Source: a bacterium (GTDB taxonomy: Bacteria; Planctomycetota; UBA1135; GCA-002686595). From it: a stretch of 39,193 nt of DNA. Where the stretch lies: assembly GCA_030426785.1 (NCBI GenBank), contig JAUHXY010000006.1:1-39193 (forward strand), written 5' to 3'. The first letter of the stretch is position 1. The number at the start of each line of letters is the position of its first letter. A program made the position numbers and the translations under genes. The notes beneath the pieces were generated by a model. It did no database searches. It saw only the letters and a program-made list of their open reading frames with translations, and had not been told where the DNA came from. This document shows, in pieces, positions 1-39,193 of this stretch.

Positions 1-2163
1 ATCGTGTTGGCCTTCGACGGCCAAGGCGCGCGCGCTCGTGATCGCGTCGATCGTGTGGTCGAGCCCTTCCACTTTGGGTTCGATGAATTCGCGAATGCGC
101 GGGTCCAGTTCTCCCGTCAGGATCTCCTGGTAGAAGTGCCGCGCCCGTTCGTAGTCGCCCTGGGCTTCGGCTTTTTCCGCCAGGTCGCGTAAGCGGTCTT
201 GCTCGTTGAGGTTTTTGCGGTGCTGGTCCGCCAATTCGAGCCGCGCGCGTTCTTTCGCTCGCTCCTGCAGAGACTCCTGGAAGTCCACGAGGCTCTCTTC
301 GAGGGCCACGACCTCCTTCATCTTCTTTTCCGCTTCGGTGAAGCTCTTCAGGAGGGTTTTGGCCTGCTCGGCCAAGTCCTTTTCCATGGCCACTTGCGCG
401 AGGGCATAGGGTTGCACTTCCCCTTGCTCGAGCAGTTCGGCTACGAGCCGCTTGCCCATCAATTCGTACAGGTCGCCGAGCGGCGGCCACTCCGTGCGCA
501 ACACCATGAGTCGCGGCGGAGCGGGTAGGTTGCGCGCGGCTTCCAACGCCAGGTCGGGCGTCTGCCTTTTGGCGGCTTCCTGGGCGGCCTTGTACTGATC
601 GATCCAGCCGTCGCGGGTCTTCTCTTCCACGCTACGCTGGCTCTCTTCGATGCGTCGGCGCAAGCCCAGCACGTTGGCGCTCATGTCATCACCGAAGTAG
701 CGATTGAGGGCCGCCAAGGCCGCATCCGGCGTATCGATCAAAGCCCGCACTTCGGCGAGTTGACCGGCGCGCTTGTGGTCGGCACGCACCTTGACCAGCG
801 CGGCGCCGGCGAGAGCCGCCAAGCAGGCTCCCCCGATGACCAGGTTGCGGCGCATCTTCTTGGCCTGCGTCGAGGTGCGCTTGGCTTTCGTCAGCAGCGC
901 CTTGGCCTCCCGGCTTTGCGGGTAGGCCTCGATCAGCGTGCGCAGGGGGCCCAGGGCCCGATCCGCTTGACCGCGATCCACCAGGGCGTGGGCGGCTGAC
1001 AGGACCCATGGACCGCCGTGTTCCGGTTGCCCGGCTTCGAGCAGTCCTAGGCCCACTTCGAGCTTCTGGCCGAGGCCTTCCGGCTTTTTCTGCACCGCGA
1101 TCAACAGCAAAGGCGCGCCGCGGTTCGGCGTTCCGGCCTCTTTCAGATCGCGGGCCAAAGCCAACAGGTCCCGCACGGTCGGCATGTCCGAACGATCGTC
1201 TTCCGCGTACTGCAAGCCCATGGCGTGCATGCGGCAGATCGGATCCTCGGGGTGGATTTGCACGGCCTCGTTCCAGTGGCCCACGGCGGAGGTGGGGTTG
1301 CCAATGGCCGCATCCAGGCGCCGCAGCAAGCGACGGGTCTCGGCGGGACGCATGCCGCGCATGGCGGCGGGCAGTCGACCGGCGACCCACTCGTCGGTGA
1401 GGATTCGGGCCGATTCGGGATGCATCGGGCCAGGGGGGCAAGCTTGCACCCAAGCGCGCAAGCGTTGGCACGCGCGATCGAATTGGCGCGCTTCGATTTC
1501 CTGCAGGGTGAGCGCGAGCAGTTCTTGGTGGGTGGAGAGTCGCAAGGCTCCCGAGCGGAAAAGACCCGCCAAGGTGAGCCGCGTCTGGCGCGTCGGCCAA
1601 GCTAGGCGATCCCCGATCTCCTGGATGGTGGAGCGCCCGTCGATCTCGCCGAGCACGCGCGGGGGCACCTCCTGCGCGCGGTTGGCATCGACCCACTGGG
1701 GCACAGCGTTGTCGGCCAAAAAGCTCAGGTCGGGGAAGTCCTCGAGTTCGTCGCTGATGCGCGCGTACTCGAGCAGGAGCATCTCTAGCTGGGTTCCCGA
1801 GCTGGCGGTGATGCCGGCATCGAGCTGGGCGAGGTCACCGGGGTCGAAGCGGAAGTGCACCTCGCCGCCGTCTAGCAGGCAGTAGAGGGACTCCAAGCGC
1901 TGGGCGTGGCCCAAGCGCTCAAGGTCCTCTTCGCTGACGGAGTCCTCCAGGCCGTGGGCGAACGCGATGCGGATACGGGCGGCTAGCTCATCGTCCCGCT
2001 CATCTTCGTCGGGCAGCAGAATGAGGCGGCCATCGATCAAGCCGATCAAACAGCTGGAGCGATCGGAGCCGCCGAGCGAGAGCAGACCTTCTTTGCGTCC
2101 GCGGGCCAAGCCCTGCAGAAGCTCGGCTAAGCCGATGCCGCGAACGTCACCTTGGAAACTCAT
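1..2163 (-). CDS. DUF4388 (PatA-type N-terminus) / TPR-like membrane protein, 3' end outside window
   Basis: I read 721 residues from the ATG at 2163; the frame stays open to base 1, so the C-terminus is missing. Residues ~1-150 begin MSFQGDVRGIGLAELLQGL and match the DUF4388 pattern (GDL...ELLQ.L...++GLL.L), a domain found in gliding, pilus and two-component contexts. Residues ~150-215 look like a winged-helix relay (DGRSTIQEIGDRL). Residues ~220-430 are helical and TPR-like. One transmembrane segment lies at ~438-458 (NLVIGGACLAALAGAALVKV). Beyond it is a charged, coiled-coil-rich region with further TPR-like helices (QGDYERARHFYQEIL). The topology suggests a cytoplasmic DUF4388 domain tethered to the inner membrane. 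It lies 75 bp downstream of the MobA-like gene, possibly in the same transcript. No Shine-Dalgarno is visible. The architecture is clear; the function is unknown. Confidence 0.75.
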   Translation of the reverse strand, partial: MSFQGDVRGIGLAELLQGLARGRKEGLLSLGGSDRSSCLIGLIDGRLILLPDEDERDDELAARIRIAFAHGLEDSVSEEDLERLGHAQRLESLYCLLDGGEVHFRFDPGDLAQLDAGITASSGTQLEMLLLEYARISDELEDFPDLSFLADNAVPQWVDANRAQEVPPRVLGEIDGRSTIQEIGDRLAWPTRQTRLTLAGLFRSGALRLSTHQELLALTLQEIEARQFDRACQRLRAWVQACPPGPMHPESARILTDEWVAGRLPAAMRGMRPAETRRLLRRLDAAIGNPTSAVGHWNEAVQIHPEDPICRMHAMGLQYAEDDRSDMPTVRDLLALARDLKEAGTPNRGAPLLLIAVQKKPEGLGQKLEVGLGLLEAGQPEHGGPWVLSAAHALVDRGQADRALGPLRTLIEAYPQSREAKALLTKAKRTSTQAKKMRRNLVIGGACLAALAGAALVKVRADHKRAGQLAEVRALIDTPDAALAALNRYFGDDMSANVLGLRRRIEESQRSVEEKTRDGWIDQYKAAQEAAKRQTPDLALEAARNLPAPPRLMVLRTEWPPLGDLYELMGKRLVAELLEQGEVQPYALAQVAMEKDLAEQAKTLLKSFTEAEKKMKEVVALEESLVDFQESLQERAKERARLELADQHRKNLNEQDRLRDLAEKAEAQGDYERARHFYQEILTGELDPRIREFIEPKVEGLDHTIDAITSARALAVEGQHD

Positions 2164-2238
2164 GGGGGATCAGAAAGGGGGTGCGCACCCGACCGAGAGG
2201 GCGGGTCGAACTCTCTTTCGGAGACCGGCGAGGGCGGT

Positions 2239-2868
2239 CTAAAGCCGTTCTCGATCCCGTTGCCAAAGCTGCAGAAGGTCTTCGGGCGTGTCCAGGTCCT
2301 CCAAGATCTCAGGGTGGGGCACGGGCACCCCCCAAAGGGGTCTAGCGAGGCTGCGCAAGTCCCTTAGCGGCTGATCGGGCCCCAATGCAAGGGCCTGAGC
2401 GGCCAGTGCGCGCCCTATCAAAATGGGATGGCCGAAGCTGGTCGACCCGTTCTGGGAGGCCTGAAAACTCGGGGCCAACCAACCTTCTGGCGGATTTCCT
2501 GCGGCCCACCAAGCCTGCACCAGGGCTGCGAACACCGTGCTCGGCACCCGGGGACAGTCGACCGGCGTCAGCAAGAGATCCTGATTTGGCAGAGCCCGGA
2601 TGGCGGCCTGCACGGTGCTGGTGCGGCCCAAGGCCCAGGCTTCGTGCCATAGCGCTTCCGCGCCAGCGGGGAGGGCTTGCTCGATCGCGGCACGGTGGGC
2701 CCCGGTCAAAACGCGCACCGGCCCCGCACTCCACGGTCGTGCGGCGGCCACCAAACGCTGCAAGGGCGTGCCGCCCGGCAGGGGGGCCAAGGCCTTGGGT
2801 TGCCCCAAGCGCGCGGAGGCTCCCGCCGCCAGCAGTACGACTTGGGGCTTAGGCGAGGTAGCGGTCAT
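2239..2868 (-). CDS. MobA/MocA-like nucleotidyltransferase
   Basis: 209 residues. The N-terminus has the nucleotide-binding loop LLAAGASARLGQPKAL (about residues 12-27), the signature of the NTP_transf_3 group that includes MobA, MocA and CoxI-type proteins. The metal-binding aspartate is in LTPVDCPRVP (~100-109), and the region around SFGHPILIG is typical of the MocA-like branch. Such enzymes transfer CMP or GMP to molybdopterin, but relatives act on other phosphorylated substrates, so the substrate is not fixed. Its start overlaps the end of the ThiF-family gene by 20 bp, indicating co-translation. A second, more canonical MobA is encoded at 23325-23987, so this copy probably has a different substrate or cofactor form. 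The family call is firm; the specific reaction is not. Confidence 0.78.
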   Translation of the reverse strand: MTATSPKPQVVLLAAGASARLGQPKALAPLPGGTPLQRLVAAARPWSAGPVRVLTGAHRAAIEQALPAGAEALWHEAWALGRTSTVQAAIRALPNQDLLLTPVDCPRVPSTVFAALVQAWWAAGNPPEGWLAPSFQASQNGSTSFGHPILIGRALAAQALALGPDQPLRDLRSLARPLWGVPVPHPEILEDLDTPEDLLQLWQRDRERL

Positions 2869-3880
2869 ACAACGCGAGCGCCCGTCCGGTGTCCTCCGTG
2901 CCCTCGATCAAAGCGCGACCGTCCGGGAACAAGGTGATTCGGTGCCCCTCCAATTCGGCGCGTAGGACCGGACCCATACGCTGCACGTTCGCCAGCTCCT
3001 GCAAGCGGTCGTACATGCGCTCCATGTCCAGCGCTTCGCCACGTCCGCGCACTTGAACCGTATTGCGCCCGCAGAGTGAAAGGGTGCGCTCGGAAAGCGG
3101 CGTGTTGAGGTAGGGGAACTCGGCCCGCGCGCAGGTCGGGCAGTCGGGATGCGCGGGCAAGCTCAATGCGCGCACCTCCCCGTGCCAAACGTCGAGTTCC
3201 AAGAGGCGCGGGGTCAGACCTTCGGGATCGGTCAGCAGGCGGAGGCCTAGACCCGCCGCAAAGGAGGCGATCGCGCCCACCGCTGGCATGAGCACGCCCG
3301 CGGTATCGCAGGTTTCCAAACTGCCGGGCGGCGGCGGTTCGGGGAACAAGCACCGCAAACAAGGTCCGCGGCCCGGGGCGATCGGAAGCACCAAGCCGCC
3401 GCCTCCGATGACTCCCGCGTACACCCACGGCACCCCATGGCGGACGGCGTAGTCGTTGAGCAGGTAGCGCGTTTCCAGGTTGTCACTGCCGTCCAACAGC
3501 AAGTCGCAACCGCGCGCTAACTCGGGCAAGTTCTCCGCATCCACGTGGGCGGCGATCGCTTCGATGTGCGTCGGCCCCCCCATGCGCTGCAACGTTTCCT
3601 GGGCCGCATGGGCCTTCAGCGTGCCGGCCTGCGCGTGCCGGTCCTCGAACAACACTTGGCGCGGCAAGTTGGTCCAATCGACGTGGTCGCGATCGACGAT
3701 CACAAGCCGCCCAACGCCGCTGCGCACCATGTTTTGGGCTAACACGCCGCCGAGGGCTCCCGCACCCAACACGAATACGGAGGCTTCGCGCAAGCGCGCT
3801 TGGCCGGCCGCCCCGAGGGGCGCATAGCGCACCTGTCGGTCAAAGCGGTTCTCGGGGCCGGTGCTCAAGCCAACCACCAT
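2849..3880 (-). CDS. ThiF/MoeB/HesA-family E1-like adenylyltransferase with C-terminal extension
   Basis: 343 residues from the ATG at 3880. The Rossmann ATP site is VFVLGAGALGG (35-45), followed by VDRDHVDWTNLPRQ (62-75), which supplies the adenylate-contacting Asp, Asn and Arg. LLDGSDN (128-134) holds the metal Asp. Zinc is bound by CLRC (174-177) and CPTC (248-251). The candidate catalytic cysteine is C191 in CDTAGV. Family members adenylate the C-terminal glycine of ubiquitin-like sulfur carriers (ThiS, MoaD) for thiamin or molybdopterin synthesis. Residues ~262-343 extend beyond the core and resemble nothing I can name. The longer reading frame reaching 4327 is rejected because the upstream part is a shadow of the zinc-ribbon gene. 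It overlaps that gene by 16 bp and the nucleotidyltransferase gene by 20 bp. No sulfur-carrier gene is visible in the window. Confidence 0.85.
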   Translation of the reverse strand: MVVGLSTGPENRFDRQVRYAPLGAAGQARLREASVFVLGAGALGGVLAQNMVRSGVGRLVIVDRDHVDWTNLPRQVLFEDRHAQAGTLKAHAAQETLQRMGGPTHIEAIAAHVDAENLPELARGCDLLLDGSDNLETRYLLNDYAVRHGVPWVYAGVIGGGGLVLPIAPGRGPCLRCLFPEPPPPGSLETCDTAGVLMPAVGAIASFAAGLGLRLLTDPEGLTPRLLELDVWHGEVRALSLPAHPDCPTCARAEFPYLNTPLSERTLSLCGRNTVQVRGRGEALDMERMYDRLQELANVQRMGPVLRAELEGHRITLFPDGRALIEGTEDTGRALALYDRYLA

Positions 3881-4287
3881 CCCAGCAGCAGCACGACCAG
3901 CAGCCCTGCGCCCAAAAACCACGGTCGCAACACCGCCCAGTCGCTGTCGGGCGGCGTATCGATTTCCACCCAGTTGAAGTAGCGCCGGGTACTGCCCTGG
4001 ATGGGCGCGTCGCAGTGGGGGCAACGTTCGGGTTCGGGGTCGCTGGGGATCACCCCGTCGCACTCCATGCAGTAGAAGTTGCGCGGTCCGCCCCCTTCGG
4101 CCACGCCAGGGGCCTTGGATCGTTCTCGGTAGTAGTCGATGGCCTCCGCGTTGCGAGCCCCGCGGGTCTTGGACCAGTGCTCGGGGCTCATGTTGCCGTA
4201 GCTCTTGGCGGGCGGCTCCGGGGGGCCGGGCTGAGCATCCCGACCGTGCGGAGTCGGGTCGGGGGGGGTTGGACGTGGGTCGGGCAT
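3865..4287 (-). CDS. Zinc-ribbon, tail-anchored membrane protein
   Basis: 140 residues from the ATG at 4287. The first ~30 residues are proline-rich and likely disordered. A zinc ribbon follows, with cysteines C73, C76, C89 and C92 (FYCMEC...ERCPHC). The last 18 residues (WFLGAGLLVVLLLGWWLA, 123-140) form a transmembrane segment ending at the stop codon, which is a tail-anchor topology with the zinc ribbon in the cytoplasm. The longer frame to 4593 has composition unlike a protein and was trimmed. This is the first gene of the overlapping set and its stop lies inside the ThiF-family gene. The tight coupling suggests it presents or tethers the adenylyltransferase at the membrane, but that is inference. 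I do not recognise a named family. Confidence 0.72.
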   Translation of the reverse strand: MPDPRPTPPDPTPHGRDAQPGPPEPPAKSYGNMSPEHWSKTRGARNAEAIDYYRERSKAPGVAEGGGPRNFYCMECDGVIPSDPEPERCPHCDAPIQGSTRRYFNWVEIDTPPDSDWAVLRPWFLGAGLLVVLLLGWWLA

Positions 4288-4513
4288 GAGACGGGGGCCA
4301 CTGGGGCTCCCCGGGAGGATAGCCCACCAGGGGCTCGCCTGCGCGGGGGTGAGGCGGGCTTCCCAGGCCTTACCGGGGCAGCACTTCCCTTCTGAGGGAG
4401 GTTTGGAGTCGGAAACGGGAATGCAGGGGGGAATGGGGCCAGGGCCCAGGTTTCGGGCCGATGGCATCCCTAGGGCCGCCTCGGCGCGTGCCTTTCTCCT
4501 TCCCACTCTCGCC

Positions 4514-4948
4514 ATGCAGATCTTCCCCCAGGTCACTTCCCCCGATCGACAAACCCTCATCCAGCGTGCCCCGGAGGCCGCCTCGCAGGCCATGCCCGGT
4601 GGTTTGCGCGCGGTGGGTCCCGGCCGACTGGAGCGCGGATACCAACGCCAGATCGTGCGCCTGAATCGGGAGCTCGAGGAATTGCAGGAGGGACTCGTCA
4701 GTCTGGAAGCCCACCTCGAAACCGCGCGTTTGGTGGAGCGCGGAACCGGTCGCTACTTGGATCGCTTGGAGGAGGAGCGGGCCCGGGAACAAGCCCAAGC
4801 CAAACGGCTGCTCGTGTTGGTGGGGAGTCTGCAGAGCGAGAACGAACGCTGGCGGGCCAAGGTCGAACGGCTCGAAGGCCGTCTGCAGCGCATCGAGGCC
4901 CGACCCGAACGGCGCACGCTTTGGCAACGCCTGGGCATGGCCCGCTAG
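4514..4948 (+). CDS. Coiled-coil protein of unknown function
   Basis: 144 residues from the ATG at 4514 (MQIFPQVTSPDRQTL). Residues ~50-135 form a heptad-rich, highly charged coiled coil (RQIVRLNRELEELQEGLVS; LQSENERWRAKVERLEGRL). The end is basic (ERRTLWQRLGMAR). There is no signal peptide and no transmembrane segment. A longer frame starting at 4286 exists but its first part has no protein-like features. The gene is transcribed divergently from the zinc-ribbon gene, with a 226-bp spacer in which I see no clear promoter. Coding potential is supported by the regular heptads and third-position GC. No function can be assigned. Confidence 0.6.
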   Translation: MQIFPQVTSPDRQTLIQRAPEAASQAMPGGLRAVGPGRLERGYQRQIVRLNRELEELQEGLVSLEAHLETARLVERGTGRYLDRLEEERAREQAQAKRLLVLVGSLQSENERWRAKVERLEGRLQRIEARPERRTLWQRLGMAR

Positions 4949-4955
4949 ATCCAAA

Positions 4956-4971
4956 CGGGGATTTTGCCCCG
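4956..4971 (+). terminator. Short GC hairpin after the coiled-coil gene
   Basis: CGGGG, loop ATTTTG, CCCCG, starting 7 bases after the stop codon at 4948. It has no U-tract, so it may be only a weak terminator or an mRNA 3'-end stem. A second stem (CCAGGC with GCCTGG) follows near 4990-5020. The rest of 4972-5042 holds no gene that I can see. Confidence 0.3.
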
Positions 4972-5042
4972 ATCAAGTTCTTGGACGGTATCCAGGCCGG
5001 GATCGAACCCGCCGAGCCTGGCAATTGCGCCCGGTCTGGGGC

Positions 5043-5071
5043 TTGACAACCCCCGCGGGGGAGCCGATCCT
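5043..5071 (+). promoter_or_regulatory. Candidate promoter for tRNA-His
   Basis: A perfect -35 element TTGACA lies at 5043-5048. A weak -10 (GATCCT, 5066-5071) sits 17 bp downstream, which would start transcription about 45 bases before the mature tRNA. The -35 is convincing; the -10 matches the consensus in only three positions. Confidence 0.4.
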
Positions 5072-5122
5072 CTCACCGCCTTACGGGAATTCGCTTGCGA
5101 TGCCCTGTAAGCCCTCCGGATG

Positions 5123-5199
5123 GTGGGTGTAGCTCAGTTGGTTAGAGCGCCAGATTGTGGTTCTGGAAGTCGCGGGTTCAAGTCCCGTTACCCACCCCA
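5123..5199 (+). tRNA. tRNA-His (anticodon GTG)
   Basis: A complete cloverleaf can be drawn. The acceptor stem is GTGGGTG (5123-5129) paired with TACCCAC (5189-5195). The D-arm is in AGCTCAGTTGGTTAGAGC. The anticodon stem is CCAGA/TCTGG with loop TTGTGGT, giving anticodon GTG. The T-arm is GCGGG, loop TTCAAGT, CCCGT. The discriminator base is C73 (5196) and a genomically encoded CCA follows (5197-5199). A G at 5122 lies opposite C73, the G-1:C73 pair that is the identity element of histidine tRNAs. It stands alone, not in a tRNA cluster. Confidence 0.97.
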
Positions 5200-5205
5200 T
5201 CCTTT

Positions 5206-5226
5206 CGCCCCGAGGGGGCGTTGTGT
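5206..5226 (+). terminator. Probable terminator of tRNA-His
   Basis: Stem CGCCCC/GGGGCG with loop GAG (5206-5220), followed by the U-rich TTGTGT. It starts 7 bases after the tRNA CCA end. Confidence 0.5.
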
Positions 5227-5243
5227 GGCAGGCCGTGCCGCCT

Positions 5244-6083
5244 TCAAACCGTCAGCCATTCCTGGGCTTTCTCCAGCTCGGCAGCGAGTCCGGCCTGGAT
5301 GGCTTCGATGTCCGCTGCTTCCAGCCCCGTGAGCTCCATCGCGGCGATGCTGACTTCGTGGGGCACCCGCAGCAACCCATCGCGGTCGAGGGGCAACAAG
5401 GTTTCGGCAAGGTGCACCGTACTGGTCAGGAAGGGATCGATCTGCGCATCGCTCGGGCTGTGGTGGTAGCGAATCGTATCCACGATGAAGCTCGGTAACT
5501 TCCACTCACTGGAGAGTCGCGCACCGATCTCCGCGTGATGAATCCCTAGGATGGCACGCTCCGCCTCCAATGGACTGCGACCGCATTCCACTTCCGCGCG
5601 CACCCGGTGGTAGTCCGCCTGGTAGAAGCGATCGAGCACGATTTCGCCGATGTTCTGGAGCAATCCAACCGTGTAGGCCCGGTCCGGACTCTCGTAACCA
5701 TAGCGCGTCGCGATCTCGCGGCTCGCCAAGGCCTGCGTGATGCTGCGCTCCCACAGGGCTTCGCGCACGCCGTCCGGGGAGGAACCCAGGTCCCGGAAGT
5801 AGCGGTTGGCGGTGGAAGTGATGACCAGGTTGACGAGCGCATCCACGCCGAGCATGTTGCCCGCTTCCTGAAGGGAACCGATTTCCCGTTGAAACCCGTA
5901 GTAGGCCGAGTTGCACAGCTTGAGAACCTTGGCGGTAATGCCCGGGTCGGTTTGCACGACCTCGATCACCTCGGCGGGGATGACCCCGGGGCGCCCGGCG
6001 AGGGAGAGTACGGCTGCAGCAACCTTGGGGAAGGGCTCGAGGCTGCGCATATCGAGCACGATGTCTTTGAGCTGGCTAGGCAT
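5244..6083 (-). CDS. HDOD-domain signalling protein
   Basis: 279 residues from the ATG at 6083; the frame is open further upstream to 6260 but that part is not HDOD-like. Residues ~8-210 form an HDOD domain. The hallmark is DPGITAKVLKLCNSAYYGF (~46-64), followed by LQEAGNMLGVDALVNLV. Where true HD phosphohydrolases have a metal-binding His-Asp (GLLHDIG), this protein has GLLQNIGEIVL, so it should not be a hydrolase. HDOD proteins act as protein-interaction or regulatory modules in motility, stress and c-di-GMP contexts. There is no receiver, kinase or GGDEF domain attached. It is monocistronic on the minus strand, ending 44 bp from the convergent tRNA gene. The upstream gap 6084-6305 carries the terminator of the next minus-strand gene. 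Confidence 0.85.
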   Translation of the reverse strand: MPSQLKDIVLDMRSLEPFPKVAAAVLSLAGRPGVIPAEVIEVVQTDPGITAKVLKLCNSAYYGFQREIGSLQEAGNMLGVDALVNLVITSTANRYFRDLGSSPDGVREALWERSITQALASREIATRYGYESPDRAYTVGLLQNIGEIVLDRFYQADYHRVRAEVECGRSPLEAERAILGIHHAEIGARLSSEWKLPSFIVDTIRYHHSPSDAQIDPFLTSTVHLAETLLPLDRDGLLRVPHEVSIAAMELTGLEAADIEAIQAGLAAELEKAQEWLTV

Positions 6084-6244
6084 AGCTGTTCCAACGAGCG
6101 TGGCGCGGTCGTGGGAGGGAATGCAACTGCCTTCGGGTGGCTGGGTCCGAGTTCCTAAAGGAAAACGGATTCCCTGCTGGTCCTTCGACCCCATGCCTCG
6201 ATCCGGAACGCCTCGGCCGAGAAGCACCCTGACGTTCCACTCCC

Positions 6245-6285
6245 AAAACAAAACGCGCACCCCGCTGGTGGGCAGGATGCGCGTT
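6245..6285 (-). terminator. Intrinsic terminator of the b562-like gene
   Basis: Read on the minus strand, an 11-bp stem AACGCGCATCC / GGGTGCGCGTT (one G-U pair) is followed by TTGTTTT. It begins about 20 bases after the stop codon at 6306. Confidence 0.75.
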
Positions 6286-6305
6286 GGTGAGACGAGGTGG
6301 GGGGA

Positions 6306-6809
6306 CTAGTCGAATTTGAACTGGTCGTGGCCCTCTTTCTTGTGGGCTTGCAGGGCCTTGTAGCCGTCTTGCAGCGCTTCTTCATCGGTGCGCAACGCGG
6401 CCATTTGTAGGCGCAAGAGCGTGGCTTGCATCTCGACGATCTGCGCTTTGTAGGTGATGCGGTACAGCGCCCACTCCGGTTCGCTCAATTCCTCTTCCGG
6501 CTTCGGCGGAGTGAGCGAGTAGACGGCCACGGCGTTCTTTTCCATGGTCTCTAGCGTGGTCATGATGGCCGCCTGGTTTGCGGTCGGATCGGCGATCAGT
6601 TTGCGCAGCGCTTTTTGCCCGCGCATCAAACCCTTCATGTTCTTTTCGAACATCTCGTGGTTGAGGTCTTCGGCGCTTTGGCCGGGCTCCGCCGCGGTCG
6701 GGGTGATCGGCTCGCCTTGGTCTTGGATGGCGGCAAACGAGGTGAGAGCCAAACCGGCCGCGAGGGGCAAGGTCAGCCAAATGGTCGTACGAGAGCGTTT
6801 GGATTTCAT
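6306..6809 (-). CDS. Exported cytochrome b562-like four-helix protein
   Basis: 167 residues from the ATG at 6809; an upstream in-frame ATG at 6866 is less likely because it would put a non-hydrophobic stretch before the signal peptide. Residues 1-27 are a signal peptide (KSKRSRTTIWLTLPLAAGLALTSFAA). The mature part is helical. The motif around M58 (EKNMKGL) resembles the heme-ligand methionine of cytochrome b562 (DNMETL). H161 (KEGHDQF), near the C-terminus and ~103 residues further on, matches the position of the other heme ligand (95 residues away in E. coli). The b562 family binds one heme b in the periplasm. Heme binding here is inference; some relatives have lost the ligands. It has its own promoter and terminator. 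Confidence 0.6.
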   Translation of the reverse strand: MKSKRSRTTIWLTLPLAAGLALTSFAAIQDQGEPITPTAAEPGQSAEDLNHEMFEKNMKGLMRGQKALRKLIADPTANQAAIMTTLETMEKNAVAVYSLTPPKPEEELSEPEWALYRITYKAQIVEMQATLLRLQMAALRTDEEALQDGYKALQAHKKEGHDQFKFD

Positions 6810-6854
6810 AGGGGACTTGGGATGGGGTTGGTGCTGGTGGTCCAGGGTGCGCAT

Positions 6855-6883
6855 AGTATGGTCCATCTTCGGGGGGCTGCCTA
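6855..6883 (-). promoter_or_regulatory. Candidate promoter of the b562-like gene
   Basis: On the minus strand, -35 TAGGCA (6883-6878) and -10 CATACT (6860-6855) are separated by exactly 17 bp, about 46 bases upstream of the ATG. Each hexamer matches the consensus in four positions. The rest of 6884-7045 holds no gene that I can support. Confidence 0.45.
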
Positions 6884-7002
6884 GATCGGAACGTCCACGA
6901 GAGTGGCCGCGCGCGCGGGCCCTTCCTTAGGCATGGGCGGAAGGGTCAGGGCGGTCGCTCCACCGGGATTCCGAACCGGTCACCCGCGAGCGGGTTGCGT
7001 TC

Positions 7003-7022
7003 TTGGCGAGAATTCTTGCCAA
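7003..7022. promoter_or_regulatory. 20-bp near-perfect palindrome, candidate operator
   Basis: TTGGCGAGAATTCTTGCCAA has 9 of 10 half-site positions in dyad symmetry around GAATTC. It lies just after the stop codon of the glycosyltransferase gene and upstream of the b562-like gene. The loop is too small for a good terminator and there is no U-tract, so a dimeric regulator site is more plausible. No regulator can be named. Confidence 0.3.
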
Positions 7023-7045
7023 AGCGAACGTTGGGAATGACGGAC

Positions 7046-8119
7046 TCAGGGTGACCGCCCTGCCCAGCCTTGCCAGGCTTCCCAGTGGGCCTGTGCGCAG
7101 GCTTCCCAAGTGTCTCCCGGCCATTCCTGTGGCTGCCGGGGGGGACGGGCCGCACTCTTGGCTAGGGCGTCCGCGATCGTTTCTGGATCGGGGTCGCGCC
7201 GAAGCCAAGTCGGTTGGACTGGGCCTTCCGGTGGAAAGGCCTCGCGAAAGGCAGGTAGTTCCTCCAACACCAAGTGCAGGCCTAGGCGCGCCGCTTCCAG
7301 GGGAGTGACCGGGGACCCTTCGTCATCCGCCAAGTGCACGAGGGTATGTGCGCGCAAGAGATGCTGCGGCATGTCGGCCTCTTGCGGTACGGTCGGCTGC
7401 ACCCCCATGTCGCGAGCCCGCTCGAGTGCGGCCACGAGTTCGGGATCACCGAGATCGGTCTGCCCGAGCAAGCGTAGGGAGCCGGGGTGCCCCGCGGCTC
7501 GGTAGGCTTCCCAGGCCCGCAACAACGGCACGGTTCGGCGGGCGGCGCGCAGGGCCCCCAGAGCGACAAACCCCGTGCGGGTTTCGGCCGAAGAGGGCGC
7601 CAGCGACCGAGCCCAATGGTCGCAACCGACCGGAACTTGGGCGATGCGTTCGGCAGGTACCTCCCAATGCTGTTGCAGGCGTTTGGCGTAGTCCCGGCAA
7701 AACACAAAGACCCCGTTGGCCTGCTGCAGCTCGGCGTGAAGCGCGACGCCTTCCGCGGAGTCGCGCCGAGGCAAACGGACCACCGGCAACGAATACGGGG
7801 TGCGGTCTAGGGCGGGTTGTCCTGGACGAACGCGGTGGAACCAATCCAGCTCACCCAACTGTCGTTCGACGCCGAGCCCCAGGCGATGCGCGAGGGGTTG
7901 CAGTCGGTGGGGAAGCCGAACGCGGCGCAGGGAGATGCCGGCCGGTAAACCCAGGTCCGCGATAGGCACGCTGCGCTGCATGGCGCCCCATTCCCACAAG
8001 CGCAGTTCCGGGCCATCGGGCAAGCGCACCAAAGCGCGCACCAATTCCCGGCTGTAGCGTCCCAGGCCCGGCGCGTGCGTCGTCGCGAGCAGGTAATCCA
8101 GGCCGATGCGCATGGGCAT
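7046..8119 (-). CDS. GT4-like glycosyltransferase
   Basis: 357 residues. The ATG at 8119 overlaps the stop of the upstream gene as TGATG, which fixes the start and implies coupled translation. The N-terminus reads MRIGLDYLLATTHAPGLGRYSRELVRAL, with the Gly-rich turn of GT-B enzymes (GLGRYSREL). Around residues 185-235, VPVGCDHW and FVALGALRAARRTVPLLRAW are typical of the linker and UDP-sugar domain of GT4 transferases. The donor-site motif DDEGSPVTPLEAARLG (~273-288) corresponds to the family EGF.LP.LEAMA.G, with the first glutamate of the EX7E motif in place. It probably adds a sugar to an envelope polysaccharide or lipid in the cytoplasm. Donor and acceptor are unknown. It is the third gene of a response regulator - small membrane protein - glycosyltransferase operon. 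Confidence 0.78.
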   Translation of the reverse strand: MPMRIGLDYLLATTHAPGLGRYSRELVRALVRLPDGPELRLWEWGAMQRSVPIADLGLPAGISLRRVRLPHRLQPLAHRLGLGVERQLGELDWFHRVRPGQPALDRTPYSLPVVRLPRRDSAEGVALHAELQQANGVFVFCRDYAKRLQQHWEVPAERIAQVPVGCDHWARSLAPSSAETRTGFVALGALRAARRTVPLLRAWEAYRAAGHPGSLRLLGQTDLGDPELVAALERARDMGVQPTVPQEADMPQHLLRAHTLVHLADDEGSPVTPLEAARLGLHLVLEELPAFREAFPPEGPVQPTWLRRDPDPETIADALAKSAARPPRQPQEWPGDTWEACAQAHWEAWQGWAGRSP

Positions 8120-8436
8120 CACCGGCCCATGCGGCGCGGACCACGCTGTCCGAGCTGGGGCCCCGAAGTCGGGCGTTGCGTCGCGGCTGGCGCGTTGCGT
8201 TGGCGCAGTTTGAGGTGCCCTTTGGGGATGTGGATCTGGGGCGAGGGCTCCTTGGCGATCTGCTCGCGGATCTCTTTGGCTTTGCGCGGATGGGGAATCG
8301 GACCGAACAGTCCACCGTCTTCGCGCATCGCCAAGTTGAACTCCCGCCACAGTTCCTTGACAAAAGGAATCCACACCGGTGCCGACAGCATCAGCAACAG
8401 GAGTTTGAGGGCGTAGACGTTCGAAAGGGCGAGCAT
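8119..8436 (-). CDS. Small single-pass membrane protein, unknown
   Basis: 105 residues. Residues ~9-30 (ALKLLLLMLSAPVWIPFVKEL) are hydrophobic and could be one transmembrane segment or an uncleaved signal anchor. The rest is polar, with a very basic, Pro/Gln/Arg-rich C-terminal tail that ends in RRMGR. It starts 14 bp after the response regulator stop and shares its stop with the glycosyltransferase start (TGATG). The position suggests a membrane anchor or partner for the glycosyltransferase, which is inference from the operon only. No family is recognised. Confidence 0.6.
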   Translation of the reverse strand: MLALSNVYALKLLLLMLSAPVWIPFVKELWREFNLAMREDGGLFGPIPHPRKAKEIREQIAKEPSPQIHIPKGHLKLRQRNAPAATQRPTSGPQLGQRGPRRMGR

Positions 8437-8450
8437 GGTGAGCAGGGCCG

Positions 8451-9143
8451 CTACGAAGGCTGGTTTTCGGTCGCAGGGCTCGCCATCTGAAGGCGATAGC
8501 CCTGGCCGCGTACGGTTTGGATCAATCCGCTGGACTTGCGATCCACCTTGCGACGCAGGCGACCGATGTGTACATCCAGCAGGTTGGTGCCGGGGTCAAA
8601 GTTCATGTCCCAGACCTGTTCCAGCAACTGGGCACGGCTCAGGACTTCGCCGCGGCCGCGGGTGAGCGCCAGCAACAGATCGAATTCCTTCGGAGAGAGG
8701 TGCAGGGCACGGTCCCCGCGGTAGGCTCGCCGTTGGGCGAGATCGAGGCGCAAATCACCGAAGTGCATCTGCGGCATGGCGGCTCGGCGGCGTAGGACTG
8801 CCTCCATGCGGGCGAACAATTCTCCGTGATCGACCGGCTTGGTGAGGTAGTCGTCGGCGCCCATGCGCAGGCCGCGTACGCGTTTTTCTACCGCCTGCAG
8901 TCCGCTCACGAATAGGACGGGGGTCTCTTCTCCCGCCTCGCGTAGATTGGTCAGCAGGTCCCAGCCGGAGACTCCGGGCAACTCGATGTCCAAGAGGATC
9001 AGGTCGAAGCCGCTCTGCTCTTCGAGCAGGAGGGCAGCTTGTTCCCCGCTAGCCGCCAAATGGCATTGCACGCCATGGGGCTCCAAGCTCATCCGGGTCA
9101 GGTTGGCGAAATCGGTGTCGTCGTCGACGATCAATACCTTCAA
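8451..9143 (-). CDS. OmpR/PhoB-family response regulator, TTG start
   Basis: 230 residues from a TTG codon at 9143 (reads M/L-KVLIVDDDTDF). The only in-frame ATG is at 9317, 58 codons earlier, and would add a tail unlike a receiver domain. Residues 1-115 are a receiver: acidic pocket D7/D8, phospho-acceptor D52 (LILLDIELPG), S80 and K102 (YLTKP). Residues ~128-222 are the winged helix, with SPKEFDLLLAL and the C-terminal hairpin LIQTVRGQGYRL. It should bind DNA as a phosphorylation-dependent dimer. No kinase gene follows it, but a histidine kinase lies across the divergent intergenic region at 12102-13700 and could be its partner. A downstream small membrane gene starts 14 bp after its stop. 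Confidence 0.9.
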   Translation of the reverse strand: MKVLIVDDDTDFANLTRMSLEPHGVQCHLAASGEQAALLLEEQSGFDLILLDIELPGVSGWDLLTNLREAGEETPVLFVSGLQAVEKRVRGLRMGADDYLTKPVDHGELFARMEAVLRRRAAMPQMHFGDLRLDLAQRRAYRGDRALHLSPKEFDLLLALTRGRGEVLSRAQLLEQVWDMNFDPGTNLLDVHIGRLRRKVDRKSSGLIQTVRGQGYRLQMASPATENQPS

Positions 9144-9394
9144 AGCAAATGGGAGGGCTGAGGCGTTCTTGGGGCGAGCGCTGGTTCCCGCCCGCAGGTG
9201 GCCTGCGTTCGGTGGGCGCTGGATCTGAATCCATATGGTACAGATTCGGTCCTCCGCGGTCTCGCCGACCCTGCTATCAGCGAGATTCGGGCCCGGAAAA
9301 CGACGGGCGGGTCCCACCCCCGGTATGCTCCCTTAGGCCCTCTCTCTCCACCGCAACGCTCCCCCGCGGGGCTCGCGATCCTCTCTCTGCCACG

Positions 9395-9739
9395 ATGTCG
9401 TCCTCCCATTCCGATCAAGGTATGCCGTCCGGTCCGGCCGGCGCTGAGCGCTGGAAACAGGTCCAGGATCTGTTGCTCGGCGACCACCAGCGCGAGGTGG
9501 AGCAGCGCTTTCAAGCGACGGGTCAGCAACTCGTGCGGGAGAGCGAGCGCTTGGTGGGCTTGGTCCAGGATTTAGAGTCACGTCACCGCAAGCTCAGCAA
9601 GGCGCTGGAGCGCGAGGTCGAAGAGCGCCAACAATTGGCCGCCGAGGTGGCGCGTCTGCGCAAGTCCCACGTAGCCCGCAAAGACCTCGCCCAACGCTTG
9701 CGCAAGTGGGCCGACAAGCTCAGTCCGGAAGAGGAGTGA
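9395..9739 (+). CDS. Coiled-coil protein, first gene of the GTPase locus
   Basis: 114 residues from the ATG at 9395. After a Ser/Gly-rich start, residues ~18-108 are a continuous, highly charged coiled coil (LVRESERLVGLVQDLESRH; VEERQQLAAEVARLRK). There is no signal peptide or membrane segment, so it is cytoplasmic. Residues ~22-36 (VQDLLLGDHQREVEQ) resemble a short segment near the N-terminus of the next protein (LRALLVSPEEKRLEK). The stop is only 3 bp before the next ATG, so the two are co-transcribed. A TATGCT hexamer at 9324-9329 may be the -10, but no good -35 is seen. The function is unknown. Confidence 0.72.
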   Translation: MSSSHSDQGMPSGPAGAERWKQVQDLLLGDHQREVEQRFQATGQQLVRESERLVGLVQDLESRHRKLSKALEREVEERQQLAAEVARLRKSHVARKDLAQRLRKWADKLSPEEE

Positions 9740-9742
9740 GCC

Positions 9743-11563
9743 ATGAGCGACGCCACCCGAGGGGATTCGGACCTCGATCCGAATCAGGGCGGTACTCAAC
9801 CGCCCGATAGTGCACGGACTCCGTCGTCCCCGAACGACGCGGGTCAGGGGGCGGATGCTAGCGGCAAGGAAGACGCGGATGGCGACGCGAAGTGGGCCGC
9901 CCTGCGAGCCCTGCTGGTCAGTCCGGAGGAAAAGCGCCTCGAAAAGCTCGAGCAGGAGCCCCCCGCCAGCCAACCGCTGGCCAAGTCCTTGCCCGCCGCG
10001 ATCCAAATCGCGGCCGAAGAGGGCGACGAGCTAGCTGGATCCTTGCGTAAGACGATCGAAACAGGATTGCTGCAATCGGCTCGCAACAACCCCGATCAAC
10101 TGGCGGAAGCGATCTACCCCGTGCTCGGTCCGGCCATCAAGCGTTCGATCCGGGCAACGCTGCAGGCCAGTCTGCAGAGTCTCAACGTCGCCCTCGAAAA
10201 CAGTCTTTCCCCCCAAGGTATTCGCTGGCGCATCGAAGCGGCCCGTACGGGCAAACCGTTCAGCGAAGTGGTGCTACTGCACTCCTTGGAGTACCGCGTG
10301 GAGCAGGTCTATTGGATCCACAAGCAGACCGGCCTGCTGTTACAAGACGCTTCAAGCCTCACCGAGAGCCAAAAGGATCCGGAGCTTGTCTCCGGCATGT
10401 TGGCCGCCATTCAAGACTTCGTGCAGGACAGCTTCGAAGGGGCAGAAGAGGGGGCTCTCGAACAGATTGAAGTTTCCGGTTTCCGCGTGTTGTTAGCGCA
10501 GGGCGCGCAGTCGGGGTTGGCCGCGCTCGTGCGCGGCATTCCGCCCGAAAGCCTCGCGGACGAGCTGACCGAAACCTTGGAGACCCTCCAGCGGCGCTAC
10601 GCGGATTCCCTGGATCGCTTCGCCGGCGATGTGGAGCCGTTCGTTCACGCCGAAGAGGAATTGCAGGGATTGCTCGTCGAACAGGTCAAAGAGAAGCGCG
10701 GCAAGAGCCGTCTCGGCTTGTACGCGATCGGCGGCGTCGCCGCCCTGTTGCTCGGTGGGTGGCTGTGGAGCAGCATCGCAACCCACCGGATGGAGTCCCG
10801 TCGCGAACACGCCTTGGCAGCCTTGCAGGCGGAGCCCGGTTACTGGGTCCAAGGGGGAATCGACCAGGATGCTTGGTCCGGGTTGCGCGACCCGCTAGCG
10901 CGTCCGCCCGCGGAGGTGGTCGGAGAGTCCTTCGAAGACCTGGACGTCACCTTCCACTGGAAGCCCGTGCAGTCCCTGGACCCTGAAATCGTGCAACGGC
11001 GCGCGTTGGCTTTATTGAGTCCGCCGGAGGGTGTGCAGCTCGCTTGGCCTGAGCCGGGTGTGTTGGAGCTCAACGGGGAAGCTTCCACGGTATGGATCCG
11101 CCAAGCACGCGGGATCGCGCCCAGCCTGCCCGGTGTGGACGCAGTACGTTGGCAAGGCCTCATCGACCGCGAACGCCAAGAGATCGAACGCAGGGTACAG
11201 AGCTTGGACGGTTTGTATCTGCCCTTTGGACTCGGTTCGAGCGTGCTCGACACCGCACGCCCCGAGGTCATCGGCCGCTTGCAGTCCATGCGTGCCTTGG
11301 ATGGTCGCGTCCTGACCTACGGCGGTGTGGTGCGGGTCGAGCTGCAGTCACTTTTGGGCGTGGACGAACCCTACGACCGAGCGTTGGCCCAACGCCGCCT
11401 CGATGCCGTGCGCCAAGCGTTGACCAGCCAAGGGCTGCAGTGCACGATCGTCCAGGCGCGACCCGTGCCCGACGAAAGCGGCGCGAACGCTTCGCGGCCC
11501 GGGGTGCGGCTCGGAGTACGCGCGATCCTGACCCATCCCACCGAAGACGCGGTCTCCCGGTAG
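9743..11563 (+). CDS. Cytoplasmic sensor-like region + TM + periplasmic OmpA-like domain protein
   Basis: 606 residues. Residues 1-50 are low-complexity and acidic. Residues ~85-175 are helical (VLGPAIKRSIRATLQASLQSL). Residues ~175-300 look like a compact alpha/beta domain, with VLLHSLEYRVEQVYWIHKQT, then SGMLAAIQDFVQDSF and a GDVEPF end; this pattern recalls longin/roadblock-type modules. One transmembrane helix lies at 324-343 (GLYAIGGVAALLLGGWLW). Residues ~415-475 resemble a BON-like repeat (GVLELNGEAS). Residues ~480-600 are OmpA-like (YLPFGLGSSVLD...RVLTYGG...RALAQRRLDAVRQAL), the fold that binds peptidoglycan. So one protein connects the cytoplasm with the cell wall space. It sits directly before the small GTPase gene. 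The topology is visible; the longin-like assignment is inference. Confidence 0.75.
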   Translation: MSDATRGDSDLDPNQGGTQPPDSARTPSSPNDAGQGADASGKEDADGDAKWAALRALLVSPEEKRLEKLEQEPPASQPLAKSLPAAIQIAAEEGDELAGSLRKTIETGLLQSARNNPDQLAEAIYPVLGPAIKRSIRATLQASLQSLNVALENSLSPQGIRWRIEAARTGKPFSEVVLLHSLEYRVEQVYWIHKQTGLLLQDASSLTESQKDPELVSGMLAAIQDFVQDSFEGAEEGALEQIEVSGFRVLLAQGAQSGLAALVRGIPPESLADELTETLETLQRRYADSLDRFAGDVEPFVHAEEELQGLLVEQVKEKRGKSRLGLYAIGGVAALLLGGWLWSSIATHRMESRREHALAALQAEPGYWVQGGIDQDAWSGLRDPLARPPAEVVGESFEDLDVTFHWKPVQSLDPEIVQRRALALLSPPEGVQLAWPEPGVLELNGEASTVWIRQARGIAPSLPGVDAVRWQGLIDRERQEIERRVQSLDGLYLPFGLGSSVLDTARPEVIGRLQSMRALDGRVLTYGGVVRVELQSLLGVDEPYDRALAQRRLDAVRQALTSQGLQCTIVQARPVPDESGANASRPGVRLGVRAILTHPTEDAVSR

Positions 11564-11577
11564 GACAGGCCCCGCGC

Positions 11578-11606
11578 TTGGCAAGGGTGGGGCGGGCGCC
11601 CATAAT
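11578..11606 (+). promoter_or_regulatory. Promoter of the GTPase gene, predicted leaderless
   Basis: -35 TTGGCA (11578-11583, five of six) and -10 CATAAT (11601-11606, five of six) are separated by 17 bp. The ATG at 11614 begins 7 bases after the -10, exactly where transcription should start. No ribosome-binding site fits between them. The GTPase-kinase pair can therefore be transcribed separately from the upstream genes as a leaderless mRNA. Confidence 0.65.
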
Positions 11607-11613
11607 CCCTGCG

Positions 11614-12105
11614 ATGATCCGCAAGAAGATCTGCTTGCTCGGCTCCTTCGCGGTCGGAAAAACCTCGCTGGTGCGGCGCTTCGTGCACTCCGAGTTTTCC
11701 GACCGCTATCAGACGACCGTGGGCGTGAAGGTCGACAAGAAGCTCGTACGGGTCGAGGACCAAGACGTGTCCTTGGTGATCTGGGACCTGCACGGGGAGG
11801 ATCGTTGGCAAACCGTGCGCACGAGTTACTTGCGGGGGGCATCTGGGGCTCTCTTGGTGGCGGATGGAACGCGCCTCGAAACGCTGGAGGTCGTGCGTGG
11901 GCTGTCCCAAACCTTCTTGGACATGAATCCCAAAGCCACCGTTCGGGTGTTGGTCAACAAGCTCGACCTCCTCGAATCGTTTGCGATTCCGCAGGAGGAA
12001 TGGCGCGCTCGCATCGACTGGGCACCGATGGCCTTCACCAGCGCGAAGACCGGGGAAGGGGTCGAAGAAGCCTTTGAAGCGTTGGCGCGAGGAGGAAGCG
12101 CGTGA
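11614..12105 (+). CDS. Ras-like small GTPase
   Basis: 163 residues, a single G domain. G1 is GSFAVGKT (10-17). G2 threonine is in QTTVG (33-37). G3 is WDLHGE (57-62), where the DxxG is D58-G61. G4 is NKLD (115-118). G5 is TSAK (142-145). The order and spacing match the Ras/Rab superfamily and its prokaryotic members (MglA and Rup groups). The residue after the DxxG glycine, the catalytic glutamine of Ras, is glutamate (E62), so intrinsic hydrolysis may be slow or need a partner. There is no C-terminal lipidation cysteine and no membrane segment. It lies 50 bp after the OmpA-like gene and its stop overlaps the kinase start as GTGA. A switch controlling the kinase or the OmpA-like protein is likely, by context. 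Confidence 0.92.
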   Translation: MIRKKICLLGSFAVGKTSLVRRFVHSEFSDRYQTTVGVKVDKKLVRVEDQDVSLVIWDLHGEDRWQTVRTSYLRGASGALLVADGTRLETLEVVRGLSQTFLDMNPKATVRVLVNKLDLLESFAIPQEEWRARIDWAPMAFTSAKTGEGVEEAFEALARGGSA

Positions 12106-13700
12106 GCGACGAGTCGGCGCCCGAAGGGTTCGCGCAGGCGCTCTGGCAAGCGGCCCTGGGCGAAGGGCTCTCCGCTTGGGCGGAGCTCGACGCCGATCAA
12201 CGCGTGGTGCGTTTTGGGGGCGACTGGGGCCATTTCGGGTGGGAGCACCCCCAGGTGGGCCAAGCTGCGATGGATGCGTTGCCGCTCTTGTTGGGGGAGT
12301 TGCCGGCGCGTGGGCCGCTTCAAGGGATGCGGCGCATGCACGCTGTGCAGTGGACGGGCGGGGCCGCCGCGGACTTGACGCTCTTTCCTTTGCCGCAGGG
12401 AACCGGCCTCTTGGCGTACGACGTGAGTGCGCAGGTGGCTCACCAAGGGCGCATGCAGCAGGAGGGCAACCAACTCAGTCTGGTGACGGCGCGCTTGGCG
12501 GGCAAAGGGTTAGGCAGCGCGCTCAACTCGGAAGACGATCTTCTCAGCCTGCTCAAAATGGCCGTCTTCGAGGCCGATGAGGAGGGGCGCTGCCGAGCTT
12601 TGGGCACCCTGGCACCCTGGGCCGAAGCCCTGGTGGAAGAGAATGCGGCGGGAGAACGCACCTTGGTGCGGGGCGACGGGCTCGGTTTTCTCGACAACTT
12701 CCTGGAGGATGCGCTCGAGTTTTGGCGCGCCGGCGCGGCCGGACACCTGACTTCCGGCGTGTGGTGCGAAGGGCAACCCGATGAGGAGGAACGCTGCTAC
12801 GAGGCGTTAGCGGTGCTCGACGAACAAGGGCGCCGCAATCTGGTGCTCGAGCGCGTGGATGCGCGCTTTCAGGAGCGTCAGCGGGTTTTGCAACGGGCTC
12901 GTCAGGCGCACTTAAGCCTGGAAACCCTGGAGGGGGAAGTGCACAAAAAAGAAGTGCTCCTGCAGTGCATCGTGCACGACCTGCGCGGCCCCCTTTCCAA
13001 CATGATGGCCGTCCTGTCTTTGCTCGACGAGCGTGACATGGAGCGGCCCAAAGAAAAGGAACTGCTGGCTTTGGCCCGCCGGCAGGCCGACAAACAAGAC
13101 CGTATGATGCGCGAACTGCTCGATATCTTTGCGGCCGAGGTGCGCGCGCTGCAGAGTTTCGAAGCGCACGCCGCGAGCGCTCCGGACTTGGGCGCCGCGG
13201 TGGAGTACCAAGTGCAACACATGGGGCCTGCCTTTGAAGAAAAGGGGGTGCGCCTGAGCGCGCGCGTGGAGCCAGGCCCCTGGCCCGTGGTCGCGGACGC
13301 CGATCGATTGGACCGCGTCCTGCGCAATCTCGTGGGCAACGCCCTGCACCACGCTCCGGCGGGCAGCGAGGTGGAACTTTGGCTGCACCGCACCCGCCGA
13401 AAACCCGAAGTGGCTCCTGGAGGGTCCCGGCAGTCGTCCAGCAGCGCTCCATCCGATGCAACCGCCGAGGAATGGGCGGAACTCAGCGTGCTCGACCGCG
13501 GGCCGGGGGTCGCACCCGACAAAGCGACACAGATCTTCGATCGCTTCGTGCAGAGCGGGCTGGCTACGTCGGGAGGGACCGTCGGCCTGGGGCTCTACTT
13601 CTGCCGCAACGCGGTGCAAACCTGGGGAGGGCGCTGCGGCTATCGGGATCGAGAGGGCGGGGGAGCCGACTTCTGGATCCAGTTGCGACCGGCGCGTTAA
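12102..13700 (+). CDS. Soluble PAS-type sensor histidine kinase
   Basis: 532 residues from a GTG that overlaps the GTPase stop (GTGA), so the two are translationally coupled. Residues ~15-115 look PAS-like. Residues ~170-255 may be a second sensory domain (FLDNFLEDALEFWRAG). A coiled-coil linker follows (~255-285). The H box is CIVHDLRGPL with H292 as phospho-acceptor. The catalytic domain has the N box RNLVGNALHHA (N413), the G1 box DRGPGV (~465), the F box IFDRF and the G2 box GLGLYFCR. There is no transmembrane segment, so it must sense a cytoplasmic input; the GTPase and the OmpA-like membrane protein next to it are obvious candidates. A Ser/Gly-rich insert lies between the N and G1 boxes (~430-455). 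No receiver is attached; the nearest response regulator is at 8451-9143. Confidence 0.93.
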   Translation: MSDESAPEGFAQALWQAALGEGLSAWAELDADQRVVRFGGDWGHFGWEHPQVGQAAMDALPLLLGELPARGPLQGMRRMHAVQWTGGAAADLTLFPLPQGTGLLAYDVSAQVAHQGRMQQEGNQLSLVTARLAGKGLGSALNSEDDLLSLLKMAVFEADEEGRCRALGTLAPWAEALVEENAAGERTLVRGDGLGFLDNFLEDALEFWRAGAAGHLTSGVWCEGQPDEEERCYEALAVLDEQGRRNLVLERVDARFQERQRVLQRARQAHLSLETLEGEVHKKEVLLQCIVHDLRGPLSNMMAVLSLLDERDMERPKEKELLALARRQADKQDRMMRELLDIFAAEVRALQSFEAHAASAPDLGAAVEYQVQHMGPAFEEKGVRLSARVEPGPWPVVADADRLDRVLRNLVGNALHHAPAGSEVELWLHRTRRKPEVAPGGSRQSSSSAPSDATAEEWAELSVLDRGPGVAPDKATQIFDRFVQSGLATSGGTVGLGLYFCRNAVQTWGGRCGYRDREGGGADFWIQLRPAR

Positions 13701-13778
13701 GCCGGTGCGCGGCCTTGGGTTGCGGGATGAGGCAAAAAGAGGCTCGAAGGCACGGGAGGGCGCGTTAAGCTGCCCGCC

Positions 13779-14732
13779 ATGCACGCGATCGCCCCCCGCA
13801 AGATCACCGTCGTCGGCGCCGGCTACGTGGGTAGCACCTGCGCCCATTTGGCCGCCCAGAAAAACCTCGCCCGCGAAGTCGTCCTGATCGACATCCTCGA
13901 AGGCCGCCCCCAAGGGATCGCCCTCGACCTCAACCAGTCGGCCGCCGTAGAGGGCTTTCTGACCCGGGTGGTGGGCACCAACGATTACACCGCCACCCAC
14001 GACTCGGATGTGGTCATCATGACCGCTGGCCTGCCCCGCAAGCCGGGCATGAGCCGCTCGGACCTGCTGGAAACCAACGGCAAAATCGTGCGCCAGGTGG
14101 CCGACGAGATCCGGCGCGGTTCCCCGCAAGCGATCGTGATCGTCGTGACCAACCCGCTCGACTCAATGGTCACCCTGATGCAATACCACACCGGTTTCCC
14201 GGCCCGCCGGGTGATCGGCATGGCGGGGGTGCTGGATGCGGCGCGCTTTGCCTTTTTCCTGGCCGAAGCCACGGGCACCTCGCCCGCGGACGTCGACGCC
14301 ATGGTGCTGGGCGCCCACGGGGACTCCATGGTGCCTATGCCGCGCCACTGCTCGATCAACGGGGTGGCGGCCCAAGACTTGCTCAGCGCCGACCAGCTCG
14401 ACGAGATGGCGCACCGCACGCGCCATGGGGGCGCCGAGATCGTGAAACTGCTCAAGACTGGCAGCGCTTGGTACGCGCCGGCTAGCGCCTCGGTTGCCAT
14501 GGCGGAAGCGATGCTCAATGACTCGCGCCGCATGATGCCCTGCGCCTGCCGCTTGAATGGCGAGTTCGGTTTTGAAGGGCTGTACATGGGCGTGCCGGCC
14601 ATCCTCGGCTCCGGCGGGGTCGAACGCATCGTCGAACTTTCGCTGACCGCCGAAGCCCGCGCCCTGATGCAAAAGACGGCGGGCGCGGTCGAAGCGGATA
14701 CTTCCACGATGCGTGACTTGGGCTTGATGTAG
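13779..14732 (+). CDS. mdh: Malate dehydrogenase (LDH-like type)
   Basis: 317 residues. The NAD-binding motif is VVGAGYVGST (11-20). The substrate-specificity segment is AGLPRKPGMSRSDLL with R87 and R93, and this pattern separates malate from lactate dehydrogenases. N125 lies in VTNPLD. R156 binds the substrate carboxylate. The catalytic proton acceptor is H180 in LGAHGDSMVP. It oxidises L-malate to oxaloacetate with NAD+ in the citric acid cycle, reversibly. A TAAGCT hexamer (13766-13771) lies 7 bases before the ATG, which would also fit a leaderless start, but its -35 is poor. fumC follows after 54 bp, so fumarate-to-oxaloacetate steps are encoded side by side. Confidence 0.95.
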   Translation: MHAIAPRKITVVGAGYVGSTCAHLAAQKNLAREVVLIDILEGRPQGIALDLNQSAAVEGFLTRVVGTNDYTATHDSDVVIMTAGLPRKPGMSRSDLLETNGKIVRQVADEIRRGSPQAIVIVVTNPLDSMVTLMQYHTGFPARRVIGMAGVLDAARFAFFLAEATGTSPADVDAMVLGAHGDSMVPMPRHCSINGVAAQDLLSADQLDEMAHRTRHGGAEIVKLLKTGSAWYAPASASVAMAEAMLNDSRRMMPCACRLNGEFGFEGLYMGVPAILGSGGVERIVELSLTAEARALMQKTAGAVEADTSTMRDLGLM

Positions 14733-14786
14733 AGCTCGTCCTTTCCGCGCCTTCTTCTCCTACTCACTTCCTACGCGTTCGAACTC

Positions 14787-16190
14787 ATGTCCACGCGCAC
14801 CGAAAACGACTCCATGGGGCCCATCGAGGTCCAAAACGACGTCCTGTGGGGCGCGCAAACCCAGCGCAGCCTGCAAAACTTCAAGATCGGCGGCCAGCGC
14901 TTCACGCGCCCCATGATTCGAGCTTTGGGGGTGGTCAAAAAGTGCGCCGCCCTGGCGAATCGCGAACTGGGCGAGTTTGCCGGGCTCGAGGCCCAAGACG
15001 TGGACGCGCTGCTGCAGGCCGCCGACGAGGTCATCGCCGGCGAGCACGATGCCATGTTCCCCTTGGTCGTATGGCAAACCGGTTCGGGCACGCAGTCGAA
15101 CATGAACACCAACGAGGTGATCTCGAACCGCGCCATCCAGTTGCGCGGAGGGCAAATGGGCAGCAAAGAGCCCATTCACCCCAACGATCACGTCAACCGG
15201 GCGCAGTCCTCGAATGACACCTTCCCGACCGCGATGCACATTGCGGCGGCCGAGGAAATCACGCAGCGCATGCTGCCAGCCCTGCAAAACCTGGCCAACG
15301 CATTGCAGGAAAAGGCGGATGCATGGAAAGACGTGGTCAAGATCGGTCGCACGCACTTGCAGGATGCTACGCCCCTGACCGTGGGCCAGGAATTCTCGGG
15401 CTACGTGCACCAATTGAAGGACGCCTGTCGCGCCCTCTCGAACACTTTGCCGGGACTCTACGAGTTGGCCCTCGGGGGCACCGCGGTTGGTACGGGCCTC
15501 AACACTCACCCCGACTACGCCGCAAAGGTCGCCCACCACATCGCCGAAGAGACCGGCCTGCCTTTCGTGACCGCGCCCAACAAGTTCGCGGTCCTGGCGG
15601 CCCACGACGCGATCGTCTTCGCCCACGGGGCCCTCAAGACCGCGGCCGTGGCGCTTATGAAGATCGCCAACGACCTGCGTTGGCTCGGTAGCGGCCCGCG
15701 CTGCGGCTTCGGCGAATTGCAATTGCCCGCCAACGAGCCGGGCTCGTCGATCATGCCGGGCAAGGTCAACCCGACCCAATGCGAGGCCCTCACCATGGTC
15801 TGTGCTCAAGTGATGGGCAACGACGTGGCGGTGACCGTAGCGGGCAGCCAGGGCAACTTTGAGCTCAACGTCTACAAGCCGGTCATGATCCACAACCTGC
15901 TCGAGTCGGTGCGCCTCTTGAGCGACGGTTGCGACTCTCTGCGCACCAAGTGCGTGGACGGTCTAGAACTCAACGAGCAGCGCGTGGACAGCCTGATGAA
16001 GCAGTCGTTGATGCTCGTGACGGCCCTCAACCGTCACATCGGCTACGACAACGCCGCCAAAGTGGCCAAAAAGGCCTTCCAAGACGGCACCACCCTGCGC
16101 GAAGCCATCGTCGAACTCGGATTCATGAGCGGCGAGGAGTTCGATGCCGCCGTGATCCCTCGCGACATGGTGGGCCCGCGCAAGGCCTAG
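14787..16190 (+). CDS. fumC: Class II fumarate hydratase
   Basis: 467 residues, the usual length for FumC. The superfamily signature [16 protein letters not shown] begins at residue ~319. Other family blocks are [34 protein letters not shown] and [20 protein letters not shown]. The enzyme is an iron-free homotetramer that interconverts fumarate and L-malate. It follows mdh by 54 bp in the same direction. The start at 14787 gives the expected N-terminus ([15 protein letters not shown]). The 211-bp gap after it (16191-16401) contains GC-rich stems such as CCCCGCA/TGCGGGG (16230-16250) without a U-tract, and the promoter of the next gene. Confidence 0.97.
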
Positions 16191-16296
16191 GTAGCAGCCC
16201 CGAAACCGTTCTTAAGGCCCTTCCATGGGCCCCGCATCGGGTCTGCGGGGGCAAGACAGGGGACTTCCCAGGGGCGGGCAGCCCCCAAGGTGCCCC

Positions 16297-16325
16297 TAGA
16301 CAGCCCCTGGGGGCCCGGCTAGACT
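16297..16325 (+). promoter_or_regulatory. Promoter of the bL34-like gene
   Basis: -35 TAGACA (16297-16302, five of six) and -10 TAGACT (16320-16325) are spaced by 17 bp. Transcription would start near 16332, giving a leader of about 70 bases that contains the Shine-Dalgarno AGGAGGTG at 16390-16397. Confidence 0.6.
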
Positions 16326-16401
16326 TTGCGCCCCCGATTCCCGGGAAGACCCGCTCACCGTCGAGGCTCCCTCGATCGGACCCCCAACCAGGAGGTGCCC
16401 C

Positions 16402-16527
16402 ATGAAGCTCAAGATCCGTAACAGCAAAGCCAAGAAAGGCAAAAAGACCGGTTTCCGTACGCGTCAAAAAACCGCCGGAGGCCGCAAAGTCAACAAGCGC
16501 CAGCGCGCGCGTCACGGCTCCTTCTAG
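16402..16527 (+). CDS. rpmH: bL34-like small ribosomal protein
   Basis: 41 residues, with 17 Lys or Arg: it begins MKLKIRNSKAKKGKKTG and continues FRTRQKTAGGRKVNKRQRAR before HGSF. The central part aligns with the bL34 signature ([22 protein letters not shown] in E. coli): GFR.R..T..GR.V...R.A+. The usual KRTFQPS start is replaced by KLKIRNS. A strong Shine-Dalgarno (AGGAGGTG) lies 4 bases before the ATG, unusual in this window and fitting a highly expressed gene. bL34 is normally encoded beside rnpA and dnaA; here it sits between fumC and dcd. Its TAG stop is the first triplet of the large fold-back at 16525-16711, which carries its terminator. If not bL34, it is another small rRNA-binding protein. 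Confidence 0.62.
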   Translation: MKLKIRNSKAKKGKKTGFRTRQKTAGGRKVNKRQRARHGSF

Positions 16528-16573
16528 CGCTCCGCCAGCGGGAGCTGAGTTCACCGCAGCGCGTCCGTAAGAC

Positions 16574-16602
16574 GCCCTAACGAAAGTTCGGGCTCTCTTT
16601 TT
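16574..16602 (+). terminator. Intrinsic terminator of the bL34-like gene, in the left arm
   Basis: Stem GCCCTAAC / GTTCGGGC (one T-C mismatch) with a GAAA tetraloop (16582-16585), followed by TCTCTTTTT. It begins about 47 bases after the stop. Confidence 0.7.
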
Positions 16603-16634
16603 GTGCTCGACGTGGCCAGAGGCCACGCCTGCGC

Positions 16635-16663
16635 AAAAAGAGGGCCCGAACTTGCGTTAGGGC
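16635..16663 (-). terminator. Inverted copy of the terminator, minus strand
   Basis: Read on the minus strand: GCCCTAAC, GCAA tetraloop, GTTCGGGC, then CCTCTTTTT. It is the right-arm counterpart of the plus-strand terminator and would stop transcripts coming from the dcd side. The loop differs (GCAA instead of GAAA), but both are GNRA loops. Confidence 0.6.
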
Positions 16664-16711
16664 GCCTTACGGCCTGCGCTGCGGCAAACTCAGCTCCCGC
16701 TGGCTCCGCTA

Positions 16712-17060
16712 TGGCAGGACGGGGCGCGGCGCGGCGCGGCGCTTCGCGCGCGCAGTGGGGCAGTGAGGGGGTTGCGCGGTGGGAGGGTTGCCGGATAGAT
16801 CGGGGAGAAGTGAGCTCTTTCGGCGCCCGCGAGTGGATTCGATGTGCGAAACACGGTGAGGCCAGGAACCTCTCTGAAGGCTTTCCAGAGCGAAGGATCG
16901 GTGACGAAAGGTTTCCTCCAGGGCCGGGGACCAGGCGTTCACCTGACCCGAATGATGGCTTCACTCGGGCATCTGGCAGCTCGGTTTTTCCGTGCACCCA
17001 GGTGGCGCGAACCAGTGGCTCAGTGGTTGTCGGTGCCTCGCCGTTCGCTCTCAAACCGCG
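16712..17060. other. Non-coding stretch between the two fold-backs
   Basis: I see no credible gene. Open frames here have no protein-like pattern. The stretch contains a GCGCGGC tandem (about 16724-16740) and several local stems: CTCTG/CAGAG near 16871-16890, and CCCGA/TCGGG around 16947-16970. It may be the body of a structured RNA or simply debris between two repeats. Confidence 0.4.
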
Positions 17061-17227
17061 CCCTAGCGCGATGCTTTCGGTCTGGTGGAGCTGGGTGGCG
17101 CGTCAGTGCGTGCCGTCTCGGCACGCCGCGCGCAGGCGTGGCGCAAGCCACGTTGAGCACGAGCGTCCGAGGCGGCACGCGCTGGCGCGTCAGCCGGCCC
17201 CGCCAGAGCGGAAGCAGCGCGCTAGGG
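17061..17227. repeat. Fold-back containing an inverted copy of the dcd 3' end
   Basis: Left arm 17061-17121 and right arm 17167-17227 align without gaps over 61 bp, with 11 mismatches. The right arm includes the last 38 bp of the dCTP deaminase gene with its TGA; the left arm is an inverted copy of it, with TGA changed to TGG. The apex 17130-17160, read on the minus strand, is GTGCTCAACGTGGC, loop TTGC, GCCACGCCTGCGC, nearly identical to the apex of the 16525-16711 fold-back. Confidence 0.85.
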
Positions 17228-18338
17228 TTAGGTCTTGGTGGCGGTAGGACTTGCTTTTTCGATTTTCGCCGTAGAGGGAGGTGGGGCGGCCGTTGGTGCG
17301 GAAGAAGCGTAGGCGGAAGAAGATTTGGCCGTCCTCGACCAAGAAGGGGACGTCGTGGGCGCGGACCTCGAGGACGGCGGGGGTGCCGTGGCCGGTGGGT
17401 TGGCCGTTGGCGTCTTCTTGCCAACCGAAGCCGTTATCGAAGAAGCCGGCGTAGTTGTTGCGCAGTTCGCCGATGCCTACGTCGACGGGCAGCATTTCGG
17501 CAGCGAGGTGCGGGGGGATGCGGATGCGTTCGGAGCTGGCGAAGATGTAGAAGTGTTCGGGGTGCAGAATGCAGCGGCCTTCGGGGGCGTGTACGGGGTC
17601 CCAGAAGGGGGTCGGGTCGTGGTGGTTTTCGGACTGGAAATGTAGGAGGGGGGCGTTGGGGCGGGCGCACCAGCCAGCGGGGTCGCGGCCTTCCAGGCCG
17701 ACGCGCAGCAAGAGGTCGCCCTGATCACCGAAGAGAACTTCGTCTTCGCGTAGGGGGCGGTCGCCTCGGAAGGCGAGGGGCGTCTCGCGGTAGATGGCGC
17801 GCAGGGCTCCGGTGCTGATGGCGGGGTCGCCCTTTTGCAGGCGGACTTGGCAGAGGCGATCGCCGCGGCGCAGCTGGACCGAAAAAGAGAGGGGACAGAC
17901 CTCGAGGTAGAGGGGGCCGCGGTAGCCAGGGGGTGCCTCGTCGAAGCGTGGGTGGCGATTGACGAGCACGCGGGTGAACAGGTCGCAGCGGCCCGCGGAG
18001 CTGCGGGGGTTGAAGCGGGCGGAGACGTCGCTGGGGAGGGCGAGGCGTTCCTCCAGCTCGACCAAGTAGACGCGGCCGCGTTCGAGGCGGGCTCCATCCC
18101 CGCTGAGGTCGATTTCGCCGTCCGCCAGGTTTTCGAGCCGGGTGTGCACGGCCTCGCCGCCGGGCAAAAAGCCAGCGCGCATGGCCCAGGCACGCCGGCC
18201 TAGGCGCAGATCCACGCTGGCGGGTTGCACTTGGGCGTTTTGGAGGGGCAGGCCATCCGTTCCGGGCAGTAGCACGAGCTCCAGGAGCGGTGTGAGTTCG
18301 CGATCGGTCAGGATGTGGCCGTGAGGGGTGGGCGCCAT
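17190..18338 (-). CDS. dcd: 2'-deoxycytidine 5'-triphosphate deaminase, two-module form
   Basis: 382 residues from the ATG at 18338 ([15 protein letters not shown]); an upstream in-frame ATG at 18383 is less likely. The protein has two related modules. Module one (~1-175) has the PASVDLRLG strand and the catalytic segment [13 protein letters not shown] (109-121), where the R-S-S-x-G-R motif holds the triphosphate. [10 protein letters not shown] and GDRLCQVRL follow. Module two (~195-382) repeats the fold ([39 protein letters not shown]). Classical Dcd is a ~190-residue trimer; this long form occurs in alphaproteobacteria and planctomycetes. It makes dUTP from dCTP for thymidylate synthesis. 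The ending [14 protein letters not shown] fits the family. The last codons lie in a fold-back repeat. It is divergent from sucC. Confidence 0.88.
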
Positions 18339-18569
18339 GGCGGCAGATCCTACGGTCCGGGCCTGGGGCGAGCCACGGGGCATCCGCCGGCGATCCCCAG
18401 GCCATGCGATGAAAGGCCGGACCGGATCTTGGGCGAGGGCGCAAAGGGGAGGCCTCGGCCTGTATTCCCGGAGGCCTCACGGCTATGCTCTTCGGCTCAT
18501 TCTGCGCCGCAGGGGGTGCTTCGAACCACGGTTCCGAGGCCCGGCCGGCGAGACCGATCCCCAAATCCC

Positions 18570-19736
<1,167 letters not shown>

Positions 19737-19739
19737 GCC

Positions 19740-20639
19740 ATGAGTATTTTCGTCGACAAGAACACCAAGCTCATCTGCCAGGGTTTCACCGGCAAGACGG
19801 GTACCTTCCACTCCCAGCAAGCCATCGAGTACGGCACGAACATGGTGGGGGGCGTCAATCCCAAGAAGGCCGGCAGCGAGCACTTGGGCTTGCCCGTTTT
19901 CGGTGACTGCACCGAAGCCCGCAAAGCCACCGGCGCGAACGCATCGGTCGTGTACGTGCCGCCGCCCTTCGCCGCCGATGCGATCATCGAAGCGATCGAG
20001 GCGGAAATCGAATTGGTCGTGACGATCACCGAAGGCATTCCGGTGCTCGACATGGTGCGCGTCGTCGACGCTCTGAAGGGGTCCAAGACCCGTTTGATCG
20101 GTCCGAACTGCCCCGGCGTGATCACGCCCGGCGAGTGCAAGATCGGCATCATGCCCGGCTACATCCACAAGCCCGGCCGCGTCGGCGTCATCAGCCGCTC
20201 GGGCACCTTGACCTACGAAGCGGTCTGGCAGCTCACGACCCGCGGGATCGGCCAGTCCACCTGCGTGGGCATCGGCGGCGACCCGGTCAACGGCACCAAC
20301 TTCGTGGACGTCTTGACGGCCATGAACAACGACCCGGAAACCGACGCGATTATTATGATCGGCGAGATTGGTGGCACGGCGGAAGAAGCTGCGGCCGACT
20401 ACATCGCCGCCAACGTGAAGAAGCCCATGGTGGGCTTCATCGCGGGCCAAACCGCGCCTCCGGGCAAGCGCATGGGCCACGCTGGCGCGATCATCGCGGG
20501 CGGCAAAGGCACCGCCGCCGACAAGGTCGCTGCGATGGAAAAGGCCGGCGTGCTGATGAGCAAGAGCCCCGCGCGGCTGGGCGAGATGATGGAAAAGCGC
20601 TTGGAGGAAAGCGGGCTCTTGTCCGCCGCCAAAGCCTAA
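19740..20639 (+). CDS. sucD: Succinate-CoA ligase, alpha subunit
   Basis: 299 residues, the usual length is ~290. The N-terminal CoA-binding Rossmann domain has [19 protein letters not shown] (~16-34). The phosphorylated active-site histidine is H247 in [23 protein letters not shown] and [12 protein letters not shown] are further family blocks. It forms the catalytic pair with SucC and carries the phosphohistidine intermediate. A good Shine-Dalgarno (AAGGAG) lies inside the last codons of sucC, so translation is coupled. The operon ends at a strong terminator 20 bases downstream. Confidence 0.97.
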
Positions 20640-20659
20640 GCGCGTTCCGTCATTTCGTG

Positions 20660-20700
20660 CGACGGCCCGCGAGTTGGAACTCGCGGGCCGTCGACGTTTT
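20660..20700 (+). terminator. Intrinsic terminator of sucCD
   Basis: A perfect 14-bp stem CGACGGCCCGCGAG / CTCGCGGGCCGTCG (20660-20673, 20680-20693) is followed by ACGTTTT. It lies between sucD and the convergent SMUG1 gene. Confidence 0.85.
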
Positions 20701-20740
20701 GGGGAGGGTGGTCTGCCTCGAGGGTTCGCGTGGTTGGGCC

Positions 20741-21463
20741 CTACGGCAATGCAAAGCCTAGCTTGACCAACTGGGCTTCCGCTTGGCGCGCCCAACCACG
20801 ATTCGCGATGGGGCTCGCGGGGCTGGGATGCAACACGGTATGGACGGGCAGGTCGAAGTCCGCCAGGGCGCGTTGCGCTTGTTTTTGCGCGAAGCGGCCG
20901 ACGCCGATGATGGCTTTCGGCTCGAGCGCACGCACGAGTTTTTGCAAGGCGGCGTCGCAGAGGGCGAACAAGGGTTCTCGCTCCTCGGCTGGCAACTTGT
21001 CGGGGGTGCGGTTTTTACCGCTCTCCTCCATGAACACCAGTGGGCAGTAGTTCCACACGAAAAAGCGTTCAAAGAAAGCTTCGGGTTTCCCAAAACGCTC
21101 CTGGGCCCAACCCCACAAACGCCGACCGCTGACCTCGCTGCGAGTGCACGCGAAGCCCTCGATAGGGCGCTTGGGGTGCTCGGTCGGTGGTTTGGCGACA
21201 GGAGCTTCGAGCCCGAGCCAATCCCGGGCGGCGGCGATTTCGCCGAAGGGCACTCCGGTTTGTGCCATGCCCCAAGGGCCAGGGTTCATGCCGAGCCACA
21301 GGGCTTCCACCCCCGGTTGGAAGTAGCGTTCCAAGTAGCCCTCGGCGCTGCGCCGAGCGTACTCGAGCGGGTTGTAGACGTGGACGACGGGTTCGGCAAA
21401 CGAGAGAGCGCGCAAGTCGCGCGTCAGCTTGCGTTGGATGCGTGCGGGATCCATGCGGCTCAT
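20741..21463 (-). CDS. SMUG1-type single-strand-selective uracil-DNA glycosylase
   Basis: 240 residues from the ATG at 21463; a second ATG at 21454 is also possible. The catalytic-site block is MNPGPWGMAQTGVPFGE (59-75), with N60 expected to position the water. VWNYCPLVFMEESGKNRTP (136-154) is diagnostic of SMUG1. The base-flipping loop is HPSPASPIANRGW (212-224), with H212 the second catalytic residue. SMUG1 removes uracil and hydroxymethyluracil from DNA to start base excision repair. It is common in animals and found in scattered bacteria, including planctomycetes. It is a single gene, convergent with sucCD and divergent from the next gene across a 188-bp spacer without a clear promoter. 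It shares the theme of uracil/dUTP metabolism with dcd. Confidence 0.93.
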   Translation of the reverse strand: MSRMDPARIQRKLTRDLRALSFAEPVVHVYNPLEYARRSAEGYLERYFQPGVEALWLGMNPGPWGMAQTGVPFGEIAAARDWLGLEAPVAKPPTEHPKRPIEGFACTRSEVSGRRLWGWAQERFGKPEAFFERFFVWNYCPLVFMEESGKNRTPDKLPAEEREPLFALCDAALQKLVRALEPKAIIGVGRFAQKQAQRALADFDLPVHTVLHPSPASPIANRGWARQAEAQLVKLGFALP

Positions 21464-21651
21464 TGTGAAACGGAAGCGGCTTCCAACCCAAGCCTGGGCT
21501 CGGCAGAAAAGTTTTCGCGCGTGTCTCAAGCTGGTGGGGCTAACGCTTGCATACCGGCCTTGTGGGCCCCGTGCACGCGGTTGTTCCATCGCTCGGGACC
21601 AGGAAATGCTTTGCCTTGGGGTTTGGGTTCCAGTCGTCGATAGGCAGAGGC

Positions 21652-22713
21652 ATGAAGATCCCCACTTCGAACGCCACCACGCGCCTTCCGTTCGCTTCCC
21701 CGCTGGACGCGAAGAACGCTACTTCGAACCAACAGGCCGGAAGCGTGCCCGCGCAGGGTTCGGCGGCGGGAGCCGGTACGACCGCCGCCGGTCCGGAAGG
21801 CTGGAGTCCGAGCGAACGGCTGGCCCGATACGCCGACCACATGATGGCGCGTTTGGACGCCTTCGAGGCGGCGCAGCGCGAGTCGGGCTTGGACCTCTCC
21901 AGCGTGCGCGACGCTTTTGAGGCCCACATGCAGGGTTTGCAGGACGCCATGCGCACCCAAGGCCTGGACGGTGCGGCTTTGGCCACCGGCATCCAAGATG
22001 CGGTCAACCTGGTGCGCGATGGGGTGCGAGACGCCATGGGCATGAACCCGATGGTGGGCACCCCCGACGGCCAGAACTTGGCCGACCAAGCCGGCGAAGT
22101 GGGCGGTGAGCAAACCAACTTGGACATCCAGCACTCTCTGGACCGCTTGGGTGCGATGGAAGCCCGCATCGGGGAGCGCATGAACCAATACTTGGCCAAC
22201 TTGGCTCCTGAGGAGCACGGTCGCTTCCAGGAAGCCAGCGACCGCCTGCAGCACAGCTTTGGTCGCTTGCGGGACGCCCTGGCCACCGGTCAGATGAGCC
22301 TCGAGGACGTGCGCCGCTCTTTGGCGAACGTCATGGAGGGCTTGCGCGATGACTTGGCGCCGCCCTCCATCGCCGCCATGACCGCGGGGGATGGGGGACA
22401 AGGCCCCGTGCAGGCTGCCGCCCCGCAGGCGGCCGTCCAGGGAGCCGAGACCACCCCGCCCACGGTTTCGCAAGTCCCCGCCAGCTCGGTCAGCCCCGCC
22501 TGGACCCAGTTCTTGGCCGACTTGGGCCAGGAGCGCGAATCCGGGTTGACGCAACTGTGGCAAAGCCAGCCGCGCGTGCAGGCGCTGTTGCTGGGCCTGC
22601 AACAGGACGCCCGGGCCGCCCAGAACCTGAACCTGGCCACGTACAGCCCCAGCGCCCAACTGCAGGCCTTGCGTCCCGACGGTTTCGGAGGCCAAGTGGA
22701 CTTCGCCATCTAA
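21652..22713 (+). CDS. Unknown helical protein
   Basis: 353 residues from the ATG at 21652, preceded by GGCAGAGG, a fair Shine-Dalgarno. Residues ~1-45 are low complexity (Ala, Thr, Gly, Ser). Residues ~50-215 are helical and rich in Met, Gln and Ala (YADHMMARLDAFEAAQRES; VNLVRDGVRDAMGMN). Residues ~240-290 are a Pro/Ala/Gln-rich linker. There is no signal peptide or membrane segment. The overall plan - disordered start, helical body, linker, helical tail - resembles proteins of flagellar or other export systems, but there is no flagellar gene nearby. I do not recognise it. A strong terminator follows. Confidence 0.6.
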   Translation: MKIPTSNATTRLPFASPLDAKNATSNQQAGSVPAQGSAAGAGTTAAGPEGWSPSERLARYADHMMARLDAFEAAQRESGLDLSSVRDAFEAHMQGLQDAMRTQGLDGAALATGIQDAVNLVRDGVRDAMGMNPMVGTPDGQNLADQAGEVGGEQTNLDIQHSLDRLGAMEARIGERMNQYLANLAPEEHGRFQEASDRLQHSFGRLRDALATGQMSLEDVRRSLANVMEGLRDDLAPPSIAAMTAGDGGQGPVQAAAPQAAVQGAETTPPTVSQVPASSVSPAWTQFLADLGQERESGLTQLWQSQPRVQALLLGLQQDARAAQNLNLATYSPSAQLQALRPDGFGGQVDFAI

Positions 22714-22743
22714 GCGGCCCGCCCACACCCACCGAGCCGCCCC

Positions 22744-22775
22744 CGCCGCCGCACCTCCATCGAGGTGCGGCGGCG
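22744..22775 (+). terminator. Strong GC hairpin after the unknown gene
   Basis: A perfect 14-bp stem CGCCGCCGCACCTC / GAGGTGCGGCGGCG with loop CATC, followed by TGCGCTTT. The remaining part of 22776-23001 holds no gene that I can see; a TAAAGT at 22863-22868 might be a -10 for tatA. Confidence 0.7.
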
Positions 22776-23001
22776 TGCGCTTTCGGGGCGGGTAGGCGTG
22801 CGAGATTGGGGTTTGGGGGCGGTTTTTGGGGCCCTGGGGGATGGACTGGGCCCACAGAACCTTAAAGTAGAGGGCGCGAAAGGTGCCCGAGCGCCCTTTC
22901 CGCCGTGCGCGCCTTGGGCCCCAGGCCCGGCGCTCTCGGGCCCCATGTGGGCCGCACACCGATCGCTCCGTGGTCCGCTGACCCCCTCCGGACCTCCCCC
23001 C

Positions 23002-23208
23002 ATGATGCACCTTCCCCTCGCGTTGCTCGGCTGGCAAGAAATGCTGCCGATCGCCATCATCCTCCTGCTGCTCTTCGGTGGCCGCAAGCTGCCCGAGCTC
23101 GCGCGTGCCATGGGGACCAGCATCACGCAGTTCAAGAAAGGGCTGCGCGAGAACGACGACGAGGGCAAAGAGCGGATCGATGGAGGTCGTCCGCCCGAAG
23201 GTCAATGA
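23002..23208 (+). CDS. tatA: Twin-arginine translocase subunit TatA/E
   Basis: 68 residues. The N-terminal transmembrane helix is MLPIAIILLLLFGGRKLPEL (14-33), with the FG hinge and the LPELARAMG start of the amphipathic helix. It continues TSITQFKKGLRE, which is the TatA consensus. The C-terminal tail is charged. TatA oligomers form the pore for folded Tat substrates. There are two adjacent ATGs (23002 and 23005). The longer frame from 22765 is not protein-like. No tatC is seen here. mobA follows immediately, and many molybdo-enzymes are Tat substrates, which gives a functional link. Confidence 0.92.
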   Translation: MMHLPLALLGWQEMLPIAIILLLLFGGRKLPELARAMGTSITQFKKGLRENDDEGKERIDGGRPPEGQ

Positions 23209-23324
23209 TCCGTTGCGGCCCGGTGGAAATCCTCGAGGCCGCTGCTCTCGATTCTCTCCGCTCGACCGTGCCCGCATCCCACGCCCCGGACCTCGAGAGG
23301 GCGTCGGCGCTTGCGGGAGTCTCC

Positions 23325-23987
23325 ATGCCGTGCCCTGATCCCGAATCCGTGGAAGCGCGAATCTCCGGCCCGCTGACGGCCGCCGGGGAAGCGGTCAGTG
23401 CGGTGGTGTTGTGCGGTGGCCAAAGCGTGCGCATGGGCACCGACAAAGCGGCTCTGCGCGTCGGGGAAGAGACCCTGCTCAGCAGCGTGGTGCGCCGACT
23501 GCAGGAGGTCGTGCCGGTGGTGCGTTTGGGGACGGGCTCGCAAGAACGCTACACCGAACTGGGTTTGCCTGTCGTGCTCGACCGGGCCCCCGAGTTAGGG
23601 CCCTTAGCGGGTTTGGAAGCGGCTTTGATCGACGCGCCCACGCCATGGGTTTGGCTGGTCGCTTGCGACCTACCGCGCGTCAGTGCGCAGACCGGATCTG
23701 CCCTGTGCGCCGGCGCCCAGCCCGGCGATCAAGTGGTGCAGTTCGGGTCGGAGCAGCAACCCGAACCCCTGTGTGCTCTCTATCACCGCAGCGTGCTCGG
23801 TGCGGTGCGCGGCGCCTTGGCCGCCGGGCGTCGCCGCATGACGAGCTTTCTCGATCAGGATCCCTGCGATCTGGTCCGGGTGCGTTGGTTGCCGCGCCGT
23901 GAGGATCTGCAAAACGTCAATCACCCCGAGGAGTGGCAGCGCTTTTTGGAAGATCGCCATCAAGGCTCGGGGGAGGGGCGAGCATGA
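23325..23987 (+). CDS. mobA: Molybdenum cofactor guanylyltransferase
   Basis: 220 residues from the ATG at 23325, chosen for its Shine-Dalgarno GGGAG five bases upstream. An alternative ATG at 23205 overlaps the tatA stop (ATGA) and would add 40 residues of uncertain value. The nucleotide-binding loop is VVLCGGQSVRMGTDKAAL (27-44), the best-known MobA signature. LVACDLPRV carries the metal aspartate. EPLCALYHRS and QNVNHPEEW are typical later blocks. MobA transfers GMP from GTP to molybdopterin to make the dinucleotide cofactor in the cytoplasm. The stop overlaps the next gene by 4 bp (ATGA). Confidence 0.9.
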   Translation: MPCPDPESVEARISGPLTAAGEAVSAVVLCGGQSVRMGTDKAALRVGEETLLSSVVRRLQEVVPVVRLGTGSQERYTELGLPVVLDRAPELGPLAGLEAALIDAPTPWVWLVACDLPRVSAQTGSALCAGAQPGDQVVQFGSEQQPEPLCALYHRSVLGAVRGALAAGRRRMTSFLDQDPCDLVRVRWLPRREDLQNVNHPEEWQRFLEDRHQGSGEGRA

Positions 23988-25000
23988 GTTCGACTTTGAC
24001 CCTGGCCGAGATGCTCGCACCGGTCCAACCGGGCTTGGAACGCATGCGTGCGATTTTGGCCGCGGAATTGACCGAGTCGGGCCCGGTCGGCGAGCGGGTC
24101 GAGTCGCTGGCCCGTTTCCGCGGCAAGGAATTGCGCGCTGCGATGGTGTTGCTCGCAGGGCAAGCGGTCGGCAATGAGCATCCCGAACTGCCGCAGGTGG
24201 CGGCGGTGTTGGAGTTGATCCACCTAGCGACGCTCGTGCACGACGACGTGCTGGATGGGGCGGATTTGCGACGCAACGTGCCGAGCGTGCATGCCCAGTG
24301 GGACGAGCAAACGGCCATCTTGCTGGGGGACATGCTCTACAGCCGGGCTTTCCACCTTTCGACCCGCCTGCGTTCCGTCCTAGCGGCCCAAGTGCTCTCG
24401 AAGAGCGCGCAGCGCATCTGTGCGGGGGAGATGGAGCAGGCGGCGCTGCGCTATCGCTTCGATTTGCCCCAAGAGCGCTACGAGGCCATCGCCGGAGCTA
24501 AGACCGCCGAACTGTACGCCGCCGCATGCGAGTTGGGTGCCCGCTACCAGGGAGATCCGGCCCTCGAAGGGCCGCCCGCATCCCCGCCCGTGGGATGGGC
24601 CTTGGAATTGCGCGAATTTGGCCGAGAAGTGGGATTGGCATTCCAGATCATCGACGATGTTCTCGATCTAGAGGGACAAGAGGAGCAGGTGGGCAAGCGG
24701 GTAGGCAACGATGTGGAGGACGGTAAGGTGACCTTGCCGGTGCTGCACGTGTACGCCAGCGCATCGGGGCCGGTGCAGGCCGCGATCCGCGAGGCCTACC
24801 AGGGCTCGCTGCCCGCTGGAGCCAATCGCCTCGAAGTCCTTCGCGCTGCCTGCGACCTCGGGCCAGGCATCCACTACGCCAAAGGTCGTGCCCAGGACTT
24901 GCTCCAAAATGCGCTCCGCCGGGCCCACGGATTGCCCGATTCGGCAGCGAAAAACACTCTCGTCCGCATCGCGGAATACATCCTCCGGCGCCAGCGTTGA
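23984..25000 (+). CDS. Long-chain polyprenyl diphosphate synthase
   Basis: 338 residues, start fixed by the ATGA overlap with mobA. The two aspartate-rich motifs bind Mg and diphosphate: DDVLD at 87-91 (HDDVLDGADLRR) and DDVLD at 224-228 (QIIDDVLDLEG). The block GNDVEDGKVTLP follows the second. The fifth residue before the first motif is a small Ala (A82), which leaves room for a long product, so the enzyme probably makes octaprenyl- or similar chains for a respiratory quinone. A Pro/Gly insert (PALEGPPASPPVGWA, ~191-206) is slightly unusual. Product length cannot be fixed from sequence. It is translationally coupled with mobA. Confidence 0.9.
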   Translation: MSSTLTLAEMLAPVQPGLERMRAILAAELTESGPVGERVESLARFRGKELRAAMVLLAGQAVGNEHPELPQVAAVLELIHLATLVHDDVLDGADLRRNVPSVHAQWDEQTAILLGDMLYSRAFHLSTRLRSVLAAQVLSKSAQRICAGEMEQAALRYRFDLPQERYEAIAGAKTAELYAAACELGARYQGDPALEGPPASPPVGWALELREFGREVGLAFQIIDDVLDLEGQEEQVGKRVGNDVEDGKVTLPVLHVYASASGPVQAAIREAYQGSLPAGANRLEVLRAACDLGPGIHYAKGRAQDLLQNALRRAHGLPDSAAKNTLVRIAEYILRRQR

Positions 25001-25040
25001 TCGGACGCCGGGCTGCCGAAGAACCCTTCTCACCACATCG

Positions 25041-26198
25041 ATGTTCCAACCGGCTCCTCCGCGTTTCCAAGACTCTCCACGCCCGAGCGGTCGCCCGCAC
25101 TGGGCCCGTTTCGGGTGGCTCACCGCCGCTTGTCTGTTGGCGGCCTGTAGCAGCGGGGATCGGGAAGCGCGCTTTGAAAAACGCGGTCCCACCTTTGTAG
25201 GCAAGCCCGATAGCGCCGTGGGGCCCGTCTCTTCCTCGCAGCGCTTCGACGCTCAGCCCCAAAACCCGCACGGTGCCGGCGGCGCTCCCCACGGGGGGCG
25301 CCCGACCGTCGAAGCGTTTGTCTTCGATTTGCCGGAGACGTGGCAGCGCAAAGAGCGCACGAGCATGCGCCTGCTGAACTTCCAGATTCAGGAGCGCGAG
25401 GATGCGTACTGCTTCCTGTCCGCCATGGAGGGGGAGCAAGAGATGGTGTTGCTCAACGCCAACCGCTGGCGGCGCCAACTCGGGTTGCCCGAATGGACCC
25501 AAGACGATCTGCAAGACGTCGAGACCGGTCTCCTGTTCGGTGCACCGGCCATGCGCGTGCATTGGGAAGGGCCCTTCGACGATGGCATGGGCGGAGCGAC
25601 GATCCCCGAGGCTGGCCTGGTCGGCTTGATCGCGCATCACCAGTCCTCGTTGGTCTTCCTGAAGATGGTGGGGCCCAAAGAGGTCGTCGACGCTGAGGTC
25701 GACCACTTCGATGCGTTTGCCGCGAGTCTGGACTTTCCGATCGCCGGGCAGGATTCCCATCCGAAGCACCAGCTTTCCTTTGAAGCGCCGGAAGCTTGGC
25801 AAGTGCAAGCGCCCCGGCCCGGTCGCGACCTGGGCTTCGACGTGGGGGCCTGCGATCTTTCGGTGACGATGCTGGTCGGCAACGGGGGCGGACTGCTCGC
25901 GAACGTAAACCGTTGGCGAGGGCAATTCAGCCTGCCGCCCATTCGCGCCAACGAGATCAACACTTTGGAAACGTTTGAAGCCATGGGCCACAGCGGCCAC
26001 TGGCTCAGCCTGGAGGGACCCTACCAAGGCATGGGCACACAAGTTCTGGAGGAGGACGGCGCGCTGGAAGGTGCCATCGTCCCGTTGGGAGATCACACCC
26101 TGTTCGTGAAGCTGGTCGGTCCGAAAGAAGCCGTGCAAAACGAACGGGACAACCTGCGCGTGTTCACGCAAAGCCTGCACATGGAGGGACACGAATGA
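25041..26198 (+). CDS. Lipoprotein with two copies of an uncharacterised domain
   Basis: 385 residues from the ATG at 25041. After a 20-residue polar start comes a hydrophobic stretch and the lipobox LAAC with C36 as the lipidated cysteine. A linker follows. Two related domains lie at ~93-232 and ~245-380. The shared landmarks are NANRWRRQLGLP (139-150) with NVNRWRGQFSLP (288-299), and FLKMVGPKEVVDAE with FVKLVGPKEAVQNE. Domain one has Met-Glu-Gly where domain two has the more typical GNGGGLLAN. I recall similar NRWRGQ lipoproteins in planctomycetes without known function. Its stop overlaps the ResB start (ATGA), so it very likely works with the ResB-CcsA cytochrome c system on the outer face of the cytoplasmic membrane. 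Confidence 0.75.
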   Translation: MFQPAPPRFQDSPRPSGRPHWARFGWLTAACLLAACSSGDREARFEKRGPTFVGKPDSAVGPVSSSQRFDAQPQNPHGAGGAPHGGRPTVEAFVFDLPETWQRKERTSMRLLNFQIQEREDAYCFLSAMEGEQEMVLLNANRWRRQLGLPEWTQDDLQDVETGLLFGAPAMRVHWEGPFDDGMGGATIPEAGLVGLIAHHQSSLVFLKMVGPKEVVDAEVDHFDAFAASLDFPIAGQDSHPKHQLSFEAPEAWQVQAPRPGRDLGFDVGACDLSVTMLVGNGGGLLANVNRWRGQFSLPPIRANEINTLETFEAMGHSGHWLSLEGPYQGMGTQVLEEDGALEGAIVPLGDHTLFVKLVGPKEAVQNERDNLRVFTQSLHMEGHE

Positions 26199-27424
26199 GC
26201 GCTATCACCAACAACGCCTTCGTGCGCTGGCTGGGTTCTTACGGGCTGTGCGTCACGATTTTGGGGGGGCTCTTTTTGCTCACCGCCCTCGGGACTTGGG
26301 CGCAAGCCGAAGAAGGCTTGTATGCAGCGCAGACCAAGTACTTCGACTCGTTTTTTCTGACCGAGCACATCCCCATCTTCGGCAAGACCCTGGTCGTGCC
26401 CTTGCCCGGAGCGGTGACGCTGATGGCCTTGCTGGCGGTCAACCTTTTCGTCGGAGGCTTTGTGCGCATTCGCAAGAACAAGCGCACGTTTGGCGTGCTC
26501 GTGATCCACGCGGGGATCGGTCTGCTGTTGCTCGCGGGTCTGGTCAAGCGCGAAGCGGCCAACGAGGGTTACGTGAGGCTGTATGAAGGCGAGCAGGCCA
26601 CCGAGTATCGCAGCTACCACGATTGGGAGGTCTGCGTGCGCGAGTTGTTGCCCAAGCCGGACCAAACCGGTTTGGTCAGCGGCGACGAATGGTTTGTGGA
26701 CCAAGTGGTGTTCTTGGGCCTCGAAGGAGACGAAGTGGCTATGGTGCGGCACCCTGAGTTGCCCTTCGACTTGCACCTGCGACACTTCGTTCCGAACGCT
26801 CGTGTCCATTCGGAGAAATCGAGGGATAGTAGTATTTATCCGGTTGTGGACGGATATCGCGTAGTCCCCGATCCCGTTGATCCTGAGGCGGAGCGCAATT
26901 TCGCTGCGCTGTACGCGGAGGTCGTTGCAAAGGGAGCTCCCAAGGATCGGCGTGGCAGAGCGGGCATTTTGGCTGCGATGGAACGCTATCCCTTCACGGT
27001 GGACCAGGACGGGCGCCTGTTTGCGATCGAATTGCGCAAGCGGCGCTATTCGATGCCCTTCACGATCGAGCAGGTCAAGTTCACGATGGAGGAGCACCCG
27101 CGTACGCGCATTCCGAGCGTGTACTCCAGCGACATCTTGCGCAAGGACTTGGGTGCGGAAGAGGGTGACTCGGTGCACATCTCGATGAACCGGCCGCTGC
27201 GGGAGGACGGTTTGGTCGTCTTCCAGAGTGGTTATGGCCCGAAAGACGCGCCCAAGGGTACGCCGCTGTTTTCGATCTTCGCCGTGGTCCGCAACCCCTC
27301 GGACCGTTGGCCAGAATACTCCTGTTGGGTCATCGCCGCCGGCATGTTGATTGCCTTCGGCCAACGACTGGTCGGGTACGTAAACCGACAAAAGCGCGTC
27401 TTGCGCGAAGAGGTGACGGAATGA
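26195..27424 (+). CDS. resB: ResB-like cytochrome c biogenesis protein
   Basis: 409 residues. Transmembrane segments are at ~17-37, ~65-87, ~98-116 and ~378-395. Between the third and fourth lies a large periplasmic domain (~117-375), as in ResB/Ccs1 of system II. ResB and CcsA together carry heme across the membrane and attach it to CXXCH motifs of apocytochromes. The topology matches; family-specific histidines are hard to place by eye. The start is fixed by the ATGA overlap with the lipoprotein gene, and the stop overlaps the CcsA start in the same way. The part around 26810-26900 uses codons such as AGT, ATT and TAT, unlike the GC-rich codons around it, but the frame is intact. Confidence 0.83.
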   Translation: MSAITNNAFVRWLGSYGLCVTILGGLFLLTALGTWAQAEEGLYAAQTKYFDSFFLTEHIPIFGKTLVVPLPGAVTLMALLAVNLFVGGFVRIRKNKRTFGVLVIHAGIGLLLLAGLVKREAANEGYVRLYEGEQATEYRSYHDWEVCVRELLPKPDQTGLVSGDEWFVDQVVFLGLEGDEVAMVRHPELPFDLHLRHFVPNARVHSEKSRDSSIYPVVDGYRVVPDPVDPEAERNFAALYAEVVAKGAPKDRRGRAGILAAMERYPFTVDQDGRLFAIELRKRRYSMPFTIEQVKFTMEEHPRTRIPSVYSSDILRKDLGAEEGDSVHISMNRPLREDGLVVFQSGYGPKDAPKGTPLFSIFAVVRNPSDRWPEYSCWVIAAGMLIAFGQRLVGYVNRQKRVLREEVTE

Positions 27425-29400
27425 AGTTTGGCTGGCAATTCTTGATGGCGGCCCTTTTGGGCCTTTTCGGCGTGCTGGACGCACCCCTTTGGGCGCAGGA
27501 CAGCTATGGCGAATCGGACACGGCGGCCGTGGCTCCCGACCGCAGCTTTTCCTACCCCGAAGAGCTCGTCCATCGCTTCCAAGAGGTTCCGGTCCAAGAA
27601 GGTGGTCGCATCAAGCCGATCGATACTTTCGCCGGATTCCAGCTGCTCAAGTTCAACGGGCGGCGCACCCTGACCACCCATGGCTTCGCCCTGGAGGAGA
27701 GGCTCAGTCCCGCCGAATGGTTGCTGGATTGCATCCTGTTTCCCGAGCAAGCCAAGCGCTACGAGGTCTTCATCGTTCAGGATGAAGCCGTGCCCCAAGC
27801 CATCGGTTTGCGCTTGGAAAACAAGAAGCGCCGGGATCGCTACAGCTACGCGGAATTGGAGGGGGTCAAAAAGACCCTGGCCAGTCGGGCTTCCTTGGCT
27901 GGCCAAAAAGAGCCGGGTGAACGCTCGCGCTTGGAGCGGCAGATCCTGGTGTTGTGGAACAACGTCACGGAGTTCGAGGATCTGACGCGCGTGGGGGCGT
28001 TTGTGGGCCAGCCTTTGCCCACCACGAGCATCCCGTGGATCAGCGAGGTCTATGGTGGTCAAGATGTGGAGCTGCCGCGCTTTTTGGCGAACGCGCAAGC
28101 CTTCCGCGCCAACATGCAGAGCGCGGACGACGATCCTCAATGGCTGGCTTTCCAAGAAGCCTACGCCACGATCGTGGGCCGGCACCGGTTGGGGCTTGGG
28201 CTCTTCCCGCCGACCGCGGATGCGGATCCAAAAGCCCCGTGGGCTTCGTGGCCCGAAATCTCTCGGGCCGCCTTGGCTGGGGAGCCACAGGCTCAAACCT
28301 TCTTGCCCTTGCTCGAAGCTTGGGGCGGTTTTGTGGCGGGCAAGACCAGTCCCGAAGCCTTGCAGACTGGTCTGCAGGGTTACCTGGACATGGTGACGAC
28401 GCGAGCCAGCGCGCGGGGGGAGTACGACAAGGTCGCCTCCGAGGTGTCCTTCTACCGCTGGGACTTCTTCTACCGCTCCCTGTACCTGTTCGTGGCTGGC
28501 TTCCTGTTGGTTCTGTTCAGCTGGTTGGGTGGGGCCCAGCGCGGGCAAGGATCCTGGTGGGTGCGCGGCTCCTGGGTTATGACCGTGGGTGGTTTGGCCA
28601 TGCTGATTGCGGGCATCACCTATCGCTGCGTCCTGCGCGATCGACCGCCGATCAGCACCCTGTACGAGACGATTTTGTTCATCGCGGCTGTCATCGTGCT
28701 GTTGGCTTTGATCATGGAGTGGTTGACGCGCGAGCGCCTCGCCCTGGCAGCCGGATCGTTCCTCGGCGCGTTGGGCATGTTCATCGCTGGTCGTTACGAG
28801 TTGCGTGAAGCCGCGACGGCGGGCGACACCATGCCCAGCCTGCAAGCTGTGCTCGATACGAATTTCTGGCTGGCAACGCACGTGACCACCATCAATATGG
28901 GATACGCGGCGGGCCTCTTGGCCGCCGGTCTGGGCCACATCTGGTTGGGGCTCTACTTCTTCCAACGCAAAGCCGCCATGAATTCGGTCAACCGCATGAT
29001 GTACGGCGTGCTGTGCTTCAGTCTGCTGTTCTCCGTGGTCGGCACGATTCTCGGCGGCGTTTGGGCCAACGATTCCTGGGGCCGCTTCTGGGGCTGGGAC
29101 CCGAAAGAAAACGGTGCCCTGCTGATCTGCATCTGGGAGCTCATGATCCTGCATGCCCGCATGGGAGGATTCATCCGCCCCTTCGGGTTTGCGATCATGA
29201 ACGTGCTGTTGGGCGTGGTGGTGGCGACCTCCTGGTGGGGCGTGAACCTGCTCGGTGTCGGCCTCCACTCCTATGGATTCACCGAGGGAGTGGGCTTCTG
29301 GCTGATGGTGTACTTCGGGATCGAGTTTGGAGTGGTACTCTTGGCCTGGATCGGCAAACTCCTGCGTGGCGGCCCGCCGACCTCCGCTCAAACGGCCTAA
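27421..29400 (+). CDS. ccsA: CcsA-type cytochrome c synthase with long N-terminal domain
   Basis: 659 residues. The C-terminal ~320 residues are the CcsA/CcmC/CcmF-type membrane domain, with about eight transmembrane segments from ~355 on. The tryptophan-rich heme-handling motif is GGVWANDSWGRFWGWDPKEN (~545-564). Conserved histidines lie in the flanking segments (TNFWLATHVTT; ILHARMGG; GLHSYGF). The first ~340 residues are extra: a signal-like helix (FLMAALLGLFGVLDAPLWAQ), then a soluble region probably in the periplasm, beginning after LVHRFQEVPVQEGGRIKPIDTF. That phrase is typical of such extended CcsA proteins. The protein should bind heme and ligate it to apocytochromes with ResB. It is the last gene of the three-gene ATGA chain; folD follows 13 bp later. 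Confidence 0.9.
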   Translation: MKFGWQFLMAALLGLFGVLDAPLWAQDSYGESDTAAVAPDRSFSYPEELVHRFQEVPVQEGGRIKPIDTFAGFQLLKFNGRRTLTTHGFALEERLSPAEWLLDCILFPEQAKRYEVFIVQDEAVPQAIGLRLENKKRRDRYSYAELEGVKKTLASRASLAGQKEPGERSRLERQILVLWNNVTEFEDLTRVGAFVGQPLPTTSIPWISEVYGGQDVELPRFLANAQAFRANMQSADDDPQWLAFQEAYATIVGRHRLGLGLFPPTADADPKAPWASWPEISRAALAGEPQAQTFLPLLEAWGGFVAGKTSPEALQTGLQGYLDMVTTRASARGEYDKVASEVSFYRWDFFYRSLYLFVAGFLLVLFSWLGGAQRGQGSWWVRGSWVMTVGGLAMLIAGITYRCVLRDRPPISTLYETILFIAAVIVLLALIMEWLTRERLALAAGSFLGALGMFIAGRYELREAATAGDTMPSLQAVLDTNFWLATHVTTINMGYAAGLLAAGLGHIWLGLYFFQRKAAMNSVNRMMYGVLCFSLLFSVVGTILGGVWANDSWGRFWGWDPKENGALLICIWELMILHARMGGFIRPFGFAIMNVLLGVVVATSWWGVNLLGVGLHSYGFTEGVGFWLMVYFGIEFGVVLLAWIGKLLRGGPPTSAQTA

Positions 29401-29413
29401 CCCCGAAACCAGC

Positions 29414-30301
29414 ATGCCTCCCGGACAGATTCTTGATGGCAAAGCGACCGCGAAAGCGGTGCGGACTGACGTCGCCGAAGGAGCACGCCGACTGCAGGCC
29501 CAAGGCACGCAGCCGGGGCTTGCCGTGGTGTTGGTGGGCGATGATCCCGCCAGCCACGTGTACGTCCGCAACAAGGACCGCGCGGCTACCGACGCGGGTT
29601 TCGCCGTGCAAACGCGGCGCTTGCCGGCCGAGACGAGTCAGGCGGATCTCCTAGCCGTCGTCCGTGAGCTCGGAGACGACGATGCAGTGCACGGCATTCT
29701 GGTGCAGCTGCCACTTCCGAAGCACCTGGACGCCGACGAGGTGGTGCAAGCGATTCCGGCCCACAAGGACGTGGACGGCTTGACCTTGGCCAACGTCGGT
29801 TTGCTGGCTGCGGGGCGTCCCGGTTTACGACCCTGTACCCCCGCGGGCTGCGTCGAGTTGCTCGACCGCTACCAACTGCCCATCGAGGGCCAACACGTGG
29901 TGATCGTGGGGCGCTCCATGCTGGTGGGCAAGCCGCTGGCCCAACTGATGCTCGCGCGCAACGCGACCGTGACCATTTGTCACTCTCGCACCCAAGACCT
30001 CGCCGCGCATTGTCAGCGTGCCGACATCGTCGTGGCCGCGGTGGGGATCCCCAAACTCATCCAAGGGGATTGGCTGCGTCCTGGGGCGATTGTGCTGGAC
30101 GTAGGGATCAACCGGGGGGAAGACGGCAAGCTGGTGGGGGACGTAGATTTTGACAGCGCTCGCGAGCGCGCGGCCTGGATCACGCCCGTACCCGGCGGCA
30201 TCGGTCCGATGACCATCGCCATGTTGCTAGCGAACACGCTGCGTAGCGCTGCCGAATCCAGCGGGGTCCCGCTGGACAGCCTAGGACTCGCCGCGCGCTA
30301 G
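29414..30301 (+). CDS. folD: Bifunctional methylenetetrahydrofolate dehydrogenase / cyclohydrolase
   Basis: 295 residues from the ATG at 29414. The catalytic lysine is in YVRNKDRAA. GILVQLPLPKHLD, PCTPAGCVELL, VGRSMLVGKPLAQLML and TPVPGGIGPMTIAMLL are the standard FolD blocks. The enzyme interconverts methylene-, methenyl- and formyl-tetrahydrofolate in the cytoplasm with NADP(H). The frame extends upstream to 29327 inside ccsA, but the internal ATG gives the normal length and N-terminus (PPGQILDGKATAKAVR). It lies 13 bp after ccsA and 23 bp before the rhomboid gene, so it may share their transcripts. Confidence 0.96.
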   Translation: MPPGQILDGKATAKAVRTDVAEGARRLQAQGTQPGLAVVLVGDDPASHVYVRNKDRAATDAGFAVQTRRLPAETSQADLLAVVRELGDDDAVHGILVQLPLPKHLDADEVVQAIPAHKDVDGLTLANVGLLAAGRPGLRPCTPAGCVELLDRYQLPIEGQHVVIVGRSMLVGKPLAQLMLARNATVTICHSRTQDLAAHCQRADIVVAAVGIPKLIQGDWLRPGAIVLDVGINRGEDGKLVGDVDFDSARERAAWITPVPGGIGPMTIAMLLANTLRSAAESSGVPLDSLGLAAR

Positions 30302-30324
30302 CCCGCCACCCTGAGGAACCGCCG

Positions 30325-31110
30325 TTGCCGCCGATCACTCCCGTCGTCCGCAAACTCATGATTTGGAACGTCGCCATCTTCGTGGTGTCGGTGCTCCTGT
30401 CGTTCAACCTCGCGGTGTTTGGTCCGGTGTATCGCTATCTGGCCTTGGACCCCATGCAGTTCGTGAGCGAGCCGCCGTTTCTGCCGCTGTGGCAGTTTCT
30501 GACCTACGGGTTCCTGCACGACGTCTCTCGCCTGATGCACATCGGGTTCAACATGTTGGCGTTGTACTTCTTCGGGACCTTGCTGGAGCAGCTCGTGGGT
30601 GGACGGCGTTTCCTGATCACCTACTTGGGGGCCATGCTTGCGGGGGCGCTCTTGCACCTCGTCATGGGCCGACTGGTCGGGCCGCCCAATCCGGCGGTGG
30701 GTGCCTCGGGGGCGGTGCTAGGCATTTTGGTTGCGGCGGCGGTTCTGCGACCGAGCACGCCGGTGATCTTCTTGATCTTCCCGATGACCCTCAAAACCAT
30801 GGCTCTGATCGTCGTCGGGGTCGACGCGTTTGCGATCATCACGACCTTGCGGGACGGGGGCATGTCCGGCATCGCGCACTGGGTGCACTTGGGAGGTGCG
30901 CTGTTCGGCTTCCTGTGGGCTCGCTCGGGCAATATCCAAGTGGATTGGGGCGAGCGCTGGCGCCAGGAAGTGGCGAAGAAGCAGGCTGAAAACGCCCGCA
31001 ACGATGCGCAGCGCATGGACGACCTCTTGGCGAAGATCAACCGGGAGGGCATCGCCAGCCTGACCGATCGGGAACGAGCGTTCCTGAAGAAGATGTCGAA
31101 GAAGCAGTAG
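30325..31110 (+). CDS. Rhomboid-family intramembrane serine protease
   Basis: 261 residues from a TTG start at 30325, preceded by GAGGAACC. Six transmembrane segments are visible between ~10 and ~205. The catalytic serine is S128 in GASGA, and the histidine is H188 in WVHLGGALFGFL. HIGFNMLALYFFG (~72-84) is the typical helix-2 block with the oxyanion-site Asn. The enzyme cleaves transmembrane segments of other proteins inside the membrane. The C-terminal ~50 residues form a cytoplasmic tail with DDLLAKINREG, SLTDRERAFL and a basic end; this tail is common in planctomycete and bacteroidete rhomboids. Downstream, a CCCCG/CGGGG hairpin (31147-31160) is followed by TTTTT at a distance and might end the transcript. 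Confidence 0.9.
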   Translation: MPPITPVVRKLMIWNVAIFVVSVLLSFNLAVFGPVYRYLALDPMQFVSEPPFLPLWQFLTYGFLHDVSRLMHIGFNMLALYFFGTLLEQLVGGRRFLITYLGAMLAGALLHLVMGRLVGPPNPAVGASGAVLGILVAAAVLRPSTPVIFLIFPMTLKTMALIVVGVDAFAIITTLRDGGMSGIAHWVHLGGALFGFLWARSGNIQVDWGERWRQEVAKKQAENARNDAQRMDDLLAKINREGIASLTDRERAFLKKMSKKQ

Positions 31111-31248
31111 CGGTGGGGCTTGAGCGTGCACAAGCGCGCTTTCGCTCCCCGAACGCGGGGCCGACCTCCCATTTTTCGCTCGAAGCGGGCGAATTGGTAG
31201 ACTAAGGGCCTGTCAGGGGTATTCCCCGCCCCAGGCATCGATCCCGTC

Positions 31249-33336
31249 ATGAAATACTCTCTGCTCCTCTGCGCGGCCTTTTCCTTGACGCCCGCGCACG
31301 CTGCGATCTCGACCGTTTCGCCCGCCGGTTTGGCCCTCTCCGCCGCACCCACCCAGAGCAACCCCGCTCGGGACAAATTCCGCAAGGCGTTTGAGAATGC
31401 GCGCAAGATCAACGCCAAGAAGGAACAGAAGAGCTTGGTGACCAAAAACACCGATGAAGCCGCGATCTGGATCATCGAGTTAGCCCACGCCCAAGCCTTG
31501 TATCCCACGGACACGCGCCTGGAGCTGTATGCGGACTTGGAAAAGGCGTGGCAAGAAGCCAAGAAGACCGAGTTCGCCCAAGAGATGCGGCTCTACTACG
31601 GAGGGCTCGAGAAGGAAGATTTCACCATCTACGCCGAGCTGGAGCAGGACTACTACAAGCTGGTGGGTGAGTACTTCAAACTCAAACCCAACGAGGGCAA
31701 GACCGATCCCCAAGCGATCGTCGATATGGGCGTGCGCTTCGAAGAGCTCGCCAAAAAGTGGCGCGAGATCAAGTGCGACTACTTCGCGGCGCAATGCTGG
31801 TCGTTTGTGGGGGCCTGCGCGGACAAGTATCTGGCCAAAGACTTAGCCGACCTCAACCGTGCGTGCGATGCGTACGCCGAAACGATCGACGCCCGCGAGC
31901 GCATCGGGCTCAAAGATCGCCTGCACAAGGAAAGCGTGCTGCGCTACCGCGAGTTGGTCAAAGCCGGCTACGGCGTGGATGGAGCGAAAGCACGCGAAGC
32001 GGGTGGCGGTAGCGATGAAGTGCCTGCGCCTTCGGACATGACGCTCTTGCCGATGCGCTTCGAGGTGCTCAAGGACCCGCTGGGTTATGAACGCCCGAAT
32101 TACTTCGCTGATGATCACTACGCGATCTGGCACTCCTTCTGGCTCAAGGACGTAGGGTCCGAGAATCCTGCCGTTCTGCGTTACGGCGACCTATGGAAAG
32201 AATCGGGAATGAAGGTCGCGGCGCGCCGAGACGGGGCGAGCAAGATCTTCATCGATCTGGACGGGGATCAGGAGCGCACGGACGCAGACGTGGATATCCC
32301 GTTGAAGGGCAAGCTCGAGCCGGTCACGGTGACCGTGGATGTTGGGGGCCAACCTCGCTCGGTGGCCTTCTACGTGCAGACGGGCCAGGAAAGCGACCAA
32401 TACCAAGGGCAAACCGCCAACTTGGCGGGGAACGATGACAACTTCGGCCTCTACGCGACCCCCGGGGGAGTCTTGGTGGGGGAACTGGGCGGCGAGACCA
32501 TCACGATCATCGACGAGGACATGAACGGTCAGTTCGGTGGACCGCCGGTGACCTACGGGCACGTCGGGTTGACCAAGGGAAACTTCCACCCCGAATTCGA
32601 CACGGTGCTGATCGGTTCGAGCAAGCGGGCCTTGCCGTTTAGCTCGACGATGCAGATCGACAAGCAGTGGTACGTCTTGGAGCCTGCGGAGCACGGCACC
32701 GGCGTGCACTACGCACCGATCGAAGTCCAGACCGGCGAGTTCAAACTCAAGTTCAGCGGCCCCAAGCCCGCTTGGATGGTCCTGGAAGGGACCGGTAGCG
32801 CGAAGGGCACCCTGATCGACTTGGCGGCGAGCAGCACGGTGGAGGCTCCCGCCGGGGAGTACAAGCTGTTGGCGGGGATGGTCTCCAAGGGCAAAAAGCA
32901 GCAGCTCATGAAAGCGCTGGTTTTGCCCGGGGCCGAGACTCCGACCTGGACCCTGGCGGCCGGTGAAACCGTCGAAGTCGAGCTGGGGGGACCCTTCTCC
33001 TTCGACTTCAAGTCGGACCCGGACACTCTGGGCTGCATGGTGATCGGCAACACCGTGGCGATCGTTGGCAAGGCGGGGGAGCGCTACGAGCGCCCGTGGC
33101 TGTGCGTTCCGCGCCCTGAGGCCTCGGCCCGCAAGCAGGGGTCTCGCAAAGGCACGAAGGCGGAAAAAATGCCCATGGCCGACAATGTCGCGGACGGCAA
33201 CGACGCAACCTGGTTCCCCAAGGATCTGGCCATCGATGTCAAAAACCCCGGGGAGCCCCTGGAAGTGCAATTGACCGAGAAAAAGAACAAGCTGTTTGGC
33301 AAAATCAGCTCCCCCTGGTTGCCGGTCGGCCCCTAG
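31249..33336 (+). CDS. Large secreted protein of unknown function
   Basis: 695 residues. Residues 1-18 are a signal peptide (MKYSLLLCAAFSLTPAHA, with AHA before the cut). Residues ~40-245 are helical, Lys/Glu-rich and TPR-like (EAAIWIIELAHAQALYPTD; DYYKLVGEYFKL). After a Gly/Ser linker (~246-260), residues ~265-600 are rich in beta strands. They include FIDLDGDQERTDADVD and IIDEDMNGQFGG, two Asp-rich segments that resemble calcium-binding turns. The end is basic and then strand-like. A possible -10 (TAGACT, 31198-31203) lies 45 bases before the ATG, but its -35 is weak. A perfect terminator follows. No enzymatic motif is visible. It stands as a single gene and I do not recognise the family. 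Confidence 0.8.
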   Translation: MKYSLLLCAAFSLTPAHAAISTVSPAGLALSAAPTQSNPARDKFRKAFENARKINAKKEQKSLVTKNTDEAAIWIIELAHAQALYPTDTRLELYADLEKAWQEAKKTEFAQEMRLYYGGLEKEDFTIYAELEQDYYKLVGEYFKLKPNEGKTDPQAIVDMGVRFEELAKKWREIKCDYFAAQCWSFVGACADKYLAKDLADLNRACDAYAETIDARERIGLKDRLHKESVLRYRELVKAGYGVDGAKAREAGGGSDEVPAPSDMTLLPMRFEVLKDPLGYERPNYFADDHYAIWHSFWLKDVGSENPAVLRYGDLWKESGMKVAARRDGASKIFIDLDGDQERTDADVDIPLKGKLEPVTVTVDVGGQPRSVAFYVQTGQESDQYQGQTANLAGNDDNFGLYATPGGVLVGELGGETITIIDEDMNGQFGGPPVTYGHVGLTKGNFHPEFDTVLIGSSKRALPFSSTMQIDKQWYVLEPAEHGTGVHYAPIEVQTGEFKLKFSGPKPAWMVLEGTGSAKGTLIDLAASSTVEAPAGEYKLLAGMVSKGKKQQLMKALVLPGAETPTWTLAAGETVEVELGGPFSFDFKSDPDTLGCMVIGNTVAIVGKAGERYERPWLCVPRPEASARKQGSRKGTKAEKMPMADNVADGNDATWFPKDLAIDVKNPGEPLEVQLTEKKNKLFGKISSPWLPVGP

Positions 33337-33392
33337 GGCTTCCGACTCCCTGGCGGGAGTTCCAGCGGGCCTTCCCGCGGGAAAGCCCAAGC

Positions 33393-33417
33393 AAGGCCGC
33401 CTCCGGGCGGCCTTTTT
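33393..33417 (+). terminator. Intrinsic terminator of the secreted-protein gene
   Basis: AAGGCCGCC / GGCGGCCTT stem with loop TCCG, running into TTTTT (33413-33417). It is the clearest classical terminator in the window, 57 bases after the stop. Confidence 0.92.
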
Positions 33418-33479
33418 CGTTCCCCCGCGGCCGCGGACCCCACCGAGCCCCTTTGGGCGCAACTTCGCAGGACCACCCT

Positions 33480-34760
33480 TTGCTCGACCTCAAGCTCATC
33501 CGAAGCCACCCCGACCTCGTGCGGGCCGGCGCTGCCAAAAAGCGCATGGAGTGCGACGTGGATCGCATTCTCGAGCTGGATGCCCAAAACCGGATGTTGG
33601 GCGCAGAGGTGGACGGCTTGCGCCAAGAGCAGAAGTCGGTCGGCAAGCAAATGGCCGGGGCCGATGCGGAAACGCGCAAGGCCTTGATCGACAGCCAAGG
33701 GGAGTTGAAGAGCAAGCTCAAGGGGCTCGAGGCCCAGCAAGCTGAGATCAAACAGGAACTCGATGCATTGCTCTTGCTCGTCCCCAACCTGCCGGCCGCG
33801 GAAGTTCCCGACGGTGCGGACGATGGCGACAACGTGGAGATCAAGAAGGTGGGGGACTTGCCCACCTTCGACTTTCCGCCGCGCTCGCACATTGAGTTGG
33901 GCGAAGCCCACGATTGGCTCGACATCTTGCGCGGCGCGCGCTTGGCCGGCAGTCGCAACTACGTGCTCAAGGGCGATCTGTGCTTGCTGGAAAACGCAAT
34001 CATGCGCTTCGCGATGGATGTCATGGTGGACAAGGGGTTCACGCCCTTGACCGTGCCCACCCTGGTGCGGACCGAAACGATGGTGGGCACCGGCTACTTC
34101 CCCGGTGGGGAGGAACAGGCCTATCGCTGCGACGAACGGGATGATCTCTGTTTGGTCGGCACGGCCGAAGTGCCCATCACCGCCTTGCACCAGGACGAAA
34201 TCCTCGACCTGGAGAAGCTGCCTATGCAGTTCGTAGCCCAATCGTCCTGCTATCGTCGGGAGGCGGGCACCTACGGCAAGGACACCAAGGGCCTCTATCG
34301 CGTGCACCAATTCCAGAAGGTCGAGCAGGTCATCATCGATGTGGCCGATGACGCGCGCAGCCTGGATCACCACCATGCGATTCTGCAAAACTCGGAAGAG
34401 GTCTTGCAGGCCCTCGAGCTGCCCTACCGCGTCGTCAACGTTTGCGGGGGCGACCTAGGCCAACCCCAGGTGCAAAAGTTCGATATCGAAACGTGGATGC
34501 CAAGCCGCGAAAGCTACGGCGAGACCCACAGCGCCTCGCGCTTCCACGACTTCCAAGCCCGCCGGCTCAACCTGCGCTACCGGGACGCAGAGGGTAAGGT
34601 GCAGTTCTGCCACACCCTCAACAACACGGTGGCGGCGTCCACCCGCATGTTGATCGCGGTGTTGGAGAACCATCAGACCGCGAATGGGCAGGTGCGTGTG
34701 CCCGAACCGTTGCGCTCGTATTTGGGTGGAAGGGACCTGCTGGGCGAGCCGTTGGCCTAA
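33480..34760 (+). CDS. serS: Seryl-tRNA synthetase
   Basis: 426 residues from a TTG at 33480, which gives the canonical LLDLKLIRSHPDLVRAG start; an upstream TTG at 33453 would add nine residues. AGGA lies just upstream. Residues ~1-110 are the antiparallel coiled coil that holds the tRNA-Ser long arm (LGAEVDGLRQEQKSVGKQM). The class II core has motif 2 (QSSCYRREAGTYGKDTKGLY) and motif 3 (NNTVAASTRMLIAVLENHQ). The N-N-T version of motif 3, instead of N-G-S/T, is also known from Thermus-type enzymes. The enzyme attaches serine to tRNA-Ser (and tRNA-Sec). It is convergent with the secretion cluster, with only 28 bp between stops and no clear terminator. Confidence 0.97.
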   Translation: MLDLKLIRSHPDLVRAGAAKKRMECDVDRILELDAQNRMLGAEVDGLRQEQKSVGKQMAGADAETRKALIDSQGELKSKLKGLEAQQAEIKQELDALLLLVPNLPAAEVPDGADDGDNVEIKKVGDLPTFDFPPRSHIELGEAHDWLDILRGARLAGSRNYVLKGDLCLLENAIMRFAMDVMVDKGFTPLTVPTLVRTETMVGTGYFPGGEEQAYRCDERDDLCLVGTAEVPITALHQDEILDLEKLPMQFVAQSSCYRREAGTYGKDTKGLYRVHQFQKVEQVIIDVADDARSLDHHHAILQNSEEVLQALELPYRVVNVCGGDLGQPQVQKFDIETWMPSRESYGETHSASRFHDFQARRLNLRYRDAEGKVQFCHTLNNTVAASTRMLIAVLENHQTANGQVRVPEPLRSYLGGRDLLGEPLA

Positions 34761-34788
34761 CGTACCGCGCGCTCAGGCCGACGGGCTC

Positions 34789-35757
34789 CTAACCGTCCTT
34801 GGTTCCGCCAGTGCCGCCGGTAGGGCGCAGCACGGGACCGTTGCTCCCGCCCGAGTTCCTCGTTTCCCCTTCGCGGGTGCCCGAGCCGCCGCTTCCGCTG
34901 CGTCCCCCTGCAGCGGGCCCACCGACCTCCAAGTCGCCTTCGCCCTCTTCATCCCCGGGTTCGGCGCCGGCATCCCGGGAGTCGCTCACGACGCGCGGAA
35001 TCGCCAGGTAGGCCAGCTCGTCTTCGTTTTGCCGCAGTTCTTCGGCGAAGCGGATGGTGCGCCGGTAGGTCACCGTCATGAGCTGGGTGGAGCTGAACTC
35101 CAGTTGCTCCTGTAGCAGGCGCGGCGCGTTTTCGAGGGTCATCGAGATGACGACCGAAGCCGGCAAGCCCTGCAACTCTTCGTCGCGCGTATCGGGGTTG
35201 CCCCAGTCCATGATCGGCTCCGCATCGGGGTCGTCTTCGGTGAAGACCTCGATACTGAAGGCTTTGACGCGGTTGGTGAGGAAGGTGTACTGCCCACCGG
35301 AGAAGGGTTCCTCGTCCACGCCGTAGTCCTCGCGGCGATAGAGCTCCAGGAACTCGTCGTCCTGGGGGTTGGGGCGCGTCACGTAGCCCACCTCGCAAAC
35401 CTGGGCCCGGCGGACCTCACCGTCGATCCAGATCGGCTCGCGGCTGGAGGTAGTGGTCACAAAGTCGATGCGATCCGCGTCGAGGCCGTATTGAACCCGG
35501 TCGGTGACCTTGAGGTGCTCCGGCTTGGCGCGCCCCAGCACGTGCAAGCCGCGCAGATCCTCCCAGATGAGGTCCATGATGATAGGCCCCGCCAATTGGG
35601 TCTCCTGGGTGTTGTGGATGCGGTCGCGCGTGAGGCGCACGGCCGACAGCACCTTCAGGATCGATACCAGCATGAGAGACATGACCGCGACGGCGATCAA
35701 GACCTCGACGATGGTGAAGCCTGCTCGGGCTCGGAGGTTAACGCTCTTCATCGCCAT
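34789..35757 (-). CDS. gspJ: Type II secretion minor pseudopilin GspJ-like
   Basis: 322 residues from the ATG at 35757; GTG 35760 and ATG 35751 are alternatives. The prepilin leader ends in RARAG before FTIVEVLIAVAVMSLMLVS, with the required Gly at -1 and Glu at +5. GspJ forms the tip of the pseudopilus with I and K. The body (~40-240) fits GspJ in length and pattern. The last ~70 residues are low complexity: acidic (DAGAEPGDEEGEGDLEV), then Gly/Ser/Thr-rich. The start overlaps the end of gspI by 20 bp. I find no gspK after it; serS is on the opposite strand. Assignment as J rather than I rests on order and length. Confidence 0.78.
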   Translation of the reverse strand: MAMKSVNLRARAGFTIVEVLIAVAVMSLMLVSILKVLSAVRLTRDRIHNTQETQLAGPIIMDLIWEDLRGLHVLGRAKPEHLKVTDRVQYGLDADRIDFVTTTSSREPIWIDGEVRRAQVCEVGYVTRPNPQDDEFLELYRREDYGVDEEPFSGGQYTFLTNRVKAFSIEVFTEDDPDAEPIMDWGNPDTRDEELQGLPASVVISMTLENAPRLLQEQLEFSSTQLMTVTYRRTIRFAEELRQNEDELAYLAIPRVVSDSRDAGAEPGDEEGEGDLEVGGPAAGGRSGSGGSGTREGETRNSGGSNGPVLRPTGGTGGTKDG

Positions 35758-36355
35758 CACCGCTCGTCGGGCCTCCGTCCCCGCTATCGCCAGAGTCGCT
35801 GGAATCGTCGCCCGCCGCGTCGGTTTCCTGTTCGTCCGCCCCGTACACCTGATCCCACGGGATCCAGGCTTCGAATTCGATGAAGTCGTCGAGCTCCTCG
35901 GAGTGCTTGGGGAAGATCACGCGGATGCGCACGATCTCGTATTCTTCTTCCGCCTCGTCCTCGTCGCTATCGGATCGTTGGTCTTCCCACTGACGCCGGT
36001 TCTCCCAGTTGTCGATGCGCTCACGGCCGTAGTCGTCCCGGGGATCCCCATGGCTGGGCAGCGTCGCGTCGCCGAAAGCGATCTGGTACTGCATGAACGG
36101 GGCTTCGTCCTCCGGAAAAGTGCCCGTGATCACATCGTTCATCTCGGCCTGGTACTGGCCGGTGGCGATCTCCCCGAGCGTGCGCAAGGCCATCTCGCGG
36201 GCCAGCTTGAGCTCGTGGGTGTGGGCCGCCGTGGTTTGCGCCGAGGTGAGGGCCTGCAGGGTGTAGGTAATCGTCAGCCCCACGATCGCGATCGTGATGG
36301 CCGCTTCGGCCAGCGTGAAGCCCGAGCGGGCTCGATGGGGGGACGGAAGGTGCAT
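35738..36355 (-). CDS. gspI: Type II secretion minor pseudopilin GspI-like
   Basis: 205 residues from the ATG at 36355. The leader MHLPSPHRARSG is followed by FTLAEAAITIAIVGLTITYT, with Glu at +5. GspI is usually ~125 residues, so this one is longer: it has an acidic insert (RSDSDEDEAEEEYE, ~142-155) and an Asp/Ser/Gly-rich tail (DDSSDSGDSGDGG). The tail codons lie partly in the overlap with gspJ. I-type is chosen because of its place between H and J. The upstream part of the longer frame (to 36409) lies inside gspH and is not used. Confidence 0.72.
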   Translation of the reverse strand: MHLPSPHRARSGFTLAEAAITIAIVGLTITYTLQALTSAQTTAAHTHELKLAREMALRTLGEIATGQYQAEMNDVITGTFPEDEAPFMQYQIAFGDATLPSHGDPRDDYGRERIDNWENRRQWEDQRSDSDEDEAEEEYEIVRIRVIFPKHSEELDDFIEFEAWIPWDQVYGADEQETDAAGDDSSDSGDSGDGGPTSGDGDEER

Positions 36356-36362
36356 GGCGGAT

Positions 36363-36953
36363 CTACTGGAAGTCGGAGTCTTGCGGCTTGGGCCGCTCAT
36401 AAACCCCATCGTGGAATCGGATCTCTCCGGTGAGAGCGGAAGCTTCCACGGTGAACAGGTTTTCGTACTTGGGCTGCGACAGCACCACGTAGTGCTCCGA
36501 GGCTGAGCCGGAGGGGTCGAAGCGCACCAACACTTGCCCCGTTTCGTAGGGCTCCCCGCTGATCACAACCCGCTCGATCTCCACACCCTCTTTGAGGTTC
36601 TCCCAGGTGGTGCGAAAGCGGTCTTCCTCGGCGTGGAAGCCCGGGATGAAGAGCCCACCGCCTTTCAGGAACGGCGTCACCATGCGGTAGCGGTGCTCGT
36701 CGAGGTCGTAGAGCAAGTAGAAATCCTTGTTGCGGGTCGTCGCCTCGCGCCTCGTTTCACGCAGGGTAGCCGCCAGGTTGCGCACGCTCGTGTTCAAGCG
36801 TTCGCCCGGGACCATGGCCTCGAAGCTAACGCTCACCGTGTAGGTCATCATCCCGATGATCAGGATGACGATCGACAACTCCATGATCGTAAACCCGGCG
36901 CGGCCCCGGTCCGGACCAGGGTTTCCGGAGGTGCTGCGCCGAGGGAGCTGCAT
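36363..36953 (-). CDS. gspH: Type II secretion minor pseudopilin GspH-like
   Basis: 196 residues from the ATG at 36953. The leader of 19 residues ends in RGRAG, followed by FTIMELSIVILIIGMMTYTV, with Glu at +5. The region NLAATLRETRREATTRNKDFYL (~60-80) is typical of GspH, in which Arg-rich helix-1 continues into the first strand. GspH is a minor pilin below the tip. It ends 7 bp before gspI and starts 41 bp after gspG. The overall length is slightly above the family average. Confidence 0.82.
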   Translation of the reverse strand: MQLPRRSTSGNPGPDRGRAGFTIMELSIVILIIGMMTYTVSVSFEAMVPGERLNTSVRNLAATLRETRREATTRNKDFYLLYDLDEHRYRMVTPFLKGGGLFIPGFHAEEDRFRTTWENLKEGVEIERVVISGEPYETGQVLVRFDPSGSASEHYVVLSQPKYENLFTVEASALTGEIRFHDGVYERPKPQDSDFQ

Positions 36954-36994
36954 GGAGGGAGGTGGAGTTGGCCGCCAGGTCTGGCGGATGAGCC

Positions 36995-37435
36995 CTACTC
37001 GGTCTGGCCGTTGAGGACCATTTCGTAGCTCACGTCGCGATCATCCCCTTCGCCACCGGGGGCGCCGTCTTTGCCGTAGCACCACAACTCGTAGTTGTTG
37101 GTGCCGTTCGGCGAGATGTAGACATACTCGTTGTCCCACGGGTCGCGCGGCACTTCGGTCTGCTCCAAGAAGGCGCGACCGTTTTCGTCCCGCTCGACGA
37201 GGCGCTCCAGGGAGTCGGGGTAGTCGCCGCCGTTCTTGATGGCGTACTGACGGAGCGCACCACCCAGGGCACCCAGGTCGGCGGTCACCTTGCCCCACTT
37301 GGCGTCGCCCAGGCTATCGAGCACCCGGGGGACCACCTGAGTGGCCAGAAGGCCGATGATCAGGATCACGACCATCAATTCCGCGATGGAGAAGCCGGCC
37401 TGGCGGCGGGCCTTGGTTTGGATTCGAACTTTCAT
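36995..37435 (-). CDS. gspG: Type II secretion major pseudopilin GspG
   Basis: 146 residues. The leader ends in RRQAG before FSIAELMVVILIIGLLATQV, with Glu at +5. The GspG core is clear: KNGGDYPDSLERLV, then DPWDNEYVYISPNG and YGKDGAPGGEGDDRDVS. The last block has the Asp residues of the calcium site that stabilises the major pseudopilin. GspG subunits make the shaft of the pseudopilus. It lies between gspF (36 bp) and gspH (41 bp) in the normal order. A substitution in the usual FTLIE start (FSIAE) is mild. Confidence 0.95.
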   Translation of the reverse strand: MKVRIQTKARRQAGFSIAELMVVILIIGLLATQVVPRVLDSLGDAKWGKVTADLGALGGALRQYAIKNGGDYPDSLERLVERDENGRAFLEQTEVPRDPWDNEYVYISPNGTNNYELWCYGKDGAPGGEGDDRDVSYEMVLNGQTE

Positions 37436-37471
37436 AGCTGTGTTTGCGGCTTGGGACGCGCCCTATTTTGC

Positions 37472-38737
37472 CTAGACGCGACCGATTTCGAGGATGGGCT
37501 GCACGATGGCATAGACGATGAAGCCCACGATTCCTGCCAGGAAAACGATCATGATCGGTTCCAGCAGGGCCGTAAAGCGCTCGGTGACCATATCGATCTC
37601 CTCGTCGTAGGCGATGGCGATGCGGTCGAGCATCTCCTCCAGCTCGCCGGACTGCTCGCCTACCGAGACCATATAGCCTACCACCGAGGGAAATGCTCCC
37701 GAGGCCTTCAAGGGGCCGGAGATGTCGGTACCCTCGATTACCCGTGTCTTGATGTGATCCGTGGCGTCCGAAATGACCCGGTTTCCGACCACGTTCTTGG
37801 TGATATCAAGGCTCTGGATGACCGGTACACCCGACTGCAGCAAGGTGGAGAGGGTGCGGGTAAAGCGCCCCACAGCGGCCTTGCGCAGGAGGTCGCCCAG
37901 GACGGGCACCTTGAGCAGGAACTTGTCGATCGCGAGGCGGCCCTTTTCGGAGTTGCGGTAAAAGCGCTCGAGGATGGCCGAGGCCACGCCGATCACGAAA
38001 AAGAGCACCCACCAGTACTTTTGGAAGACCTCGCTGATGGCCACCAGGATCTTGGTGGCGGGGGGCAGGGCCTTGCCCTGGTCGATCAACATCTGGGTGA
38101 TCTCGGGGACCACCTTGGCCATCAGGATGGTGACCACGATGAACCCGATACCGAGCATCATCATGGGGTAGGTCAGGGCGCCCACGACCTTGCGGCGCAG
38201 GGTGCGCTGCATGGACATGTAGTCGGCCAGGCGCGAGAGCACGGTGTCCAGGTTGCCCGACGCCTGGCCAGCGCTGACCATGTTGACGTACAGGTCGCTG
38301 AACCAGCGGGGGTGGCGGCCGAGGGCTTCCGCGAGGTTGCTACCGGACTGGATGTCCTCGCGGATCTGCCGAAACATGGTTTCGACGTTGCGCTTTTCGG
38401 CTTGGTCGACGACCGCGGAAAGGGTGTCGGCCAAGGGGATGCCCGAGCCGAGCAGGGTGGCCATCTGGCGGGTCACGCCGCCGATGATCTCGGATTCTTT
38501 CGCCCCGGGGCCTTGTTTCGAGGCGCGCGCATCCAAGGCCCGCTGGAGCAGGCTTTCTTTGGGATCGCCCGGCTTGGCCTTCTTGCGGCGTTTGCCGCCA
38601 CGCACCTCGACCAAGTGGTGTACGTGCAGCTTGTCGCGGCGCAGCTTTTGGCGGGCGTCCCGCTCCGTGTCGGCATCGATGATGCCGGCTTTCGTGCTGC
38701 CGCCGGGGGCGTAGGCTTTGTACTCGTAGATCGGCAC
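37472..38737 (-). CDS. gspF: Type II secretion inner-membrane platform protein GspF
   Basis: 421 residues, normal for the GspF/PilC family. The N-terminus MPIYEYKAYAPGGSTKAGII is characteristic. Two cytoplasmic GspF domains (~85-200 and ~285-400) start with TRQMATLLGSGIPLADTL and TRTLSTLLQSGVPVIQSL. The three transmembrane parts are at ~186-206, ~236-256 and ~390-415. It connects the ATPase GspE with the pseudopilus base. It starts 23 bp after gspE. Confidence 0.95.
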   Translation of the reverse strand: MPIYEYKAYAPGGSTKAGIIDADTERDARQKLRRDKLHVHHLVEVRGGKRRKKAKPGDPKESLLQRALDARASKQGPGAKESEIIGGVTRQMATLLGSGIPLADTLSAVVDQAEKRNVETMFRQIREDIQSGSNLAEALGRHPRWFSDLYVNMVSAGQASGNLDTVLSRLADYMSMQRTLRRKVVGALTYPMMMLGIGFIVVTILMAKVVPEITQMLIDQGKALPPATKILVAISEVFQKYWWVLFFVIGVASAILERFYRNSEKGRLAIDKFLLKVPVLGDLLRKAAVGRFTRTLSTLLQSGVPVIQSLDITKNVVGNRVISDATDHIKTRVIEGTDISGPLKASGAFPSVVGYMVSVGEQSGELEEMLDRIAIAYDEEIDMVTERFTALLEPIMIVFLAGIVGFIVYAIVQPILEIGRV

Positions 38738-38760
38738 GCGTGGGCCCGGAGAGGGGGGGG

Positions 38761-39193
38761 TTATTCGAAGTCGAGCTGGGTGACCCGCAAGACCTCGTCG
38801 GGGGTGGTCTGTCCAGATTCGATCTTACGGCGACCGTCTTCCCGCAAGGTGATGAGGCCACGGGAAACGGCGGAACGTTTCATATCCGTGGCGCTGGCGC
38901 CTTCCATGATCTGGGTGCGCAGCTCCTCGTCGACGGGCATGATCTCGTAGATCGCAGTCCGGCCGGAGTAGCCCGAGTGGAAGCACTCTTCGCAGCCCGC
39001 GCCCACCGAAATCTTGCCATTCAGGCGTTTGAGGTCCATGCCGACCTTGGCCAGCTTGGCTTTCCACTCATCGTTGAGGGGCACCTCCTGCCGGCAGTGA
39101 CGGCAAATGGTCCGCACCAAACGCTGGGCGATGATCAGCACGATCGAGCTGGAGACGAGGTACGGTTCCACGCCTTGGTCCACCATCCGGGTG
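38761..39193 (-). CDS. gspE: Type II secretion ATPase GspE, C-terminal part (5' end outside window)
   Basis: The frame is open to the window edge, so only the last 143 residues are seen. SIVLIIAQRLVRTICRHCRQ is the typical end of the ATPase core followed by the C-M domain. The zinc site is CRHC and CEEC, and GYSGRTAIYEIMPVDEELR is the family block after it. The end GQTTPDEVLRVTQL is standard for GspE/PilB. The enzyme powers pseudopilus assembly from the cytoplasm. Walker motifs lie outside the window. gspF follows 23 bp later, confirming the T2SS order. Confidence 0.93.
   Translation of the reverse strand, partial: TRMVDQGVEPYLVSSSIVLIIAQRLVRTICRHCRQEVPLNDEWKAKLAKVGMDLKRLNGKISVGAGCEECFHSGYSGRTAIYEIMPVDEELRTQIMEGASATDMKRSAVSRGLITLREDGRRKIESGQTTPDEVLRVTQLDFE

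Follow-up and report, generated by a model that had tools for sequence, protein, structure and literature searches.

A planctomycete Group 1 Rup locus as a candidate signalling operon from a trans-envelope protein through a Rab-like GTPase to a soluble histidine kinase

A 39,193-nt stretch of DNA from a member of the Planctomycetota (UBA1135; GCA-002686595), contig JAUHXY010000006.1 of assembly GCA_030426785.1, is referred to below as the window. By its sequence features, a four-gene locus in this window is a member of the published Group 1 Rup systems. We put a probability of about 0.55 on the reading that it is a signalling operon, in which an envelope protein would act on a small GTPase, the GTPase on a histidine kinase, and the kinase on an OmpR-type response regulator. 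Group 1 Rup GTPases were defined by their gene neighbourhood (Wuichet and Søgaard-Andersen, 2015; PMC4316618). Four proteins are encoded in this neighbourhood: one with a coiled coil, one whose unknown domain often precedes a transmembrane segment and OmpA, the GTPase itself, in which G3 has no glutamine, and a c-di-GMP enzyme or histidine kinase as the output protein. New here are a candidate fold for the unknown domain, predicted by modelling to be longin/roadblock, and a pattern of gene loss that ties this domain to the GTPase. The original prediction for the locus was borne out in its conserved module and in its suspicion of similar sets in cyanobacteria and Chloroflexi; it fared badly on wall sensing, on the absence of a roadblock-type partner and on novelty.

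The four genes (Table 1) lie in tight order at positions 9395-13700, exactly as initially described, with gaps of 3 bp between the coiled-coil and 606-aa protein genes and of 50 bp between the latter and the GTPase gene, and with a GTGA overlap of the GTPase and kinase genes at 12102-12105. The divergent regulator gene upstream probably has its true start near position 9143. On the 3' side the operon is followed by mdh, fumC, a dCTP deaminase gene on the opposite strand, sucC, and sucD (13779-20639); synteny of mdh-fumC with the operon is retained in several relatives. Further upstream, the minus strand encodes an HDOD protein (5244-6260) and, at the window edge, a protein with DUF4388 and TPR (3-2163). 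A promoter-like site, TTGGCA-17-CATAAT, was noticed at 11578-11606 within the 50-bp gap 5' of the GTPase gene; as a match to the consensus only, it could provide separate expression of the GTPase. The family motif of the coiled-coil protein is LDKIRDILFGxQxR. Profile comparison of this N-terminal motif with the N-terminus of the OmpA-like protein gave a probability of 47% (P 1.9e-4), which is only suggestive of a shared motif.

Table 1. Features of the locus and of two reduced loci in relatives. Positions refer to the window unless another locus is named.
Feature	Position	Strand	Basis or remark
OmpR-type response regulator, divergent, upstream	8451..9317 (ORF as listed)	-	Pfam/NCBIfam, synteny
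Coiled-coil cytoplasmic protein, 114 aa	9395..9739	+	ORF; N-terminal motif WKQVQDLLLGD
606-aa trans-envelope protein (Group 1 Rup "unknown domain + TM + OmpA" type)	9743..11563	+	homology
Predicted longin/roadblock-fold domain, residues 182-308 of the 606-aa protein	10286..10666	+	AlphaFold2, Foldseek, correlated loss
Single transmembrane helix, residues 324-345 of the 606-aa protein	10712..10777	+	hydrophobicity
Periplasmic part, degenerate OmpA-like domain at its end	10778..11560	+	Pfam matches of the family, alignment
Rup/Rab-like small GTPase, 163 aa	11614..12105	+	G motifs, Pfam Ras
Soluble histidine kinase, 532 aa	12102..13700	+	HisKA + HATPase_c
Kinase module D1, residues 14-130, ending in invariant Gln120	12141..12491	+	alignment; PAS-like by inspection only
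Kinase module D2, residues 152-283, ending in invariant Gln264, Arg267 and Leu271	12555..12950	+	alignment
Predicted phosphoacceptor His292, H-box HDLRGPL	12975..12977	+	HisKA alignment
Shortened OmpA-like locus, then mdh-fumC	L028:6337-8199 (G001 C551)		coordinated clean loss
GTPase-less coiled-coil/OmpA-like second copy	L030:6764-8590 (G023 C37)		central domain deleted; paralogue

A search of species genomes with an alignment of the OmpA-like protein yielded 327 relatives, from which 80 loci were kept. They came from Planctomycetota, Acidobacteriota, Nitrospirota, Desulfobacterota, Zeta- and Gammaproteobacteria, Rhodothermales, Gemmatimonadota, Cyanobacteria, and others. The GTPase gene was present in 77 of them, co-directional in 73 and divergent in 4, with a 4-bp overlap in 30; in the three remaining loci the OmpA-like gene sits at a contig end. 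Among 88 loci with space for such a gene, 83 had a candidate coiled-coil gene 5' of the OmpA-like gene. Since the same order recurs across many phyla, the four-gene arrangement is far beyond chance. To avoid a one-sided search, the GTPase was also sought alone, independently, in 294 Planctomycetota genomes. It was found in 15 and the full OmpA-like protein in 16, both together in 15 (Fisher p 2.8e-24); one genome (G189) had the longin-type protein, and no GTPase was found in it. All GTPase-bearing genomes also having the OmpA-like protein, the system is sparse in the phylum (about 5%) and retained as a unit. The window genome encodes a single such GTPase, with no second Ras-like GTPase detected at E 1e-5. 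The conserved module of membrane protein, GTPase and kinase that had been proposed is thus strongly supported by the recurring neighbourhood and by this co-occurrence. The Rup phyla listed in the 2015 survey do not include Planctomycetota; they include both cyanobacteria and Chloroflexi, in agreement with the similar sets suspected in these two phyla (PMC4316618).

As had been claimed, the GTPase gene encodes an entire G domain (Pfam Ras 4.6e-30), and the closest PDB structures are Rabs, including a Thorarchaeota Rab. The motifs were G1 GSFAVGKT, G3 WDLHGED, G4 NKLD, and G5 TSAK, so that Glu occupies the position of Ras Gln61. Glutamine was found there in none of 83 GTPases; 76 have Glu or Asp, and the other seven Ala, Met, Thr, Lys or Arg, for which reason hydrolysis may not be general. 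G1, the Asp and Gly of G3, G4, and G5 are intact and conserved among the relatives. The placement as Rup is based on motif, PDB matches and neighbourhood: G3 is of the Rup/Ras type (WDxxG, with Asp kept). Membership in the MglA family was rejected, since G3 is not MglA-type and no mglB gene is adjacent. No natural fusions of the GTPase to neighbouring genes were found by genome search; long open frames flagged as possible fusions were chance extensions in GC-rich DNA.

The central cytoplasmic domain of the 606-aa protein is predicted to have a longin/roadblock fold. For the cytoplasmic region of the window protein, the AlphaFold2 model had a mean pLDDT of 67, with a confident sheet and flanking helices and a central helix at only about 55; longins stood at the top of its Foldseek matches. 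The same region of a Nostoc homologue, modelled from 73 sequences, reached pLDDT 86.5 and pTM 0.78. It forms a five-strand sheet in the order beta-beta-alpha-beta-beta-beta-alpha-alpha, which in this model is the longin order. Foldseek matched it with TRAPP subunits, Mon1-Ccz1 bound to Ypt7, AP sigma, MglB, the MglA-MglB complex, and Ragulator, the best matches having a probability of 1.00 and E from 1.7e-5. TRAPP, Mon1-Ccz1, MglB and Ragulator are platforms for small GTPases, and Mon1-Ccz1 is the GEF of Ypt7. Longin and roadblock are related, circularly permuted folds with similar modes of binding to small GTPases (PMC3521125; PMC10933270). At the sequence level, a profile search of the domain against the PDB and a comparison with Pfam families gave no match, and no kinship with established longin or roadblock families was detectable. 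The operon has no MglB/roadblock gene, and the only Robl_LC7 match of the window genome (G000) lies outside the window, at C32:987-1250. An implied lack of any roadblock-type partner is nevertheless not supported, a domain of this kind being predicted within the membrane protein.

Losses in relatives follow the same domain. In a genome of the same genus (G001), mdh comes right after the coiled-coil and OmpA-like genes, without GTPase or kinase, and what the OmpA-like protein is missing is exactly the stretch from its N-terminal helices to the transmembrane helix, i.e., the longin-type domain. A paralogous pair without GTPase and kinase, its OmpA-like protein missing the same domain, occurs in G023, a genome that has a full system as well. 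Exceptions to this pattern are a third relative (G017, locus L029), which has kept a diverged copy without the GTPase, and G189. Orthologs of the OmpR-type regulator at 54-59% stand beside the operon in G003, G004, G016, and G034; G001 has no ortholog (best match 39%). From this distribution the regulator is likely the partner of the kinase.

The 606-aa protein shows full-length homology to its family and has one modest transmembrane candidate (Kyte-Doolittle 1.67). The layout first proposed for it, a cytoplasmic region, one membrane helix and an OmpA-like end, stands as regards the helix; the OmpA assignment stands for the family, 43 of 53 homologues matching PF00691 (OmpA), and is undetectable in the window protein alone, which gave no Pfam match (E 0.1), no NCBIfam match and no PDB match. 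Domains of the OmpA type contact peptidoglycan through a conserved Asp and Arg. In the window protein Arg552 is kept, and the Asp of TD and the Asn of NxxLS are lost; most of the family keeps both. Because the same two residues are lost in all seven aligned planctomycete relatives, the suggested passage of a wall signal through the membrane protein is not supported, and wall sensing by the planctomycete protein appears doubtful. Some OmpA-like proteins are longer, 750-920 aa (L101, L106, L107, and L127 (G251)). In G251 a periplasmic segment about 65 residues long gives multiple matches to the model, resembling a tandem repeat, and such repeats perhaps span a wider periplasm.

The kinase has HisKA and HATPase_c domains and, as stated originally, no membrane segments: no hydrophobic transmembrane stretch was found (Kyte-Doolittle maximum 1.0). 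Its N-terminal part consists of two modules, D1 and D2. Gln120 of D1 was invariant in 34 of 34 sequences, and Gln264, Arg267, and Leu271 of D2 each in 59 of 59. Of 74 loci with room, 66 have D1 and/or D2 beside the GTPase, irrespective of output type, and the other 8 have no D1/D2 protein there. Behind the modules we found kinases, hybrid kinases, sigma-54 activators (Nitrospirota, Acidobacteriota), and an HD_5 protein; the kinase of G034 has no D1. In Nostoc and some Nitrospirota D1 is a separate small protein: at L087:6181-6579 and similar Nostoc loci a free-standing D1 of about 130 aa comes right after the GTPase, and better covered Nostoc loci (e.g., L079) have free D1 and then a separate D2-kinase. 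The HD_5 protein (HD-GYP-like) is the D1-D2 output of a Chromatiaceae locus, in place of a kinase (L074:10340-11827). In the G004 kinase (L023:3508-5628), D1 and D2 are separated by about 200 extra residues, and the scanned part of this insertion gave no Pfam match. Homology of D1 and D2 to each other was rejected (profile comparison probability 0.7%), despite the invariant Gln at the same place in both.

The feeding of the kinase by the GTPase has already been published as a hypothesis, and an invariant N-terminal Gln of the output protein was proposed there to act in trans on Rup (PMC4316618). The output protein beside the window GTPase has such residues, and the Gln of that paper may be Gln120 or Gln264; their invariance is consistent with an input from GTPase to kinase. 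As a hypothesis, Gln120, Gln264 and Arg267 would extend the idea of a glutamine in trans by an invariant Arg. The invariant Gln and Arg could equally be structural.

The contacts, the direction of flow, catalysis in trans and the nature of the stimulus are what we infer in the following scheme. The 606-aa protein would hold the Rab-like GTPase at the inner membrane by means of its cytoplasmic longin/roadblock platform, with the coiled-coil protein as a possible accessory of its N-terminal part. Depending on the condition of the envelope, the platform would set the nucleotide state of the GTPase, in a GEF- or GAP-like manner. The loaded GTPase would bind the N-terminal modules of the kinase where the linker helices start, and Gln120/Gln264 (and Arg267) may complete its active site, coupling output to GTP hydrolysis. 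The kinase would then phosphorylate the divergently encoded regulator. Points against this scheme are the weaker model of the window protein's own domain and its missing profile matches, the GTPase-less copies in G189 and L029, the 8 loci with no D1/D2 neighbour, the G034 kinase with its missing D1, and the GTPases with neither Glu nor Asp at the Gln61 position.

The flow could also run in reverse, the kinase or its N-terminal modules regulating and the GTPase being the output, which acts on the envelope protein, for example by positioning or remodelling an envelope complex. Such a direction was proposed for actinobacterial conservons, which combine a kinase with an MglA-type GTPase and have no response regulator. 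The invariant Gln of the kinase modules would fit a GAP-like role, and the coiled coil, the OmpA-like protein and the GTPase are the most constant components, whereas outputs vary and are absent in the 8 loci mentioned. Against it, an OmpR-type regulator stands beside the operon and is lost together with the kinase, which indicates that a normal phosphorelay output exists; in addition, kinase, hybrid kinase, sigma-54, and HD-type outputs exchange behind the same modules, which looks like one input. We regard reverse flow as unlikely.

Very improbable, in our estimate, is a GTPase that binds nucleotide without cycling and serves as a structural bridge between membrane protein and kinase. The missing G3 Gln (83 of 83), with Ala, Met, Thr, Arg or Lys in seven sequences, would suit such an adaptor, but the remaining motifs are intact and conserved, Glu/Asp at the Gln61 position is itself conserved (76 of 83), and Gln may come in trans, as the 2015 paper argues (PMC4316618). 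Still less probable is a module for envelope structure, with the OmpA-like protein and the coiled coil as a tether, the GTPase setting localisation, and the kinase merely co-transcribed and under no control of the GTPase. The coiled coil and a short OmpA-like protein do survive as a pair lacking GTPase and kinase, in G001 and in the G023 paralogue, and the promoter-like site falls within the gap 5' of the GTPase; however, 66 of 74 loci from various phyla have a neighbouring kinase or other D1/D2 output, and the invariant residues of D1/D2 do not depend on the type of output.

Beyond the signalling operon preferred here, we tentatively propose, at slightly under even odds, that Rup GTPases use a dedicated longin-fold regulator built into a trans-envelope protein, and that this Rab-longin pairing occurs in many bacterial phyla, with two-component, c-di-GMP, and sigma-54 outputs donating the missing catalytic Gln. 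If true, the Rab-longin partnership exists outside archaea and eukaryotes. Group 1 Rup GTPases are the bacterial GTPases closest to the eukaryotic Rab/Ras/Rho/Ran group; should the partner domain be a longin/roadblock platform, switch and regulator would both be in hand, and the loading of a bacterial Rab-like switch and a pre-eukaryotic age of the Rab-longin pair would become testable with few soluble constructs. A general route by which an envelope protein drives a soluble kinase or a transcription activator is also suggested.

Regarding known systems, the two-component design, originally described as unusual, is not novel, since Group 1 Rup is in print and a histidine kinase likewise accompanies a small GTPase in conservons. 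The actinobacterial conservons (CvnA-D) and the window have both genes in one operon. Unlike the window, conservons have an MglA-family GTPase, a separate MglB-type roadblock protein and a membrane-bound kinase, and they have no OmpA-like protein and no response regulator. Membership in the conservons was rejected: the operon has no roadblock gene, and the kinase ends in GGGADFWIQLRPAR, without LPxR. MglA/MglB of Myxococcus and Thermus share with the window a bacterial small GTPase, and the Foldseek matches of the central domain include MglB; they differ in the G3 region, in MglB being a free soluble dimer with the roadblock order, and in an operon without a kinase. TRAPP, Mon1-Ccz1, and Ragulator resemble the central domain in predicted fold, helix/strand order, and Rab-like partner. 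In contrast to these eukaryotic regulators, the central domain belongs to an envelope protein with one TM and has no homology to them detectable in sequence.

As of 2015, no Group 1 Rup GTPase had been experimentally characterised according to the original survey (PMC4316618), and no follow-up studies since then were found in the open literature, most subscription papers being outside the scope of this search. With the Group 1 Rup systems described there, the window shares the four genes including the coiled coil, the domain layout of its membrane protein (domain, TM and OmpA), the type of G3 and its missing Gln, a kinase-type output with N-terminal Gln, and the absence of an adjacent MglB gene. 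It differs from that listing in its planctomycete host and in the eroded contact residues of OmpA. To the 2015 account, within the sections consulted, the present analysis adds the predicted fold, two Gln-bearing modules, sigma-54 outputs, and a linked response regulator.
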